NCBI RefSeq assembly: GCF_000178955.2
Contig: NC_016631.1
Location: 496,001 to 560,000, forward strand
Source of the DNA: Granulicella mallensis MP5ACTX8
GTDB taxonomy: Bacteria > Acidobacteriota > Terriglobia > Terriglobales > Acidobacteriaceae
DNA length: 64,000 nucleotides
Reading direction: 5' to 3'
Part shown: in pieces, positions 1 through 64,000 of the stretch
How positions within the stretch are numbered: the first letter of the stretch is position 1
Layout: every line of letters begins with the position of its first letter
The notes under the pieces: generated by a model
Databases searched by the model: none
Told to the model about the DNA's origin: nothing
Seen by the model: the letters and a program-made list of their open reading frames with translations, nothing else
Position numbers and translations under genes: made by a program

Positions 1-14
1 AGAGAATTGAAGCT

Positions 15-401
15 ATGGATAGCGTACGGATGGACAAGTGGCTGTGGGCGGCGCGGTTCTTCAAGACCCGCGCCCTCGCTGCACAAAGCTGCGAGCTGGG
101 CCGCATCACCTCGAACGATCATCAGGCAAAGGCAGCGCGCGACGTGCGCGTCGGCGATCTGCTGCGTGTGAAGAACGAAGGCGGATTATTTGAAGTCGAA
201 GTACTTGGGCTGAGTTCCGTGCGCGGCCCGGCTGCGACGGCGCAGGCCCTCTATCGCGAGACGGAAGCCAGCAAGGTGGCACGAGCAAAGGCAGAGGAAG
301 AGCGAAAGGCCATGGCGGAGTTCGAGCTGCCGACCGGGCGGCCGAACAAGAAGGATCGACGGACGATTAGTAAGTTTCGCGGTCGGGTGATTGGCTTTTA
401 A
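15..401 (+). CDS. S4-domain RNA-binding protein (Hsp15/HslR-like)
   Basis: A 128-residue basic protein whose first half is an S4 RNA-binding fold: the opening segment with MDKWLWAARFFKTR, then an ELGRI turn and a VRVGD strand, matches the start of Hsp15-type S4 proteins. Hsp15 binds stalled 50S subunits that carry nascent chains and helps recycle them; that role is inferred here from the family. The C-terminal third is charged (Lys/Glu/Arg), ending with a basic tail, as in HslR homologues of about 130 residues. The chosen ATG gives the expected N terminus; an ATG five codons later is also possible. The preceding 14 bases probably belong to the end of an upstream gene. Confidence 0.85.
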   Translation: MDSVRMDKWLWAARFFKTRALAAQSCELGRITSNDHQAKAARDVRVGDLLRVKNEGGLFEVEVLGLSSVRGPAATAQALYRETEASKVARAKAEEERKAMAEFELPTGRPNKKDRRTISKFRGRVIGF

Positions 402-1022
402 TACGTTTCCTCACATGTCCTTAGATTGAGGAGGACAGGCGGAGCCTTGGCCTTAGGCCCAGCCGTTTCAAGATCTTTGTACATCGGTGTCTTTCAGGTC
501 AGATGTTGTGCCCTTTGCATACTCTGTCATCTCGACCGAAGCATGCATGACGGCTTTGTGTCATGCGTAGTGGAGAGACCTGCAGTTTGCCTATGGAGGC
601 GATATCGCCCGTACGAGCAAACTGCAGGTCTCTCCACTGCGGCGGCAAAGAACGCCGCCTCCGGTTAAGATGACAATTCTGAGATAGGTTGGTCGCCGCG
701 ACCTCAAAGACCTTGAAGCCATTGACTTTCAGACCCTTGCTCCCCCCGCGAGAGTCAGGCCGACAAAGTCGGCGATGGTGGAATAAATTTACGCTTTGCG
801 TGTCTTCTCATTAGACAAATATTCGGAGAGACTCCGCCTGATTTTCTAGAGCGTGACGTTGTCGCTCGCGGATAAAACATAGTCTCTCGCCAGCGGCGTG
901 CCTCGTGAGGATAACTTCACTGCGCGAATTCGCGCAGGCATCGTCGTTCCGAAAACTGGATAGAAGCATCTTGAGCTCTCTGCTTTGTCCCACTAATTGA
1001 AGAAGGGCTTCGTAAACAGAAC
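402..1022. other. Intergenic region holding a family A palindromic element
   Basis: No convincing gene. The left half contains the family A repeat at 525-675. The right half (about 680-1020) has only short open frames without a ribosome site and presumably contains the leader and promoter of the receptor gene that starts at 1023. I could not define a promoter with confidence. Confidence 0.6.
525..675. repeat. Family A nested palindromic element, copy A1
   Basis: A 151-bp element with terminal inverted repeats TGTCATCTCGACCGAAG / CCGGTTAAGATGACA (imperfect). Inside these sits one small hairpin on each side (GCATGAC...GTCATGC on the left, GGCGGC...GCCGCC on the right), then an inner inverted repeat GTGGAGAGACCTGCAG / CTGCAGGTCTCTCCAC around a loop of about 38 bases. 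Copy A2 at 6721-6868 has the same parts in the opposite orientation. The size, termini and lack of coding capacity are MITE/REP-like. Confidence 0.85.
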
Positions 1023-3767
1023 ATGTCTTTTAGGGTTGCCGTAACAATAGTTATTCTTTTTTTCTGCTCTATCCCAACATTCGGAGAATCATGCGCAGCA
1101 GGGTTTCGTGTTGAAGGTACCGTACTGGATCCGGATGGTCTGCTGATCGAGGGCGCGCACATCACAGCGACCGATGGTTCAAGTACTCAGACCAATACCA
1201 AAGGCTATTTTGTACTGCCATGTGTCTCTTCGAGCGCAACCGATCTAACCGTAGAAGCGGGCGGCTTCGCCTCTTCGTCAGTACACGCCGAGAACACCGC
1301 AGCAGGGAGCGCTACTGTCACCGTCAAGCTTGCCCTCGCCCAGGTTGATGCAGACGTAAGCATCGCTGCCGATTCGGGGACGGACGCTCCCGTTCTGGGC
1401 AGCCAGACATTAAATACAAAACAGGTAGAGCAGCTTGCTGATGATCCGGATGATCTCACTCGCGAGCTTCAGGCACTAGCCGCAACGGCCGGCGGCGGCG
1501 CAGCCAATGCGACGATCACGGTCGATGGCTTCGAGAATGCCAGTGCTTTGCCGCCAAAGGACACCATCGCATCTGTCAATCTTGACCCGGACCTGTTTTC
1601 GCCCCAGTACGAGTTCCCACCTTTCGATGGCGGTCATATTGAGATCACGACCAAGCCGGGACTAGGCGATCTGCATGGCTCCGTGTTCTTTACCGACAGC
1701 GACGGCAGTTTTAATGCCACAGATCCTTTTTCGCTCACCGCGACCCCTGCGAGCAAGCGTCGCTATGGCTTCAGCGTCGGTGGCCCCATTGTCAAGAAGA
1801 AGAGCGGCTTCAATCTGTCTTTGGAAAAACGCGACATCAATGAGTTCAACGTCGTAAACGCCATCACGCTCGATGCCAACAACAATCAGGAAGCCCTTCA
1901 GCAGGCGGTACAGGCACCGCAGCGCCTATGGATCGCTTCGGCACGAGCAGACGCACAGATAACCCCAAGCGAGTCGATTGTCGTCTCCTTCGCTGCGAAC
2001 GTAAATAATCTGGGAAATCAGGGAGTTGGCGGTCTTACTCTCGCGGAAGCCGGCTTCGACAGCCATGTGAGCGAGTTTGACCTGCGTATTGCAAATACCC
2101 TGGTTCTTGGCCCGCATCTGCTGGACCAGACCCGCATGGGTTACTCCTGGAAAGATACGGCACAGACGCCGCTCTCCACCGCGCCGCAGCTTCAGGTCGC
2201 CGGCTTTTTTACCGGCGGCGGCTCCACGGCGCAGGCCCTCAACAACCGCGAGCGCGATCTTGAGATTAATAACGATCTGTTCTACGACCACGGCAAACAC
2301 ACCATGAAGTTCGGCGTTCGCTCGTTGGCCTACTATGTGCACGACAATGACCCGGATACCTTCAACGGAGCATTCATCTTCGGTGGCGGAAGCGCTCCGG
2401 TGCTTGATGCCGACAACCAGCCGCTCCCGCAGACCACTAACATTACTGCGCTCGAACAGTATCGGCGCGCGAATCTAAACCTTGCAGGCGGTACCCCGAC
2501 AGAGTTCCAGATTACGACTGGAGACCCATTGGTCGCCTTTACCCAGTGGAAAGTCTCAATCTTTGCCGAGGATGTCATCAAACTGACGCCACATCTGACC
2601 TTTACCACTGGCCTCCGTTATCAATTGCAGACCTCGCCCGATAACTCTCTCAACTTCGGCCCGCGAGCGGGACTTGCGTGGGCATTTGGCAAGAAGGATT
2701 CGACCGTATTGCACGCCCGGATCGGTCTTTTTAGTCAATCGTCCCCACTTAAGATTTCGACGGAAGCCTTTCGTCTCAACGGCATCCTTCAGGATCAGGC
2801 ACTCGTCTACTCCCCGTCCTTTACCTCACCGTTGACCCCGACAGGGGGATCACTGCAGGTGAACACCATTCGTTCCCTACCCCACGCCTTGGGGCAGAAC
2901 AGCGTCTATCTCTATCAGTTGGGGGGAGAACAAGGGCTCCCCTATGGATGGAGCGCAGAGGTCAGCTTTTTTGCGGGAGTGGGATGGAATTGGTTCCGTA
3001 TACGGAATATCAATGCGCCGCTCGTTGCCGGCAGCAATGGTGTTCCGCCCGATCCTACCTCTGCACTGCTTGCGCCGCGCCCCCTCCAACCGAATCTCAA
3101 TATCCTGCAGTTCCAGAACTCCGCTCACCTTTCCGGCAATGTTTTACAAGTGAGTCTCAGCCAGCAGAGTTACAAATATGCCAACTTCTCGCTGGCCTGG
3201 ATTTATGAAACAACCAGGTCGGATGCCGGCAACTCTTTCGACTCGCCGCAATCCACCTACAGCGAGGCTGGCGAGGCATCCAGAGCCGACTGGCAGAACA
3301 CGAATGACCTCATTCTTACCGGCAATCTGAACCTGCCGCGCAAAGTTCAGTTCTCAACAGAGATTGACGCCCAGACTGGCATCCCCTTTAACATCACCAC
3401 CGGGACAGACTCCAACGGAGACGGTATCTTCAACGATCGTCCTTCATTCGCCACGGCTCCCGGCAACGGTGTCTTCGCCACGCGTTACGGTCTGCTCAGC
3501 ACGAATACCGTGAATGGCAATGTTCCACGTAACTTCGGCACAATGCCCTCTACCGTGCACATCGATGCCAATCTCAGCCGGGCGTTTGCGCTCGACAGAG
3601 GCAAGGACACCCCTCGCACGCTCACGCTCAATGTTCGCAGCGCTAACCTGATCAACCATACGAACGTGACCGCCGTCGGCACAGTCGTCTCCTCTCCGAA
3701 CTTTGCCCAGGGCGTTACCGCAGAAGCTGCGCGTCGCCTGGAACTGGGGGCCCGGGTCTCCTTCTGA
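1023..3767 (+). CDS. TonB-dependent receptor with carboxypeptidase-regulatory-like N-terminal domain (Oar-like)
   Basis: A 914-residue outer-membrane protein. Residues 1-21 form a signal peptide. Residues about 27-105 (VEGTVLDPDGLLIEGAHITATD) form a carboxypeptidase-regulatory-like/CnaB beta sandwich. A plug-like region with TITVDGFEN follows, and the rest is a beta-barrel with many aromatic-ended strands, finishing in LELGARVSF with a terminal Phe as expected for BamA-dependent insertion. Such receptors are abundant in Acidobacteriota and are thought to import glycans, peptides or chelates; the substrate cannot be read from sequence. It is somewhat shorter than the 1,000-1,200 residues common in the family. 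It is apparently monocistronic, with repeats on both sides. Confidence 0.85.
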   Translation: MSFRVAVTIVILFFCSIPTFGESCAAGFRVEGTVLDPDGLLIEGAHITATDGSSTQTNTKGYFVLPCVSSSATDLTVEAGGFASSSVHAENTAAGSATVTVKLALAQVDADVSIAADSGTDAPVLGSQTLNTKQVEQLADDPDDLTRELQALAATAGGGAANATITVDGFENASALPPKDTIASVNLDPDLFSPQYEFPPFDGGHIEITTKPGLGDLHGSVFFTDSDGSFNATDPFSLTATPASKRRYGFSVGGPIVKKKSGFNLSLEKRDINEFNVVNAITLDANNNQEALQQAVQAPQRLWIASARADAQITPSESIVVSFAANVNNLGNQGVGGLTLAEAGFDSHVSEFDLRIANTLVLGPHLLDQTRMGYSWKDTAQTPLSTAPQLQVAGFFTGGGSTAQALNNRERDLEINNDLFYDHGKHTMKFGVRSLAYYVHDNDPDTFNGAFIFGGGSAPVLDADNQPLPQTTNITALEQYRRANLNLAGGTPTEFQITTGDPLVAFTQWKVSIFAEDVIKLTPHLTFTTGLRYQLQTSPDNSLNFGPRAGLAWAFGKKDSTVLHARIGLFSQSSPLKISTEAFRLNGILQDQALVYSPSFTSPLTPTGGSLQVNTIRSLPHALGQNSVYLYQLGGEQGLPYGWSAEVSFFAGVGWNWFRIRNINAPLVAGSNGVPPDPTSALLAPRPLQPNLNILQFQNSAHLSGNVLQVSLSQQSYKYANFSLAWIYETTRSDAGNSFDSPQSTYSEAGEASRADWQNTNDLILTGNLNLPRKVQFSTEIDAQTGIPFNITTGTDSNGDGIFNDRPSFATAPGNGVFATRYGLLSTNTVNGNVPRNFGTMPSTVHIDANLSRAFALDRGKDTPRTLTLNVRSANLINHTNVTAVGTVVSSPNFAQGVTAEAARRLELGARVSF

Positions 3768-3866
3768 GAAGACATCAACCTGGAGCAATTTACCCGATGT
3801 CCAGCATGGAGTCTCATCTCATGCAGGGCATCGGGCGCGCCGTTGTACCTATGGGAGAAACGTTCC

Positions 3867-3980
3867 AGAGCATTTTCCCTGTAGGTGTAGAGCGGCGCCT
3901 CGATCTTTATGGATGTTTTCCCCAATGAAAACACCGCTGCACGCCCGTTTCCGGATTCCCAGCAACAGGGAAAATGCTCT
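3867..3980. repeat. Family B inverted-repeat element, copy B1
   Basis: A 114-bp element with terminal arms AGAGCATTTTCCCTGT and ACAGGGAAAATGCTCT (perfect 16-bp inverted repeat). Internally there is GTAGGTGTAGAGCG on the left, an A/T-rich hairpin GTTTTCCCC...GAAAAC in the centre and a CACGCCCG segment on the right. The closely related copy at 15630-15742 has the same layout with AGAGCAAATTTCCTGT ends. Confidence 0.85.
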
Positions 3981-4041
3981 AAGTGCTACGCCGGTGCCTG
4001 GTGTTCGCAACGGTTAAGTTGCCTCTCGAAAACAAAAGCTA

Positions 4042-4251
4042 CTATTTAGCCTGATAGGCCTTTAGGAAGACGTTGACTGCGGCATGGACGCGCTGGTTCT
4101 TTTCGCGAGTTGTTGCACGATCTCCAATACGCAGGACCTATCCGGGACACTCCACTCACGAATCGGCACACGCCTGGATCAGGGGACTGTCGACGGTGAA
4201 ATGATGGCTCGAGTGAATGGCACGGATTTGCTCCGCCTGTTTATGGAATAA
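4042..4251 (-). pseudogene. Possible remnant of an unrecognised gene
   Basis: On the minus strand one frame reads a protein-like sequence (for example AEQIRAIHSSHHFTVDSP, then VLRIGDRATTREKNQRVHAA, then VFLKAYQAK and stop) but carries two internal stop codons. The composition resembles real coding sequence rather than a shadow, and no start or ribosome site is evident. I do not recognise the family. It could equally be chance. Confidence 0.25.
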
Positions 4252-4288
4252 AACCTTCCGTCAGTTGTCTTTCCAACAGAGGGTTTGA

Positions 4289-5613
4289 ATGTTTTTACCG
4301 TATTCGAAGTACGTGTGTGCAGGGGTAGTCTTTTTCTTAGCGGCAATCGCTGTTAGAGCACAAGTTCAGGTGACGGTCGAACAACATTCAGCAGATACCT
4401 ACCCTGCATTTCGGTTTTCTAAAGTCCCACCTCCGCAAGCTCATGATGCAGCGGTAGATGCTGCGATCAGTGTCGTCGACGGAACGGCCGATCCACACTG
4501 CGGCGGCCTGTCTGTCCTGAAGGACGGGATTACACCGGTTCGCGCCGACCAACCTAACCTAAATTTCTTTTTTGCACCTGGAAGCAACGGAGGCAGGTTG
4601 CAGTTCGATCTCCATAGGCGTGTAAACATTCAGAACGTTAACACTTATTCATGGCATTCAAGCAGCCGAGCCCCCCAGATTTATACTCTCTACGGTAGTG
4701 ACGGGCTAGGCGCGAACTTCAATCCCGAACCGAAGCGCCCTGTCGATCCATCTCGGGTTGGATGGCGAATGCTGGGCAAGGTGGATACACGCAAGACCAA
4801 TGGGGCCGTGGGAGGCGCATATGGGGTCAGTATTCACGATCCTTCTCAGCCCGTTGGCCACTATCGCTATCTTCTGTTCGATATAGAAGCCGCCGAAACC
4901 AGAGATTCGATCGGCAATACCTTTTATAGTGAGATCGATGTTATTGAGACAGGCCAACCGCTCGCGGATGAGGTTGCACTGCCGGGTCTGACTTCGTATT
5001 CCATTGAAGGGGCAAATATCATTTCACGCTGGATGTTTCTCAAACGCCCGAATTGGCCGTCTGGGCCAGGGAACAATTAGTTCCAGTTGTGAAGCAGTGG
5101 TACCCGACGATCATTGCGATGCTCCCCAGCCCTCGCTATTCGCCACCACGAAGTTTCACTATCACTTTCTACAAAGATATGGGGGGTGTCGCGGTAACGT
5201 CTGGAACACACATCTCCGGCTCTGCTGCATGGTATCGAAACAACATGACTGGCGAGGGGGTTGGTTCAATCGTTCATGAAATGGTCCATGTGGTACAGCA
5301 GTTTGGTTCCGCGCGAGTGCCACTGTGGCTGACTGAGGGCTCGGCAGACTACGTACGTTTCTATCGTTTCGAACCCCAGACCCATGGAGCAGACATTCGT
5401 CCCGCCGACGCGGCCAAAGCTCGCTATGATGCCAGTTACCGCACGTCCGCCAATTTTCTTAATTGGGTGAGCAATCGGTACGATCCCAATTTGGTCCCGG
5501 AATTAAACAGTGCAATACGTCAAGGAGCATACAAGGACAATCTTTGGCAAAAATTCACTGGGCATTCATTGGAGAATTTGGGGGCAGAGTGGAAGAATTC
5601 GATTGGGCAATAG
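4289..5613 (+). pseudogene. Basic secretory protein family metallopeptidase, frameshifted
   Basis: Two overlapping frames together encode one protein. The first (4289-5080) has a signal peptide (residues 1-24), then a discoidin-like beta domain (YSWHSSSRAPQIYTLYGSDG) and ends out of frame. The second covers about 5013-5613 and carries the plant-type basic secretory protein domain with zinc motif HEMVHVVQQ and downstream EGSADYVR, typical of this secreted metallopeptidase family. The join is at a run of four G (5009-5012): adding one G restores SIEGGKYHFTLDVSQTPELA, exactly the family's expected sequence. The gene is therefore either disrupted by a one-base loss, phase-variable at the G run, or misread in the assembly. 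If intact it would be about 441 residues and exported. The stop is followed at once by a short family B repeat. Confidence 0.8.
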
Positions 5614-5622
5614 CAGAGTGCC

Positions 5623-5684
5623 AGAGCATGTTCACTATAGGTGTAGATTGAATCCCCGCGCTACATCCACAGGGAAAATGCTCT
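5623..5684. repeat. Family B element, short copy B2
   Basis: A 62-bp derivative: AGAGCATG...GGTGTAGATTG on the left, CCACAGGGAAAATGCTCT on the right. The centre present in copies B1 and B3 is missing. It sits between the stop of the split metallopeptidase and the stop of lipA, so it may act as a hairpin at the end of both convergent transcripts. Confidence 0.7.
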
Positions 5685-6615
5685 AGCTTAGGCCGGTGCT
5701 CTGCGCCTGTTCATGTGCGTGGTAGCTGGAGCGCACCAGCGGCCCGGACTCTACGTGACGGAAGCCCATCTGCAAGGCTTCGTGCTTGAGGAAGGCGAAC
5801 TCATCCGGCGTGTAGAAGCGCGACATCGGCAGGTGATCGCGCGAGGGGCGCAGGTACTGGCCGACGGTGAGGATATCCACCTTGCGGTCCGCGAGGTCGC
5901 GGAACACCGCAAGCAGCTCGTGCATCTCTTCGCCCATGCCGACGATGATGCCGGTCTTGGTAACGATCGGGCCATCTACATGCTCAGCAGACTCGCGCTT
6001 GGCGTTGTCGAGGAAGGCCAGCGAACGTTCGTAGCGGCCGCCGGACTTGGCGACGCGGTACAGCCGTGGCACGGTCTCGATATTGTGGTTCAGAATCTCG
6101 GGCCGCGCGTTCACGACGAGGCGGCGAGCCTCATCCACGCCCTGAAAGTCGGGCGTCAGCACTTCCACCTGGCAGCCGGGGGCCTGCTTGCGAATCTCCT
6201 GGATGACGTTTACGAAGGCCCGTGCGGCGCCGAGGTTGTCGTCGTCGCGATTCACACTGGTAATGACGGCATGCTTCAGGCCCAGCTGTGCGACCGCATA
6301 GGCTACGCGCTCAGGCTCCTGGTGGTCGATCGGCTCAGGCTTTCCCTTGGGCACGGCGCAGAAGCCGCAGCGCCGCGTGCAGAGGTTGCCGAGCATCATG
6401 AAGGTCGCGGTCTTGTGGTTCCAGCACTCGCCGATGTTGGGGCAGTGGGCAGACTCGCAGACGGTGTGCAGGTTAAGCTCGCGGGCCAGCTTCTTCAGGT
6501 TGTGGAAGGTCTCGCCCATCGGCGCGCGCGCCTTGAGCCACTCGGGCTTGGGAGCGGGCTTGCGTGGAGTCAGGTCGATCTGGACGAGAGGTTCGGTCTG
6601 GAGCAGCGGGGCCAT
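5683..6615 (-). CDS. lipA: Lipoyl synthase
   Basis: A 310-residue radical-SAM enzyme that inserts two sulfurs into octanoyl-lipoyl domains to make lipoate. Both clusters are visible: the auxiliary cluster motif CESAHCPNIGEC near residue 53 and the radical-SAM motif CTRRCGFC near residue 79. PHE-to-Thr variation aside, downstream segments such as VTSVNRDDD, NHNIETVPRLY, KTGIIVGMGE, DILTVGQYL and RPSRDHLP are diagnostic. Length is normal for LipA. The N-terminal DLTPRKPAPKPEWLKA matches the family start. No lipB is seen next to it. The gene is convergent with the split metallopeptidase and followed by repeat B2. Confidence 0.97.
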   Translation of the reverse strand: MAPLLQTEPLVQIDLTPRKPAPKPEWLKARAPMGETFHNLKKLARELNLHTVCESAHCPNIGECWNHKTATFMMLGNLCTRRCGFCAVPKGKPEPIDHQEPERVAYAVAQLGLKHAVITSVNRDDDNLGAARAFVNVIQEIRKQAPGCQVEVLTPDFQGVDEARRLVVNARPEILNHNIETVPRLYRVAKSGGRYERSLAFLDNAKRESAEHVDGPIVTKTGIIVGMGEEMHELLAVFRDLADRKVDILTVGQYLRPSRDHLPMSRFYTPDEFAFLKHEALQMGFRHVESGPLVRSSYHAHEQAQSTGLS

Positions 6616-6921
6616 GAGCTTATTCGATTGTAGCCCTTTCAGAAAGGAGCGAGGAACGGGCGTTTATCGAGCGACGAACGGTGCACAGACGGTGTGCTGT
6701 GAAATGAATCACCCTGGAATTGTCATCTCGACCGGAGGCGGCGTTCTTTGCCGCCGTAGTGGAGAGACCTGCAGCTTGCCTGCGCAGGCGACACTGCCTC
6801 CACTAACAAGCCTGCAGGTCTCTCCGCTACGCATGACATAAAGCCGTCATGCTTCGGTCGAGATGACAAGGTATGGGTGGAGTGAAGAGCGCCACAGCAC
6901 GGTTGTTACGAAAGGTGGTCC
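6616..6921. other. Intergenic region mostly occupied by family A element
   Basis: Apart from the palindromic element at 6721-6868 only short flanks remain: about 105 bp upstream of lipA, presumably with its promoter, and about 50 bp after the minus-strand membrane protein gene. No gene is supported. Confidence 0.6.
6721..6868. repeat. Family A nested palindromic element, copy A2
   Basis: A 148-bp element, TGTCATCTCGACCGGAGGCG at the left and CTTCGGTCGAGATGACA at the right. It holds the GGCGGC/GCCGCC small hairpin, the GTGGAGAGACCTGCAG inner arm, a loop, the partner arm CTGCAGGTCTCTCCGC and the GCATGAC...GTCATGC hairpin. It is the reverse complement arrangement of copy A1 with a differing loop. 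Confidence 0.85.
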
Positions 6922-7368
6922 CTACCGCAGGCGCTCGCGTACTTCGGGGCGGCTCAGGTAGAGGAAGAAGACCATCGCGAAGAGTCCCTGGATGACGTAT
7001 GGCGCGATGTGCGTGCGATGGAAGCCGTAGAAGTATCCGCCAGCCATCGCCAGGCAGCCGGCTGTGACCAGCGCCCAGCCCCAGCGCTGCAGGCGTAGCA
7101 GGCCGAAGACGCCGATGACCAGCAGCGTGCAGACGCCGAGGATGCTGTACTTCGCCGTGCTCAGGCCGAACTTGCCGCTCATGGCGGCGAAGGCATTGAG
7201 CATCGCCATCAGCAGCAGGTACATGCCGATCAGGGCCATGCCGGGCAGCATGCCCTTGGCCTCTCCCGCAGGAGTGCCGGGGAGGTGTCGTGAACGAAAG
7301 CCAAGATCTTGCGCCGGAGGTACGGAGGGGGTGCCGGTTGTCTGCGGATTTTCAGGGATGTCGGGCAT
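6922..7368 (-). CDS. Small multi-pass membrane protein, unknown function
   Basis: 148 residues. A proline-rich soluble N terminus (about 40 residues) is followed by four predicted transmembrane helices (around residues 43-63, 73-93, 97-115 and 122-142). I recognise no family motif. It starts 10 bp after the end of the upstream cytochrome gene, so it is very likely cotranscribed with it and with the SurA-like gene. Confidence 0.75.
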   Translation of the reverse strand: MPDIPENPQTTGTPSVPPAQDLGFRSRHLPGTPAGEAKGMLPGMALIGMYLLLMAMLNAFAAMSGKFGLSTAKYSILGVCTLLVIGVFGLLRLQRWGWALVTAGCLAMAGGYFYGFHRTHIAPYVIQGLFAMVFFLYLSRPEVRERLR

Positions 7369-7378
7369 GGTGTTCGAT

Positions 7379-7759
7379 TTACAGCGTATGCAGATAGGCC
7401 AGCAGGTCGTAGAGATCCTGGGGGTCGGTATTGGGCTGCGCGGGCATCAGGTTGCGTCCGTGCAGAACGGTCGCGGTTACACGCTCATCGTTGGCCGGTG
7501 CGCCGCTCGGCAGGTACTGCTTCTTGAAGACGCCCCGCAGCGGCGGCCCATGCAGCGGGTCGGAGACTCGGTCGTAGTGGCACTGCGCGCAGTGAGCCTG
7601 ATAGACCTGGTGACCCCGGGCCTGCTGCGGGTTGAGCTGGGTGAGCGGTATCGGGGGAGGCGTGGAGTCACACCCTGCGAGGCAGAGAAGAAAGGGCAGA
7701 GCGCAGAGGATAGAGAGGCCAAGGACCCGACGAAGCGTCTTCTTAGAATCGTTATTCAC
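7379..7759 (-). CDS. Lipoprotein c-type cytochrome
   Basis: 126 residues. A signal peptide ends in lipobox LAGC (Cys near residue 30), so the protein is probably anchored to a membrane facing the periplasm. One haem-binding motif CAQCH lies near residue 58 and the likely distal Met ligand is in NLMPAQ near residue 106. The ending DLYDLLAYLHTL is typical of class I cytochromes c. It is probably an electron carrier; the partner is unknown. It lies 35 bp downstream of the peptidyl-prolyl isomerase gene and 10 bp upstream of the membrane-protein gene, forming a three-gene minus-strand cluster. Confidence 0.88.
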   Translation of the reverse strand: MNNDSKKTLRRVLGLSILCALPFLLCLAGCDSTPPPIPLTQLNPQQARGHQVYQAHCAQCHYDRVSDPLHGPPLRGVFKKQYLPSGAPANDERVTATVLHGRNLMPAQPNTDPQDLYDLLAYLHTL

Positions 7760-7794
7760 TTACTCTCTATCCTCTACTCTCTACGCTCTGTCTT

Positions 7795-8847
7795 TTACTT
7801 GGCTGCGCTTTGGAAGATCTGTTCCGCAAGGTAGTTTTCGACCTTGGCCTGGTCGCGGAGCATCTCCAGGTAGGAGGCCTTCAGCAACTGCGAGCGGCTC
7901 TCGTGGAGCTGCTGGCGAATGTTCTGCTGCACGCGCGGATCGTTCAGATCGCGCTGGCCCGCGGGCTCCTTGCTGATGAGCTTGTAGATCGAGTAACCGG
8001 CGACCTTGTGTGTGGTGCCGTCGAGCACCGGAAGGATGTCGGTAATCTGCCCGGCCTTGAGCTTCATGATCGCGGCATAGGCGGTGGGATCGGCCTTCAT
8101 CTGTGACTCGGGGACAAAGCCTACGTCTCCGCCGTTAGGAGCGGTGTCCTGGTTCTCGGAGAAGTTCGACGCGATAGTCCCGAAGTCGTCGCCGGTATCG
8201 AGGCGATTCTTGAGCGCCTGGATCTTCTTGCGTGCTTCGTCGTCGGTGGTCGCCTTGGAGTTCTGCAGGTTGCTGGACTGCTGCGCGGGCTGGTTGGTCA
8301 CCAGGATCTGCGCCAGGTGGTACCGGTTCTCGATCAGGTTGAAGCTGTCTTTGTGGGCGTTGAAGTAGTTGTTGACGTCACCGTCGGTGACGGTGATCTT
8401 GGAGTCGATCTCTTTATTGAAGAGCTTCGTCTGGGTGAGATTGCGACGGATATCGCGACGGAGTTCGTCGAGCGTCAGATTGGCCGTCTTGAGCCGTGCC
8501 TGGAACTGCTCCTCGGTGTAGGGAGCCTTCATCTCGGCCAGCTTGGCATCGACCTCGGAATCGGTTGCGATCAGATTCTGCTTGGCGGCGCGCTGCTCGA
8601 CGATCTCTTCGACGATGAGTTCGTGCAGGATATTGAGGCGCAACGAATCGGCCTGGTCCGCCGACGGTGCCGTCTGCTGCGGGTTGCTGGCGAGCTGCGC
8701 GTTGTAAGCCTTATCCACTTCGGTGCGCAGGATCGGATGGCCGTTGACAGTGCCGACGACTCCATCCTGAGGGCCCTTATGGCAACCGGAAAGGAGGACG
8801 AGCGTGGAAGCGAACAACACGGCGGACGAGCGAAAGATCTTCGGCAT
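7795..8847 (-). CDS. SurA/PpiC-type peptidyl-prolyl isomerase lipoprotein
   Basis: 350 residues with lipobox LLSGC near residue 22. A SurA N-terminal-like helical domain starts with VVGTVNGHPILRTEVDKAYN. A parvulin-type rotamase domain (about residues 175-290) has YHLAQILVTN, the NFSENQDTAPNGGDVGFV stretch and ITDILPV...GYSIYKL, as in PpiC/SurA. The protein probably chaperones outer-membrane protein precursors in the periplasm. It has one parvulin domain instead of SurA's two and is lipid-anchored, as often seen outside Proteobacteria. It is the first gene of the cluster reaching down to 6922. Confidence 0.88.
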   Translation of the reverse strand: MPKIFRSSAVLFASTLVLLSGCHKGPQDGVVGTVNGHPILRTEVDKAYNAQLASNPQQTAPSADQADSLRLNILHELIVEEIVEQRAAKQNLIATDSEVDAKLAEMKAPYTEEQFQARLKTANLTLDELRRDIRRNLTQTKLFNKEIDSKITVTDGDVNNYFNAHKDSFNLIENRYHLAQILVTNQPAQQSSNLQNSKATTDDEARKKIQALKNRLDTGDDFGTIASNFSENQDTAPNGGDVGFVPESQMKADPTAYAAIMKLKAGQITDILPVLDGTTHKVAGYSIYKLISKEPAGQRDLNDPRVQQNIRQQLHESRSQLLKASYLEMLRDQAKVENYLAEQIFQSAAK

Positions 8848-9042
8848 TGGGGGAGGGTTCCTGGGCCACGCGCCTGGTATGCGCGGCTATCCGGTTCAGT
8901 TTACAGGAGGAGCAGGCTGATGGGCAGCGTTAGCGGGATCCCATGTAGCCAAACCTTCAGATTGGGCCGCCGCAAGCAGTCTTACGTCTGACCCAATGAA
9001 GATAAGATGGTCTCCCGGCATTTGAATCTAAAAAGTGAAAAA

Positions 9043-9234
9043 TTAGTAGGAACCCCTATTGCGCAGGATGGTCTGGGACAAGGGTTCCCCTTCAATTGAG
9101 ACGGGAGAAAACTTGAAAGGTTTTCTCCCGTCTCGGACAGCCTGACGAGCGTGATCAAGGAGATTGATTCGCAGCTCAGCCTTGCTGGTCAGTTCTGTTG
9201 TGGGTGGCGATGGTTTCGAATCAATGGCAGCCAT
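9043..9234 (-). CDS. Small hypothetical protein with an internal hairpin
   Basis: About 63 residues from an ATG preceded by GGGGAAGG at good spacing; an upstream ATG in frame (at 9249) lacks such a site. The product is hydrophilic (KAELRINLLDHARQAVRDGRK), possibly helical, and ends in SQTILRNRGSY. I do not recognise a family. It lies about 55 bp downstream of serA on the same strand. The DNA coding for residues about 34-45 forms a perfect 15-bp hairpin (9098-9134), which casts some doubt on protein coding or suggests regulation. Confidence 0.45.
   Translation of the reverse strand: MAAIDSKPSPPTTELTSKAELRINLLDHARQAVRDGRKPFKFSPVSIEGEPLSQTILRNRGSY
9098..9134. other. Perfect hairpin GAGACGGGAGAAAAC / GTTTTCTCCCGTCTC
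   Basis: Two perfectly complementary 15-bp arms around a 7-base loop, located within the small ORF downstream of serA. It ends without a U tract on either strand, so it does not look like a simple intrinsic terminator. It could be an RNA structure or protein site. Confidence 0.7.
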
Positions 9235-9289
9235 AACATCCTTCCCCATTTGAATTACCTGTTCAACGGCGGACTGGTCGAGCTTTCAA

Positions 9290-10912
9290 CTAAAGCTTTC
9301 CCAGCTCCACAATGTGCACGCTGGTAATGGACTCGACCTTCCGCAGCTCTGCAAGCGCCTGCTGCAGAGCGGGTTGCGCCTCCGCAGGCACATCGAGCTG
9401 GACGACCGCCAGGGCCTGGCTTCCGGGGAGACGCGTGCTGCGGCCCAGGGCAAAGTTGGCGATATTCAGCTTTGCTTCGCCAAGGATCGTGCCGATGCGT
9501 CCGATCACACCCGGTACATCCTGGTTGCGGATGACGACCAGCGTGCCGGTGAGCTCGGCTTCGACGTCGATGCCGTCATAGCTGAGCAGGCGGGGTGAGT
9601 GACCGTGGAGCACCGTGGCCGTCGCGGTGGAGTCGCCCTTGGCCGAGTGCAGCGCCAGCCGGAGAACCGCGCCCGTGCCGCCGGAGACGTGCTCGCGCTT
9701 GTCTTCCTGCAGACGGATGCCCCGATCGGCTGCCACCGAAGCGGCGTTGATGCGGTTGATGCCGTCCGAACCCGCGAGGACGCCGGAGATGGCAGCATTG
9801 CGGATCAGGTCGGTCTTGAGCTGGGCGAGCCGGCCGTTGTAGGTCAGCGCGATGCTTTCGATGTTGCCGCCCGTCTCCGAAGATCCGATCGCATGGGAGA
9901 GGAACTGCCCCAGCCGCGCGGCCATCTCAATGTACGGGGAGACCTCGGCGTACTCTTCCTCCGAGAGGGAGGCGACGTTAACGGCATTCTGCACGACACC
10001 GAGCTTCAGGTAGTCGCGCACCTGGTTGGCGAGCTGGATGCCGATGGCCTCCTGCGCCTCGTCGGTCGAACCGGCGATATGCGGCGAGAGCAGCACGTTC
10101 TCAAGCTCGAAGTACGGAGAGTCCTTAAGGGGCTCATGGCGGAAGACGTCCAGCGCGGCACCGGCTACATGGCCGGACTTGATCGCCTCGGCCAGCGCCT
10201 CGTCGACGATGAGCTCGCCGCGCGCGCAGTTCACGATGCGGATGCCCTTCTTCATGATCGCGAGCGAGGTCTTGTTGATCAGGCCCTCGGTCTGCGGTGT
10301 GAGGCCCACGTGCAGCGAGAGGAAGTCGGAGCTGGAGAAGATCTCGTCGATGGGAACCAGCGTAACGCCGTTCTCGCGGGCAATGACCGGAGCGACGAAG
10401 GGATCGTAGCCCAGCAGGTTCATGCCGAACGCCTTGGCGCGGCGCGCCACTTCCAGCCCAATGCGGCCCAGCCCGACGATGCCGAGCGTCTTGCCGCGCA
10501 GCTCCGAGCCCTGCAGAGACTTCTTCTCCCACTTGCCGACGTGCAGCGCGGCGTTCGCGCGGGGGATAGCGCGGCACATGGAGATCATCAGTCCAAGCGT
10601 GAGTTCGGCGACGGCGACGGCGTTTGCGCCCGGCGTGTTCATCACGACGATGCCGCGGCGTGTGGCCTCGTTGGCATCGATGTTGTCGACGCCGACACCG
10701 GCCCGGCCGATGATGCGCAGTTTGGGAGCGGCTGCGAGCAGGGCGGCGTCCGCCTGAACGGCAGAGCGCACGACCAGCGCGTCGGCATCGGCGAGTTCCG
10801 CGGGCAGGCCGCCGGGAGCGATCTTGTCAGCGGTGACGACGTTCCAGCCGGGCTCCTTCTGGAAGATGGCAAGCGTGGCGGGCGAGACTTTTTCGGCGAG
10901 AACGATCTTCAA
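9290..10912 (-). CDS. serA: D-3-phosphoglycerate dehydrogenase
   Basis: 540 residues; catalyses the first step of serine synthesis, oxidising 3-phosphoglycerate with NAD. The long form is present: a substrate domain, an NAD domain with GLGRIGLEVARRAKAFG (about residues 147-163), catalytic Arg in NCARGELIVDE, Glu in FRHEPL and His in LSPHIAGSTDEA. An ASB domain follows, then an ACT domain (VPGVIGRIGTILGEAKLNIANF) that usually senses serine. The start MKIVLAEKVSPATL fits the family. It is monocistronic or drives the small ORF after it. Confidence 0.96.
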   Translation of the reverse strand: MKIVLAEKVSPATLAIFQKEPGWNVVTADKIAPGGLPAELADADALVVRSAVQADAALLAAAPKLRIIGRAGVGVDNIDANEATRRGIVVMNTPGANAVAVAELTLGLMISMCRAIPRANAALHVGKWEKKSLQGSELRGKTLGIVGLGRIGLEVARRAKAFGMNLLGYDPFVAPVIARENGVTLVPIDEIFSSSDFLSLHVGLTPQTEGLINKTSLAIMKKGIRIVNCARGELIVDEALAEAIKSGHVAGAALDVFRHEPLKDSPYFELENVLLSPHIAGSTDEAQEAIGIQLANQVRDYLKLGVVQNAVNVASLSEEEYAEVSPYIEMAARLGQFLSHAIGSSETGGNIESIALTYNGRLAQLKTDLIRNAAISGVLAGSDGINRINAASVAADRGIRLQEDKREHVSGGTGAVLRLALHSAKGDSTATATVLHGHSPRLLSYDGIDVEAELTGTLVVIRNQDVPGVIGRIGTILGEAKLNIANFALGRSTRLPGSQALAVVQLDVPAEAQPALQQALAELRKVESITSVHIVELGKL

Positions 10913-11000
10913 GAGGATCTCCGGGGCGCAAATGGCGCAGCACTTTTAGTGTAGCTGTGAACAAAGGTTGAGGGGGAGCCGGGGCAAAGAGCGCGAGCGG

Positions 11001-11630
11001 TTACCGCTTGAGTTCGGCTACGCAGTGGTCGTCGAACTGCTGGACAAATTCTTTGAGGGTGGTGAACTGGATCTGAATGGAGGCGTTTTTTCTCAACAGG
11101 AGGACATATTCGTCGGCGGGGAGACTTCCGGGATCGTAGCCCATCTTAAAGGACGAGATTGCGTCGAAGTCCTGCACCCCAGCGGCGATCACGTTCTTGT
11201 TGACGAGGTCTTCCAGCATGTAGAGATCGGAGTACCGTTGCACTTCGTCATAGGGCATGAAGCCTAAGGCCCCGGTATCCCGCGCGGTACGCCAGGCTGC
11301 ATCGTTCAGCGAGTCGAAGTTCATTGAGTTGTCGATGGACCCATGGAAGTTTTTGGGGTCGGCCATGAGCGCGTGAATAGCCTTGATATTGGCCTCCTGG
11401 CTGTCGACGTTTCGCTGCAAAAGTACAAGATCCTTTTGCGCGGCCTCATGATTGTGTTCAATCTCTTGCCGGATATTCTCCCGGGCCTCATGTACGAGAT
11501 GGCGATGGTGCAGGTACTCGACGAAGGCCTCCAGGGTGAGCGCGATGAAGAGACCGATGGTCACGATCGTCAGGTGGGTAAAGAAATCTCGCCAGGTGTG
11601 AACAGGTTGGTGGGGTGCGTGGACGTCCAT
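11001..11630 (-). CDS. Single-pass membrane protein with coiled coil, tandem paralogue 2
   Basis: 209 residues, beginning MDVHAPHQPVHTW, then one transmembrane helix (about residues 17-37, LTIVTIGLFIALTLEAFVEY) with HHRHLVHEA just after it. A helical, probably coiled-coil region follows (about 40-80), then a soluble domain with ARDTGALGFMPYDEVQRYSDLY. It is the same length and pattern as the neighbour at 11655-12284, 24 bp upstream, so the pair arose by tandem duplication and is probably one operon. The function is unknown; the type recurs in Acidobacteriota. Confidence 0.78.
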   Translation of the reverse strand: MDVHAPHQPVHTWRDFFTHLTIVTIGLFIALTLEAFVEYLHHRHLVHEARENIRQEIEHNHEAAQKDLVLLQRNVDSQEANIKAIHALMADPKNFHGSIDNSMNFDSLNDAAWRTARDTGALGFMPYDEVQRYSDLYMLEDLVNKNVIAAGVQDFDAISSFKMGYDPGSLPADEYVLLLRKNASIQIQFTTLKEFVQQFDDHCVAELKR

Positions 11631-11654
11631 CAGCTTCTCCGGGGGAGGTGCGTT

Positions 11655-12284
11655 CTAGAGTTTTCCATTCGTGTGAGCATAGATCAGATCGAGACTGTGG
11701 CTGAGATCGCGGAGCTGATCGAGCTCTACCAACGTCTGTTGAGCGTTTGCGATCATCGTGTCGACCTCTGCCGGCTGTAGATCGGTGAGCTTGCGTCCGC
11801 CCTTCAGGGGTTCGGTAATTCTGTAAATGGAGCGGATGTAATTGCGGGCCTGATCGTTGACTACTCCCTGCTGGTTGTAGATGACGGAGTATGCCTGGGC
11901 GTACTCGTAGGACATCAGGGCGACGGCTCCGGTATCGCGCGCTGTGTTCCAGGCAGCGGAGTCCATACCGTTCCACTCCCAACCGTGGGCAAGCTGTCCG
12001 GAGGTTGGTTGATGTGTCTTTATCGCTGCGAGAAGGCTTAGATTAAACTCTATCTCCTGTTCGGTGCCGTCGAGTTGCTTCTCGTCACCCGCCAGAGTCT
12101 GCCGGTTGCTGCTTATCTCGGCGCGGAGGTTCATTTCGGCCTCGTGCAGCAGGTGACGATGGTGTGCGGCTTCGACCAGGCCTTCAAGTCCGAGTGCGAT
12201 CAGCAGACCGATGGTGATGGTGGCCAGGTGGAGGAGAAAGTCCTTCCACGTGTGGATTGGTTCGTGCGGTGCGTGGACATCCAT
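11655..12284 (-). CDS. Single-pass membrane protein with coiled coil, tandem paralogue 1
   Basis: 209 residues, MDVHAPHEPIHTWKDF, then a membrane helix (LATITIGLLIALGLEGLVEA), then HHRHLLHEAEMNLRAEI. The body contains AAWNTARDTGAVALMSYEYAQAYS, matching ARDTGALGFMPYDEVQRYS in the downstream copy. Identity is clear in the N-terminal 45 residues and around this middle motif and weaker elsewhere, suggesting an old duplication with conserved membrane and core segments. The function is unknown. Confidence 0.78.
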   Translation of the reverse strand: MDVHAPHEPIHTWKDFLLHLATITIGLLIALGLEGLVEAAHHRHLLHEAEMNLRAEISSNRQTLAGDEKQLDGTEQEIEFNLSLLAAIKTHQPTSGQLAHGWEWNGMDSAAWNTARDTGAVALMSYEYAQAYSVIYNQQGVVNDQARNYIRSIYRITEPLKGGRKLTDLQPAEVDTMIANAQQTLVELDQLRDLSHSLDLIYAHTNGKL

Positions 12285-12325
12285 GTTTGTGCTGGCTCCG
12301 TGCAGTGAAAAGGATTATTCGCAGT

Positions 12326-13513
12326 CTACCGAAAGAAGTGCGGAACGAAGCTGCTGAGGTTGCCGGTAATAGGTCCCGCGTCTTCGCGAATGCCCATGCC
12401 GCAGCACTCCTGGTCGATCATCCAGAGTCCAAGCACAGGCCACCGTCCCGGATTCGGCCCGTCTGGAAAGACCGTGGCCGGCCCCAGGCGCTGGTCGATC
12501 TGCAGGCGGTTATCGTACGGCCCATCGGTAGAGATCTGCTTGCCTTCGAGGCTGGTAATCACGATATTGGAGCCCTCTCGCGAGTGCAGGGGCTTCCTCA
12601 CCCAGCCGGGAGCGGGCTGCCAGTTGCTGGAGCCCGTGACGAAGTGCGCTTCCAGCAGCAGCTCGTGGTTCGGGTAGAGCTCCCACAGCACCGGCAAAAT
12701 GCCCTTGTTCGAGAGCAGCATCTTCCAGATGGGTTCGATCCAGCGCATGTCTTTGTACGTGCGCAATCCCTGGGCGGCGAAGGCCTCTTCGAGCATCGTC
12801 TCCCACGGATAGAGCTTGAAGATCGTCTCGATCTGGTTCTCTTCCGGCGCAAGATCGACGAAGCACTGCCGGGGGTCGTTCCAGCCGATCTCCTCCATCA
12901 GGAGCTGGCTGGTGGGCAGCCCCGCCTGCTCGGCGGTATCGCGAAGGTAGGCGACGGTGAGCAGGTCTTCGGGATAGTCGGTGCTGGCAAAGTAGACGGG
13001 CTTGGCGAGATAGCTGTCGAGGTCTTTCCACTTGGCGATCAGCTTCTCGTGCAGCGAGTTGAACTGGTCGGCTTGCGGGTAGACGTCCTTGAGCCAATAC
13101 CACTGGATGACCGCGGCTTCGAGCAGCGAGGTCGGGGTATCGGCGTTGTACTCCAGCAGCTTGGGCGCGCCCTGGCCGTTCCACAGGATGTCGAAGCGCC
13201 CATAGAGTGCCGGAGGCTCCTCGTTCCAGGCCCACTCGATCATCGGCACGGCCTCGGCTGGGATCTCCAGCTCGTCATAGCGCTGGTTATCGATGACGTT
13301 CTGCGCGGCGGCGAGGCACATCTCCTGCAGCTCGTTGCCGGCAGCCTCCAGGCGGTCGACCTCGGCTGCGGTGAACTCGTAGCAGGTGCTCTCGTCCCAG
13401 TAAGGCCGGGCGTTCGGCACGGAAGGATCGGCCTCGGGGGTATGGAAGGTGAGGCCCTGCTGTTCGACGGTCTGCTGCCAGTGGGGGCGAGGGGTAAGGG
13501 TATGGCGCTGCAT
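12326..13513 (-). CDS. Glutathionylspermidine synthase-family ATP-grasp protein (YgiC-like)
   Basis: 395 residues. It matches the C-terminal amide-ligase domain of glutathionylspermidine synthase and the single-domain YgiC/YjfC proteins: YGRFDILWNGQGAPKLLEYNADTPTSLLEAAVIQW, then DMRWIEPIWKMLLSNKGILPVLWELYPNH (split here by family strands), WVRKPLHSREGSNI and GLWMIDQECCGMGIREDAGPITGNLSSFVPH. It probably joins a carboxylate to an amine using ATP; the true substrate of stand-alone members is not settled. It starts 3 bp after the small lipoprotein gene, so the two are surely cotranscribed. Confidence 0.9.
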   Translation of the reverse strand: MQRHTLTPRPHWQQTVEQQGLTFHTPEADPSVPNARPYWDESTCYEFTAAEVDRLEAAGNELQEMCLAAAQNVIDNQRYDELEIPAEAVPMIEWAWNEEPPALYGRFDILWNGQGAPKLLEYNADTPTSLLEAAVIQWYWLKDVYPQADQFNSLHEKLIAKWKDLDSYLAKPVYFASTDYPEDLLTVAYLRDTAEQAGLPTSQLLMEEIGWNDPRQCFVDLAPEENQIETIFKLYPWETMLEEAFAAQGLRTYKDMRWIEPIWKMLLSNKGILPVLWELYPNHELLLEAHFVTGSSNWQPAPGWVRKPLHSREGSNIVITSLEGKQISTDGPYDNRLQIDQRLGPATVFPDGPNPGRWPVLGLWMIDQECCGMGIREDAGPITGNLSSFVPHFFR

Positions 13514-13516
13514 GAT

Positions 13517-13903
13517 CTATTCTCCCCCACTGCCGCCGTGCGAAGAAAAGCTGCTGCCAAAGCCTCCACGGCTGGTGCCGCTGAAGGAGTAGCTATGGCC
13601 TGAGATTGGCGAGTAACTGCCCCCGCCCACAATGCTGCCCAGGCCGAATCCTCCCCCGCCGCCGTAGTAATAGCGGTAGTAGTGCGGAATAAAGATCCCG
13701 TTGGTATAGGTGCCGCCATTGTTCAAAAGGCTTCCCGCTACGGGCTTTTGCGCGCCGGGCGGCAGGTTCTTGCAGAAGCTGGGGTCGACGACATGATTGG
13801 ATTCATCGACGCAGCGCTCCACCTCGGTGTGGCGGCAACCGGTGAGCAGAGCCATGGCAGACGCAGCCAGCAAGGGGGCAATGACGTGGGTGGAACGACG
13901 CAT
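13517..13903 (-). CDS. Small glycine/serine/tyrosine-rich lipoprotein (YgiB-like partner)
   Basis: 128 residues from the ATG at 13903, where a signal peptide MRRSTHVIAPLLAASAMALLTGC with lipobox begins and a purine-rich site (AAGGA) lies upstream. Longer in-frame extension to 14113 runs through repeat A3 and is not credible. After VERCVDESNHVVDPSFC the protein becomes rich in Gly, Ser and Tyr (YYRYYYGGGGGFG) and ends GSGGE. Its placement 3 bp before a YgiC-like gene mirrors the enterobacterial ygiB-ygiC pair, where YgiB is also a small secreted or lipid-anchored protein; homology is plausible but not proven. Confidence 0.75.
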   Translation of the reverse strand: MRRSTHVIAPLLAASAMALLTGCRHTEVERCVDESNHVVDPSFCKNLPPGAQKPVAGSLLNNGGTYTNGIFIPHYYRYYYGGGGGFGLGSIVGGGSYSPISGHSYSFSGTSRGGFGSSFSSHGGSGGE

Positions 13904-14005
13904 GCTTCGAGTCCTTAGGGTTTCGAAACATGGTACCGCACCAGAACACGATGGCGACAGATCACCCTCCAGCGCCCTTACCTCTCGCTCGGATCGCCTC
14001 AACCT

Positions 14006-14100
14006 TGTCATCTCGACCGAAGGCGCGCTTTTGCGCCGAAGTGGAGAGGCCTGCAGCTTGCTCGTGCGGGCAATATCTCTATGGCGTGCAAGCCTGCACA
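14006..14100. repeat. Family A element, truncated copy A3
   Basis: Begins TGTCATCTCGACCGAAGG, then a small hairpin (GGCGC...GCGCC), the inner arm GTGGAGAGGCCTGCAGCTTG, a loop and a degraded partner arm (CAAGCCTGCA). The outer right terminus seen in A1 and A2 is absent, replaced by the E1 palindrome 25 bp further on. Confidence 0.7.
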
Positions 14101-14124
14101 GGAGACGCAACAAGATTAAATCAG

Positions 14125-14340
14125 GCGAGAGTCCAGCGCCAAAGGCGCGGCATATCCCAGCCTGGGGTGAAGCCCCAGGTTACGGACACACACAAATTCC
14201 AGAGGGCTGAAGGCCCGGCATATCTCGCTTGTGCAGACGAGATATGCCGGGCCTTCAGCCCTCTGGACCCTTATAGACCTTGTACCTGGGGCTCACGCCC
14301 CAGGCTGGGATATGCCGCGCCTTTGGCGCTGGACTCTCGC
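14125..14340. repeat. Nested 216-bp palindrome E1
   Basis: Outer arms starting GCGAGAGTCCAGCGCCAAAG are complementary for more than 40 bp. An inner hairpin has perfect 29-bp arms (14199-14227 and 14238-14266, starting CCAGAGGGCTGAAGG) around a 10-base loop. Smaller hairpins (CAGCGCC/GGCGCTG type and CTGGGG...CCCCAG) lie within each arm. It ends 6 bp from the galU stop and could fold as a strong 3' structure on galU mRNA. Parts (GGCATATCCCAGCC) are shared with E2 and E3. Confidence 0.85.
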
Positions 14341-14346
14341 AGCCCC

Positions 14347-15225
14347 TTAAAACTGCTGCGACTTCAACCACTCGCGGAACTTCGGTCCCAGCTCATTGTG
14401 CTTCAGCGCGAAATCAACGGTCGCTTTCAGGAAGCCGAACTTATCGCCTGCATCATGACGTTTGCCTGTGTAGCAAAAACCATAGACCTTCTCATACTGC
14501 AGCAGCGCCTTGATGGCATCGGTAAGCTGTAACTCGCCGCCCGCACCGGGCTTGATATTTTCGATCATCTCGAAGATGCGCGGCGTCAGAATGTAACGGC
14601 CGATGATGGCGTTCAGGCTGGGAGCCTCTTCAGGCTTCGGCTTTTCGACCATGTCCCGAACGTCGAGCAGCCGTTTGTCCTCCGGGTCGGGCGTGCAGTC
14701 CAGGCAGCCATAGTGCGAGATCGCCTCGCGCTCCACAACCTCCGAAGCCAGGATGGAGGATTGCGTCCTATCGAAAGCCTCCACCATCTGCTTCATGCAG
14801 GGAACGGTGCAGTCCACGACATCGTCCGGAAGAATCACGGCGAAGGGCTCATCGCCGATCAGATCCTTGGCCTGCAGCACGGCATGGCCAAGCCCCAGCG
14901 GCTCGGCCTGACGGGTGTAGACGATACGCGCCAGCCGGGTGACCGATTGAGCGATCTCCAGCAATGCCGGCCGGTTGCGCGCGATCAGCGACGCCTCCAG
15001 CTCCGGTGACTTGTCGAAGTGATCCTCCATCGTCGCCTTATTGCGGCCGGTGACGATGATGATCTCCGTGCATCCGGCGGCCACAGCCTCTTCGACCGCA
15101 TACTGAATCAGAGGCTTGTCCACCAGGGGCAGCATCTCCTTGGGAGTTGCCTTGGTGGCGGGAAGAAACCGGGTACCCATGCCTGCCGCAGGAATCACGG
15201 CCTTGCGGACCTTCAAGAAAGCCAT
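14347..15225 (-). CDS. galU: UTP--glucose-1-phosphate uridylyltransferase
   Basis: 292 residues; makes UDP-glucose from UTP and glucose-1-phosphate for polysaccharide and envelope synthesis. The nucleotidyltransferase signature is present: VIPAAGMGTRFLPATKATPKE near the N terminus, LVDKPLIQYAVEEA, the VTGRNKATMEDHFD segment, GLGHAVLQAK, FAVILPDDV, VEKPKPEEAPS and the C-terminal CYTGKRHDAGDKFGFL. Length is typical. A GGAG site lies about 6 bases before the ATG. Monocistronic, with the E1 palindrome at its 3' end. Confidence 0.97.
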   Translation of the reverse strand: MAFLKVRKAVIPAAGMGTRFLPATKATPKEMLPLVDKPLIQYAVEEAVAAGCTEIIIVTGRNKATMEDHFDKSPELEASLIARNRPALLEIAQSVTRLARIVYTRQAEPLGLGHAVLQAKDLIGDEPFAVILPDDVVDCTVPCMKQMVEAFDRTQSSILASEVVEREAISHYGCLDCTPDPEDKRLLDVRDMVEKPKPEEAPSLNAIIGRYILTPRIFEMIENIKPGAGGELQLTDAIKALLQYEKVYGFCYTGKRHDAGDKFGFLKATVDFALKHNELGPKFREWLKSQQF

Positions 15226-15681
15226 CTACGCTCCAAATCCATTTGTTTCAAGCTCATAGAGCCTTGCCAATATGCTAGCAAGAGCAATTGCTCAAGCCGT
15301 GTGAACTACCTCAAAAAACCATTGCATGAATGGGGTGAAGAAGGAAACAGGCTTCAGGCCCCTGTGAGGCAAGGCGCAATTTCCGGTGGGAACACCCGAA
15401 AAATAAGATGCACAAATCCGCAAAAATACGGCCTCGGTCCGCAGTGGATAACTACTTTTTATTTGACCAGCTTTGTATTGCTCAAAGCATTTCTGGTACC
15501 GGTGTAAAGGATTTTCTCTAATACTACAGCTGTATTGATTGCAAACCTACCTCAGACCTGTCATTTCGACCGACCAACGGGAGTGGAGAAACCCCTGTAT
15601 TCGCGGTTGCTCACGCTATCGAAGAAGCTAGAGCAAATTTCCTGTAGGTGTATAGCGGAACCGCGACATTTATGGCCGTTT
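15226..15681. other. Intergenic region, lower GC, no gene seen
   Basis: About 300 bp upstream of galU (roughly 15230-15540) is more A/T-rich than the surroundings and has no open frame with a ribosome site; it contains a short palindrome GAGCAATTGCTC near 15287 and presumably the galU promoter. A fragment resembling a family A end (15559-15606, TGTCATTTCGACCGA...GTGGAGAAACCCCTG) and then element B3 follow. Confidence 0.5.
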
Positions 15682-15742
15682 TTCCCCAGAAAAACGGTAC
15701 TGCACGCCCGATTCAACTTCCCAGTAACAGGAAATTTGCTCT
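15630..15742. repeat. Family B inverted-repeat element, copy B3
   Basis: A 113-bp copy with perfect ends AGAGCAAATTTCCTGT / ACAGGAAATTTGCTCT, GTAGGTGTATAGCG inside the left arm, central A/T hairpin (CCGTTTTTCCCC...GAAAAACGG) and CACGCCCGATTCAAC on the right. It shares its layout with B1 but with compensating changes in both arms, which indicates that the pairing is maintained. Confidence 0.85.
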
Positions 15743-15796
15743 AAGGGACAAGCTGTATTACCGAATAACCGTCGTCGAGGTCTAGCCTGCTTCTTG

Positions 15797-15874
15797 GCTT
15801 TGAAGGGGCGGGGCTTCAGCCCCGCCGTTATGTCAACACCTAAAGCGGCTTTAGCCGCGGAGGGAACGACGTCC
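15797..15874. repeat. REP-like hairpins
   Basis: Two small palindromes: GGCGGGGCTTCAGCCCCGCC and GCGGCTTTAGCCGC followed by GGAGGGAA. The latter is nearly the same as the hairpin bordering the RAYT unit at 58434 (GCGGCTTTAGCCGCTGAGGGAA), so this is probably a REP singlet or doublet mobilised by that type of transposase. Confidence 0.65.
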
Positions 15875-15909
15875 ATCCACCTGGCAGCTCTGCCTCTCCG
15901 GCGAACTGT

Positions 15910-17682
15910 CTATAGCACCGGAGAATCGTCATGCAGCATCGTCTTCCGGATAACCTTTACCGGGGCGAAGCCCTGGCGCATAAAGTCGTCGTGGAAGTGC
16001 TGCAGGTCGAATGCCGGACCCTGCTTCTTCTTTACGTCTTCGCGCAGCTTCATGATCTCGAGCTTGCCGAGCGTGTAGTAGAGATACAGCGCATCCGAGG
16101 TGCCGCGTTTTGTCTCCATCGTCCCGATGGCGCGCGACTGGTAGCCCTCTTTGACGAAGAAGTTCACCGCATCGTCGAAGCTCATCGCCCCGCCTGTGCC
16201 GGTGTGCATGCGGATGCTCACGACGAAGCGGGCATCGCGCAGCAGCGCGTCCTGAAGCTGGCCGAGGCGTATCAGCTTCGCTTCACGCTCCGTCTTGGCT
16301 CCGAAGCCCGGCTGGCCGTAGCCTTCGTCCAGCATCATCTGCTCGCAGTAGTGGGCCCAGCCTTCGATATTGGTATTCGCTCCGAGCAGCTTGCGGATCT
16401 TCGAGGGGAACTGCGGCTGCCAGAGGAACTGCACATAGTGGCCGGGATAGGCCTCATGCACGCCGGTCGAAACGATCGTGCCGATATTGAAGGCCGCCAT
16501 ATGCTCGGCGACGCGCTCCGGCGTCCAACCCTTCTCCGGCAGCGTGACATTGAAATAAGCCTTGGTGGAGTGCGTCTCGAACGCTCCCGGCGGATCCATC
16601 GAAGCCTGCGTCGTGGCGCGCATAAAGGGCGGCGTCTCTTCGAGCGTCGGCTGCACGTCGCTGGGGATCGTGATGATGTGGTGCGAGCGGATATAGGTGA
16701 TCAGCGAATCGAACTCGCTGTGGAAGGCCCCCAGCAACTGGTCGGGCGCAGGATGGATCGTCGCCAGTTCGGCGAGCTCCTCCTGCGGCGTCTTTGCGGG
16801 ATCGATCTCCTTGGCAACCCGTGCAAACTCGGCCTGGTTCTTGTGCAGGTCGTCCATGGCGATCTGCAGCAGGCGGTCGAGCGGGATATCGACCATCTCG
16901 TTATAGGCGAGCGCCTTCTGGAAGGTGTCTGCTCCGTAACGAAAGTCGCCATTGGAGCGGGGCAGCAGGTCGGACTTCATCCACGCGCCATAGCTCTTGA
17001 GCGCGTCGATGGCAGCCGCGTTGGTCTTGGCGAAATCGGCCTTGGCCTTGGCATCGTCGGCATCCTTGAAGGCTTCGGGCACGTCGCTCTGAAAGAAGCT
17101 GACGAGGCCGTCGATCTGTTCGAGGGCGATCTCGGTGTAGATATGCGGCGGGTTCTTGAGATTCTTGCGCGCCTCCAGCAGGGCCTGCGGAATCTGCCGC
17201 TCCCGCTCGACGGCAGCGCGCAGCCGCGTATTTACAGGGGCGTAGGGCCGTTCCATGATGCTGAAGATCGAGCTGGTCACGCCGCTGGAGTAGCTGTCGG
17301 GGTTCTTCTCCCAGCCGCGAATGACTTCGAGCTGCAACAGCGTAGCGTGGACGTTGTTCATCAGGATCTGGTAGTCCGCCGCGGGTTCCGCGTCGAGGGC
17401 TGTGGGGTCGATCTCGGCCAGCTTCTTCTCGAAGTCGTGCAGGGCCGCGGTCTCCTTCTGCACGTTCGCGGCGGAGTAGTCCTCCAGTTGGGTGTCGTAC
17501 TGATGCAGCCCGGCGCCGGTGCCAGCCGTCGGCGAGAACTTGAAGTAGACCTGATCGAAGTATTGTTCGGTGAGGTAGTTGAACGTCTGCGACGCGCCGT
17601 CGGCGGAGAGGTGCTGGGCGGAGGCGGGAAGGGCAGTCAGCATGAGGGCTCCGGCGAGCGAAGCGGAGAGCAGGGTGCGCAT
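15910..17682 (-). CDS. Secreted DUF885-family protein (putative metallohydrolase)
   Basis: About 590 residues from the ATG at 17682, which gives a clean signal peptide (MRTLLSASLAGALMLTALPASAQ); a GTG 12 codons upstream is less likely. The body is a DUF885 domain with GVHEAYPGHYVQF (HExxxxH zinc-like motif, about residue 410) and EGWAHYCEQ about 30 residues later, the two hallmarks of the family, related in fold to M2/M3-like peptidases. It is probably an exported peptidase or hydrolase; the substrate is unknown. The minus-strand gene ends in repeat-rich DNA on both sides and has no obvious operon partners. Confidence 0.88.
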   Translation of the reverse strand: MRTLLSASLAGALMLTALPASAQHLSADGASQTFNYLTEQYFDQVYFKFSPTAGTGAGLHQYDTQLEDYSAANVQKETAALHDFEKKLAEIDPTALDAEPAADYQILMNNVHATLLQLEVIRGWEKNPDSYSSGVTSSIFSIMERPYAPVNTRLRAAVERERQIPQALLEARKNLKNPPHIYTEIALEQIDGLVSFFQSDVPEAFKDADDAKAKADFAKTNAAAIDALKSYGAWMKSDLLPRSNGDFRYGADTFQKALAYNEMVDIPLDRLLQIAMDDLHKNQAEFARVAKEIDPAKTPQEELAELATIHPAPDQLLGAFHSEFDSLITYIRSHHIITIPSDVQPTLEETPPFMRATTQASMDPPGAFETHSTKAYFNVTLPEKGWTPERVAEHMAAFNIGTIVSTGVHEAYPGHYVQFLWQPQFPSKIRKLLGANTNIEGWAHYCEQMMLDEGYGQPGFGAKTEREAKLIRLGQLQDALLRDARFVVSIRMHTGTGGAMSFDDAVNFFVKEGYQSRAIGTMETKRGTSDALYLYYTLGKLEIMKLREDVKKKQGPAFDLQHFHDDFMRQGFAPVKVIRKTMLHDDSPVL

Positions 17683-17754
17683 GGGTGGAGTGTATCGAAA
17701 CCGAAGGCTTCGCTGCACTTATCTGGTGTCTGTTTTTTGTCGTTGCCTGTTTTT

Positions 17755-18003
17755 GCCTTTCTAGTTTGTCATTCCCGTAGGGAATCTGCTTTTGTCTTTG
17801 CAGTTGCATTTGCTTTTCTGGTTGTCATTCCGACCCTCGAGCGAAGCGAAGGGGAGTGAAGGGGAGTGAACCTGCTTCCTCCCGCTCTTCGCCAGTGCTG
17901 CCACAAACATTACGCGTTAGCTCAACCAGGCCCAGCTCCAATCCCCATGCTTTCTGGGTGTTTACAGGAAATCTCCTGTTACCGGGTAGTTGAATCGGAC
18001 GTA
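17755..18003. repeat. Family D element (truncated) fused to a family B end
   Basis: From about 17755 come family D left-arm sequences (CTTTCTAGTTTGTCATTCCC, then a second start GCTTTTCTGGTTGTCATTCC), CTGCTTCCTCCCGCTCTTCG and a D core ending TTTCTGGGTG at 17960. At that point the D element stops and a family B right end begins (ACAGGAAATCTCCTGTTACCG, about 17963-18003). It appears to be a junction formed by one element inserting into or recombining with another. The B end overlaps the 3' end of the acyltransferase gene. Confidence 0.7.
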
Positions 18004-19238
18004 CAGGCTTTGCGGAGTACCTCTTCTATGCCCGCAAGCAGGCCGGGAATAGGTTCGGGGCTGGTGTGCGTGAGATGGAGTGAGTCGTTGACTGTGACTG
18101 CTCCGAGGGTCTGCTCTCTGTCGATGCCACGCAGAGCACAGGGCGCCCAGAGGTCTGTGAGTTGTAGTGTGCCGAAGGTGCTGTCAAAGGGGAGACGGCC
18201 GAGATTCGTGAACATCACCTGTGCGTTGATCAGACTTCGCTTGAGCAGATCTGCCTGTTTGGCGGTGAGGTTCGTAGATACCACTTTAGTTTGCCGATCG
18301 ATCATCATCGAGATACTCTCTGGGTTTTTAACGGTAGAGAGGCCATCTCTCGCGAACCGCGCGAGATCCCAGAATGTCATCGGACTCTCTGGCGGGATCG
18401 AGATCTCACCACTGGTGAGGGAAATCATGCATTGATCTTCGAGGCCGAGGATATCGCGAACCTCGGCGGGTGACAGGATGCGGAGCGGGTGATTACGCCA
18501 GCTTTCGTCGAGAGACCTGCCTGCAAAGGTGAGAGCCGCGGAGAGGGCGGCATGGATCGTAACACCTTCCAGACGGCTGCGGTCCTGGAGAGCGAGGGTC
18601 TGTTCCGGTGTGAATTTAATACCGTCTACATGGGGCATTGCCGGGCGCTGCGCAACGAAAGCTGGCAGGCCTGGCTCGGTGGATGTCCTCTGTTTTGCTC
18701 CGAAGAGAGTCTCGCGGGATGGCATCAATGGTAGCTTTTCGAGGTCATGGCCGCTAAGAGAGAGGAGCATGTCCCGGAGTAGAAAGATGCGGGACGAGCC
18801 ATCGCAAACGGCGTGATGGGCGGAGAGGATGAAGATGCTCCGCTTCTCCTGATAGAGAAGGACTGCGCGGAAGAGAGGAGACTGATCGGGCGTGAAAGGC
18901 GCATTGATCTCTTTGGCAATCTCCTGCTGCCAGCGGGCATCGGTGGATGTGACTACACGGAGGGGGATGTGCTGGTGGGCAACGTGCCGAAAGTGTGGGA
19001 CACGGTTGAAGGCTGTGTCGATGCAAACGGAGAGCAATGGGTGGCGTCGTTGTATCGCGTCCAGCGCATCGCGCCATTGCTGGACGGTTGTGTGTCCGGT
19101 GATCTCGGCGGCAAGGGCTCCGTTGACAGGAAAATGTTGGCCGAAGAGGCAGTAGAGCTCTTCAAAGGCACCGAGGGGACGGAGGAGATCGCTGGTTAGA
19201 GGATCGAGTGGTTGTATCTCCTGCGAAGTCAAAGGCAT
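17979..19238 (-). CDS. Stand-alone condensation-domain acyltransferase (PapA5/NRPS C-domain-like)
   Basis: 419 residues. The pattern is a chloramphenicol-acetyltransferase-like fold: early PLGAFEELYCLFGQ, HPLLSVCI, and the catalytic motif HHAVCDGSS near residue 140 (HHxxxDG), with a later NLGRLPFDSTFG strand corresponding to the second half of the fold. It resembles WS/DGAT- and PapA-type acyltransferases and isolated NRPS condensation domains, which join an acyl thioester to an alcohol or amine. No carrier protein, adenylation domain or polyketide synthase is nearby, so donor and acceptor are unknown. The last residues and stop come from a family B repeat end. Its GC looks lower than that of its neighbours. 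Repeats flank both sides. Confidence 0.8.
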   Translation of the reverse strand: MPLTSQEIQPLDPLTSDLLRPLGAFEELYCLFGQHFPVNGALAAEITGHTTVQQWRDALDAIQRRHPLLSVCIDTAFNRVPHFRHVAHQHIPLRVVTSTDARWQQEIAKEINAPFTPDQSPLFRAVLLYQEKRSIFILSAHHAVCDGSSRIFLLRDMLLSLSGHDLEKLPLMPSRETLFGAKQRTSTEPGLPAFVAQRPAMPHVDGIKFTPEQTLALQDRSRLEGVTIHAALSAALTFAGRSLDESWRNHPLRILSPAEVRDILGLEDQCMISLTSGEISIPPESPMTFWDLARFARDGLSTVKNPESISMMIDRQTKVVSTNLTAKQADLLKRSLINAQVMFTNLGRLPFDSTFGTLQLTDLWAPCALRGIDREQTLGAVTVNDSLHLTHTSPEPIPGLLAGIEEVLRKACTSDSTTR

Positions 19239-19459
19239 GATGCATTCCTTTCCGGTTTGCAGTAAGAGAGGTATCTCTCACTGCTGCGGAGTGAAGTGTG
19301 CGTGTCCGCAAGGAATGACACCTTAAAGAGTTGCAAAAGAGTTGCAAATGCAATATCCACTCGGTATCTAAAACACAAACAGCAACTATTTATTCCCAGA
19401 AAACATGTCGGAAATCTTGTGTCGGACCAGACGTCCGATCCTGGGTGGTCACGGGTCGA

Positions 19460-19588
19460 AGCCCCAAAGGGGCGGTATATCTCAGCCCAGGGTGGGGACG
19501 CAAAGCGCGTGACGAACGTTTGCGATGAAGGTAGAGACCTGAAGGGGCGACCTATTGTGGTTGCACGATATACCGCCCCTTCGGGGCT
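19460..19588. repeat. E2 inverted-repeat element
   Basis: Arms AGCCCCAAAGGGGCGGTATATC and GATATACCGCCCCTTCGGGGCT are near-perfect inverted repeats, each itself containing an AGCCCC/GGGGC-type hairpin. The interior has CAGCCCAGGGTGG and GAAGGTAGAGACCTGAAGGG, both shared with the element at 23797-23935. Confidence 0.75.
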
Positions 19589-19620
19589 CGCTCATGCGGT
19601 CTGCAACGTGCTTTCGTTCT

Positions 19621-19725
19621 TGTCTTTGCCTTTGCTTTTCTGTTTGTCATTCCCGCAGGGAATCTGCTTCTGTCTTTGCTGTTGCTTGTTTTTCGTCGTC
19701 ATCCTGAGGCGTAGCCGAAGGACCC
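19621..19725. repeat. Family D partial copy
   Basis: Contains TGCCTTTGCTTTTCTGTTTG-TCATTCCCGCAGGGAATCTGC and then GCTTGTTTTTCGTCGTCATCCTGAGG, which is also found as a complete hairpin at 38766-38822. No matching right arm is present. Confidence 0.65.
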
Positions 19726-19755
19726 CCGCATTTTGGATCACCGCAAACGGACGCC

Positions 19756-22700
19756 CTACGCCCCTGCGTCCAGCGCCGTCAACAACTCTCGCGTCTCCGC
19801 AATCACCACATCCGCCTGCGCACTCGTCAGCGGCCACTTCAAAATCCCCTGCGGCGTAAGCTGCGCCCCATTTTTCGCATTCCGCGAGACGAGCTTCATC
19901 AACGCCCCCACGTTGACGCCTTTCCCCTCCTGCGCCGGAGCCGTGTGCAGCTTGTCGCTGAAGGTGACATACAGCATATCGCGCATGGCCTTGATCTTTC
20001 CGGCCTGCGCCAGCGGCGCATTCGCCGGTCGCACCGCCGCCGTCTCGCGAACCGCACGCGCGACGTTGGACTCCGTGCGATTCAGCGCTGCCCGGCTGGA
20101 GAACTGCAGATTGGCTGTCTGTGGCGGCTGTCCATGACGTCCCGCCAATGGTGGCCGTGCCATCGTAGACGGAGCCCACGCTCCATAAGCAGGACGAGCC
20201 GGCGGCTTTGCCGGTGGCGCGGGCTTCTTCGCAGGCTCTTCGATCGCCGTGCGCTTGCGTTCGATCTGCGCAATGCCGAGCTGCTCGCAGGTCAGGCGGA
20301 TCTCGCCCGCGGCGAGCAGGTGCAGCACATTCTCCGGCGGCGTTCCATAGCGGTCCTGCAGCTCGTCGCGAACCTCGGCCAGCTCCGCCTGGGTCTGCGA
20401 TCCGGCGATGCGCTTGTACATGCGCAGCCGCTGATTCTCTTCCGCGATATACGCGTCGTCGATGCGCAGCGAGATGCCGAGGTTCACCGTCACTTGCGGC
20501 CGCTCCTCGCGTCCCTCGCCCTTCAGCCGGCTTACGGCCTCTTCAAGCATCGTCGTGTACATCTCGAAGCCGATGGCCTCGATGTGCCCGCTCTGCTCGC
20601 CGCCGAGCATGTTGCCCGCGCCGCGCAGCTCCAGATCCAGCGCCGCAATCTTGAAGCCCGCGCCGAGGTCCGAGAACTCCTTGAGCGCCGCCAGCCTGCG
20701 CCGTGCGATCTCCGTAAGCTGCTGCTCCGGCGGAATCAACAGGTACGCATACGCGCGGCGGTTGGAGCGCCCAACGCGTCCACGCAATTGGTAAAGCTCG
20801 CTCAAACCGTGCCGGTCCGCGCGGTTGATGATGATGGTGTTCGCCTTCGAGATGTCCAAGCCGTTTTCGATGATGCTTGTCGCGCAGAGCACGTCGTACT
20901 CGCCGTCCATGAACGCGAGCATCACGCGTTCCAGTTCGGCCTCGGGCATCTGTCCGTGGCCCACAACGACGCGGGCCTGCGGCACCAGCTCGCGAATCAT
21001 CGAAGCCAGCTCGTAGATCGTCTCCACGCGGTTATGCACAAAGTACGTCTGCCCGCCTCGCTCCAGCTCCACCTCGACCGCAGTACGGATCAGCTTTTCG
21101 TCGAACTTCGCCACGACCGTCTGGATGGCCATGCGGTCCTTGGGCGGCGTCTCGATCACGCTCATATCGCGCAGCCCGACCAGCGACATATTCAAAGTGC
21201 GCGGGATCGGCGTTGCCGACATCGACAGCACATCGATGGCGGCGCGCATCTGCTTCAAACGCTCTTTATGGCGCACGCCGAAGCGCTGTTCCTCGTCGAC
21301 GACCAGCAGGCCGAGGTCCTGGAATTGCAGGCTCTGGGAGAGGATCGCGTGGGTGCCGATCAGGATATCGACCTTGCCCTGCGCGGTGCGTTCGAGGACA
21401 TCCTTCTTCTCTTTCGCGGTGCGGAAGCGCGAGATCATCTCGACGACGACTGGGAACTTGCTGAACCGCCGTTTGAAGCTCTCGAAGTGCTGGAAACAGA
21501 GCACCGTCGTCGGCGTGAGCACGGCGACCTGCTTGCCGTCCTGCACGGCCTTGAACGCCGCGCGCATGGCGACCTCGGTCTTGCCGTAACCGACGTCGCC
21601 GCAGAGCAGGCGATCCATCGGCTGCGTCGATTCCATATCGGCCTTGATGTCGGCGATGGCCCGCAACTGGTCGTCGGTCTCGTTGAAGTCGAAGGCGTCT
21701 TCGAACTCGTGCTGCATGTTGGTGTCGGGCGAAAACGCCGTGCCCACCGCGGCCTTGCGCTGCGCGTAGAGCTTCAGCAGCTCTTCGGCCATGTCCTGCA
21801 TGGCCTTCTTGACCCGCGCTTTGGTCTTGGCCCACGCCGGATTGCCGAGCCGGTTCAACTGCGGCGCGGGGCCGGTCTCGGTCGAGCGATACTTCTGGAT
21901 CAGGTCGAGCCGCGTGAGCGGAACATACAGCTTCGCGTCATCCGCGAAGTTGAGAATCATCAGCTCCAGCGGCGGCGCGTCGGGCTGGTCGAGCGTACGC
22001 AGACCCTCGTACCGCGCAATGCCGTGCTCCACGTGCACGACATAATCACCCACCGCCAGGTCGCGGAAGTCCGAGATAAACGCCGCCGTCTTCGACCTGC
22101 GGGCCGCGGGCCGCGCATGGACGTCGGCATCGTCGGAGAGATCGTTGGCCCCGATGACCACGAGCTGCCGCGCCGTCGCGCGGTCGAGATCGAGAATCTG
22201 CACGCCATTGGCGATAGCTGCGCGCACGATCACCGGCGTGCGCAGGTCTCCGGCCAGGTAGCTCGATTCCGAGTACACCGTCGTGGAGCCGCCCTGCTGG
22301 GGCCGCGACCCGATGCGGTAGGGCACACCGTACTCCTGCAGCAATCCCGCAAGCCGCTCGACTTCGCCCTGGTTCGCGGCGGCGATCAGCACGCGGGCCT
22401 CGTTCTCCATCAGCGACTTCAATTGGTCGACCAACGCGGGAATCGAGCCGTGGAAGCGCATGGTCGGCCGCGTCGCGAACTCGATCTCGCTGGCATCGCT
22501 GCGGTCCGCATCGAGCACATCGACGATGCCGATCTGGTCGAGCTCACAGCCGGAGTACGCGCGAACACGGTCCTGCAGCTCCCACGGCGAGAGATACAGA
22601 TCTTCCGGTCGTACCAGCGAGCCGATGCCCGCGCGGTCATGCCGCTGTTCGACCTTATTCCACCAGCGCTCGCCCTGGTTGTCCACCATCGAGGGCTCTT

Positions 22701-23661
22701 CGATGAAGACGCGCGGGCCGTTGGCGGAGGGCGCTCCCATCAAATCGAGCAGAGAGGATTTAGCGCCGGCAACGGCTGCATAGAACTCCCAGCCGGGAAA
22801 GATGGTGGCCTCGCCGGTGCGGGTGGCCACGTGGGTGACCAGCTCGTTCGGCGTCTCGCCGCCTTCGAGCTCAGCGCCAGCAGCCGTTCCGCTGCGGGTG
22901 AGCCGCGCGTTGATGGCGGTCAGAAGCTTTTCAGTAACCGGTGTTTCGGTGAGCGGGAGCAGCAGAATCTCATCGAGCGCGGAGCTTGACCGCTGCGTAT
23001 CGGGATCGAAGCGGCGCATCGACTCGATCTCATCGCCGAAGAAGTCGATGCGAACCGGCCGCTCCATCTCCGGCCCATAGACATCGAGGATGCCTCCGCG
23101 GACGGTGACCTGTCCGGGCATCTCGACGACATCTACGCGGGTATAGCCGACCGAGACCAGGTGCTCGATCAACATCTCGGGGATGTGCTCCTCGCCTGTG
23201 CGCAGGGTCAGTGCCAGGGCAGCGTAGAAGTCCCGGGCGAAGAGCTTCATGCAGACGGCTTCGACGGGCGCGATCACCAGCTTGGCGGCCCCGCTGGCGA
23301 GCTTCCATAGCGCCGCCGCGCGTTGCTCTTGAATTTCGGGATGCGGCGACAGGTTCTCGAACGGCAGCACGTCATGCGCGGGAAGCCGCAAAACCTCTTC
23401 GACGGCGAGCACGCCGGTCAGCTCGCAGGCCGCGAGCACCGCGGCGTGCAGGGCCTCGGCGGCCTTGTTGTCGGAGACGATCACCAGCGCCGGAGCCTGG
23501 GACGCACGGACGAAGTAGGGAAGATAGAGCGCTCGTGCGGTCGCGGTGAGTCCGGACACACGTCTCCGGCCCGTGCCGCCCGCCAAGTGGCGACGCGCAC
23601 GCTCAAAAGCTGCGGAGTGCTCCATGTCCGCCATCAACTCGCGGACGAAGGGAAGAATCAT
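19756..23661 (-). CDS. mfd: Transcription-repair coupling factor
   Basis: 1,301 residues; displaces RNA polymerase stalled at DNA damage and recruits UvrA. The order of domains is standard: UvrB-like N-terminal part (to about 350), RNA-polymerase-interacting domain (VGDYVVHVEHGIARYEGL), then RecG-like helicase motor with Walker A GDVGYGKTEVAMRAAFKA, DEEQRFGV, SATPIPRTLNMSL, the TRG-type segment (RVVVGHGQMPE...LCATSIIENGLD) and QLRGRVGRSNRRAYAYL. The C-terminal domain is interrupted by an insert of about 90 residues rich in Pro, Ala and Lys (PAKKPAPPAKPPARPAYG onward), making the protein longer than the usual 1,150. Monocistronic. Confidence 0.97.
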   Translation of the reverse strand: MILPFVRELMADMEHSAAFERARRHLAGGTGRRRVSGLTATARALYLPYFVRASQAPALVIVSDNKAAEALHAAVLAACELTGVLAVEEVLRLPAHDVLPFENLSPHPEIQEQRAAALWKLASGAAKLVIAPVEAVCMKLFARDFYAALALTLRTGEEHIPEMLIEHLVSVGYTRVDVVEMPGQVTVRGGILDVYGPEMERPVRIDFFGDEIESMRRFDPDTQRSSSALDEILLLPLTETPVTEKLLTAINARLTRSGTAAGAELEGGETPNELVTHVATRTGEATIFPGWEFYAAVAGAKSSLLDLMGAPSANGPRVFIEEPSMVDNQGERWWNKVEQRHDRAGIGSLVRPEDLYLSPWELQDRVRAYSGCELDQIGIVDVLDADRSDASEIEFATRPTMRFHGSIPALVDQLKSLMENEARVLIAAANQGEVERLAGLLQEYGVPYRIGSRPQQGGSTTVYSESSYLAGDLRTPVIVRAAIANGVQILDLDRATARQLVVIGANDLSDDADVHARPAARRSKTAAFISDFRDLAVGDYVVHVEHGIARYEGLRTLDQPDAPPLELMILNFADDAKLYVPLTRLDLIQKYRSTETGPAPQLNRLGNPAWAKTKARVKKAMQDMAEELLKLYAQRKAAVGTAFSPDTNMQHEFEDAFDFNETDDQLRAIADIKADMESTQPMDRLLCGDVGYGKTEVAMRAAFKAVQDGKQVAVLTPTTVLCFQHFESFKRRFSKFPVVVEMISRFRTAKEKKDVLERTAQGKVDILIGTHAILSQSLQFQDLGLLVVDEEQRFGVRHKERLKQMRAAIDVLSMSATPIPRTLNMSLVGLRDMSVIETPPKDRMAIQTVVAKFDEKLIRTAVEVELERGGQTYFVHNRVETIYELASMIRELVPQARVVVGHGQMPEAELERVMLAFMDGEYDVLCATSIIENGLDISKANTIIINRADRHGLSELYQLRGRVGRSNRRAYAYLLIPPEQQLTEIARRRLAALKEFSDLGAGFKIAALDLELRGAGNMLGGEQSGHIEAIGFEMYTTMLEEAVSRLKGEGREERPQVTVNLGISLRIDDAYIAEENQRLRMYKRIAGSQTQAELAEVRDELQDRYGTPPENVLHLLAAGEIRLTCEQLGIAQIERKRTAIEEPAKKPAPPAKPPARPAYGAWAPSTMARPPLAGRHGQPPQTANLQFSSRAALNRTESNVARAVRETAAVRPANAPLAQAGKIKAMRDMLYVTFSDKLHTAPAQEGKGVNVGALMKLVSRNAKNGAQLTPQGILKWPLTSAQADVVIAETRELLTALDAGA

Positions 23662-23796
23662 GCAGGATTTAGTTTAGCAACCGATGCCGCTTTGGCCTCG
23701 CTCCACCGTGTTTTCAACCTTTAGGACGCCCACAAAGTGAAAGGAGTCGACGCGGTGAAAGGGGTGCCACGGGGTGAAAGAAGTGCCGCGGGATCT

Positions 23797-23935
23797 AGCC
23801 CCAAAGGGGCGACATATCCCAGCCCAGGGTGGAGGCGGCAGGCGAGCGCTTTTTGCTCGCCATGTCGCCGCAACCCTGGGTTACAGCCCCAATGAAGGTA
23901 GAGCCCTGAAGGGGCGCCCTATCGGTCGTGCCACA
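23797..23935. repeat. E3 repeat, related to E2
   Basis: AGCCCCAAAGGGGCGACATATCCCAGCCCAGGGTGG at the left (given here in two shared blocks), GCGAGCGCTTTTTGCTCGC hairpin in the middle, then GAAGGTAGAGCCCTGAAGGG at the right. These blocks match E2. No long right-hand inverted arm is present. Confidence 0.65.
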
Positions 23936-23991
23936 GATGTTCGAGCTTTCGGCCAGAACCGTTCGTTGAACAATGATGGTCAGTCCTCTAC

Positions 23992-24240
23992 AGCGCGAAG
24001 CGCCAACCGTGACGCTTTAGCGTCGCGGGACGGTGGGTAAGGGAGGCAATCGCCTTTAGGCTACGGAGTAAGGGCCAAGCGAGAATGGGGCTTTAGCCCC
24101 GGGCCTTTTGATCGCAGCCGAAAGAAGGCCCGGGCCTAAAGGCCACATCTTTGCCAAGCCTCTATTTCCGTAGCCTAAGGGCTACGGCTCCCTCCGTCTC
24201 CTCGACGCTAAAGCGTCAACGAACGCGCTTCGCGCTATCC
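23992..24240. repeat. E4 large imperfect palindrome
   Basis: Two arms of about 120 bp pair imperfectly: CAGCGCGAAGCGC / GCGCTTCGCGCTATCC at the outer ends, GTGACGCTTTAGCGTC / GACGCTAAAGCGTCAAC next, GGCTACGG / CCGTAGCC, and GGGCCT / AGGCCC at the centre. Each arm has its own REP-like hairpins (GACGCTTTAGCGTC, GGGGCTTTAGCCCC). It ends about 40 bp before the putative gatB promoter element. Confidence 0.75.
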
Positions 24241-24295
24241 AGAACATTCTTTGTCGAAGGAACGATCCCCCACCCTTGGTAGAATCGTGGTGATT

Positions 24296-25792
24296 ATGCC
24301 CGCAGCTACAGGTCTTTCTCCCGAAATCCTCGCCAAGTATCAGCCCGTCATCGGACTCGAGGTCCACGTCCAGCTGCTGACGCAGTCCAAAGCCTTCTGC
24401 GGCTGCCGCAACGAGTACGGCGGCGAGCCCAATACGCACACCTGCCCCACCTGCCTCGGTCTGCCCGGCGCCTTGCCTGTGCTCAACAAGCAGGCCGTGG
24501 AGTTTGCGGTGCTCGCGGCGAAGGCCATCGGGTGCGAGATTCGCGAGACCAGCATCTTCTCGCGCAAGAACTACTTCTACCCGGACTCGCCCAAGGGCTA
24601 CCAGATCTCGCAGTTCGACAAGCCCATCGCGGAGAACGGCGTCATCGTCGTGCCGGACGCGCAGGGCAATCCCAAGCGCATCGGCGTCACCCGCCTGCAC
24701 ATGGAAGAGGACGCGGGCAAGAGCCTGCACGACGGCTTCGCCGACTCCGTCTCGCGCACCTACATCGACCTCAACCGCTGCGGCACGCCGCTGGTCGAGA
24801 TCGTCAGCGAGCCCGACCTGCGCACCGCCGACGAGGTCTTCGAGTACCTGACCAAGCTCAAGGAGATCCTGCTCTACACCGCCGTCTCCGACTGCAACAT
24901 GGAAGAGGGTTCGCTGCGCTGCGACGCCAACGTGAGCGTGATGCTCAAGTCTGACTGGGAGGCGCGCGGAGCCGCGGCCTACGGGACCAAGGCCGAGGTC
25001 AAGAACGTCAACTCGTTCCGCTACATTCGCTCGGCGGTGGAGTACGAGATCGAGCGCCAGATCGGTGTGATCGAAGAGGGTGGCCGCGTAGTGCAGGAGT
25101 CGCGCCTCTGGAACAGCGCCGAGGGCCGCACCTTCTCGATGCGTTCCAAGGAACAGGCCCATGACTATCGCTACTTCCCCGAGCCGGACCTTCCGCCGCT
25201 GGTCGTCGGACCGGAGTGGCAGAAGCAGATTCTCTCCGCGATGCCCGAGCTGCCCGAAGCCCGCCGCGCCCGCCTGTCCGCGGAGTATGGCCTCTCCGCG
25301 CAGGACGCCGCGACGCTGACGACGACGCGCTCGCTAGGCGACCGCTTTGAGGTAGCTGCGAAGACGGCGAAGTCTCCGAAGCGTGTGGCGTCGATCCTGC
25401 TCAGTGAGATCACGATGCGCCTGCGCGCCGCCGAGATCGAGTTCGAGCAATCTCCCGTCACGCTCGACGGCGTCGTGCTTGCCGCCGACCTTGCCGAAGC
25501 CGGAGAGATCTCGTCCAAGCAGCTCAAGCAGCTGCTCGACGCGTGCTTCGCCGAGGGCAAGGACTTCGCCTACATCTACGACCGCGACAAGCCCCAGCAG
25601 ATCTCGGACACCTCGGCCATCGAGGCGATGATCGACGAGGTAATCGCCGCGAACCCCGCACAGGTAGCCCAGTTCAAGGGCGGCAAGCGCACGGTTGCCG
25701 CGTTCTTCGTCGGCCAGGTGATGCGCCTGTCGAAGGGCCAGGCAAACCCGGCAGTTCTGAATGAGCTTGTGGTGAAAAAACTGGATGCGTAA
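24296..25792 (+). CDS. gatB: Aspartyl/glutamyl-tRNA amidotransferase subunit B
   Basis: 498 residues from ATG 24296, giving MPAATGLSPEIL...YQPVIGLEVHVQL; an in-frame TTG 15 codons upstream is less likely. GatB forms GatCAB with GatA and GatC and amidates Glu-tRNA(Gln) and Asp-tRNA(Asn). Family features: GLEVHVQL, zinc-type cysteines in CGCRN and CPTCLGLPG, FYPDSPKGYQISQ, HMEEDAGKS, the YIDLNRCGTPLVEIVSEPD run (shown split), RCDANVSV, and the GatB/YqeY helical tail at the C terminus. gatA and gatC are not adjacent. A TAGAAT hexamer at 24280-24285 sits 10 bases before the ATG and there is no Shine-Dalgarno, suggesting a leaderless or near-leaderless mRNA. Confidence 0.96.
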   Translation: MPAATGLSPEILAKYQPVIGLEVHVQLLTQSKAFCGCRNEYGGEPNTHTCPTCLGLPGALPVLNKQAVEFAVLAAKAIGCEIRETSIFSRKNYFYPDSPKGYQISQFDKPIAENGVIVVPDAQGNPKRIGVTRLHMEEDAGKSLHDGFADSVSRTYIDLNRCGTPLVEIVSEPDLRTADEVFEYLTKLKEILLYTAVSDCNMEEGSLRCDANVSVMLKSDWEARGAAAYGTKAEVKNVNSFRYIRSAVEYEIERQIGVIEEGGRVVQESRLWNSAEGRTFSMRSKEQAHDYRYFPEPDLPPLVVGPEWQKQILSAMPELPEARRARLSAEYGLSAQDAATLTTTRSLGDRFEVAAKTAKSPKRVASILLSEITMRLRAAEIEFEQSPVTLDGVVLAADLAEAGEISSKQLKQLLDACFAEGKDFAYIYDRDKPQQISDTSAIEAMIDEVIAANPAQVAQFKGGKRTVAAFFVGQVMRLSKGQANPAVLNELVVKKLDA

Positions 25793-25805
25793 CCGCTAAC
25801 GCAAA

Positions 25806-25953
25806 GGTGTTTTTGCCTTTGCTCTTGCTTTTCTTGTTGTCATTCCCGCAGGGAATCTGCTTTTTGCTTTTGCCTTTGCTTTTCTGGTTGTCATTCCGAG
25901 CGCAGTGAGGAACCTGCTGTCTCCCGCTCTTCGCTCGTACTACCCGGAAAAGC
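25806..25953. repeat. Family D copy, partly deleted
   Basis: Two successive left arms (TTGTCATTCCCGCAGGGAATCTGC; TTGTCATTCCGAGCGCAGTG), CTGTCTCCCGCTCTTCGC, a short core CCCGGAAAAGCAAAGGC as the only right-hand sequence. It lies in the gap between gatB and the next plus-strand gene. Confidence 0.7.
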
Positions 25954-26026
25954 AAAGGCCCTCTTGATAGCGACAATGTTTGCTACAGAGCGCATTTGAC
26001 GACAACAACTAGCGTCTAATCCCTCC

Positions 26027-27529
26027 ATGCGCCCCACGCACAAGCTCGCGCTCCTCTGCACTCTTATGACCTCCACCGGTTGCCGCCACCCTTACGTCGT
26101 GCCCGAAGAGCCCATGCCTCCAAACACCATCCTGCTTTCGCAGATGATGCGAGAGCTCTCCGCGCAGCCCGGCTTCACCGACGCTCTTCTCGCCCAGATC
26201 GACAAGGGCGGCAAGAAAGGTCCGGCGCTACTGACCCCAGCGCTGATCGATGAGCTGCGCAAACGCATCCTCGGCAAGGACTGGCAGGGCCTCGACCGCT
26301 TTCCCGGATGGACGATGCGCGAGATCAACCCCACCGTGCGCGTCGTCGGCCACGTAGCGGGCAAGAGCCCCAAACTCGAAGCGACAGCCGCCGTGCATCC
26401 CGGCTCACCCGCCACAACAGAAGCGGCCAAACAGTTTCTCGACCTCGGCCCCTACGCACTCGACAAGAGTGAGACGGTCGATCTCGACCGTCCATCCACC
26501 TTGCCAGGCTTCACCACCGATGGCCTCGTCACCACCCTCGGCGCAGGCGTTACACGAGGCGACGGTCCTAACGACCTGGCCCCCGAGCACGCCGAAAGCC
26601 AGAGGCTCGCCGACGTCCTGAATCGCCTGGCGGCCAATCTCCTACCGAGCTCGACACTCTTCGCCGCAAAAGTGCAGGGCCGGGTGGCAAATTCTCCGCA
26701 GGACCTGATCGCTGCGCTGCTAGCGACAGGCCACGAGGTTACGGTCGGCGATGCTCGCTACTTCGCCAACTTCGGGCACTTTCACTATCAGGGCAAAGAC
26801 GTGATGATGCCCTTCTGGGTGAACTCGCAGATCGTCGTGCCGCACTCCGGTGGCCGTCCGCTGCTCATCCCCGTCTCACACGCTGAATACGAGTGGCACA
26901 TCCGCGGCCCTCACCTCAACGCCGATGTCAGCTACTACTTCGGCATCGACGGCAAGAGCGAGTGGCGCACCATGGACACGCTCGATCAGCCCTGGGTGCT
27001 GAAGCGCAACGCACATGAGTATCGCGATGCCGATGCGGTGGAGGTCACGAGGCTTGCCGGGCTGCTGACCGTCGCCTACATGCACCAGCACGATGCGCGA
27101 CCAGAGCTGCCCTTCGGTGGCTACTATGCTCTCGGCGTCTGTCAGGACGGCGTCTCCGCGATCGAGCACAAGATGACCGGCCGCGTTACGCTCTTTCCCA
27201 ACACCGCCGACAGTTCGCTCTTCAGCGATCCACGCGATGCCGAGATCAACGCCCTGATTACCGCGATCCCGAAGGACCGCACCGGTGCGGAGCCTGAGCC
27301 CGAACGCATCTTTGGCTCTCTGCCGACAGCGCCTGCGGCTTCTGCAGATCAAGCCTTCAACGCCATTACGATTCCGGGTCTCGCTGACGATCTGAATGCG
27401 ACCTACAAGGCATGGCAGAACGGAACGCTTGAGCGCACACGCTCTACATGGAGCCTGGTGCTAAAGATTCTTCTGGCGCTGGCGTTTGCAGCCGGAGCGT
27501 TTGTTGGTGTGCGAAAACTCCGGCATTGA
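26027..27529 (+). CDS. Putative lipoprotein with C-terminal membrane helix, unknown function
   Basis: 500 residues. The N terminus MRPTHKLALLCTLMTSTGC resembles a short lipoprotein signal with Cys at 19, and residues about 475-495 form a hydrophobic helix (VLKILLALAFAAGAFVGV) followed by basic residues. The middle contains HFHYQGKDVMMPFWVNSQIVVPHSGG and repeated aromatic motifs, perhaps an enzyme-like periplasmic domain. I do not recognise a family. The combination of a lipobox and a C-terminal anchor is unusual. Single gene with family D repeats on both sides. Confidence 0.75.
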   Translation: MRPTHKLALLCTLMTSTGCRHPYVVPEEPMPPNTILLSQMMRELSAQPGFTDALLAQIDKGGKKGPALLTPALIDELRKRILGKDWQGLDRFPGWTMREINPTVRVVGHVAGKSPKLEATAAVHPGSPATTEAAKQFLDLGPYALDKSETVDLDRPSTLPGFTTDGLVTTLGAGVTRGDGPNDLAPEHAESQRLADVLNRLAANLLPSSTLFAAKVQGRVANSPQDLIAALLATGHEVTVGDARYFANFGHFHYQGKDVMMPFWVNSQIVVPHSGGRPLLIPVSHAEYEWHIRGPHLNADVSYYFGIDGKSEWRTMDTLDQPWVLKRNAHEYRDADAVEVTRLAGLLTVAYMHQHDARPELPFGGYYALGVCQDGVSAIEHKMTGRVTLFPNTADSSLFSDPRDAEINALITAIPKDRTGAEPEPERIFGSLPTAPAASADQAFNAITIPGLADDLNATYKAWQNGTLERTRSTWSLVLKILLALAFAAGAFVGVRKLRH

Positions 27530-27570
27530 ATTTGTAGGCTGTTCAAAGGCAGGCACCCGTCTTTGCTTTT

Positions 27571-27777
27571 GCCTTTGCTGTTCTGGTTGTCATTCCGAGC
27601 GCAGCGAGCGAACCTGCTGTCTCCCGTTTTTCGCCATTGTTGCCACAAGCGTTATCTATTAGCGCAAACTAGCTCGTTTCAGTTCCAGCCCGCGTGTTTT
27701 CTGGGTTCTGCAACCAAAGAACGGGAGACAGCAGGTTCGCTCGCTGCGCTCGGAATGACAACTAGAAAAGCAAAGGC
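27571..27777. repeat. Family D element, full copy
   Basis: A 207-bp element with long inverted arms: GCCTTTGCTGTTCTGGTTG-TCATTCCGAGCGCAGCGAGCG-AACCTGCTGTCTCCCG and the reverse complement CGGGAGACAGCAGG-TTCGCTCGCTGCGCTCGGAA-TGACAACTAGAAAAGCAAAGGC, around a core of about 95 bp with TTTTCTGGGTT and CCACAAGCG blocks. The core matches, in inverse orientation, those at 52201-52405 and 61172-61370. Confidence 0.88.
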
Positions 27778-27830
27778 TTGGCAACGTAATAGCATTCCTC
27801 ACGCTCCTACCGAGTGGGAGGTTTCACCCA

Positions 27831-28106
27831 ATGGCAACCACGAAGAAAGCAGCAAAGAAGACCTCAACGAAGAAGGCAGCCAGCAAGAAAGCTCCAGCGA
27901 AGAAGACTTCGGCAAAGAAGTCCACCCGCAAGTACAGCCCATCCGCCGGCAAGCAGGTCGAGACCGAGATGCACGAGATGAAGCGCGGCAAGCTGAAGAG
28001 CGGCCGCAGCGGCAAGAAGGTCACCAGCCGCAAGCAGGCCATTGCCATCGGTCTTTCCGAAGCGCGCAAGAAAGGCGCCAAGGTGCCACCTCCCAAGAAG
28101 GGGTGA
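27831..28106 (+). CDS. Lysine-rich DUF6496-type protein
   Basis: 91 residues, very basic. Residues 1-35 consist of Lys/Ala/Thr repeats (TTKKAAKK, KKAASKKAPAKK) like histone-H1-type tails. Residues about 47-91 (EMHEMKRGKLKSGRSGKKVT, then RKQAIAIGLSEARKKGAKVP) form the conserved DUF6496 segment common in Acidobacteriota and Proteobacteria. It is probably a small nucleic-acid- or nucleoid-associated protein; no experimental role is known to me. A GGGAGG site precedes the ATG. A family D element lies just upstream. Confidence 0.85.
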   Translation: MATTKKAAKKTSTKKAASKKAPAKKTSAKKSTRKYSPSAGKQVETEMHEMKRGKLKSGRSGKKVTSRKQAIAIGLSEARKKGAKVPPPKKG

Positions 28107-28221
28107 TACCTCAGCCTCGCTGTTCAGAGCGAGAATCAAAAAAGAAAATCTCCTTGCAAGATTCTCCAGGTCTTCCGTTCTCACTACAGGCGGGAGAATT
28201 TGGCCGATAAGGAGATACACC

Positions 28222-28974
28222 ATGAACGCACCCCAGAAGCACCGGAAACCCTTCGCTGTCCTTTGCGGCTCTTGTTTATTGGTTACATGCCTTGCAACGC
28301 AGGGCTGCTCTTCCGGTACGCAGGCGCACACTCTGAGCACGCACGCCATGGCGCACCGCCGCCTTTCCAACACCGTAGCCGACGTGAGTGTTGGTATCGA
28401 GACGAACGGTGCGTCTATGGCCGAGGTGGCCAGGGTACTGGCCACGCGCTCGCAAAGTCTTATGGCCTATCTCAAGCGAGAGGGCGCAGACCGGCTTACA
28501 ACAGGGCAGATAAGTATCGAGCCGAAGCTGGATAATTCCAGGGGCAGTGAGGGCAGGGCAGACCGGATTGTGGGATACACGGGCACGATGTCCGTGAGCT
28601 TTCGCAGTCCTGCGGACAAAGTCTCCGATCTGATGTCTGGAGCTCTTGCGCAAGGAGCGAACACGCTGGGTGCGGTTGTCTTTACAAGCCGCGAGGAAGA
28701 CGTCGACGCCGCCCGCAAGGAACTGGCAGTAGAAGCCACGCATCTTGCGATGGAGCAGGCCGCGTCGGTGGCAAAGGCTGCGGGCTCGCATATTGCAGGA
28801 ATCATAGCGATCGAAGTCGATCCGCAGAATGCCACGCTGGATTTCGCAAAAGCATCGTATGCTGCTCCTGCAGCGCCTGCCATGGCCGGCCTCAGAGCGG
28901 CTCCCATCGCAACAGCTGCTGGAGATCAGGACCTATCGATTGCCGTCAATGTGCAGGTAGAAGTTGCGCAATGA
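28222..28974 (+). CDS. SIMPL-domain (YggE/DUF541) lipoprotein
   Basis: 250 residues from ATG 28222, preceded by AAGGAGA at good spacing; longer in-frame extensions are not credible. Signal peptide with lipobox ATQGC (Cys near 29). The rest is a SIMPL/DUF541 domain: NTVADVSVGIETNGASMAEV, then SQSLMAYLKREGADRLTTGQ, VGYTGTMSVSFRSPADKVSD and AARKELAVEATHLAMEQAA. YggE-type proteins are envelope proteins linked to oxidative stress in E. coli; the function here is inferred only from the fold. Ends before a strong terminator hairpin. Confidence 0.87.
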   Translation: MNAPQKHRKPFAVLCGSCLLVTCLATQGCSSGTQAHTLSTHAMAHRRLSNTVADVSVGIETNGASMAEVARVLATRSQSLMAYLKREGADRLTTGQISIEPKLDNSRGSEGRADRIVGYTGTMSVSFRSPADKVSDLMSGALAQGANTLGAVVFTSREEDVDAARKELAVEATHLAMEQAASVAKAAGSHIAGIIAIEVDPQNATLDFAKASYAAPAAPAMAGLRAAPIATAAGDQDLSIAVNVQVEVAQ

Positions 28975-28987
28975 CCTTGGGACATAT

Positions 28988-29022
28988 GCAAAAACGGAGC
29001 AGCCATGGCTGCTCCGTTTTGC
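28988..29022. terminator. Bidirectional intrinsic terminator
   Basis: Perfect hairpin GCAAAAACGGAGCAGCC / GGCTGCTCCGTTTTGC with A-tract before and T-tract after. It lies between the stop of the plus-strand SIMPL gene and the stop of the convergent minus-strand gene, so it can serve both. Confidence 0.88.
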
Positions 29023-29034
29023 GTTTCATCCTGT

Positions 29035-30501
29035 CTATCTTTCGTCTTCATCCCTCGCAACCGCACGCACTCCGTGCAGTTGGGCAAACTCGGTTCTGGG
29101 CAGCCGCATCTGCGGTGCATAGCTGCCATAGACGCTGATGTGGAAGCATGCCTGCTGGAACTCTTCTTCCACGTCCAGCTTTCCGGCCTGCATCAGCGGC
29201 AGCAGGTAGCTGCGCATCCACGCGATCTCTTCCATGCTCATGCCGTGCTTGCCGAAGTCGATGGCCTGTCCCGTGAGATGTGGCGATGCCACATCGCCTT
29301 CGATGGAGGCGGCATTGCCATTCACACGCTGCAGTCGAAGCTGATAGGCCACAGTGCGTACAGCCGAGTTCAAGTGCAGCGGTTCATGAAAGCGTGCGTA
29401 GAACGCGCGTGAGGTGTCGGTCACGAACTTCACGGTCCAGGGCCGTGCATAGCGGCGATTGTAGGGAAGCGCTTCGTTGACGGCTAGTCCCGGAGTATCG
29501 GGAAAGCCTACAAGCAGATGTTGCGCACGCATGCGGTCGAGGTCGGTGTCGTCCTGGATCCGCGAGAGCCCGGCGGCATCGGCCATGCGGTTCTGGTGGA
29601 CGAGAATCTCGCGCGTACCTTTGAGCGGCGCGGGAACGATGAGCCTGCCCTCACGCGTGTAGAGCGGAACAGCCAGGGGACGGATGACTTCATCCGGCGA
29701 CGGACGCTGTCCGGGGCGCTCGGCATCGGCGAGGGTCTCTGGCTTTACAGGAATATCCGAGTCGTCGGCGGAGACTTCTATCGGTGGAGTAGGGGGTAAG
29801 ACACGCAGGACCGGTGCGGGTGGCTGCTGCCTCGTCGCTTCGATCGGGGCACTGTGCATGGGCAGCCGTTCATCATCGTCCGGATGCGACTCGCCCTGTG
29901 CGAAGACTTCATGTGATGAGGGCAACGCAGTCGCTACCTCATCTGTTCCACTGCTGCGTTCTCTGTGGGGTGCTGCGGGAACTTGCTTCACCGCTGTATT
30001 CGCTACGCGTACAGGTTCGCGGCGTGTCTCAACCGGATACCGCTCCGCGATCTCCGGTCTGACGGCGGTCCTGCTGTGCGTTCTCTGTCGCGATCCCGTG
30101 CGATACATCACGACGGGATCGTCCACCATCTTCGGCTCGCTCTTTCCACGGCGTCTACTCTGAGCACGAGATCTGGAGGAGGTTCCTGGTCTTTGGGTGT
30201 CCCTGGATTTAACCGAGGCTCTGTCGGAGTTTCTTCCCGTGCTCTTCGACGCGGTTGAACTACTCCGCTTTCCGGAGCGCTTGCCTGCGGACCTCTGCGA
30301 TTCGAGCCTGCCCTTCGTTGCGGAGGAGCCGGCACTTTGGACGGCTGTGGAGTGGCGCAGACGTGGGGTATGCGTTGCCGCGAAGGCTGAGAGGGTACCT
30401 GCGGTAAAGGCGAGGACGAGCAGCAGCGCCTTTGCACGCGCGGAACCCCTTGCATGCGCGGAGCACGTCAGGGCAGCGAGAGAACGCTGTAAGTTCGTCA
30501 T
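29035..30501 (-). CDS. DUF5715-family protein with M15-like peptidase domain
   Basis: 488 residues. An uncleaved or signal helix (residues about 22-42) is followed by a very basic Ser/Arg/Lys-rich linker (about 60-125) and an acidic/proline linker to about 270. The C-terminal domain (about 320-470) has HLNSAVRTVAYQ, then SPHLTGQAIDFGKHGMS with the SxHxxGxAxD motif and FHISVYGSYA, as in D,D-carboxypeptidase/VanY-like M15 zinc peptidases. It is probably an exported peptidoglycan-binding or -cleaving protein, but the usual second His region is degenerate, so activity is uncertain. Convergent with the SIMPL gene across a shared terminator. Confidence 0.82.
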   Translation of the reverse strand: MTNLQRSLAALTCSAHARGSARAKALLLVLAFTAGTLSAFAATHTPRLRHSTAVQSAGSSATKGRLESQRSAGKRSGKRSSSTASKSTGRNSDRASVKSRDTQRPGTSSRSRAQSRRRGKSEPKMVDDPVVMYRTGSRQRTHSRTAVRPEIAERYPVETRREPVRVANTAVKQVPAAPHRERSSGTDEVATALPSSHEVFAQGESHPDDDERLPMHSAPIEATRQQPPAPVLRVLPPTPPIEVSADDSDIPVKPETLADAERPGQRPSPDEVIRPLAVPLYTREGRLIVPAPLKGTREILVHQNRMADAAGLSRIQDDTDLDRMRAQHLLVGFPDTPGLAVNEALPYNRRYARPWTVKFVTDTSRAFYARFHEPLHLNSAVRTVAYQLRLQRVNGNAASIEGDVASPHLTGQAIDFGKHGMSMEEIAWMRSYLLPLMQAGKLDVEEEFQQACFHISVYGSYAPQMRLPRTEFAQLHGVRAVARDEDER

Positions 30502-30681
30502 CGATCGATTTTCATAAGGTGGCCGCGAAGCCGCCGGAGCCCTTTCAGGCTATCGGTCGAGGGGCCTCGGCGGTAGTAGCGTTGTTGGTTCTCCGAGGCG
30601 GTTCCTCGAAGCGGCCAGAATTTTGGCGTCCGCATATTTTCGCGATACAGTGAGGGAGACTTACCCGGAGACCTACGCACG

Positions 30682-31116
30682 ATGCCGACTTCGAAGACTT
30701 TGCAAGCCACCGCGCTTACTCTCGCCTTTGCTGGCCTTGTTGGGAGCGCCGCACTTTGGCGCCCGAACCCGGTCTCTGCCCATGCGGATCCCGCGCCCGA
30801 TACAGAGGCCTTCTACACCCAGAAGGTGCAGCCGATCCTGCAGACCAACTGCTATCGCTGCCATGGCGGCATCAACCATCGCGGTGGGCTACAGATCGAC
30901 ACGAAGGCGGGTCTGCTGAAGGGTGGACACGACGGTGCTGTCATCGTTCCGGGGCATGCCGATCAATCGCTGCTGGTCAAGCTCATCAACCACGCCGGTC
31001 CCGCGAATGATCCCATGCCGATGCCGCCGAAGGATAAGCTCTCCGATGCCGATATCGCCACGGTCACGCAGTGGATCCAGGCGGGAGCAATTATGCCTGC
31101 GGAAGCAGCAAAGTAA
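30682..31116 (+). CDS. Exported c-type cytochrome (planctomycete-cytochrome-like domain)
   Basis: 144 residues. Signal peptide of about 33 residues ending near VSAHA, then FYTQKVQPILQTNCYRCHGG with haem motif CYRCH near residue 58. The downstream pattern GGLQIDTKAGLLKGGHDGAVIVPGHADQSLLVKLI and ending IATVTQWIQAGA is that of PSCyt1-type cytochrome domains, usually found in large surface proteins of Planctomycetes and as single domains in Acidobacteriota. A Met ligand is likely in DPMPMPPKD. Redox partner unknown. Followed by a 229-bp inverted repeat. Confidence 0.88.
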   Translation: MPTSKTLQATALTLAFAGLVGSAALWRPNPVSAHADPAPDTEAFYTQKVQPILQTNCYRCHGGINHRGGLQIDTKAGLLKGGHDGAVIVPGHADQSLLVKLINHAGPANDPMPMPPKDKLSDADIATVTQWIQAGAIMPAEAAK

Positions 31117-31134
31117 CAGGAAGACCACCGATTC

Positions 31135-31363
31135 GGGTGCCCCATCCTCGACGCGCGTTTTTTGCGCGGCAGGGTGGGGTATCGTTTGCGGTAGCAAACG
31201 ACCGTACTCTTTGATAGAGGAACAGTCACCGCTACAAGCCGAAAGCGGTCGTGCTTTCGCACGATACCCCTGACGCAGAGCGCGCTTCGAAGATTTGTGG
31301 GATTCGCTTAGCGTCTATACCCCACCCTGCCGCGCAAAAACGCGCGTCGAGGATGGGGCACCC
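31135..31363. repeat. 229-bp element with 47-bp inverted arms
   Basis: Left arm 31135-31182 and right arm 31317-31363 (ends GGGTGCCCCATCCTCGACGC / GCGTCGAGGATGGGGCACCC) are near-perfect complements, differing mainly by one T in a T run. Arms contain CGCGCGTTTTTTGCGCGGCAG and an AGGGTGGGGTAT end. The interior has small hairpins such as CGTTTGCGGTAGCAAACG. It has no coding capacity and is MITE-like. No second copy is seen in this window. Confidence 0.85.
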
Positions 31364-31398
31364 GGTTGTGCTTGTTTATCTCTTCAGGAAAATCTTTT

Positions 31399-32748
31399 TT
31401 AATACGCCCGCTGATACATCTTCGACATGCGATCATGCCAGCCCAGGCGCTCGTCGTCCAGGAAGGCCCATGCGAGCCCTATGCCCAGGGGGCAGGCTGC
31501 CAGCAGCATCGCCAGAACGCGGCGGCGCATGGCCTTGCGTGAGGGGTTGGCGTCGCCGAAGGTGCAGAGTGCGATGCGGGCGTAGCGCATGCCCGGTGTG
31601 GCTTCCGCGAGCGAGAGAAACAGTAGCTGGAAGATTACGAACAGCGCCAGCAGCACGCCTGCTGTGGTGACTCCCAGGAGCGGCAACGAGAGGGCACGGA
31701 GGTTCGGTCCAGCTATCTTGGCTACCACTGCCGCGAAGCCCAGAAAAGCGATTCCGATGCAGCCGGTGTCGATGCTGGCCGCCATGAGCCGAAGCTCCAG
31801 CGGCGCTGTCTGCGGTTGCAGCGTGAAGTGGTGCTGCGCCTCGGCGGGCGGCGCATGCGTGGCGACCTTGTTGGGGTCCAGAAATAGTCCCTGCCACTCG
31901 GGTGCACCGGAGAATTCCACTGCTTCCGGCTCGATTGAAATCTGCTCGGGCTCCACCTCGAAGATGCGCAACTGCGGCTCAACGGGAGCGTCCTCGCGCA
32001 GCGGACCTTCGGCCAGCCGGGGACGTGCCTTGCGTGAAGCTACCAACTGGCGAGGAAACTCGATCAGGTTGCCGGGGATCGGCTGGGCCTCGATGAGGTG
32101 CAGTTCGAACTCCGGCGCACGGCGAAACTCGATCTCCTGGTCCAACTGGTCGAGCTCGTCCTCGCCGTCGGCAGGGTGGACATGATGCGAGCGCGACTGC
32201 GACTGAGTCGTGACCGTCGCGGAACGGGCTGCTCCAATGTCGTCGTACATCCGTACCGTCAGACTGCCGGAGGATCTTTCCGCTACGGCTTCAATTCTTG
32301 GCTCTTCGAAGACGACTTCGCGCGGTCCTGGCCGGGATTCAATCTGTGCTTCGGCTTCGGACCGGTTCCACTGGTCGAGTTCTTCCATCAACTTCATCTG
32401 GGCTTCGGCGACGGCCCTGGCGTTCCGTGCGGCGATCTCCGCTTCGGCCTGCGCCTGCTGCGAGGCCCGTTCGGCCTCGGCGGCGAGAAATTCGCGATAA
32501 CTTACGCTGTGTTCGTAGCGGGCGGCTACAGCCTCGCGGATGCGCGAAGTTCCACTGCGGGCCTGGTTCCGGATCTGGGCTGTCGCTCGCTCGCGCTCGG
32601 CTTCCAGTGCCAGTTCCTGGGCCCTGCGGCTGCGATGCGCGGCCAGCCGTTCGGCTACCACCTGTTTCAAGCCACTGACGCTATCCGTTCCCGTGGCGCG
32701 GTAGTCCAACCCTTCAGCGATCTCGTCTTGCTGCGCCGCACTGCTCAT
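31399..32748 (-). CDS. RDD-family membrane protein with N-terminal coiled coil
   Basis: About 449 residues from ATG 32748 (a TTG 12 codons upstream is also open). Residues about 30-140 are Ala/Glu/Arg-rich and probably coiled coil (RRAQELALEAERERATAQI). A variable acidic middle region follows. The last 140 residues form an RDD domain: LRLMAASIDTGCIGIAFLGF, two further membrane helices, TPGMRYARIALCTF and LGWHDRMSKMYQ. RDD proteins are multi-pass membrane proteins, sometimes ion transporters; the role here is unknown. Divergent from lptD; the spacing leaves room for shared promoter DNA. Confidence 0.82.
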   Translation of the reverse strand: MSSAAQQDEIAEGLDYRATGTDSVSGLKQVVAERLAAHRSRRAQELALEAERERATAQIRNQARSGTSRIREAVAARYEHSVSYREFLAAEAERASQQAQAEAEIAARNARAVAEAQMKLMEELDQWNRSEAEAQIESRPGPREVVFEEPRIEAVAERSSGSLTVRMYDDIGAARSATVTTQSQSRSHHVHPADGEDELDQLDQEIEFRRAPEFELHLIEAQPIPGNLIEFPRQLVASRKARPRLAEGPLREDAPVEPQLRIFEVEPEQISIEPEAVEFSGAPEWQGLFLDPNKVATHAPPAEAQHHFTLQPQTAPLELRLMAASIDTGCIGIAFLGFAAVVAKIAGPNLRALSLPLLGVTTAGVLLALFVIFQLLFLSLAEATPGMRYARIALCTFGDANPSRKAMRRRVLAMLLAACPLGIGLAWAFLDDERLGWHDRMSKMYQRAY

Positions 32749-32755
32749 GCTCAAT

Positions 32756-32785
32756 TTCAAACTCCCAGGGTCTAAAACGTACAAT
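32756..32785 (+). promoter_or_regulatory. Possible lptD promoter
   Basis: TTCAAA at 32756-32761 and TACAAT at 32780-32785 with 18-bp spacing resemble sigma-70 -35 and -10 boxes reading toward lptD, leaving a leader of about 45 bases. The -35 match is weak. Confidence 0.3.
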
Positions 32786-32835
32786 CCGCCGCCTCACCTG
32801 AACTCATCTGATGTTCATGGCAGCGACTTGCGACC

Positions 32836-35697
32836 ATGAAATCGTCTAAGCTCAAACTTGTGGACGGTCTCACTCAAGCCCCCAGCGGCAAACGAATTCG
32901 GCAGCGCCGCCTTGCGATGCAACTGGTGCTTCTGTTCATAACTACCATTCTCGCGCCCCTGGGTCATCAACATCTAGAGGCTCAGGAGGTGGCGAGGGAG
33001 GAACCTCCTGCTGCCGCAAGTCAGGCTGTACTGCCTGAGGCGCCCACTCCACAGCAGGACGGACCGCTGGATCTGACGCAGATTCCTCACGCCACGCCGT
33101 TCTCTCCCGGCAAAGTCCCCGACCGCGTCGTGCTCGAATCCGACAATCCGCAGACCAAGACCGGAGATGTGCTTGCCGCCTCCGGCAATGTCGTCATCAC
33201 CTATCGCGACCACATCATCTACGCGGACTCGGTGACCTATGACAAGGCTACCGGCGAGGTCAACGCCACAGGTCACCTGAAAGTGATCGGCGGAGAAAAC
33301 GACGAGCATATCGAAGCCTCGCACGGAACCTACAACCTGCATACCGGCACCGGCCGCTTCTACGATGTCTCCGGCTCGGTCGGGTTGGGGAAAACCAATG
33401 CCAAAGAGTCTGTCGTTACCCCGGTTATTACCTCTACCTCCGCAACCGGCGGCCGAACCGGACCCCGGTCGGCTGGTTACCAGAACTCGAACCCGTTCCT
33501 CTTTGAAGGGCGCGTCGTCGTCAAGACCGGGCCGGAGAACTATGACGTCTACGACGGCGCGGTAACCTCCTGCCTTCTGCCCAACCCGGACTGGCAGCTC
33601 TTCGCCAACCACTTCAACATGGATGGCGATAAAGCGAAGGCCTACAGCTCCAACTTCAGGCTGCTGGGCATCCCTGTGTTCTATCTGCCTTACGTGACGC
33701 ATCCCGTCGATGCCGACGAGCGCCAATCGGGTCTGTTGATTCCGACCATCGGCTATTCGAGCGCCAGTAAGGACACCGGCTCGAAGGGATTCACGATCGG
33801 CGAGCAGGCCTACCTTACGCTGGGCCGCTCGGCTGATTTGACGGTAGGAACGCTGTACTACTCGCTGCGCGGTTTTTCAGAGAACGGCACCTTCCGCTAT
33901 CGCGGTCCGGGCGACGACTTTCTTACTGCCCACTTCTCCGCGCTGCAGGACCGTGGTTTTACCTCGGCTGCAGGCCTCTATCAGAACCAGGGCGGCCAGG
34001 ACATCACCGTTGGCTACCGGAAGCAGCTCACGACAACCACCCGCGCTGTCGTCGACGCCGAGTATCTCAGCTCCTACATCTACCGCGAGGTCTTCACGGA
34101 GAACTTCAACCAGGCTGTGAGCTCCGACATTACTTCGACTCTTTACCTGATGCACGAGCGCAACGGATTCGCGCTGGATGGCCGGGTCGACCGCTATCAG
34201 GGTCTCAAGGTGGTGGCCATTGGCACCACGCCCGGAGAAGAGGTAAAGATCTTTCATGCGCCTTCGATCGATCTTTCGGCGGACGATCACCGGATCGAAG
34301 GAACCCCTCTGCTCTGGGACCTGGATACCTCGGTCGCAGCCCTGAAGCGCACGCAGCCTGACTTTGCTTCAGCCGGCATGACCGAACGCGTCGATGTACA
34401 TCCAGAGCTGTCACTACCCCTGCACCTGGAAGGCTGGAACGTGATGTCGAGCCTGGGCGCGCGCGATACGTTCTACTCTCGATCGCGCCAGGCTCCCTAT
34501 GGTGCCAATGCAACTCCCATCGAACTGACCCAGACGGTTAATCGCAGCGATTTCGAGGCCACTGTGGACATTCGTCCTCCTGTTCTTGAACGTACCTTCA
34601 CCGTTCCGGCCCGGTTCCGGAAGCTCCTGGGCGATGAGGTTCGTCATACGATCGAGCCGGACATCACCTATCGTGATGTGCAGGGGATCAGCAACTTCCT
34701 CAACATCCTCCGCTTCGACGACATCGATCTGGCCAGCAATACCGACGAGCTCGCGTACGGCGTTACACAGCATCTCTACTTCCGCCCACGGCCTAAGCCG
34801 AAGAAGGCCGCTCCCAAGCCCGGCTGTCCTGTGCAGGAGGCTGGCACGGAGCAGTCGACAGGGGGCTCTGACGGCGGGGCGAACCTGCCCGATGTCTTCA
34901 ACCCCACACCGCAGGCAGCCAATAACGATGCCAATGGGATTCCTAACGCCTGGGCCGCCGCGCCCGACGTGCCTCTACGCACGCATGGTCACCACCCCGA
35001 CCCCTGTGCGCCCGACGCGGCGCCGGCCAATCCACCGCAGCAGGAGTGGTTCAGTTGGAGGCTGGAGCAGAAGCACTTCTTCAACCAGACCTTTGGCGGC
35101 GCGGTGATCGATCGCCGCCGGAATATCTTCGACAGCACCCTCTCCTTCTCCGGCGTGGCCTTTCTCACCGAGCCGCGCAGTACCTCTCCGCTGATCTCGC
35201 GCATGCGCTTTCGCACCTCCGGTCATACGGACATTGAGTACGACTTCGACTACGACACCGGCGCGACGAAGTTCACCAGCCAGAATGTCTTCCTCGATGT
35301 TCACTCCAGCCGTTTCTTCGGCGGGTTCTCCTATGCCCGCCTGAATGCGCCGGGCCGCTTCTACACCGAGGTCATCGACACCACGACCAATACCGCTACG
35401 GGATTGACCAGTTCGGCGGTCTCTGATTTTTCACAGATGCGGGTTTTGCTCGGCTATGGCACGCCCAGTAAGCCCGGACTCTCCGCGGCGGTAGGTTCAG
35501 GCATCGATCTGAAACTTGGCAGTGCCCAGTACGTTACTGTGCAGACCGGCTACAACTGGAACTGTTGCGGCCTGAGCGTGGAGTATCGCAAGTACGACTT
35601 CGGCACCATCCGTAACGAAGGCACCCCCAGCTTCAGCTTTACGCTGGCCAATATCGGCAGCGCCGGCAACCTGCGGCGTAATCAGAGCTTGTTCTAG
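32836..35697 (+). CDS. lptD: LPS-assembly protein LptD
   Basis: 953 residues. After a hydrophobic N-terminal segment (about residues 28-43) there is an OstA/LptA-like beta-jellyroll (about 90-175: TKTGDVLAASGNVVITYRDH, YADSVTYDKATGEVNATGHL, IEASHGTYNLHTGTG), then the LptD barrel domain with VVKTGPENYDVYDGAVTSCLLPNPDW, VFYLPYVTHPVD and FHAPSIDLSADD. Cysteines include one in SCLLP and an adjacent pair in NWNCCGLSVEYRKYDFG near the C terminus, like the paired cysteines of E. coli LptD. A Pro-rich insert (about 650-720) contains two more cysteines. It inserts LPS into the outer membrane. A DsbA-type gene follows 51 bp downstream. Confidence 0.92.
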   Translation: MKSSKLKLVDGLTQAPSGKRIRQRRLAMQLVLLFITTILAPLGHQHLEAQEVAREEPPAAASQAVLPEAPTPQQDGPLDLTQIPHATPFSPGKVPDRVVLESDNPQTKTGDVLAASGNVVITYRDHIIYADSVTYDKATGEVNATGHLKVIGGENDEHIEASHGTYNLHTGTGRFYDVSGSVGLGKTNAKESVVTPVITSTSATGGRTGPRSAGYQNSNPFLFEGRVVVKTGPENYDVYDGAVTSCLLPNPDWQLFANHFNMDGDKAKAYSSNFRLLGIPVFYLPYVTHPVDADERQSGLLIPTIGYSSASKDTGSKGFTIGEQAYLTLGRSADLTVGTLYYSLRGFSENGTFRYRGPGDDFLTAHFSALQDRGFTSAAGLYQNQGGQDITVGYRKQLTTTTRAVVDAEYLSSYIYREVFTENFNQAVSSDITSTLYLMHERNGFALDGRVDRYQGLKVVAIGTTPGEEVKIFHAPSIDLSADDHRIEGTPLLWDLDTSVAALKRTQPDFASAGMTERVDVHPELSLPLHLEGWNVMSSLGARDTFYSRSRQAPYGANATPIELTQTVNRSDFEATVDIRPPVLERTFTVPARFRKLLGDEVRHTIEPDITYRDVQGISNFLNILRFDDIDLASNTDELAYGVTQHLYFRPRPKPKKAAPKPGCPVQEAGTEQSTGGSDGGANLPDVFNPTPQAANNDANGIPNAWAAAPDVPLRTHGHHPDPCAPDAAPANPPQQEWFSWRLEQKHFFNQTFGGAVIDRRRNIFDSTLSFSGVAFLTEPRSTSPLISRMRFRTSGHTDIEYDFDYDTGATKFTSQNVFLDVHSSRFFGGFSYARLNAPGRFYTEVIDTTTNTATGLTSSAVSDFSQMRVLLGYGTPSKPGLSAAVGSGIDLKLGSAQYVTVQTGYNWNCCGLSVEYRKYDFGTIRNEGTPSFSFTLANIGSAGNLRRNQSLF

Positions 35698-35748
35698 CCG
35701 AATCTCAAAAATGCGGCAGGGAACCAGGCTCTGAGATAATCAATCATT

Positions 35749-36762
35749 GTGTTTAAGCCAACGCGCCTGTCCGCCGTCCTCTTCGCCACACTCCTGACTA
35801 CGCTCGGCTGTCACGCGCAAAGTCCCGCTAGTCCCGCCAGTTCGCCAGCCATCGCCGCTCCTGTCGTAGGCAAGCCTCTTTCACCGGAGTTGGCCCGTCG
35901 CGTTGAGGTTCTGCTGCGCCAGAAGGCACCGCTTCCTCCTGGTTCGACCATCCAGGTCGGCGTGCCCACCGCTTCGGAGGTGCCGGGCTTTAGCCTGATC
36001 AGCGTCACTTTCTCGAATGAAGGCAAGAGCTCCCGCCCCATCAACTTCCTGATCTCGGCCGATGGCAAGACGCTGGCGCAGTTCACCAAGTTCGACATCT
36101 CCGCCGACCCGAAGAATCTCGTCTCGGCTGAAGGTCGCCCAGCCCGCGGCGGCCCGGTCACCGCGCCCGTTCTGATCGTCGGTTTCGACGACCTCGAGTG
36201 CCCCTTCTGCGCGCGGCTGCATGAGAGCATCTTTCCCGCGATGATCAATCGCTACGGGGATAAGGTTCGCATCGTCTACAAGGACTTCCCGCTGGACACG
36301 ATCCATCCCTGGGCTGAGCATGCCGCTGTCGATGTGAACTGCATCGGCGCACAGTCTCCTGTGGGCTACTGGAACCTTGTGGACGGCATTCACGCACACG
36401 CCTCCGATATCGGCACCTCCGATGATCCCAAGGACACGCAGAAGACCCTGGCCAACGCGACCGTGCAACTCGATAAGCTGACTCGCGAACAGGGCAAGCT
36501 GCAGAAGGTTGATGCGGCGAAGCTGGACGCCTGCCTCGCCAAGCAGGACACTGCTTCCGTCGATGCTTCGAAGGCTGTTGGTGTTTCGCTCGGCCTTGAG
36601 GAAGCTCCGACCTTGTTCATCAACGGGGACAAGGTCAGCGGCGCTCTCCCGGTCGAGTTCATCTTCGGCATCATCGACGATGCTCTCCGTGCTCAGGGCC
36701 TGACGCCGCCTCCGACGTATGTGGCTCCGGCGACGACCGCTTCTGTGGCCGGAGGGAAGTAG
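35749..36762 (+). CDS. DsbA/thioredoxin-fold lipoprotein
   Basis: 337 residues starting at a GTG. Signal peptide with lipobox TTLGC (Cys 21). A small N-terminal domain of about 90 residues (VEVLLRQKAPLPPGSTIQVG, then FSLISVTFSNEG) resembles disulfide-isomerase-associated N domains. A thioredoxin_4/DsbA-type domain follows with active site ECPFCARLHESIFP, VYKDFPLDTIHPWAEHAA and the cis-Pro segment EAPTLFINGDKVSG. It probably makes or shuffles disulfides in the periplasm. Its placement just after lptD, a disulfide-containing barrel, makes LptD a natural client; that is inference. Confidence 0.87.
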   Translation: MFKPTRLSAVLFATLLTTLGCHAQSPASPASSPAIAAPVVGKPLSPELARRVEVLLRQKAPLPPGSTIQVGVPTASEVPGFSLISVTFSNEGKSSRPINFLISADGKTLAQFTKFDISADPKNLVSAEGRPARGGPVTAPVLIVGFDDLECPFCARLHESIFPAMINRYGDKVRIVYKDFPLDTIHPWAEHAAVDVNCIGAQSPVGYWNLVDGIHAHASDIGTSDDPKDTQKTLANATVQLDKLTREQGKLQKVDAAKLDACLAKQDTASVDASKAVGVSLGLEEAPTLFINGDKVSGALPVEFIFGIIDDALRAQGLTPPPTYVAPATTASVAGGK

Positions 36763-36897
36763 AGCACTTGAGATAAGTATTTCCTGCGAGATCATGAGCG
36801 TTCAGAAATGAACAGCCCACAGCATGGTATTTGTCTCTGCCATACTTCTCGACCAACTTGAGGCTCACTGCATCTAATGGGTTCGGAGGCCTGAAGC

Positions 36898-37944
36898 TTG
36901 AGCGGGAAGAGAATGGCAGTCACGCATCTTTGCTTTCATCGCAGGAGGTGGGGCACCTTCTTCCTGCTGCTGACTTTGGCCGCACTCCCTGCTCCGATTC
37001 GTTCTCAGCAGCCTTCCACGACTCATGCACAGAGCTCCCAACGGACTCGCCTCATCCTCAAAGACGGAAGCTATCAGCTTGTGCTGAGCTATAAGGTCTC
37101 AGGCGATGTCGTGCAGTATCGCAGCGCCGAGCGCAATGGTGAGACAGAAGAGATCCCGCTTGCCCTGGTAGATCTTCCTGCGACAACGAAGTGGGCCCAG
37201 GAACATGGAGCAGGAGCAACGCAGGACAGGCCGGTGTTGAGTCCTGAGCTGGCCAGGGAAGAGGCTGACCGGGCGGCACGCACTCCGGAGATAGCTCCTG
37301 GTCTGCGACTGCCGGAGGAGCTCAGTGTGCTGGCCTTCGACACCTTCAATAGTGCTCCGGAGCTGATTCCCCTTGTGCAGCAGGGCGGTGATCTAAACAA
37401 GGAGACTGCGCATAATGTGCTGAAGGCGGCGATCAATCCGTCGTCCAGTCCACATCGCCTCCTGGATATTCCAGGTGATCACTCGGATGTTCAATTGCAT
37501 CTGGCGGCTCCCGTCTTCTATGTCAGGCTGGGGAGCGACGATTCCGCAGATGCCGATTCGGGAACGATCACCGTCGATACGCATGGAGCCTCGGGGCGTG
37601 AGACACCTTCGGGTGGCGCAGAGAAGAGTGGCTATAAGATCGAGCGTCTGAGTGTTCTGGGCGACATGCGCGTGCTGAACAGCTTCCGTCCTGGCCTGGT
37701 GAATTCAAAGCGGCAGCCTGACGTAATCGAAGTTCATGCGGAGACGCTCACCGGCGGTCATTGGCTGAAGCTCTCACCGGCAACTCCGCTGGAGATTGGC
37801 GAGTATGCGCTGGTCGAGGTGTTGTCGGACCGGGAGGTCAACCTGGGGATATGGGACTTCGGCGTGCATCCGGCGGCGCGTGACAATGCTGAGGCGATAA
37901 GGCCTGCGCCGAAGCGGGCAGCAGTGCTGAAGGATCGGCCCTAG
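36898..37944 (+). CDS. Exported protein of unknown function
   Basis: 348 residues from a TTG preceded by GGAGG at 8 bases; the ATG at 36913 (MAVTHLCFHRRRWG) is the alternative start. Signal peptide with a twin-Arg-like basic stretch (HRRRWGTFFLLLTLAALPAP). The early domain RLILKDGSYQLVLSYKVSGDVVQYRS recurs in Acidobacteriota exported proteins. The later half is beta-rich (YKIERLSVLGDMRVLNSFRP, LPATPLEIGEYAL-like) and ends in a charged tail. I recognise no enzyme motif. Ends just before a strong bidirectional terminator. Confidence 0.75.
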   Translation: MSGKRMAVTHLCFHRRRWGTFFLLLTLAALPAPIRSQQPSTTHAQSSQRTRLILKDGSYQLVLSYKVSGDVVQYRSAERNGETEEIPLALVDLPATTKWAQEHGAGATQDRPVLSPELAREEADRAARTPEIAPGLRLPEELSVLAFDTFNSAPELIPLVQQGGDLNKETAHNVLKAAINPSSSPHRLLDIPGDHSDVQLHLAAPVFYVRLGSDDSADADSGTITVDTHGASGRETPSGGAEKSGYKIERLSVLGDMRVLNSFRPGLVNSKRQPDVIEVHAETLTGGHWLKLSPATPLEIGEYALVEVLSDREVNLGIWDFGVHPAARDNAEAIRPAPKRAAVLKDRP

Positions 37945-37961
37945 TTTGCAGCGTTGCTGCA

Positions 37962-38000
37962 TAGAAAAGCCCCACGCGACAGTCGCGTGGGGCTTTTCTA
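37962..38000. terminator. Bidirectional intrinsic terminator, perfect 19-bp stem
   Basis: TAGAAAAGCCCCACGCGAC / GTCGCGTGGGGCTTTTCTA around one base, with A-rich start and T-rich end on either strand. Located between convergent genes ending at 37944 and 38022. Confidence 0.93.
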
Positions 38001-38021
38001 CAGGGGAACAGGGAAGAGAGT

Positions 38022-38582
38022 TTACTTCTGGTTCTGGGTCTTGATCTCGACGGTGACATTTGCCGAGACGGGACGGTTATTGAACATGGCCGGCTTGAAG
38101 CGGTACTGGTTCACAGCTTCGAGGGTCTTCGCGTCCAGCTCGGCGCCTGCCGACTTGGCAATGACCAGGTTGTGCGGGATGCCCTGTGCGTCGACGGTGA
38201 GGTGAACCTTGACGTCGCTATCGACGGAAGCCTGCTCAAGAGGTACGAGCGTTCCGACGACGTGGACGAGCACAGGAGACGCCGGCTCGATCGACTGGTT
38301 GCTGCCGTTCATCGTGTAGGAGAGCGTACCGCCCTGGCGCAATGCGGCCTCGGTGAAGCTCGGATCTACGTCTGCCTGAATGTACTCATGGGCAGGACGC
38401 ACAATGTGGGTGTTGGGAGCAGGAGCGGGTGCCGGTGCAACAGCGGCTGCTGCGGCAGGGCGAACAAAGCTGATGGGCTGAACGGTGGCATTGGCCTGGA
38501 GGTTCGCCGAAGGGGTGCTGACCTGGGCGTGGGCCAAAACGGGAAGCAGGGCGAGAGACGCTACTACTAGAACTTGGCGCAT
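38022..38582 (-). CDS. Secreted TonB C-terminal-domain protein
   Basis: 186 residues. Cleavable signal peptide MRQVLVVASLALLPVLAHAQ, an Ala/Pro-rich spacer (AAAAAVAPAPAPAPN), then a domain of about 95 residues with DSDVKVHLTVDAQGIPHNLV, KSAGAELDAKTLEAVNQYRF and PAMFNNRPVSANVTVEI, the TonB-C pattern. Unlike true TonB it lacks the N-terminal membrane anchor and instead seems to be exported, a form frequent in Acidobacteriota. Partner receptors are present elsewhere in the window (1023 and 41289), but no direct link is shown. Confidence 0.85.
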   Translation of the reverse strand: MRQVLVVASLALLPVLAHAQVSTPSANLQANATVQPISFVRPAAAAAVAPAPAPAPNTHIVRPAHEYIQADVDPSFTEAALRQGGTLSYTMNGSNQSIEPASPVLVHVVGTLVPLEQASVDSDVKVHLTVDAQGIPHNLVIAKSAGAELDAKTLEAVNQYRFKPAMFNNRPVSANVTVEIKTQNQK

Positions 38583-38890
38583 GGTGAAATCTCCTTTAAG
38601 CCAAAAGTGCTCAACACCACCTTAAATTGATCGATGTACGGTTGTCAACAATTTTCTTGAAACAAATTTGCTTGCCCAACGTGATGACGTTTTGGCTGGA
38701 AATTTGGAATTGTGAGGAGAAGAGAGCTTCTTTTGAGGAGGAACAGGGACGGTGCCTTTGTCGTTGCTTGTTTTTCGCCGTCATCCTGAGCCGATGGCTC
38801 AGGATGACGACGAAAAACAAGCAACAGCAAAGACTGTCTGCAAGCTATGAATTGATTTTTTAGTAGTAACGGGTAGTGCGCAGAAACCAC
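38583..38890. other. Intergenic region with a hairpin of the D type
   Basis: Between the TonB-C gene and the moaA stop, both minus strand. The first 120 bp (38583-38700) are A/T-rich and likely hold the promoter of the TonB-C gene. A near-perfect hairpin lies at 38766-38822. No gene is supported. Confidence 0.55.
38766..38822. repeat. Hairpin GCTTGTTTTTCGCCGTCATC...
   Basis: Two 27-bp arms around GAT with one mismatch (GCTTGTTTTTCGCCGTCATC-CTGAGCC and partner). The same arm occurs unpaired in the D fragment at 19683-19710. It may function as a terminator-like structure downstream of moaA. Confidence 0.75.
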
Positions 38891-39946
38891 TCAACCGCCG
38901 ATGTGCACCATGCTGCGGGAGGGTTTCAGGAAGCCGGGTTCGCCGATATGATGGCGAGCTTCCTTGCGTTCGATGACGCGGCGAATCCACGAGCGCATGT
39001 CATCATCGGAGGCGCCGCGATGCATCAATCCGATGAGATCGTGATCGCTCTGTGAGAACAGGCAGGTGCGGACCTTGCCGTCGGAGGTAAGGCGCACACG
39101 GCTGCAGTGGCCGCAGAAGGGCCGCGAGACCGGTGCGATGATGCCGATCTCGCCGCGGCCATCTTCGAAGGTGAAGCGGCGCGCTGTCTCGCTGATGTGA
39201 TTGGGCGGCAGCTCGACGAGAGGACGCACGGCGTTGAGACGCGTGACGATCTCTTCCATGGGAACGACGGTCTCGGGAGCCCAGGTCCTGCCCTCTTCAA
39301 GCGGCATGAACTCGATGAAACGAACGATGACGCCTTCGTTCCGCGAGAACTCCGCGAAGGCCTCGATCTGCGAGTCGTTGAAGCCGCGCATGAGAACGCA
39401 GTTGACCTTGACGGGCCCAAGCCCGGCGTCCTGCGCCGCGCGGATGCCGTCGCGCACGCGCTCGAAGCTGCCGGGAACGCGGGTGATCCGGGTAAAGGTC
39501 TCGGGATCGACCGCGTCCATGCTCACGGTGATGCGGCTCAGGCCGGCTTCGCGCAGGGGACGGGCCAGCGGGGCTAGCAGGTGGCCGTTGGTGGTCAGGG
39601 CGATGTCTAAAGGGGCATCCGAAAAGGCGGGACGAAGCTGGGCGGTCTCGCGGATAAGATCCAGCAGGCCCTGACGCAGCAAGGGCTCGCCACCGGTAAG
39701 CCGAATCTTTTCAATGCCCAGGGAGACAAAGACCCGCAGGATGCGGGCGTAATCTGCGATCGGGAGCTCGGAGTACTGGGCACCCTCTTCGCCGGTCCGG
39801 CAATAGACGCAGCGATAGTTGCAGCGGTCCGTGACGGAGAGCCGGAGGTCGGTGATGGTGCGGTTGTGGCTATCGCGCAGACGCCCGTCGAGGAGAGCCG
39901 TAGCCAGCTGTTCAGACCCGAGGATGGGAAGCAAGCGCATACTCAA
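38891..39946 (-). CDS. moaA: GTP 3',8-cyclase (molybdopterin synthesis)
   Basis: 351 residues; radical-SAM enzyme that makes the first molybdenum-cofactor intermediate from GTP. The SAM cluster is CNYRCVYC (about residues 42-49) and the second cluster is formed by CGHCSRVRLTSDGKVRTC near the C terminus. Other hallmarks: RLTGGEPLLRQGL, SMDAVDPETF and FIEFMPL, and a terminal GG pair (HIGG), characteristic of functional MoaA. No other moa gene is next to it. Start MSMRLLPILGSE is followed by the expected LRDSHNRTITDLRLSVTDRC stretch. Confidence 0.97.
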   Translation of the reverse strand: MSMRLLPILGSEQLATALLDGRLRDSHNRTITDLRLSVTDRCNYRCVYCRTGEEGAQYSELPIADYARILRVFVSLGIEKIRLTGGEPLLRQGLLDLIRETAQLRPAFSDAPLDIALTTNGHLLAPLARPLREAGLSRITVSMDAVDPETFTRITRVPGSFERVRDGIRAAQDAGLGPVKVNCVLMRGFNDSQIEAFAEFSRNEGVIVRFIEFMPLEEGRTWAPETVVPMEEIVTRLNAVRPLVELPPNHISETARRFTFEDGRGEIGIIAPVSRPFCGHCSRVRLTSDGKVRTCLFSQSDHDLIGLMHRGASDDDMRSWIRRVIERKEARHHIGEPGFLKPSRSMVHIGG

Positions 39947-39990
39947 CGATACGCTTTTCGCTTTGATCTCCGCTGACTGTTGCTTCCGAA

Positions 39991-40251
39991 CTAAATGCCT
40001 ACGCCGAATTCGACGTCCTGGATCTCGTCGCCGGAGTGCGCATAGAAGTCATAGGGGGTGCGGCGGTTGAACTTGTGGCGCTGACGCAGTTCGCGGCCCA
40101 CCACGACTCCGATGGCCAGCGCTGTGACGCCCGCCGAAACCCAACCAATGTTGCGCAGGATGTGGTGGTCATTACGAGAGCGAAGACTCACGGTCTCTTC
40201 GACCTGGTTCCCGAGTTTGCGGAGCGAACGATACAGCCTCATGGCTTGCAT
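39991..40251 (-). CDS. Small single-pass membrane protein, unknown
   Basis: 86 residues with a basic N terminus (MRLYRSLRKLGNQ), one membrane helix (about 36-54, VSAGVTALAIGVVVGREL) and a soluble tail ending DEIQDVEFGVGI. It looks real by codon use and hydropathy but I do not recognise it. The start could be either ATG at 40251 or 40242; neither has a strong ribosome site. It lies 44 bp upstream of moaA on the same strand. Confidence 0.6.
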   Translation of the reverse strand: MQAMRLYRSLRKLGNQVEETVSLRSRNDHHILRNIGWVSAGVTALAIGVVVGRELRQRHKFNRRTPYDFYAHSGDEIQDVEFGVGI

Positions 40252-40349
40252 GATAGCGCAGCGAGTGCCTGTTTGTGTAACGCGGTACCTGTGGCAAAAC
40301 GTAGAAGTGACCCTGGAAAGTCAACAACACCAGCGAGCAGAAAGCTCAT

Positions 40350-40679
40350 CTAGCTTTTGCTGGCGGTCGAAGGCGCGGCTGGCGCGGCGGCGGGAGCCGC
40401 TGCAGGAGCCGGGCTCGAGGCGGCAGGAGTTGCCGGAGCCGCAGAGCTCGAATCCGAGGCTGTGGCGGTTGAGGTGTCGCTGCCTGCTGCCGCGGGTTTG
40501 GCCGAGGCATAGCCGTCCTTGTACCACCCACCGCCTTTGAAGGAGATGGCCGCAGCCGTGATGGTGCGTGCGAGTGGGCCGCCGCAGTGGGGGCAGACGG
40601 TCAGTTCGGGGTCGGAGAACTTCTGGATCTTCTCGGTGCGACGGTGGCACTGGCTGCACTCGTACTCGTAAAGCGGCAT
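40350..40679 (-). CDS. FmdB-family zinc-ribbon protein
   Basis: 109 residues from ATG 40679, with AAGGA about 12 bases upstream; an upstream in-frame extension is not needed. Begins MPLYEYECSQCHRRTEKIQ and continues with VCPHCGG, giving the CxxC...CxxC zinc ribbon of FmdB/CxxC_CxxC_SSSS regulators. After FKGGGWYKDGY comes a low-complexity Ala/Ser/Pro tail of about 50 residues. Probably a small metal-binding regulator; the target is unknown. Confidence 0.88.
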   Translation of the reverse strand: MPLYEYECSQCHRRTEKIQKFSDPELTVCPHCGGPLARTITAAAISFKGGGWYKDGYASAKPAAAGSDTSTATASDSSSAAPATPAASSPAPAAAPAAAPAAPSTASKS

Positions 40680-40741
40680 TGCGGGTTTCCTTGCTGGTTC
40701 GGTTGAGTCTCTAGGATACAACTGCCTCTGTCAGGCCAATT

Positions 40742-41176
40742 CTAGAAGAGCGCTTCCAGCCTGCGAATCGTGGTGAGGGTTTCGCCCAGGGCTGGCTTCC
40801 CGACCTCTTTTTCGAACTCTTTTTGAAGCTTGTCGAAGGCCGCGATGACATGGAGAGCGCACTTCTTGCCCTGCGGCTTCAGGGTGAGTTGGTAGGCCCT
40901 CGCATCTTCTGGGTCAATCTTTCGCTGCAGCAATCCCTTGGCCTCCAGCGAGGAGACGCAGTGGCTCACGTTGCCGCGCGTCATGCCAAAGGTTTCGGCG
41001 AGCTCCGACGGTTTGATGGAGGCAGGCGCCTCAAAGAAGATCGCCGTGAGCACCAGGCCTTCGAGGAAGCTGAGGCCGTCGGTCGCAAGCGCCTGGGCGG
41101 CCAGGGCGTTGAACCGCCGCGCCGCGCGGCTGATCGCGAACATGGGGCTTTCGGCGAGGAAGGCATCGATGCGCAT
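40742..41176 (-). CDS. MarR-family transcriptional regulator
   Basis: 144 residues. Helices at the N terminus with ISRAARRFNALAAQALATDGLSFLE, then a winged helix-turn-helix (IKPSELAETFGMTRGNVSHCVSSL) and the wing with KIDPEDARAYQLTL, the DxR-type motif of MarR. It is divergent from the BtuB-like receptor gene with 112 bp between, so the receptor is a good candidate target; the ligand is unknown. Confidence 0.88.
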   Translation of the reverse strand: MRIDAFLAESPMFAISRAARRFNALAAQALATDGLSFLEGLVLTAIFFEAPASIKPSELAETFGMTRGNVSHCVSSLEAKGLLQRKIDPEDARAYQLTLKPQGKKCALHVIAAFDKLQKEFEKEVGKPALGETLTTIRRLEALF

Positions 41177-41288
41177 CGTAAGTGGATTTAGTTTACAGGA
41201 TCAACTATCAAGGTCGATACGAAACCATCGTTGTATTGCGGGAGAGCAACAAGCAGGATGAAGAGACCTCAAGGAGTGATTGGAATTG
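41177..41288. promoter_or_regulatory. Divergent regulatory region between MarR regulator and receptor
   Basis: Short intergenic DNA with repeated half-sites ATCAA (GGATCAACTATCAAGG at about 41198) and an imperfect palindrome ATACGAAAC...CGTTGTAT (about 41218-41235). An AAGGAG site (41271-41276) precedes the receptor. Binding by the MarR protein is an inference. Confidence 0.4.
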
Positions 41289-43127
41289 ATGATTCGCCTG
41301 CGTTACCTTCCCGTGGTTTTTGTTGCTGTACTGCCTCTGTGTGCGCAGCAGGCTCCCCAGCCGCAAACGCCTCCGGCCATTCAGCCGGTTAGCACGACCG
41401 TGGTTGTTCTCGGAGATGTAGAACCGGTAAGCCTTGGCGAATCAGCCCATACCGTTGTGACGCTTGATGCCTCGGAGCATCCGCTGGCCTCGCAGGACAT
41501 CGAGGATTATCTGCGCACGGACTCTTCGGTCGACATCCAGCAGCGTGCCGGTGCTGGAGTGATGGCAGACATCTCGCTACGCGGCGCTTCGTTCGAGCAG
41601 ACGCTGGTGCTGCTCAACGGGTTGCGCATGGATAGCGTGGAGACCTCGCACTTCAATCTCGATCTCCCCGTTCCGTTGGCGGCCTTGGGAAATATCGACA
41701 TTCTGCACGGAGCAGGATCGACGCTCTATGGCTCGGACGCGATTGGTGGAGTCGTCGATTTCACGACCTGGGAGCCGGATGTCACCTCACTGCGCATTCG
41801 TGGGGGAGCGGGCAGCTATGGCGAAGATGAGGAGGGCCTGCTGGGATCGGTGGTGGGCAAGCGCTGGAGCGAGGTGATTGCGGGTGATCGCGAACGCTCG
41901 ACGGGGTTCATCTACGACCGCGACTACAGGACCGAAGACGCGAGCACCGAGACGAGATTCAAGACCGCCCTGGGAGCGAGCGATCTGCTCTTTGCCGGGA
42001 ACGACCGCGCGTACGGAGCGAACCAGTTCTATGGTAACTACAACTCGTGGGAGCGGACCAAGGGATGGTTTGCTGCGCTGACGCAGAAGTTCGACGAGCA
42101 TACGGCGGCTGACGTGGCCTATCGGCGGCACTCGGACATCTATGTGCTGTTGCGTGACGATCCGGCTTACTACAAGAATCAGCACATCGACGATGGCTTC
42201 GAAGGCGATGTGCGGGAGACGCGTGAGATCTTCAAGAACACCACACTGCTCGCCGGTTTGGAAGAGACTACCGACCAGATTGCGAGCACGAACCTCGGCT
42301 ACCACGGACGCAACAGCGGCGCGGGTTATGGCGAGGTGAGCTGGCGTGTCCCGGGACGCTGGTCGATCGAGGGCGGGTTACGTGAGCAGATCTTTAGCGG
42401 CGGCAGGGCGGTGGCGAGTCCGATGGCTGCGGGAACGTTCTGGCTGCCGGAATCGCTCAAACTACATGGCTCGGTAGAGCATGGGTTCCGCATTCCCACC
42501 TATCTCGATCTCTACTACAGCGACCCCACCACGTTGGGCGATCCTAACCTGAAGCCGGAGTCGGTATGGAACTACGAGGGCGGAGTGGACTGGTATCCCG
42601 CAGGCCGTGTCTCGGCTACTCTCACAGCTTTTTATTCGGCACAGAAAAATACGGTTGATTACACAAGGGCCTCTCCCGCCGATCTGTGGCAGGCGACCAA
42701 TATCCCTTCGCTGCACTTTACCGGCATCGAGAGTTCGCTGAACTGGCGGCTGAATGGCAGCCAGCAGTTAAAGTTGAGCTGGACGCTGCTCAAGGGAACG
42801 CAGGGCTCGCTGCACGGATTGGAGTCGGAGTCGGTCTTCGACTATCCCGTGAATAACGGCCGTGCGGAGTGGACCTGGAGCCTGAAGCATGGGCTGCTGC
42901 TGCAATCGCGGCTTGGTGTGGTGGAGCGATACACGCAGGCGCCTGCGCCTCCGCAGGCTCCCTATGCAGTGTGGGATGTATCGGCGGTGCGCGAGGTGGG
43001 ACGATTCCGGCCTTATCTCCAGATGACGAACCTGGCCAATACCGGCTACCAGGAGATCGCCAATGTGCAGATGCAGGGGCGCAGCTTTGTGGGCGGGATC
43101 GAGTTTGTGTTTTCGCGCAAGCGGTGA
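41289..43127 (+). CDS. TonB-dependent receptor (BtuB/CirA-like)
   Basis: About 612 residues from ATG 41289, which stands 12 bases after AAGGAG; a TTG three codons upstream is closer. Signal peptide MIRLRYLPVVFVAVLPLCAQ. The plug domain contains VDIQQRAGAGVMADISLRGASFEQTLVLLNGLRMD-type text and VPLAALGNIDILHGAGSTLYGSDAIGGVVDF, the BtuB-like plug signature. The 22-strand barrel follows with HGFRIPTYLDLYYSDPTTLG and NPNLKPE-like DPNLKPES, and ends GGIEFVFSRKR. Likely importer of a cobalamin- or siderophore-type chelate; the substrate is not readable. Divergent from a MarR regulator. Confidence 0.92.
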   Translation: MIRLRYLPVVFVAVLPLCAQQAPQPQTPPAIQPVSTTVVVLGDVEPVSLGESAHTVVTLDASEHPLASQDIEDYLRTDSSVDIQQRAGAGVMADISLRGASFEQTLVLLNGLRMDSVETSHFNLDLPVPLAALGNIDILHGAGSTLYGSDAIGGVVDFTTWEPDVTSLRIRGGAGSYGEDEEGLLGSVVGKRWSEVIAGDRERSTGFIYDRDYRTEDASTETRFKTALGASDLLFAGNDRAYGANQFYGNYNSWERTKGWFAALTQKFDEHTAADVAYRRHSDIYVLLRDDPAYYKNQHIDDGFEGDVRETREIFKNTTLLAGLEETTDQIASTNLGYHGRNSGAGYGEVSWRVPGRWSIEGGLREQIFSGGRAVASPMAAGTFWLPESLKLHGSVEHGFRIPTYLDLYYSDPTTLGDPNLKPESVWNYEGGVDWYPAGRVSATLTAFYSAQKNTVDYTRASPADLWQATNIPSLHFTGIESSLNWRLNGSQQLKLSWTLLKGTQGSLHGLESESVFDYPVNNGRAEWTWSLKHGLLLQSRLGVVERYTQAPAPPQAPYAVWDVSAVREVGRFRPYLQMTNLANTGYQEIANVQMQGRSFVGGIEFVFSRKR

Positions 43128-43199
43128 AGAGGAAATCTGGCAGTGAATCTGCGCAGCACGATTGCTTCCACGTGCATCTTCGCCGTATCCTCGCCTCAG

Positions 43200-44273
43200 A
43201 TGGACTTTGCAAACAAGAAAAAGTTCGACCTGAACCAGAGCGGTCGCAAGAGTTCCGAGGCGGAGCGTCTCGTCTCGGCTGGACAGGTCGAGGACGACTC
43301 GGCCTTTGAACTGAAGCTGCGGCCCAAGTGGCTGGCGGAGTTCATTGGGCAGGAGAAGGCCAAGGAACAGTTGGCTATCGCGCTGGAAGCGGCCAAATCG
43401 CGCGGCGAGGCGCTTGACCACGTGTTGCTGTTCGGGCCTCCGGGGCTGGGCAAGACGACGCTTGCGACGATCATCGCGAACGAGCTGGGGGTTGGATACC
43501 AGCAGACCAGCGGTCCGGCGCTGCAGATCCAAGGTGATCTCACCGCAATCCTGACGAACCTGCGGGAGAGGCAGGTGCTGTTCCTGGACGAGATCCATCG
43601 CCTGCAGCCGGTGCTCGAAGAGAAGCTTTATACGGCGCTCGAGGACTACCAGATGGATATCATCATCGGGCAGGGGCCGGCGGCGCGCACACACACGCTG
43701 GAGATCAAGCCGTTCACCTTCGTCGCGGCGACGACGCGTCCCGGCCTGCTCAGCTCGCCGCTGCGTTCACGCTTCGGGATTCTGCTGCGGTTGGAGTTCT
43801 ATACCGACGACGAACTGCGGTTTGTCGTCGAGCGCTCGGCCGAGGTGCTGGGTGTGCCGATCGACCGCGACGGTGCGGCGGAGATTGCGATGCGTTCGCG
43901 GGGAACACCGAGAATCGCCAACAGGCTGCTGCGGCGCGTTCGCGACTATGCGCAGGTAAGAGCGTCGGGCAAGATCGACCGTGAGACGGCGATGGCCGCG
44001 CTGAAGATGCTGGAGGTGGACGCACACGGCTTCGATGAGCTCGACCGCCGGCTGCTGCGGACCATCATCGAGAAGTACGATGGCGGGCCTGTAGGGTTGA
44101 ACACGCTGGCTGCGGCGCTGGCCGAGGAGCAGGATGCGCTGGAAGAGGTCTATGAGCCGTTCCTGATTCAGATCGGATTTCTGGATCGCACGCCGCGTGG
44201 GCGTGTGGCGACGCGGTTGGCATATGAGCATCTAGGAATCGAGATGCCGCGTAAGCCGACGCTGTTTGGGTAG
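43200..44273 (+). CDS. ruvB: Holliday junction branch-migration helicase RuvB
   Basis: 357 residues from ATG 43200; an in-frame GTG at 43143 with AGAGGAAA upstream would add 19 residues and remains possible. AAA+ motor with Walker [20 protein letters not shown], Walker [16 protein letters not shown], sensor [17 protein letters not shown], arginine finger region [19 protein letters not shown] and the winged-helix C terminus ([21 protein letters not shown]). With RuvA it moves Holliday junctions during recombination repair. ruvA and ruvC are not in the neighbourhood. It lies 72 bp after the receptor gene. Confidence 0.97.
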
Positions 44274-44406
44274 AGAGGCAAGAGCTAGTTGAACGAATAC
44301 GCCTTTTGCTTTGCCTTTCTTGTTGTCATTCCGAGCGCAGCGAGCGAACCTGCTTGGATTCAAACTCGAAGTGCAACATTTTCTTTTCTAAGGAGGAAGA
44401 TGTTGC

Positions 44407-45495
44407 ATGGGTCGAACGTACAAGCAGTTTTCTATGGAGGAGCGCTGTCTTCTGCAGACGCAGTTATCGATGGGTTGGAGGCCGGCGGCGATAGCCGCCG
44501 GCCTCCAACGGGCGCGGTCCACGGTCACCCGGGAGATGGGTCGTAATGGCTGGCACGTTGCGCAGCCTAGTCCGAAGGGCGGTCGCCGGTTTATCGCCGG
44601 AGGCTATTCTGCGGTGACGGCAGATCGACGTGCCCGAAGGTTGCAGCGCATGCCGCGGGTTGCGCGCAAACTGGTTCCAGGCACCCTCGTGTGGGACCTT
44701 GTCGTGGCCGAGCTTGGCCGGGGCTTGAGTCCGGAGCAGGTTGGGTTCACACTCAGGCGTATGCCCGATCCGGTGCGTCTGTCGCACGAGACCATCTACA
44801 CCGCGCTCTACGCCATGCCACGGGGAGAACTCCGCGCCCGCGTGATGACGATGCTGCGCCGCCGCCGGATGAGCCGCAGATCGCGCTCCAAGGCCGCTGT
44901 GGACCCCAACCGCCGTCACTTCATCGACCCCATCAAGCTCATCGACCAGCGGCCCGAGGAGGTGGGGCTTCGCCTGGTCCCGGGACACTGGGAAGGAGAC
45001 CTGATCAAGGGCAGACTCAACCAGTCCCGCGTCGGAGTGCTGGTGGAGCGAACCACGCTATTCCTCGCCCTGGTCAAGCTCGAAGACGGCTCGGCAAAGA
45101 CCTGCGCGGAAGGCTTCGCCCGCATCCTCAACCGCTTCGCCTCCCAGATGCGCCGTTCCATGACCTACGATCAGGGACGAGAGATGGCCCAGCACAAGTG
45201 GCTGGAACAGCAGACTGGCATCGAGGTCTACTTCGCCCATCCCCACTCGCCATGGGAGCGCGGCATCAACGAAAACACCAACGGCCTGCTCCGACAGTTC
45301 CTGCCCAAGGGACAAGACCTCGGTCACTTCTCACAACAGCAGCTCGACGATATCGCCATGCTCATGAATGCTCGCATCCGAAAATCACTCGGAAAACGAG
45401 CTCCAGCTGAACTCTTCCTCCCAGAAGGAGCCTTCGACTTCGTTGAGTTCTGGCAAAATCCTGGTATGTTCACAAATGTTGCACTTGGGGCTTGA
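44407..45495 (+). CDS. IS30-family transposase
   Basis: 362 residues with AAGGAGG about 10 bases before the ATG. N-terminal helix-turn-helix (YKQFSMEERCLLQTQLSMGW, then ARSTVTREMGRN). The DDE catalytic core is complete: Asp 198 in GHWEGDLIKG, Asp 255 in SMTYDQGREMAQH and Glu 289 in HSPWERGINENTNGLLRQF. The C terminus continues into the right terminal repeat. The DNA encoding residues about 24-34 is a perfect 34-bp palindrome. The intact frame, full catalytic triad and clean ends suggest recent activity. Confidence 0.96.
   Translation: MGRTYKQFSMEERCLLQTQLSMGWRPAAIAAGLQRARSTVTREMGRNGWHVAQPSPKGGRRFIAGGYSAVTADRRARRLQRMPRVARKLVPGTLVWDLVVAELGRGLSPEQVGFTLRRMPDPVRLSHETIYTALYAMPRGELRARVMTMLRRRRMSRRSRSKAAVDPNRRHFIDPIKLIDQRPEEVGLRLVPGHWEGDLIKGRLNQSRVGVLVERTTLFLALVKLEDGSAKTCAEGFARILNRFASQMRRSMTYDQGREMAQHKWLEQQTGIEVYFAHPHSPWERGINENTNGLLRQFLPKGQDLGHFSQQQLDDIAMLMNARIRKSLGKRAPAELFLPEGAFDFVEFWQNPGMFTNVALGA
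44475..44508. other. Perfect palindrome inside the transposase gene
   Basis: TTGGAGGCCGGCGGC, loop GATA, GCCGCCGGCCTCCAA: 15-bp perfect GC-rich arms 68 bases after the transposase start. As mRNA it would be a very stable stem just inside the coding region, within the helix-turn-helix segment. Confidence 0.85.
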
Positions 45496-45694
45496 ATCCA
45501 AGCTGCTTTCTCCCGTTCTTCGTTCGCATTACCAAAAATCATGCGTAAGAACCAAGAGACCTAGCTTGTGTTGACATGGGCTAAAAGCGGGAGAAAGCAG
45601 GTTCGCTCCCCTTCGGCTACACTCAGGGTCGGAATGACGACAAGAAAAGCAAAGGCCGATTTCGGGTGCTCCTGGCACTGGAGATAAAACCGTT

Positions 45695-46609
45695 CTACAG
45701 CGCCTTTGCGAGCACTCCATGAACCGCCGCTAGTCGCGCCTCAGCTGCTTCACGTGAGAGCGATAGTCGCTGCATCACAATCGCTGTTTTTACATCCTCA
45801 CCCGCTTCTTCCAGAAGCCTTGCAGCGCCTTCCATATCGCATCCGGTAGCTGCGGCGATGATGCGATGCGCGCGGTCGACCAGCTTCGCATTGGTGGGCC
45901 GAACGTTGACCATCAGGTTGCCGAAGGTCGCGCCAGTGCGCACCATCACACCCGTCGAAAGCATGTTGAGCACGAGCTTGGTGGCGGTGCCGGCCTTCAG
46001 TCGCGTACTGCCTGTAAGGACCTCCGGTCCGGTCGCGGGAGTAATGGGAATATCGACCGCCTGAGAGATCGCTGAGCCGGGCACACAGGTGAGTCCGACC
46101 GTCAGCGCACCGAGCTTCTTCGCGTGCGCGATAGCCCCGAGCACATAAGGAGTGCGTCCACTGGCTGCGATACCGACCAGCGTATCGTCCTGCGCAAACT
46201 TTGCTGCGGCCAAGTCGCGAGCACCCTCTTCGGGAGAGTCCTCGGAGTGTTCGCTGGAGAGCCGCAGGGCGGAGTCGCCTCCGGCAATCAGCCCCTGCAC
46301 GAGATCGGCAGAGACGGAGAAGGTTGGTGGACACTCGCTGGCGTCAAGCACACCGAGCCGTCCGCTGGTCCCCGCGCCGATGTAGAAGAGCCGTCCGCTG
46401 CGGCCGAAGCGTGCTGCGACCTCATCGATGGCTCGCGCGATCTGTGGCAATTCGGCGCGCACGGCACCGGCGACCTTCGCGTCTTCGTCGTTGATGACTT
46501 CCAGCATGGCGAGTGTCGGCAGTTCGTCGAGATGCTCGGTGGCAGGATTGCGGGCCTCTGTTAAGAGGGCACCGAGGATGGGTTGGTCGGGGGCTTGCAT
46601 CCCTTCCAT
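45695..46609 (-). CDS. murQ: N-acetylmuramic acid 6-phosphate etherase
   Basis: 304 residues; cleaves the lactyl ether of MurNAc-6-P to give GlcNAc-6-P in cell-wall recycling. The SIS fold shows GRLFYIGAGTSGRLGVLDAS and ECPPTF, then GLIAGGDSALRLSSEHSEDS, VGIAASGRTPYVLGAI, GLTCVPGSAISQAVDIPI, TGSTRLKAGTATKLVLNMLS and a C-terminal helical cap. Length is normal. No MurP, AmgK or NagZ homologue is next to it. An ATG three codons downstream is an alternative start. Confidence 0.96.
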   Translation of the reverse strand: MEGMQAPDQPILGALLTEARNPATEHLDELPTLAMLEVINDEDAKVAGAVRAELPQIARAIDEVAARFGRSGRLFYIGAGTSGRLGVLDASECPPTFSVSADLVQGLIAGGDSALRLSSEHSEDSPEEGARDLAAAKFAQDDTLVGIAASGRTPYVLGAIAHAKKLGALTVGLTCVPGSAISQAVDIPITPATGPEVLTGSTRLKAGTATKLVLNMLSTGVMVRTGATFGNLMVNVRPTNAKLVDRAHRIIAAATGCDMEGAARLLEEAGEDVKTAIVMQRLSLSREAAEARLAAVHGVLAKAL

Positions 46610-46757
46610 GGTAGAGCGATTTCATTCTTCCCGGGCTCCATAAAATGATGCTGCATGGTTTTTATACGGGGAAACCACACGGGTTTTCTCCTTCGAGGAA
46701 TCCGCTGGAGTCGCTTGTAAACCTCTTGTCTTGTCGATGTGTCAGCATAGAAGAGAC

Positions 46758-48080
46758 ATGGATGACGGAGAAAAACAAACTCTAAGCGCGACGGTGGCGT
46801 GGCAGTCGCGGGACTTTCGGTTTTATTCGGCGGCACGAGCTCTCGGCACGATGGGGGCAGAGGCGCAATCGGTGGGTGTGGCGTGGCAGGTGTATCAGCT
46901 CACGCACTCGGCGCTGGCGCTGGGCTATACCGGCCTCGCGCTCTTTCTCCCCGGGCTGTTCTTCGTGCTGCCTGCGGGACACGTTGCCGATCGCTACGAT
47001 CGCCGCAACATCCTGCTGGCCTGTTACTTCCTACAACTAATCGCAACCGGGCTGCTGTTGTGGCTTACGCTGCATGGCATCGGCAGTATCTGGGTGGTGT
47101 ATGGAATTCTCTTCCTCATCGGCACAGGAAGATGCTTCGCGGGGCCTGCGGCGAGTTCGCTGGTTCCTTCGCTGGTGCCCAGGGAACACTTCGTCAATGC
47201 CGTGACCTGGGGCGCGAGCATCTTCCAGGTTTCGAATGCTATCGGGCCGATGATGGGTGGGCTGCTGTTTACAGTGGCGCTAAGCAAGCTCTTCGGGGGA
47301 CAGTTCGCGGGTTTTGCGGGAGCGCCCCTGGTCTACTGCTTCACGATCGGCGCGTTCGCGGTGTATCTCGTACTGATGAGCCTGATCCACCCGCGCGGTG
47401 CGGCGGAGAAGAAGGGGTTCACGGTCGAGACGATGCTCGCGGGCCTGCGCTATGTTGCGCAGACGCGGCTGCTGCTGGGATCGATCTCGCTGGACCTGTT
47501 TGCCGTGCTGCTGGGCGGCGCGACTTCGCTGTTGCCGATCTTCGCATCGGACATCCTGCATGAGGGGCCGCATGGGCTGGGCTTGCTGCGTGCGATGCCG
47601 AGCCTCGGTGCGCTGCTTGTTTCCCTGGGCTTGCTGGCTCTACCAATCAAGCAGCGCGCGGGCAAGACCATGCTGGTGTGTGTGGGAATCTTTGGTGCGG
47701 CGACCGTAGTCTTCGGCTTGAGCCGCAACCTGTGGCTGAGCTGCGCGGCGTTGTTTGTGATCGGGGCGTCCGACATGATCTCTGTCGTGGTGCGGTCGAG
47801 CGTTCTGCAGCTGGCCACTCCGCCGGAGATGCGTGGCCGTGTGTCGAGCGTGAACTGGTTGTTCCTCGGCGCATCTAACGAATTTGGAGAGTACGAAAGC
47901 GGCTTGACCGCACACTGGTGGGGCGCTGTCCGAGCCGTAGTCATCGGTGGCATTGGAAGCATGATGGTGACAGGGGTCTGGTCCGTGTTCTTCCCCGCGT
48001 TACGTCATGCGGATACTCTGACGGCAGAGAGCTTGATCGCGGTCGAGCAGCAGTTCAGCAGTATGGAGCCGGTGGGTTGA
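46758..48080 (+). CDS. MFS exporter (EntS/MFS_3-like)
   Basis: 440 residues from ATG 46758 (an upstream start at 46731 adds nine poorly conserved residues). Twelve membrane helices are likely. It shows WQSRDFRFYSAARALGTMG, then LALGYTGLALFLPGLFFVLP, the loop HVADRYDRRNILLACY (motif A of MFS), VPREHFVNAVTWGASIFQVS and later MRGRVSSVNWLFLGASNEFGEYESG. This pattern fits the EntS/MFS_3 group of enterobactin and drug exporters. The substrate is unknown. Confidence 0.88.
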   Translation: MDDGEKQTLSATVAWQSRDFRFYSAARALGTMGAEAQSVGVAWQVYQLTHSALALGYTGLALFLPGLFFVLPAGHVADRYDRRNILLACYFLQLIATGLLLWLTLHGIGSIWVVYGILFLIGTGRCFAGPAASSLVPSLVPREHFVNAVTWGASIFQVSNAIGPMMGGLLFTVALSKLFGGQFAGFAGAPLVYCFTIGAFAVYLVLMSLIHPRGAAEKKGFTVETMLAGLRYVAQTRLLLGSISLDLFAVLLGGATSLLPIFASDILHEGPHGLGLLRAMPSLGALLVSLGLLALPIKQRAGKTMLVCVGIFGAATVVFGLSRNLWLSCAALFVIGASDMISVVVRSSVLQLATPPEMRGRVSSVNWLFLGASNEFGEYESGLTAHWWGAVRAVVIGGIGSMMVTGVWSVFFPALRHADTLTAESLIAVEQQFSSMEPVG

Positions 48081-48132
48081 GCGACTTGCGAAGCCCGTTT
48101 GCATCACAGAGATAAGTAGCCAGGAGGAAGGG

Positions 48133-48879
48133 ATGGAAAACGGTAAGAAGATTTCGATAGCGGTGACCTTGGCGTTTGTTGTCGCTATTGGTGTGCGTGT
48201 GGGGTTGATCTACAAGGCAAACCATGAAGAGATGCCGGTGGCCAAGAATCCCTATGAGAAGACGAAGCTCTCCGCCGACGATATGGTCTTTCTGCGCAAG
48301 CAGCGCCCGGATTCGCTGAAGGATGAGCGCGAGCTGATAGGCAAGACGATCTGGATGAGCGCCGGTGGGCAGATGGACTACTACCACTACACAAGCCATC
48401 ACGCTGACTACGCGCACCCTGTAGGAACGCTCGAAGGGGCGGAGCCACTGCTGATCAAGGATGTCTTCGAGCAGGTCCCACCGAAGGGTCGCGCGGTGTC
48501 GCGCATCTCGGCTGGCGAGCATCATGTTCTGCTCGCGTTCACGCTGCCAAAGTCGTCCGATCCGAAGGCCGAGTATGCCGTGCCGGTGGGTAACTTCGAG
48601 AATGGCAACTACACATTCCTGAGCGACGAGATCTTCTTCTATGACGATCCTCATGTGCTTTACAAGCACTGGGGACCGGAGATGTGGGCTCATATCGACA
48701 AGCATGAGGCCGTGGTGGGCATGAGCGAGAACCAGGCCATGATGTCGCTCGGCCAGGTGATTACGCCGAGCTCGGACTCGACCGGCAATCGCACCGTAAC
48801 GTACGACAACAGTGGGCATCCGATCAAGATCGAGTTCGAGGACAACAAGGCGGTCAAGGTTACACCAGTCGCGAGCTAG
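48133..48879 (+). CDS. Membrane-anchored protein of unknown function
   Basis: 248 residues with AGGAGGAAGGG upstream. One N-terminal signal anchor (about residues 7-27, SIAVTLAFVVAIGVRVGLIY), then a soluble domain with LIGKTIWMSAGGQMDYYHYT, PVGTLEGAEPLLIKDVFEQV, EHHVLLAFTLP and DDPHVLYKHWGPEMWAHIDKHE. The type recurs as an uncharacterised Acidobacteriota protein as far as I can judge; no enzymatic motif is clear. It lies 52 bp after the MFS gene and may be cotranscribed. Confidence 0.78.
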   Translation: MENGKKISIAVTLAFVVAIGVRVGLIYKANHEEMPVAKNPYEKTKLSADDMVFLRKQRPDSLKDERELIGKTIWMSAGGQMDYYHYTSHHADYAHPVGTLEGAEPLLIKDVFEQVPPKGRAVSRISAGEHHVLLAFTLPKSSDPKAEYAVPVGNFENGNYTFLSDEIFFYDDPHVLYKHWGPEMWAHIDKHEAVVGMSENQAMMSLGQVITPSSDSTGNRTVTYDNSGHPIKIEFEDNKAVKVTPVAS

Positions 48880-48911
48880 CTCCAGGCGCTGCCTTCAGCC
48901 GCTAAAGAATC

Positions 48912-48995
48912 TGACGCAAAGGGCGCTAAGAAAAGAGCCAAGTTTCGCCAAGAGGGCCGTGGCGAAACCTGGCTCTCTTGGCGACCTTTGCGTCA
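48912..48995. repeat. Nested hairpin between two plus-strand genes
   Basis: Outer arms TGACGCAAAGG / CCTTTGCGTCA and inner arms AGAGCCAAGTTTCGCCA / TGGCGAAACCTGGCTCT (one or two mismatches). It may terminate transcription of the gene ending at 48879 or be another REP-type unit. Confidence 0.65.
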
Positions 48996-49106
48996 AGTTT
49001 GTTGTCTTTGTTCGCGCTCCGAACTTGCAAGTTGTCAGTCCGGAGATCTAAGTTGTCAGAGCGAAGAAATCTCTTCGACTACAAACAGCGAAGCAGGGAG
49101 TTCAGA

Positions 49107-50786
49107 ATGAACAGGCGTGAGGTACTGGTCGGCGGTGCGATGCTGGGTGCCGTGGGGGTGCTGGATCGCAGCGCGCTGGCGGCTAAGGCGAAGAATCCCC
49201 TGGTTGCGAAGACGACTGCGGGCAGGGTGCGCGGCCGCGATGCCGGCGAAGGCATCGTTTGCTTCAAGGGCATCTCGTATGGGCTGGACACCGCGCAGAC
49301 TCGCTTTGCTGCGCCGAAGCCTCCTGTGCCCTGGGACGACGTTCGCGATGCGTTGGAGTGGGGGCCACGCGCTCCGCAGGTCCCCGGGGCTCGTCCTCGG
49401 CGTGCGGACGCTGCCGCCGCTGCGGAGAGGCCGGGCTATCATCTGCCGCCGGACGAAGGGCCAGAGAGTGAAGATTGTCTACACCTGAATGTGTGGACGC
49501 CGAGTTTGCGCGATGGCAAGAAACGACCGGTGATGTTTTATATACACGGTGGCGCGTACTCGAACGGTACGGTGAATGCCGCGTTGTATGACGGCGCACG
49601 GCTGGCGAAGCGCGGCGACGTCGTAGTTGTTACGGTGAATCACCGCCTCAATCTCTTCGGGTATCTGTATCTCGCGCAGCTTTTGCCGGGGCAGGGCTTT
49701 GAGGATTCAGGCAATGCGGGGCAGTTGGATCTCGTGCTCGCGTTGCAATGGGTGCGCGACAACATCGTCGAGTTCGGCGGCGATCCTTCCCGTGTGATGA
49801 TCTTTGGGCAGTCCGGCGGCGGAGCCAAGTGCGCGACGCTGATGGCGCAGCCGCCGGGGCATGGCCTGTTTCATCGCGTGATCTCGATGAGCGGCCAGCA
49901 AGTGACCGGAGCCCAGCCGGAACATGCCTCGGAGCGCGCCAAAGCTGTGCTCAAGGTGTTGGGACTGGATACGTCCACTCCCGAAGCCGCGGCGAAGGTG
50001 TTGCGCACAGTGCCCACGGCGACGCTGCAGGCAGCGACACACTCCGGCGGCTACTACGGCCCGGTGACCGATGGCCGGTCGCTTCCGGTCGATCCTTTTT
50101 CGCCGACCGATCCGAAGATCTCGGTGGACGTGCCGATGATCATGGGCAATATGCACGATGAGACACGGGTGCTGATCGGCGGTGGCCAGCCCGCGCTGTT
50201 CTCCCTGACGTGGGAGAGCTTACCGGGAGCGCTGGAGAAGAATGCGCCGTACCTGAAGAGCGAAACGGTTTCGTTGCCGGTGCCGGAGGTGATTGCGAAG
50301 TATCGCGAGTGGCATCCGGAGTACTCGGCGAGCGATGTGTTCTTTGCGGTGACGACGGACTCGCGCTCGTGGCGTGGACAGGTGATTGAAGCTGAACAAC
50401 GTGCTGCCGATCCTGCCGCGCAGCCGCACACCTGGGTCTACCAGTTGAACTGGAAGTCTCCGGTGGAGGGTGGCCGCTTCGGTGCTCCGCACACGCTGGA
50501 TATCCCTCTGGCCTTCGACAACGTGGCGGTTTCGCCCGGTATGGTGGGCAGCTCCGACGCCGACAAGGCGCAGGCTCAACAGATGGTCGAGATCGTCAGC
50601 GAGACGTACATCGCCTTCGCGCACAACGGCAATCCGAACAACGCTCATGCCCCGCAGTGGCCGGCCTATGACCTCAGCAAACGCGCGACGATGATCTTCG
50701 ATCTGCCTTCGAGGATCGAGGACGATCCGCGCGGGAAAGAGCGGCGGTATCTGGGGCAGGTGCCGTATGTGCAGCCGGGGACGTAA
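49107..50786 (+). CDS. Type-B carboxylesterase with Tat-like signal
   Basis: 559 residues from ATG 49107, with GGGAG upstream. N terminus MNRREVLVGGAMLGAVGVLD looks like a twin-arginine signal. Alpha/beta-hydrolase of the carboxylesterase/para-nitrobenzyl esterase family: EDCLHLNVWTPS, VMFYIHGGAYSNG (oxyanion hole), nucleophile Ser in VMIFGQSGGGAKC, and a His in GRFGAPHTLDIPLAF. The acidic residue is probably the Glu in MHDETRV. Likely hydrolyses esters in the periplasm or outside. Length is in the family's usual range of 500-560. Confidence 0.93.
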   Translation: MNRREVLVGGAMLGAVGVLDRSALAAKAKNPLVAKTTAGRVRGRDAGEGIVCFKGISYGLDTAQTRFAAPKPPVPWDDVRDALEWGPRAPQVPGARPRRADAAAAAERPGYHLPPDEGPESEDCLHLNVWTPSLRDGKKRPVMFYIHGGAYSNGTVNAALYDGARLAKRGDVVVVTVNHRLNLFGYLYLAQLLPGQGFEDSGNAGQLDLVLALQWVRDNIVEFGGDPSRVMIFGQSGGGAKCATLMAQPPGHGLFHRVISMSGQQVTGAQPEHASERAKAVLKVLGLDTSTPEAAAKVLRTVPTATLQAATHSGGYYGPVTDGRSLPVDPFSPTDPKISVDVPMIMGNMHDETRVLIGGGQPALFSLTWESLPGALEKNAPYLKSETVSLPVPEVIAKYREWHPEYSASDVFFAVTTDSRSWRGQVIEAEQRAADPAAQPHTWVYQLNWKSPVEGGRFGAPHTLDIPLAFDNVAVSPGMVGSSDADKAQAQQMVEIVSETYIAFAHNGNPNNAHAPQWPAYDLSKRATMIFDLPSRIEDDPRGKERRYLGQVPYVQPGT

Positions 50787-50858
50787 GAGCAGGAAACAGG
50801 AAGTAGGAAACAGCTTTAGTGGTGCGGTAGAAAAGTTGTTGCTCTTGTCTTTGTTGTT

Positions 50859-51009
50859 GCCTTTGCCTTTCTTGTTGTCATTCCCGGAGGGAATCTGCTT
50901 CTTGCCGTAGCGCCACGATGCCAAGTTCGATTCTTCTCAGCGCGAGTGTCGTGCCACGGACGGACAGCAGATTCCCTTCGGGAATGACAAGAAAAACAAT
51001 AGCAAAGGC
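50859..51009. repeat. Family D element with a different core
   Basis: Arms GCCTTTGCCTTTCTTGTTG-TCATTCCCGGAGGGAATCTGC and GCAGATTCCCTTCGGGAATG-ACAAGAAAAACAATAGCAAAGGC enclose a core of about 65 bp unlike that of the other copies (ATGCCAAGTTCG). It is the CCCG-GGGA arm subtype. It lies between the carboxylesterase and the convergent esterase. Confidence 0.8.
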
Positions 51010-51024
51010 AAAAACGGTACTTCG

Positions 51025-52146
51025 CTACTTCGACCGGAACAGCAACGGCGCGAAGTTACCGAGATTGTCGCGCCACGTGAGCCAAGTATGCGCTCCCGGA
51101 GTCTCGACGGTGGTTACATCGAAGCCCTTTGTCTTGGCCCAGGTTATGAACTCGCGATTCGGCGCGATGAGGTGGTCGGTGGTGCCGCAGGCGACCCAGA
51201 GCAGGCTCAGGTTCGCTTTCTTGGCGTCGAGCCCGGGGATGTGTTCGTCGAAATGCCGGCCCTCCAGGGCAGAGCTCATACCGCCGACGTAGGCAAACTG
51301 ATCGGGGTGGTTCAGGCCGATGGTGAGGCTCTCCAGCCCTCCCATCGAGAGGCCTGCGATGGCGTGGTGATTGCGGCCTGCAGCGACGTTGTACTCGTGC
51401 TCGACCGCAGGAATCACCTCGGTCTCGAGTGCCTGCGAGTAGAGCGTAAGGTTCTCGTCGACCTTCGCGTCATCCTTCCAGACGGCAAAACCACTGTTCA
51501 CAAAACTGAGATCTCCATACCCGAGCGGCATGACGACGATCATCGGCATAGCCTTGCCGGAGGCGATCAGGGAGTCGAGAATCAGGTCTGCATGGCCGAC
51601 CGCGGTCCATCCGGTTTCGTTGTCGCTCCAGCCGTGCAGTAGGTAGAGAACGGGATAGCCGCCTTTGCGCTTGGCGTCATATCCGGGAGGGGTGTAGACC
51701 ACGTAGGCGTTCTGGTTCTCAGGGAGGTTCTTGACGATGTGCGTGGTGTAAATGTGGTGATCGACCCGGCCATGCGGAATGGCGGTCAGCTCCCACGGTG
51801 CCGGAGGAGTGCTGGGCACCATGACGTTGTTGCTGAACGAGACATAGTTCGGACGCACATCGGAGTTGTAGGGATCGAGCCTGGGGGTTCCATCGACCAC
51901 GAAGGTGTAGCCGTAGATCTCCGGTGGGAGGGCCGCCGTTGTGACCGACCAGAGGCCGTTCTCGTCGCGTGTGAGAGGCAGGGGCTTGGGGAGGGCGTCG
52001 ATCGTAAGAGCGACCTTGGTAGCCGAGCGATCGTCGTAACGGAAGGTGATAGAGCCGTCAGGGTTGACCTGATGCGTGGACGGCTGTTGTGCGAAGACTG
52101 TGACGGAAGTGGCGAGGAGCGTGACAAGTGCGAGCAAGCGAGCCAT
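51025..52146 (-). CDS. Exported esterase (esterase D/enterochelin-esterase-like)
   Basis: 373 residues. Signal peptide MARLLALVTLLATSVTVFAQ. Residues about 25-110 are an immunoglobulin-like E-set domain as seen in Fes and in xylan/feruloyl esterases (SITFRYDDRSATKVALTIDA). The catalytic alpha/beta domain contains YPVLYLLHGWSDNETGW, nucleophile motif AIAGLSMGGLESL, and His in TPGAHTWLTWRDNL near the end, a complete esterase-D triad pattern. It may act on acylated polysaccharides or siderophore esters. Convergent with the carboxylesterase gene. Confidence 0.9.
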   Translation of the reverse strand: MARLLALVTLLATSVTVFAQQPSTHQVNPDGSITFRYDDRSATKVALTIDALPKPLPLTRDENGLWSVTTAALPPEIYGYTFVVDGTPRLDPYNSDVRPNYVSFSNNVMVPSTPPAPWELTAIPHGRVDHHIYTTHIVKNLPENQNAYVVYTPPGYDAKRKGGYPVLYLLHGWSDNETGWTAVGHADLILDSLIASGKAMPMIVVMPLGYGDLSFVNSGFAVWKDDAKVDENLTLYSQALETEVIPAVEHEYNVAAGRNHHAIAGLSMGGLESLTIGLNHPDQFAYVGGMSSALEGRHFDEHIPGLDAKKANLSLLWVACGTTDHLIAPNREFITWAKTKGFDVTTVETPGAHTWLTWRDNLGNFAPLLFRSK

Positions 52147-52200
52147 GTGCGGAAGTGTATCGTGGCAGAGCTTTGTGTGGAGAAATTAAGCAGTTGCCGT

Positions 52201-52405
52201 TGTTTTTGCTTTTCTAGTTTGTCATTCCGAGCGCAGCGAGTGAACCTGCTTCCTCCCGTTCTTCGTTCGCACCACCCAGAAAACATGTGGCCAGAACTGA
52301 AAGCGCATGGCCTGGCCTAAACACTACCGTTGTGGCGGCACTGGCAAAAAACGGGAGGAAGCAGATTCACTCGCTGCGCTCGGAATGACAACCAGAAAAA
52401 CAAAT
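52201..52405. repeat. Family D element, full copy
   Basis: Arms TGTTTTTGCTTTTCTAGTTT-GTCATTCCGAGCGCAGCGAG-TGAACCTGCTTCCTCCCG and its near-exact reverse complement, core of about 95 bp with CCACCCAGAAAACATG and TTGTGGCGGCACTGGCAAAAA. The core is inverted relative to the copy at 27571. Confidence 0.88.
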
Positions 52406-52441
52406 GCAAAAGCAACCTGCAAAGGCAAACCATCTCTTGGA

Positions 52442-55318
<2,877 letters not shown>

Positions 55319-55435
55319 AGTTAATTATGCATGGCTTGTGCTTCGTCTAGTGGACTGATGGATTCAATACTTCCGGTCGTGAAGAGCTTGGACGTGTCAT
55401 CAAATGATTGTTGGAGTGAAGTTGGATGACATGTA

Positions 55436-55867
55436 CTAAGGCTTTTTCGTGCGCCAGGCGAACTTCAGCCCTGACCAATCGTCGTTTACCGAGCAGACTT
55501 TGTAGTCCACCAACCCGCGTGCGAGAGCGGTGTCGCGAACGTGATTCTGGTTGAAGCCAGGTTTGTGGACGGCCTTGGGATGGATGATCCAGGCAGAAGC
55601 GCCCTCCGCTAACTGCGTGCCAAGCAAATCAACTGTGGCTTCGAGATCGGCGAGCGAGCGAACAAAACATAGCGCGAGAGACGTCTTGGCGCTGAGGCGT
55701 GTGCTGAGGTGCACGTGAGCCGGCAACTCGCCTAATGTTTGTGTGAAATCTTCCGGTGCAGCCAGCAAGGCAACGGTGCGCGGCTCGATGGAAGCAGACA
55801 GAATACCCAGCTTGCGCGGCAGCGTCGTGCCGGAGTAGTCGGTATGTTTCTGCGTTGGTTGTGGCAT
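55436..55867 (-). CDS. DUF3052-family protein
   Basis: 143 residues from ATG 55867; the longer open frame upstream has no ribosome site. Begins SGTTLPRKLGIL after a short head and shows LLAAPEDFTQTLGELPAHV, SLALCFVRSLADLEATVDLL, GASAWIIHPKAVHKPGFNQN, DTALARGLVDYKVCSVNDDWSGLKFAWR, which is the DUF3052 pattern of small soluble proteins. Function unknown. Divergent from the acyltransferase gene at 56053. Confidence 0.85.
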   Translation of the reverse strand: MPQPTQKHTDYSGTTLPRKLGILSASIEPRTVALLAAPEDFTQTLGELPAHVHLSTRLSAKTSLALCFVRSLADLEATVDLLGTQLAEGASAWIIHPKAVHKPGFNQNHVRDTALARGLVDYKVCSVNDDWSGLKFAWRTKKP

Positions 55868-56052
55868 GGCTGAGAGCGATCCGTTGAGCGTAGCACCCAC
55901 GGGTATAACGTGCCAGGCGAGGTGAGGCGTCCCTGGCCTGGGCAGGTTTCTGGTGGGGGAGCGTGGAGAAGTTAAAAAAAATTCATTTATGGAGTGCAAA
56001 AGTGTGTTTGGCTGGTACGCTCATTCTGCACCGAACTACAAAGGAACGACTC

Positions 56053-57309
56053 ATGGCAATCACTTCTCCTGCGTTTTATTTTGTTTTGATTGGTCTTTTG
56101 ATTGGGGTTGCGACGCTATTGTCGCGCGGTACCAGGCAGGATGCAAAGAAGTTGAACGTTCCGCTGGAGTCGCTGCGCGGTCTGCTGGCGGTCAGTGTAC
56201 TGTCCTGTCATGCTCTGGTCTCATATTTTTCCTTCAAAACAGGAAAGTGGGACCCGCCACCGTCGGCTTTCTTTTCCTATGCCGGAACGGAATCGGTGGA
56301 GATGTTCTTCTTCATGAGCGCATTTCTGTTCTGGTCGAAATGCCTGGCAAATAATGGGGTGGGAGGGTACGGCAGCTTCCTGCTAAAGCGCCTTCGCCGG
56401 CTGGCCCCGGCATACTATGTTTCGGCGCTGTTGATCGTGTTGGTGGTCCTGGTCCGCACGCACTTCCGTATTCTCATCTCTCCGCTGATGTTTCTGGGGC
56501 AGTTACTGATGTGGCTTGTATTCATTCCTACGCCGACGATGAACGGGCTGAAGGATGTGCCAAACATCAACGCCTCCGTAACGTGGACATTGTTTCTTGA
56601 GATCCTCTTTTACCTGATGCTGCCCGTGCTGTACCGCATCTTCAAGGGATACCGCATTCTGATCGGGGTCGGAGCGGCGCTGGCCATCTACGCTGCACTG
56701 GCGTTGCGTGGCGTCCGAATGTCTTCCGACCCTCACACAACCAGCCCTGTTGCGCTGGGCGTGCTCTTTCTCGATCTCCTCTTCGGCTTTGGCTTTGGAT
56801 TGGGGCTGTTGCTGGCGTTCGTGTTCAAAACATGCCCCCCGGAGTGGCTTGCCGTGCTGCGGCAGAGGCGGTGGACTCCCATCGCTCTGCTGTGCCTGGC
56901 GGCTCCCATGCTTTTGAAGGTGAAGTACTACGACGCGCCGCAGTTTTTGTTTGTGATTGTCTTTTTTGCCTTTGTGGCGGCAGGAAACGACTTCTTCGGT
57001 TTCCTTTCGCTGCGTGGGGTGTTCCTGTTGGGAACGGTAAGCTACAGCTTCTACCTGACGCATGGCATTGTGCTGTACGTGCTGTCACACGGATTGAACC
57101 ATTGGGTTCCGATTGTCTCTCTCTCTCCGCTGCGATATTGGGGCTTGATTGGCGTGGTCGGTATCGCGACGACCTGTCTGGCGACGCTGCTATACCACAA
57201 CGTCGAAGTCAAGTTTATGCATCAGCGATCTGCTTTGGCGCATGCGGTGACGAAGGAAGAGACAGCTCAAGAAGCGGTTGTCGTGGTACAGGAGTCCGCT
57301 GCGACATAA
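56053..57309 (+). CDS. Acyltransferase-3 family membrane protein (OafA/YrhL-like)
   Basis: 418 residues from ATG 56053 with AAGGAA upstream. About ten membrane helices. The conserved start PLESLRGLLAVSVLSCHALV has the R-x10-H active-site pattern of acyltransferase 3, followed by GTESVEMFFFMSAFLFWSK, RLRRLAPAYYVSALLIV and later GTVSYSFYLTHGIVLYVLSH. These proteins transfer acetyl or other acyl groups onto sugars of LPS, exopolysaccharide or glycolipids. The substrate is unknown. Ends in a short soluble tail. Confidence 0.92.
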   Translation: MAITSPAFYFVLIGLLIGVATLLSRGTRQDAKKLNVPLESLRGLLAVSVLSCHALVSYFSFKTGKWDPPPSAFFSYAGTESVEMFFFMSAFLFWSKCLANNGVGGYGSFLLKRLRRLAPAYYVSALLIVLVVLVRTHFRILISPLMFLGQLLMWLVFIPTPTMNGLKDVPNINASVTWTLFLEILFYLMLPVLYRIFKGYRILIGVGAALAIYAALALRGVRMSSDPHTTSPVALGVLFLDLLFGFGFGLGLLLAFVFKTCPPEWLAVLRQRRWTPIALLCLAAPMLLKVKYYDAPQFLFVIVFFAFVAAGNDFFGFLSLRGVFLLGTVSYSFYLTHGIVLYVLSHGLNHWVPIVSLSPLRYWGLIGVVGIATTCLATLLYHNVEVKFMHQRSALAHAVTKEETAQEAVVVVQESAAT

Positions 57310-57379
57310 ACGGTTTCTTTTCGCGTACGACGAAGTGCAGGTCGTCATTGCGTGGCTTACCGAATTCTTGCCGGTCGGT

Positions 57380-58303
57380 TTACTTCTGGGATAAGGAGGC
57401 CGAATAAATGCTCAGTTGCACATACGCAGCTTCTAGCAGCGGTGCTGCGACGCCATGAGCGCGGCCTCGGGCGAGGAAGTCACCAAGGATGTGGTCGGCC
57501 TCTACCGGTGCACCCTTTTGCAGATCCCGAAACATGGAGGCCGTGAGCGCGGAGCCCGGTTCGGTCATGCGGGCGGTATGTTGCTCTAGAAAGTCCGGCT
57601 TCTGCGGATAGCCGTTGGCTGCCGAAATGGCTGCCGATTCGGCGATGATAGCGCGCACGGTCTCCACGCCGCCTGTGGCGGCTTCGATCTCTCCGATCGT
57701 CCCGCGCAGCAGGCAGGTGGTGCCGGCAAGGCTCGAAAGCATCGTCCACTTCATCCACAGAGCGGCGAGGATGTCGGGCGAAAGCATGGTTGGGAAGCCG
57801 CAGCCCTGCAGTGTAGCGCCCAGAGCCTCGATGCCCGGGGTGACACTCTTGTCGCGCTCACCGAAGACCATGTCGTGCCACGGCCCGAACTGGAGGACAT
57901 GGCCTTCGGGACTGAGATCGGAGACGATGCGGGTCGAGCCGCCAAGAACGGCGCTTTCCCCGAAGCGTGCGACGAGGATGTCAAAATGGCGCATGCCGTT
58001 GAGCAGCGGAAGGATCATGGTCTGCGGGCTGACGGCTGGGGCGAAGTCCTGAATAGCGGCGTCGAGCGAGTAGGCCTTCGTGCTGAGCACGATGAGGTCG
58101 AAGGGCTCGACGATCTCGGCGGCGAGCAGCAGCTTCGGCTGGATCGAGAGGTCGCCTTGGGGGCTCTTGACGATCAGCCCTGTGCGGCGCAGTTGTTCGG
58201 CGCGGCCGGCACGGACGAGAAAGGTGACATCACGACCAGCAGCGGCGAGCCGTGCTCCAAAGTAACCGCCAACAGCTCCGGCTCCGACGATGAGAATGCG
58301 CAT
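57380..58303 (-). CDS. panE: 2-dehydropantoate 2-reductase
   Basis: 307 residues; reduces ketopantoate to pantoate for coenzyme A synthesis. Rossmann start MRILIVGAGAVGGYFGARLA, then SPQGDLSIQPKLL, DLIVLSTKAYSLD, ILPLLNGMRHFD, and catalytic Lys region LWMKWTMLSSLAGTTCLLRG, and EADHILGDFLARGRAHGVAAP near the C terminus. A GGAGA site is upstream. Other ApbA/PanE-fold reductases act on other 2-keto acids, so the exact substrate is not certain. Convergent with the acyltransferase gene. Confidence 0.9.
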   Translation of the reverse strand: MRILIVGAGAVGGYFGARLAAAGRDVTFLVRAGRAEQLRRTGLIVKSPQGDLSIQPKLLLAAEIVEPFDLIVLSTKAYSLDAAIQDFAPAVSPQTMILPLLNGMRHFDILVARFGESAVLGGSTRIVSDLSPEGHVLQFGPWHDMVFGERDKSVTPGIEALGATLQGCGFPTMLSPDILAALWMKWTMLSSLAGTTCLLRGTIGEIEAATGGVETVRAIIAESAAISAANGYPQKPDFLEQHTARMTEPGSALTASMFRDLQKGAPVEADHILGDFLARGRAHGVAAPLLEAAYVQLSIYSASLSQK

Positions 58304-58385
58304 GAGGTTCTCCTATGACTATGCTATCGAAGTGCGGGGTGTAAGACCTTGTCTGCAGGCCATCTCTTTAGAGTGAAGGTCAGAG

Positions 58386-59023
58386 TTTCGTTAAGGGCAC
58401 GGGTTTACCCGTGCCACAAAAAGCCCATCCCGGCACGCGGCTTTAGCCGCTGAGGGAAGCGCGATAAAATCGCGCACAGTGTCTATCCCGCCACGACCGG
58501 TTCACTCAGGAACATTCCTGGTCACCTCTGCGACCTACAATCGCAGGCGCCTGTTTCAGGTCATCGTAAACTGCGATCTTTTCGTTGAAACGCTCCAGCA
58601 CTATCGACGCGAGATCGACGCGAGGGGCATTATCTTTTGCACGATTTCGTCGTGATGCCAGAACATATCCACCTTTTATTGACGCCACAAAACATCACTC
58701 TCGAACGAGCTGTAGGCCTCATCAAAGGCGGCTTTTCACACCGGTTGGGATCGAAGTTTCCAGTATGGCAACGAGGCTTCACGGATCAGAGGGTTCGCGA
58801 TCGAGAAGGCTTTCTGGCGGCGCGAAGGTACATCCACATGAATCCGGTAGAGGAGCGTATGTGCGAGAACTCCGAAGACTACAAGTGGTCCTCGGCATGG
58901 AAGGGCGCGCAGAGGCCTGTAGCGAGCAAATAAAGCCTGGCGCGATGCGCCTTCCCCCAGCGGCTGAAGCCGCGTGCCGTGTCGAGTTTCTGTGGCACGG
59001 GTAAACCCGTGCCCTTAACGAAA
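58386..59023. mobile_element. REP-RAYT unit: inverted REPs around a broken tyrosine transposase
   Basis: A perfect 33-bp inverted repeat (58386-58418 and 58991-59023, starting TTTCGTTAAGGGCACGGG, each itself a GGGCACGGGT...ACCCGTGCC hairpin) brackets a second inverted pair, GGCACGCGGCTTTAGCCGC (58434) and GCGGCTGAAGCCGCGTGCC (about 58960). Between them lies an IS200-like REP-associated transposase gene. This is the typical layout in which a RAYT sits between REP sequences that it is thought to mobilise. Confidence 0.88.
58479..58933 (+). pseudogene. REP-associated tyrosine transposase, frameshifted
   Basis: Two frames make one protein. The first begins at GTG 58479 and reads PPRPVHSGTFLVTSATYNRR then ETLQHYRREIDARGIIF. 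The second picks up near 58637 with HDFVVMPEHIHLLLTPQN, IKGGFSHRLGSKFPVWQRGF, RRYIHMNPVEERM and SSAWKG. The HUH motif HIH, the catalytic Tyr region YIHMNPV and the SxW ending are RAYT hallmarks. A one-base loss between about 58620 and 58640 (in or near a TTTT run) separates the halves. The full protein would be about 150 residues, usual for the family. Confidence 0.85.
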
Positions 59024-59072
59024 CCAAGGCTGCTAAGGCTCAAGATATTGCCTGAGAGAAAAGTCTTCTACA

Positions 59073-61109
59073 TCAGGCCGTAGTCTGCTCTTCCAACTGC
59101 ATCGCCAGCTCTTCCCACTCTGCCGTTCGTGCGGCGTGCTGTTCGCGGAGCGTATCGAGCTCCGTGGCAATTGCTCGTGCAGCTTCTGCTGTTGTGAACG
59201 CGGCCTGCTGTTGTTCGGCCGCCAGAATGCGGGCCTCGAGGTCGGGAAGTTCGTTCTCGATGGCGGCGACGCGGTCTTCGAGCTGCTTCAACTTAATCGG
59301 GTTCAGGCGCTTGACGTTGGTCTTGGGTGTCGCCGTCACGGGTGCCAGCGAGCCTTCGATCTCGTGCGTGCTGGTACTTGTCTCGATTGCTGCACTGCCT
59401 GCCTGCTTGACCGGTTTGAACATGCCGGTGGCCGCGTCGATGTGGGAGTTGGTCGCGGTATCCGTGGTGAGTTTGGCCTTGGCCTCGGCGGTGTTCGTGG
59501 GGATGCCGCCGCCCTTGCGGAAGAGGTAGTCCTCGTAGTTGCCGGGGTAGATGTGGACGCGACGGTCTTCGACCTCGAAGACACGCGTGGCCAGGCCGTC
59601 GATAAAGTAGCGGTCATGCGAGACGAAGATGACCGTGCCGCTGAACTCGCGGATCGCGTCCAGCAAAACATCCTTGGCGCGGAGGTCGAGATGGTTCGTC
59701 GGCTCGTCGAGCAGCAGGAAGTTCGCGGGTGAGACGAGCATCTTGGCCATCGCGTAGCGGTTGCGCTCTCCGCCGGAGAGCACGCCCAGCTTCTTGAAGA
59801 CATCGTCGCCGGTGAACATGAAGCAGCCCAGCAGTGAGCGCAGCGTGACAACATCTACGCGTGGGTTGGAGCCGGTGATGTCGTCGAGCATCTCGGCGTT
59901 GCCGTCGAGTACTTTGTACTGGTCCTGCGCGAAGTAGTCGGCCAGAACGTTGTGGCCGAGTTTGAGTGTCCCGCTGGTGGGATCTTCCAACCCGGAGAGC
60001 ATGCGGATCATCGTCGATTTACCCGCGCCGTTCGCGCCGACGAGTGCGATGCGGTCGCCGCGTTCGATGGTGAAGCTCACATTGTCGAGCACACGCTTTT
60101 CGCCGTAGTGCTTGGTCAGATTGGTGACCTCGATCACGGTGCGTCCGCTGGCGGGCGGCTGCGGGAACTTGAAGTGGATCGTCGCCTCTTCTTCCGGCAC
60201 TTCGATGCGCTCGATCTTCTCCAGCTCCTTGATGCGCGACTGCACCTGCTTGGCCTTGGTGGCCTGAGCGCGGAAGCGGTTGATGAAGGCTTCGAGGGCT
60301 TCGATGCGGTCGCGTTGGTTCTTGTACGCGGCCATGATCTGCGCGCGGCGCTCTTCCTTCAGCGTCAGGTACTTCTCGTAGTTGCCGTGGTACACGTGCA
60401 TCCGCTTGTTCCAGACTTCGACGATCTTGTTCACCGTGACGTCGAGGAAGTAGCGGTCATGCGAGATCAGAATGAAGGCGTTCTCGTAGTTGTGCAGGTA
60501 GTCTTCGAGCCAGTTGCGCGATTCGAGATCGAGATGGTTCGTCGGCTCGTCGAGCAGTAGCAGCGAAGGCTTCTGCAGCAGCAGCTTGGCCAGCGCGATG
60601 CGCATCTGCCAACCGCCGGAGAACTCTTCCGTCCGGCGCTGCCAGTCTTCCTTCGAGAAGCCCAGGCCGCCGAGCACCGCGCCTACCTGCGCGTCCAGCG
60701 TGTAGATGTCGTGTACGTGGAGATGGTCGGCGATCTCGGAGTAGCGGTCGGCCGCAGCGGCGTACTCGCGTGACTTGGGGTCGGCATCGGAGAGGATGTG
60801 CGTCAGCGCTTCGGACTCCTTCTCCATGTCGCGGAGCTCGTCGAAGACCGACAGGCACTCCTCGAAGACCGAGCGGCCGGAGAGTGCGAGACCATCCTGC
60901 GGCAGGTAACCGAGCGTCATCCCCCGGACATGGGTGCGCTGGCCGTAGTCGAGCGACTCCATGCCGGAGAGGATCTTGAGCAGCGTGGATTTGCCCGTGC
61001 CGTTGCCACCGACCAGGCCGGTGCGCTCATTGGGGGTAATGAGCCAGTTGACGTCTTCAAAGAGGAGTTTTTGGCCGAATCGTTTTCCGGCGCCGGAGAG
61101 TTGGAGCAT
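59073..61109 (-). CDS. ABC-F family ATPase (Uup/EttA-type)
   Basis: 678 residues, no membrane part. Two ABC domains: Walker A GLVGGNGTGKSTLLKILSG (first) and LVGANGAGKSTMIRMLSG (second), signatures FSGGWQMRIALAKLLL and LSGGERNRYAMAKMLV, Walker B LLLLDEPTNHLDLES and LLLDEPTNHLDLRA. The linker between domains (about 235-310) is charged. A C-terminal Ala/Glu-rich coiled coil (about 600-678) resembles that of Uup. ABC-F proteins act on the ribosome to relieve stalling or give antibiotic resistance. The exact subtype is uncertain. Confidence 0.92.
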   Translation of the reverse strand: MLQLSGAGKRFGQKLLFEDVNWLITPNERTGLVGGNGTGKSTLLKILSGMESLDYGQRTHVRGMTLGYLPQDGLALSGRSVFEECLSVFDELRDMEKESEALTHILSDADPKSREYAAAADRYSEIADHLHVHDIYTLDAQVGAVLGGLGFSKEDWQRRTEEFSGGWQMRIALAKLLLQKPSLLLLDEPTNHLDLESRNWLEDYLHNYENAFILISHDRYFLDVTVNKIVEVWNKRMHVYHGNYEKYLTLKEERRAQIMAAYKNQRDRIEALEAFINRFRAQATKAKQVQSRIKELEKIERIEVPEEEATIHFKFPQPPASGRTVIEVTNLTKHYGEKRVLDNVSFTIERGDRIALVGANGAGKSTMIRMLSGLEDPTSGTLKLGHNVLADYFAQDQYKVLDGNAEMLDDITGSNPRVDVVTLRSLLGCFMFTGDDVFKKLGVLSGGERNRYAMAKMLVSPANFLLLDEPTNHLDLRAKDVLLDAIREFSGTVIFVSHDRYFIDGLATRVFEVEDRRVHIYPGNYEDYLFRKGGGIPTNTAEAKAKLTTDTATNSHIDAATGMFKPVKQAGSAAIETSTSTHEIEGSLAPVTATPKTNVKRLNPIKLKQLEDRVAAIENELPDLEARILAAEQQQAAFTTAEAARAIATELDTLREQHAARTAEWEELAMQLEEQTTA

Positions 61110-61480
61110 CGATTTCTATTTTCTCATTACTGCTTTCTCATCCTTGCGCTTTTGCCTTTGCCTTTGTTCTTGCCTTTGCTTTTCTGGTTGTCATTCCGAG
61201 CGCAGCGAGCGAACCTGCTTCCTCCCGCTCTTTGTTCATATCTCCCAGAAGATACGCGCCAGAGCCGGAGCTTGGTTTGGGCTCACTCATGTCGCTTGTG
61301 GTAGCACTGGCAAAAAACGGGAGAAAGCAGGTTCGCTCGCTGCGCTCGGAATGACAACAAGAAAGGCAAAAACAAGAGCAACAGCAGATTCCCTGCGGGA
61401 ATGACAACCAGAAAAGCAAAGACAACTGCTAGCCGTTTCACCCTTTAACTGCATCGAAAGGAAGTTGGAGCCTTGCACAA
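61110..61480. other. Intergenic region, mainly a family D element and a partial second copy
   Basis: D element at 61172-61370 and, immediately after, CAGATTCCCTGCGGGAATGACAACC-type sequence to about 61425, the right arm of another D subtype; matching left-arm text GCCTTTGTTCTTGCC lies before 61172. One D element therefore seems nested in another. No gene is supported. Confidence 0.65.
61172..61370. repeat. Family D element, full copy
   Basis: Arms GCCTTTGCTTTTCTGGTTG-TCATTCCGAGCGCAGCGAGC-GAACCTGCTTCCTCCCG and reverse complement, core with TCTCCCAGAAGAT and GTGGTAGCACTGGCAAAAAA; core oriented as in 52201-52405. Both sides carry remains of an outer D arm. Confidence 0.85.
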
Positions 61481-63205
61481 ATGAACGACGATGAGACGCA
61501 GCGTGGTACCGAGCCCGAACGGGCCGCAGTGAACAGATCGCCGCGCTGGTGGCGCAGGCGATGGGTACAGGTGACACTGACGGCTGTGGTGGTCGTCCTG
61601 GTAGGGCTTGTGATCGGTGCGGCCTACGTCATCCATAATGAGGAGCCTCTCGTCCGCGGACGTGTGGTAGCGGCACTGAGCCAGCGCTTCAACTCGCCGG
61701 TTGAACTGGATAAGCTAAATATCTCCTTGCTGCAGGGGATTGAGGTGCATGGAAGAGGCCTGCGCATACGCTATATCGCGGGACCCACAGCGCCGGACCA
61801 TGAAAGCAATGTGCCGATGCTTTCGGTAGCCAGCTTCACGTTCCGGACAAACTTCACGGAGCTGTTGCACCAACCGATGCGCGTCGAACATGTAAGCGTC
61901 GAAGGCATGGAACTGCACATTCCGCCTGCAAACCAGCGTGGACCCTTGATCCATCACGACGATCCAGGGGCTACGCCGACGAAGGTTACGTTCCTGGTAG
62001 ACAGGATCTACTGCAAGGATGTGAAGCTCTTCATCGAGACGAGCAAGCCAGGGAAAGATCCCCTGGAGTTCGATATCCAGAAGCTCATCCTGACGGATGT
62101 CGGCGCAACTCAGCCGTTTGCGTATGAGGCAGATCTAACCAATCCCAGGCCCCTGGGGCAGATTCACGCCACCGGACACTTTGGCCCCTGGGCCAGCGCG
62201 GAGCCGCGCGACAGTCCGCTGGACGGTGACTACAGCTTCAGCCACGCCGACCTGAACACGATCAAAGGCATCGGCGGAATGCTGTCGTCAACGGGGCACT
62301 TCAGTGGACAGCTTGGGAACATCACGGCCGACGGAACGACGGATACGCCGGATTTTTCGCTGGATGTCAGCAATCATCCGGTGCCGCTGCATACGACGTT
62401 CCATGCCTATATCGACGGCTCCACAGGCGACACGACGCTCGATCCGGTGCAGGCCCATCTCCTGCACTCGGACTTTACCGCTCGGGGTAAAGTGCAGATG
62501 ATTCACGGGCAGGGGCACGACATCGCGCTCGATGTGGACATGCCCCATGCGCGCATCGAGGACATGCTGGAACTCGGGGTGAAGACCGATCCTCCACTGA
62601 TGCACGGTGCCCTGACGCTGAAGACGAAGCTGCACATTCCGCCCGGGCACGTGCGTGTGGCGCAGAAGGTAGAACTGGCAGGGAACTTTGCGATTCATAG
62701 CGTGGGATTCAGCAATCCCAAGGTGCAGGACCGAGTGGACTCGATGAGCATGCGCGCCCAGGGCAAGCCCCAGGAGGCCGGTGCGGCGGGCAAAGATCGT
62801 CAGGCCGAGGTGCAATCGGAGATGACCGCGCACTTCAACCTGGGGCATGGCGTGATTACCGTGAACGATCTGCACTACACGATTCCGGGAGCGTTGGTGC
62901 TGCTGAACGGCGTCTACTCCATGGATGGCAATCTGTTCGAGTTCAAGGGCCACGTCCGCACCGATGCGACGGCCTCGCAGATGGTGTCGGGCTGGAAGTC
63001 CTGGCTGTTGAAGGGAGTCGATCCGTTTTTGAAGAAGAATGGAGCCGGCCTGGAGTTGCCGATATCGATTAGCGGCACAAAGGGTGATGTAAATTTTGGG
63101 CTGGCACTGAATGGCACCTCGAATGAAACTCCCGAGCAGATGAAGGCGGATTTGAAGGCGAAGGCTGCAGCCCGGAAAGGTTTACCGCAACCTCCGAAGC
63201 ATTGA
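61481..63205 (+). CDS. AsmA-like membrane-anchored protein
   Basis: 574 residues. A basic cytoplasmic head with RRWWRRR-like residues precedes one transmembrane helix (about 32-54, LTAVVVVLVGLVIGAAYVI), then a large beta-rich periplasmic region. Blocks such as LSQRFNSPVELDKLNISLLQG near the start and LVLLNGVYSMDGNLFEFKGHV and the DPFLKKNGAGLELPISISGT segment near the end match AsmA/YhdP-like repeating-beta-groove proteins, proposed to bridge lipids between inner and outer membrane. The fit is by pattern, not proof. Confidence 0.78.
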   Translation: MNDDETQRGTEPERAAVNRSPRWWRRRWVQVTLTAVVVVLVGLVIGAAYVIHNEEPLVRGRVVAALSQRFNSPVELDKLNISLLQGIEVHGRGLRIRYIAGPTAPDHESNVPMLSVASFTFRTNFTELLHQPMRVEHVSVEGMELHIPPANQRGPLIHHDDPGATPTKVTFLVDRIYCKDVKLFIETSKPGKDPLEFDIQKLILTDVGATQPFAYEADLTNPRPLGQIHATGHFGPWASAEPRDSPLDGDYSFSHADLNTIKGIGGMLSSTGHFSGQLGNITADGTTDTPDFSLDVSNHPVPLHTTFHAYIDGSTGDTTLDPVQAHLLHSDFTARGKVQMIHGQGHDIALDVDMPHARIEDMLELGVKTDPPLMHGALTLKTKLHIPPGHVRVAQKVELAGNFAIHSVGFSNPKVQDRVDSMSMRAQGKPQEAGAAGKDRQAEVQSEMTAHFNLGHGVITVNDLHYTIPGALVLLNGVYSMDGNLFEFKGHVRTDATASQMVSGWKSWLLKGVDPFLKKNGAGLELPISISGTKGDVNFGLALNGTSNETPEQMKADLKAKAAARKGLPQPPKH

Positions 63206-63261
63206 GCGGTCCAAAATGAAAGACAGCGGCTGCCTTGCCCTGCTAACTTGGATGAAGAGCA

Positions 63262-63585
63262 ATGTCTTCCCAGCAGCATCTTTTTTCCGAGACCCGGCCC
63301 GTGCAACCCGCCCAGAAGAACGAAGATCCGGCGCCCGCGCCGGTGTGGCTACAGCGGTTGAGCCTCATCGTGCTGGTTATCTTCTGCTTTTATATCGGTG
63401 GAATCCTGTCGTTGCTGCCCTGGTGGCCGCGCTATTGGGACCAGAATGGCTGGCTGCTGGCGCACCCCTCGCTTGACGCGATGCTGCAACACGGCTGGGT
63501 GCGCGGGATTGTAAGCGGAATCGGCCTGCTGGACGTGTGGATTGGTGTGAGCGAACTGCTGCACTATCGCGACTACCGGCCGTAG
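63262..63585 (+). CDS. Small membrane protein, unknown
   Basis: 107 residues. Soluble Gln/Pro/Ala-rich head, then two likely membrane helices (about 33-52, LSLIVLVIFCFYIGGILSLL, and 79-95, GWVRGIVSGIGLLDVWIGV), ending ELLHYRDYRP. I do not recognise a family. It starts 57 bp after the AsmA-like gene and may be cotranscribed with it. Confidence 0.7.
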   Translation: MSSQQHLFSETRPVQPAQKNEDPAPAPVWLQRLSLIVLVIFCFYIGGILSLLPWWPRYWDQNGWLLAHPSLDAMLQHGWVRGIVSGIGLLDVWIGVSELLHYRDYRP

Positions 63586-63595
63586 TTCCTGATCC

Positions 63596-63823
63596 CTAAG
63601 AGTCGTACACGATTCCATCCATTTTGATTTTGGAACACCAGAAACAAAAGTGAATATCTTTTCCCGGTACGAGTGTTTCAAGGTCCAACTGACGCCAGCG
63701 ATGCACTCCCACACGACAGAATTGTGCCAGTAGGATGTTGGATTCATGCTCTCTGTGCGGCCACAGTTTTGCTACCTGAGTCGCAAGCCTGGAATCGGGC
63801 AATGCTGCGGTTGAGTTTGCCAT
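63596..63823 (-). CDS. Small CxxC-containing hypothetical protein
   Basis: 75 residues from ATG 63823 (the frame stays open to 63889). Composition looks genuine: RLATQVAKLWPHREHESNIL, then FCRVGVHRWRQLDLETLVPG, and KDIHFCFWCSKIKMDGIVYD with a CxxC near the C terminus that could bind metal or act in redox. No ribosome site is obvious and I do not recognise a family, so it stays tentative. Convergent with the membrane-protein gene, 10 bp apart. Confidence 0.5.
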   Translation of the reverse strand: MANSTAALPDSRLATQVAKLWPHREHESNILLAQFCRVGVHRWRQLDLETLVPGKDIHFCFWCSKIKMDGIVYDS

Positions 63824-63933
63824 GCCCGGAATGCTCTCATTGAACCTGGGAAAGGTGCAAGCCAAAACTGCACTATCCCTAGGGATCATATTTATAGGAA
63901 TTCACACCCCGTTCGCGAGACAATAGCTGTCTT

Positions 63934-64000
63934 ATGCCGAACACCCTCGATCCCAAGCACTCTGCGGAAAATCCGAACCCTCTTGAATCCGCGCCTCTCG
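63934..64000 (+). CDS. Start of a gene running off the window
   Basis: ATG at 63934 opens a frame MPNTLDPKHSAENPNPLESA without a stop to the last base. A hydrophilic N terminus; too little is visible to identify it. About 110 bp of upstream DNA (63824-63933) is available for a promoter. Confidence 0.45.
   Translation, partial: MPNTLDPKHSAENPNPLESAPL

Follow-up and report, generated by a model that had tools for sequence, protein, structure and literature searches.

Family D of Granulicella mallensis MP5ACTX8: Mostly Intergenic Inverted-Repeat Elements with TGTC-Tagged REP-Type Arms and a Polar Core

The window analyzed here, a stretch of 64,000 nucleotides of the tundra soil bacterium Granulicella mallensis MP5ACTX8 (Acidobacteriota; NC_016631.1, positions 496,001 to 560,000), carries several copies of an element, family D, which is an inverted repeat of about 210 bp with two 40-nt REP-type arms placed head to head and a polar core of about 90 bp between them. 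A full copy starts with a T-rich tail, followed by the 40-nt arm TTGTCATTCCGAGCGNAGCGAGCGAACCTGCTGTCTCCCG, the core and then arm and tail once more in reverse complement, and the whole reads as a long imperfect palindrome with little variable arms. The copy at 27571-27777 (minus strand, strands of D elements being those of the core) has its left arm at 27587-27626, a polar core of about 95 bp at 27627-27721 (-), a right arm that extends to 27761 and hexamer tails outside, and its arms are 95% complementary over 61 nt. Two other full elements lie on the plus strand at 52205-52415 (core 52259-52351) and 61172-61381 (core 61228-61317), and a fourth is divided into a left part at 44301-44355 (+) and a right part with core and right arm at 45500-45656 (+) by an IS30-family element (44356-45499, limits approximate, +), which is not part of family D and whose transposase ORF occupies 44407-45495 (NF033563, 253.6 bits). 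Since the IS30-family element sits inside the D element, D predates the IS at this site. The first-pass annotation had claimed these four copies, and all of them are real; its statement that the core occurs in both orientations was borne out as well, as the cores align as one polar sequence once oriented (66% mean identity over 435 pairs of MP5ACTX8 copies), and nearly all D copies examined carry no gene, in accordance with the claimed lack of coding capacity.

At 50859-51015 (no strand) subtype-2 hairpins form a head-to-head dimer with a different and shorter core, similar arms and another core having already been described for this copy, and a further subtype-2 hairpin (GTCATTCCCGNAGGGAAT) adjoins the 61172 element at 61384-61407 (-). 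Partial copies had been listed at four places, two of which indeed hold truncated D elements beside subtype-2 hairpins: the one at 17806-17960 (+), in which a CCCTCGAGCGAAGCGAAGGG hairpin is nested in the arm hairpin, lies next to an unpaired subtype-2 hairpin at 17766-17789 (+), and the one at 25872-25950 (+, end approximate), consisting of one arm and the start of the core, stands in tandem with a subtype-2 hairpin at 25837-25860 (+). The other two have to be reassigned: the supposed copy at 19621 is a lone, unpaired subtype-2 hairpin at 19644-19667 (+) followed by a GTCATCCTGAG hairpin, and that at 38766 is a collapsed palindrome at 38753-38834 (no strand) of the sister GTCATCCTGAG family and not D. 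The nesting of the arm subtypes in one another was upheld.

The D arms begin with T-TGTC-ATTCC; the TGTC tag was present in 91 of 92 arms with a pattern allowing one mismatch, and the arm tail is CTG in nearly all listed arms. As read from the sequences, the D arm has a short stem that contains tandem G-A mismatches and is closed by a GNA loop; this hairpin, subtype 1, can be written as ATTCC-GA-GC-GNA-GC-GA-GGAA, while the subtype-2 hairpin ATTCCC-GNA-GGGAAT has a stem of 6 bp and a loop of 3 nt. DNA mini-hairpins of such GNA-loop type are unusually stable. The stem of subtype 2 opens with a complementary A-T (GTC-ATTCCC..GGGAAT); most D arms read GAACC, so that their first A is unpaired. The sister family GTCATCCTGAG follows the same plan as D with the tag CGTC. 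Furthermore, a degenerate hexamer array of approximately [TCG]TTG[CT][CT] precedes 112 distinct TTGTCATTCC sites, of which at least one is no hairpin, on their upstream side, where it is phased with the tag and fades across 30-40 nt. The MP5ACTX8 genome contains 164 occurrences of the arm motif GTCATTCCGAGCGNAGCGAG and 126 of the subtype-2 hairpin, whose backwards control patterns both scored 0. Among the first 100 of the 164 subtype-1 motifs, 70 stand in head-to-head pairs, a few of these with subtype 2, and one in a tail-to-tail arrangement, the spacing of the pairs being nearly always 121-156 bp among the listed places; for subtype 2, 40 of the first 105 of 131 places are paired and the rest include tandems with subtype 1 and singles. 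A D core flanked on both sides by subtype-2 arms at MP5ACTX8 5671057 indicates that the core can be separated from its arms.

Co-occurrence of arms and core was upheld by the genome-wide search, which placed at least 40 distinct D elements in the MP5ACTX8 genome, a single contig of 6,237,577 bases (the chromosome size is given as 6,237,577 in the abstract and as 6,211,694 in the text of PMC3910553); the count is a lower bound, 40 of 258 candidates having been scored. A D query matched 15 of 41 genomes, all of them Granulicella and some through the arms only, and none of the 16 genomes outside Granulicella; Granulicella sp. S156 and G. mallensis X5P3 hold further D copies. Likewise, a 21-base arm pattern was detected among GTDB contigs in Granulicella only, in 43 stretches of G. 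mallensis X5P3, sp. S156 and sp. L46, records near the window possibly being left out of this search. A phage or plasmid origin was rejected, as neither collection yielded a D match at E 1e-5. In IMG/VR the D arm had 0 matches, the subtype-2 hairpin occurred in 5 stretches and a general form in 21. On two metagenomic IMG/VR contigs labelled viral (L260-L263) the exact subtype-2 matches all share one strand (8/8 and 3/3), also among genes of mixed direction (ORFs viewed for L260-L264), and these contigs may be host DNA. With respect to gene context, 29 of 30 D copies are intergenic according to our own ORF model in three blocks of MP5ACTX8 and the second strain G022, and the 29 are distributed over 14 tandem, 8 convergent and 7 divergent spacers, roughly as expected from spacer length. 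The earlier statement that these elements never interrupt genes holds except for a single copy, which may reflect a wrong start call.

When folded as single strands, two D copies each form one long hairpin, with z scores of -17.0 for DNA (copy L017) and -16.4 for RNA (window copy), and 0 of 200 shuffles were equally stable for both DNA and RNA. Identical left and right arms were observed in 13 of 45 elements as compared to 3.5 expected, which 0 of 10,000 shuffles reached, and the total of arm differences was 280 as compared to 397 on shuffling (18 of 10,000 shuffles). Orthologs of both strains are among these 45 elements; run again with the 30 elements of MP5ACTX8 alone, the test gave 9 elements with identical arms against 2.7 expected (1 of 10,000 shuffles) and 142 arm differences against 250 (0 of 10,000 shuffles). 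The shuffles take elements as unrelated, one of 47 elements without a full arm pair was dropped, and the arm test passed over one of the remaining 46. Both-sided changes were seen at 4 of 38 predicted arm pairs, and the variable GNA base is changed in this way in 13 of 40 sequences. Within an element the two arms are thus shown to be coupled in the manner of base-paired partners, a coupling for which selection on an RNA hairpin could be an alternative source. The hexamer tails of one element, unlike the arms, do not match each other, their inverted comparison being at the level of shuffles. The D core as a structured RNA was rejected, since structure prediction on an alignment that left out 6 of 46 elements with nested arms or extra hairpins gave no consensus structure for the core and Rfam gave no match to D at gathering scores.

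Turnover of the family was followed by comparing 764 kb of MP5ACTX8 with 675 kb of G022, most likely G. mallensis X5P3; of this, 532 kb fall in aligned chains with flanks mostly 91-97% identical (about 94%). Nine D sites are common to both strains and eight are not, a full D element being absent from the other strain at 3 of 12 informative MP5ACTX8 sites and at 5 of 14 informative G022 sites. One of the five G022-only sites is a D element that has collapsed to a short palindrome in MP5ACTX8, apparently at an ATTC microhomology, and at another the G022 element separates the two halves of what is a short hairpin in MP5ACTX8. In several of 16 gaps chosen from 45 small gaps, the two strains carry different repeat families in one and the same spacer. 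The core is flipped at three of nine shared same-core sites (at least 85% identity), namely 236164, 523563 and the L019/L128 site, five of the nine having been added for cores at least 88% alike. At three shared sites, 5649478, 5755491 and 5031877, core identity is 67-77% (72-80% by a second count) and the counterpart cores rank 2nd, 9th and 13th among MP5ACTX8 cores, as if the cores had been replaced. Shared sites with cores 91-94% identical were also observed. Taken together, the aligned strains show D elements that were evidently gained or lost, collapsed, flipped and re-cored in place. At one pair of sites, L021 (MP5ACTX8 931967) and L133 (X5P3), the D core is 100% identical (84/84) within flanks of 92-94% identity, which suggests recent conversion or transfer.

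The extent of the moving unit is indicated by L003 and L008, which lie at 2.21 and 6.15 Mb and have cores 95.7% identical: their alignment agrees over both arms and about 1-2 tail hexamers, and beyond these the sequences look unrelated. The agreement ends just outside the arms, so that in at least this case arms and core have spread as one unit. Target duplications, for which a check was run, were not clearly detected in 34 elements: the mean longest flanking direct repeat was 5.5 as compared to 5.3 for shuffled flanks (33 of 200 shuffles as high), with direct repeats of at least 8 nt in 4 elements against 2.2 on shuffling, fuzzy tails making the element ends uncertain in this test. Nor did the comparison of MP5ACTX8 with G022 contain a clean empty site with an undisturbed target, and the spacers differ widely. 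Long inverted repeats of another make were observed at 245736 and 446971 of MP5ACTX8 and at their G022 counterparts, where the arms are degenerate tandem arrays with units of about AAGTGGY, or TTAGGG/CAGGGTT-like units, that differ between the strains.

Of the unpaired subtype-2 hairpins, 46 of 65 in MP5ACTX8 and 27 of 38 in the genome G006 are found on the lagging strand, which gives a combined count of 73 of 103 (p = 2.7e-5, or 0.0015 when thinned to a single hairpin per 50 kb). The MP5ACTX8 strands derive from the first 105 of 131 places, pairing in G006 was judged against exact partners, and the replication frame was set by dnaA (467-952 in MP5ACTX8, 2.14 Mb in G006) with the terminus assumed opposite. 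The hairpins are furthermore arranged in same-strand domains, with 14 runs as compared to 32.6 expected in MP5ACTX8 (0 of 20,000 shuffles) and 10 as compared to 18.1 in G006 (70 of 20,000 shuffles). The lagging-strand polarity is mostly reversed in the region of 0-0.56 Mb of MP5ACTX8; GC skew is weakly positive at 216-620 kb in the part examined. Gene orientation as the cause of the polarity was not supported, subtype-2 hairpins in tandem spacers being co-directional in 6 cases and opposite in 6. The orientation of the D core is unbiased, at 7+:6- in one chromosome half and 10+:7- in the other. The lagging-strand preference of the sister hairpins hints at a role of single-stranded DNA.

Candidate enzymes were sought among Y1 transposases (PF01797), of which MP5ACTX8 has 6 matches; among three scanned in frame, two correspond to NCBIfam REP_Tyr_transpos and one to IS200. 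PF01797 was found in 26 of 28 Granulicella genomes (84 matches at 83 loci), and the exact subtype-2 hairpin in 12 of the 28. Y1 flanks were searched over about 1.5 kb per side where the contig allowed, a few loci being cut by contig ends: a TGTC/CGTC motif occurred near 9 of the 83 loci, within 1 kb at 3 and within 500 bp at 1, and no locus in the 28 genomes had the motif on both sides, so that no Y1 transposase gene with matching ends was found for D. A Y1/RAYT gene adjoining D was consequently rejected for the 83 loci examined. In the closest case, L215, a subtype-2/subtype-1 tandem lies on one side only, at a distance of 250-307 bp; it was taken as chance, the G. mallensis blocks having a background of 0.19 motif sites per kb. 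Additionally, 4 of the 6 Y1 genes of MP5ACTX8 are framed by long inverted repeats of their own that are unrelated to D.

The first-pass annotation knew of no named family that matches, which holds for the exact family: the literature covered, which lay outside most subscription papers and all preprints, contained no paper describing the Granulicella D family. The kind, however, is known. Di Nocera et al. (2013; PMC3733652) reported palindromes with a CGTC/TGTC tag that form head-to-head dimers, and according to the text of that paper these resemble D in the unpaired TGTC/CGTC tag, the head-to-head dimers with conserved spacers, the intergenic location, the high copy number and the lack of a dedicated transposase, the CGTC repeats being described there as without association to transposase genes. 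The stem starting with AT is shared by subtype 2. The CGTC-tagged REPs of the same text differ in having a stem of 8-9 bp, a loop of 4-5 nt and a CCA tail, as compared to CTG in D and to the stems and loops of D and subtype 2, whereas the polar core of about 90 bp and the degenerate hexamer tail are particular to D; the text reports them from five phyla, among which Acidobacteriota is not named. D was therefore not placed in CGTC families 1-4, a distinction drawn from the text description and not from the consensus figures of PMC3733652. The neisserial dRS3, filed under CGTC-1 in PMC3733652, and the NIME repeats (PMC3898611, as there outlined) likewise form intergenic mosaics in which ATTCCC...GGGAAT palindromes are combined with RS repeats measuring 30-160 bp, the palindrome being ATTCCC(N8)GGGAAT in dRS3 and ATTCCC(N3)GGGAAT in Granulicella subtype 2. 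REPINs (Bertels and Rainey, 2011; PMC3116915) are, in the account given there, also extragenic inverted REP doublets that replicate together with their spacer and form a hairpin, but they bear another tag, and D lacks proximity to a cognate Y1 (RAYT) gene in the 28 Granulicella genomes; since this link was examined and absent, D was not classed as a REPIN proper. D is best called a variant of the REP-dimer kind, acting like CGTC/TGTC REP dimers and REPINs.

We therefore lean, with somewhat better than even confidence, toward D as a non-autonomous REP-dimer element in which the TGTC-tagged arms together with the polar core would be the unit that is copied. Following this, we propose that the long hairpin would form in single-stranded DNA at the replication fork, a step that we infer from the lagging-strand preference of the unpaired sister hairpins, and that an enzyme recognizing TGTC-tagged hairpins might copy or move D in trans. 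Template switching or conversion within the hairpin would keep the arms matched, recombination across the arms would flip or swap the core, and slippage at the hairpin base may grow the hexamer tail. Against this model count that no enzyme was found and no clean empty site was seen, that flips and core swaps need nothing beyond ordinary recombination, that selection on an RNA hairpin could also couple the arms, and that the strand signal, mostly reversed at 0-0.56 Mb of MP5ACTX8, belongs to the sister hairpins, D cores being unbiased. A more specific form, in which a non-Y1 enzyme of a new type would move TGTC/CGTC REPs via lagging-strand hairpins, leaving the hexamer tails as a footprint of slippage or addition and copying D as a dimer, is speculative and we consider it rather improbable as a whole. 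That D is instead a REPIN proper, mobilized in trans by the REP-associated (Y1, HUH) tyrosine transposases of the genome, appears unlikely. Architecture and hairpin fit the definition as worded in PMC3116915, the two REP_Tyr_transpos proteins among the three of six PF01797 matches scanned in frame would be at hand, and a lagging-strand bias suits single-strand transposition; nevertheless, the hairpin motif lies within 500 bp of one and within 1 kb of three of the 83 Y1 loci and on both sides of none, unrelated long inverted repeats surround four of the genome's own six Y1 genes, and Y1 genomes can be without hairpins (26 as compared to 12 of 28).

Another possibility is that D is immobile now, consisting of old intergenic hairpins kept for an RNA role as terminator, RNase III site or mRNA stabilizer and shuffled by recombination. 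The very stable RNA fold, the arm coupling, the intergenic position of 29 of 30 copies and the shared sites with cores 91-94% identical would all agree with it, yet we regard it as quite improbable: placement roughly follows the supply of spacers (14/8/7), without the preference for tandem and convergent spacers that the text of PMC3733652 reports for other REPs, the core has no predicted consensus RNA structure, and the L003/L008 duplication along with the eight unshared sites shows turnover. Least probable, and by our estimate very unlikely, is that D derives as a MITE from a double-strand DDE transposon whose terminal inverted repeats span about 60 bp. A size of about 210 bp, long inverted ends, the absence of genes and a duplicated unit made of arms and core would be expected of such an element; against this, direct repeats flanking the 34 elements with their fuzzy ends were not clearly above shuffles, no larger parent with the same ends was present among the scored matches, and arms are found around other cores and as single, unpaired hairpins too.

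CGTC-type repeats were reported without a dedicated transposase (in the text of PMC3733652), and Granulicella offers a tractable test of how such orphan REPs are copied. Available for it are two strains whose flanks are about 94% identical but which disagree at roughly half of the examined D sites, a recent-looking duplicate, 28 genomes with and without hairpins and, within the same genome, a contrast with REP-like families around Y1 genes. The agent that copies an orphan REP and the way in which its arms remain matched thus become approachable, and with a duplicate, unshared sites, coupled arms and a strand bias to build on, the copying question can be tested in a soil bacterium.

Among the repeats around Y1 genes, matches to the Rfam family Acido-Lenti-1 RNA (RF01687) adjoin IS200-type genes, in the window at 14135-14179 (-) and 14285-14330 (+). 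RF01687 was detected at 10 of 12 chosen IS200-type Y1 loci at E<=0.1 and at 5 of 12 at the gathering score (the loci concerned include L031, L149-L152, L154-L156, L172, L173 and L212), as compared to 1 of 20 other Y1 loci at E<=0.05. At several Y1 loci it is present on both sides as inverted ends, and the pair in the window has perfect inverted arms of 43 nt; the Acido-Lenti-1 RNA looks like a terminal hairpin (REP) of a Y1 element. In addition, a weak PF01797 match in the window (24.7 bits, 58634-58837, +) is framed by inverted repeats at 58385-58422 and 58987-59024, which begin with GTTTCGTTAAGGGCACGGG, and the same repeat is found as a spacer insertion in G022.
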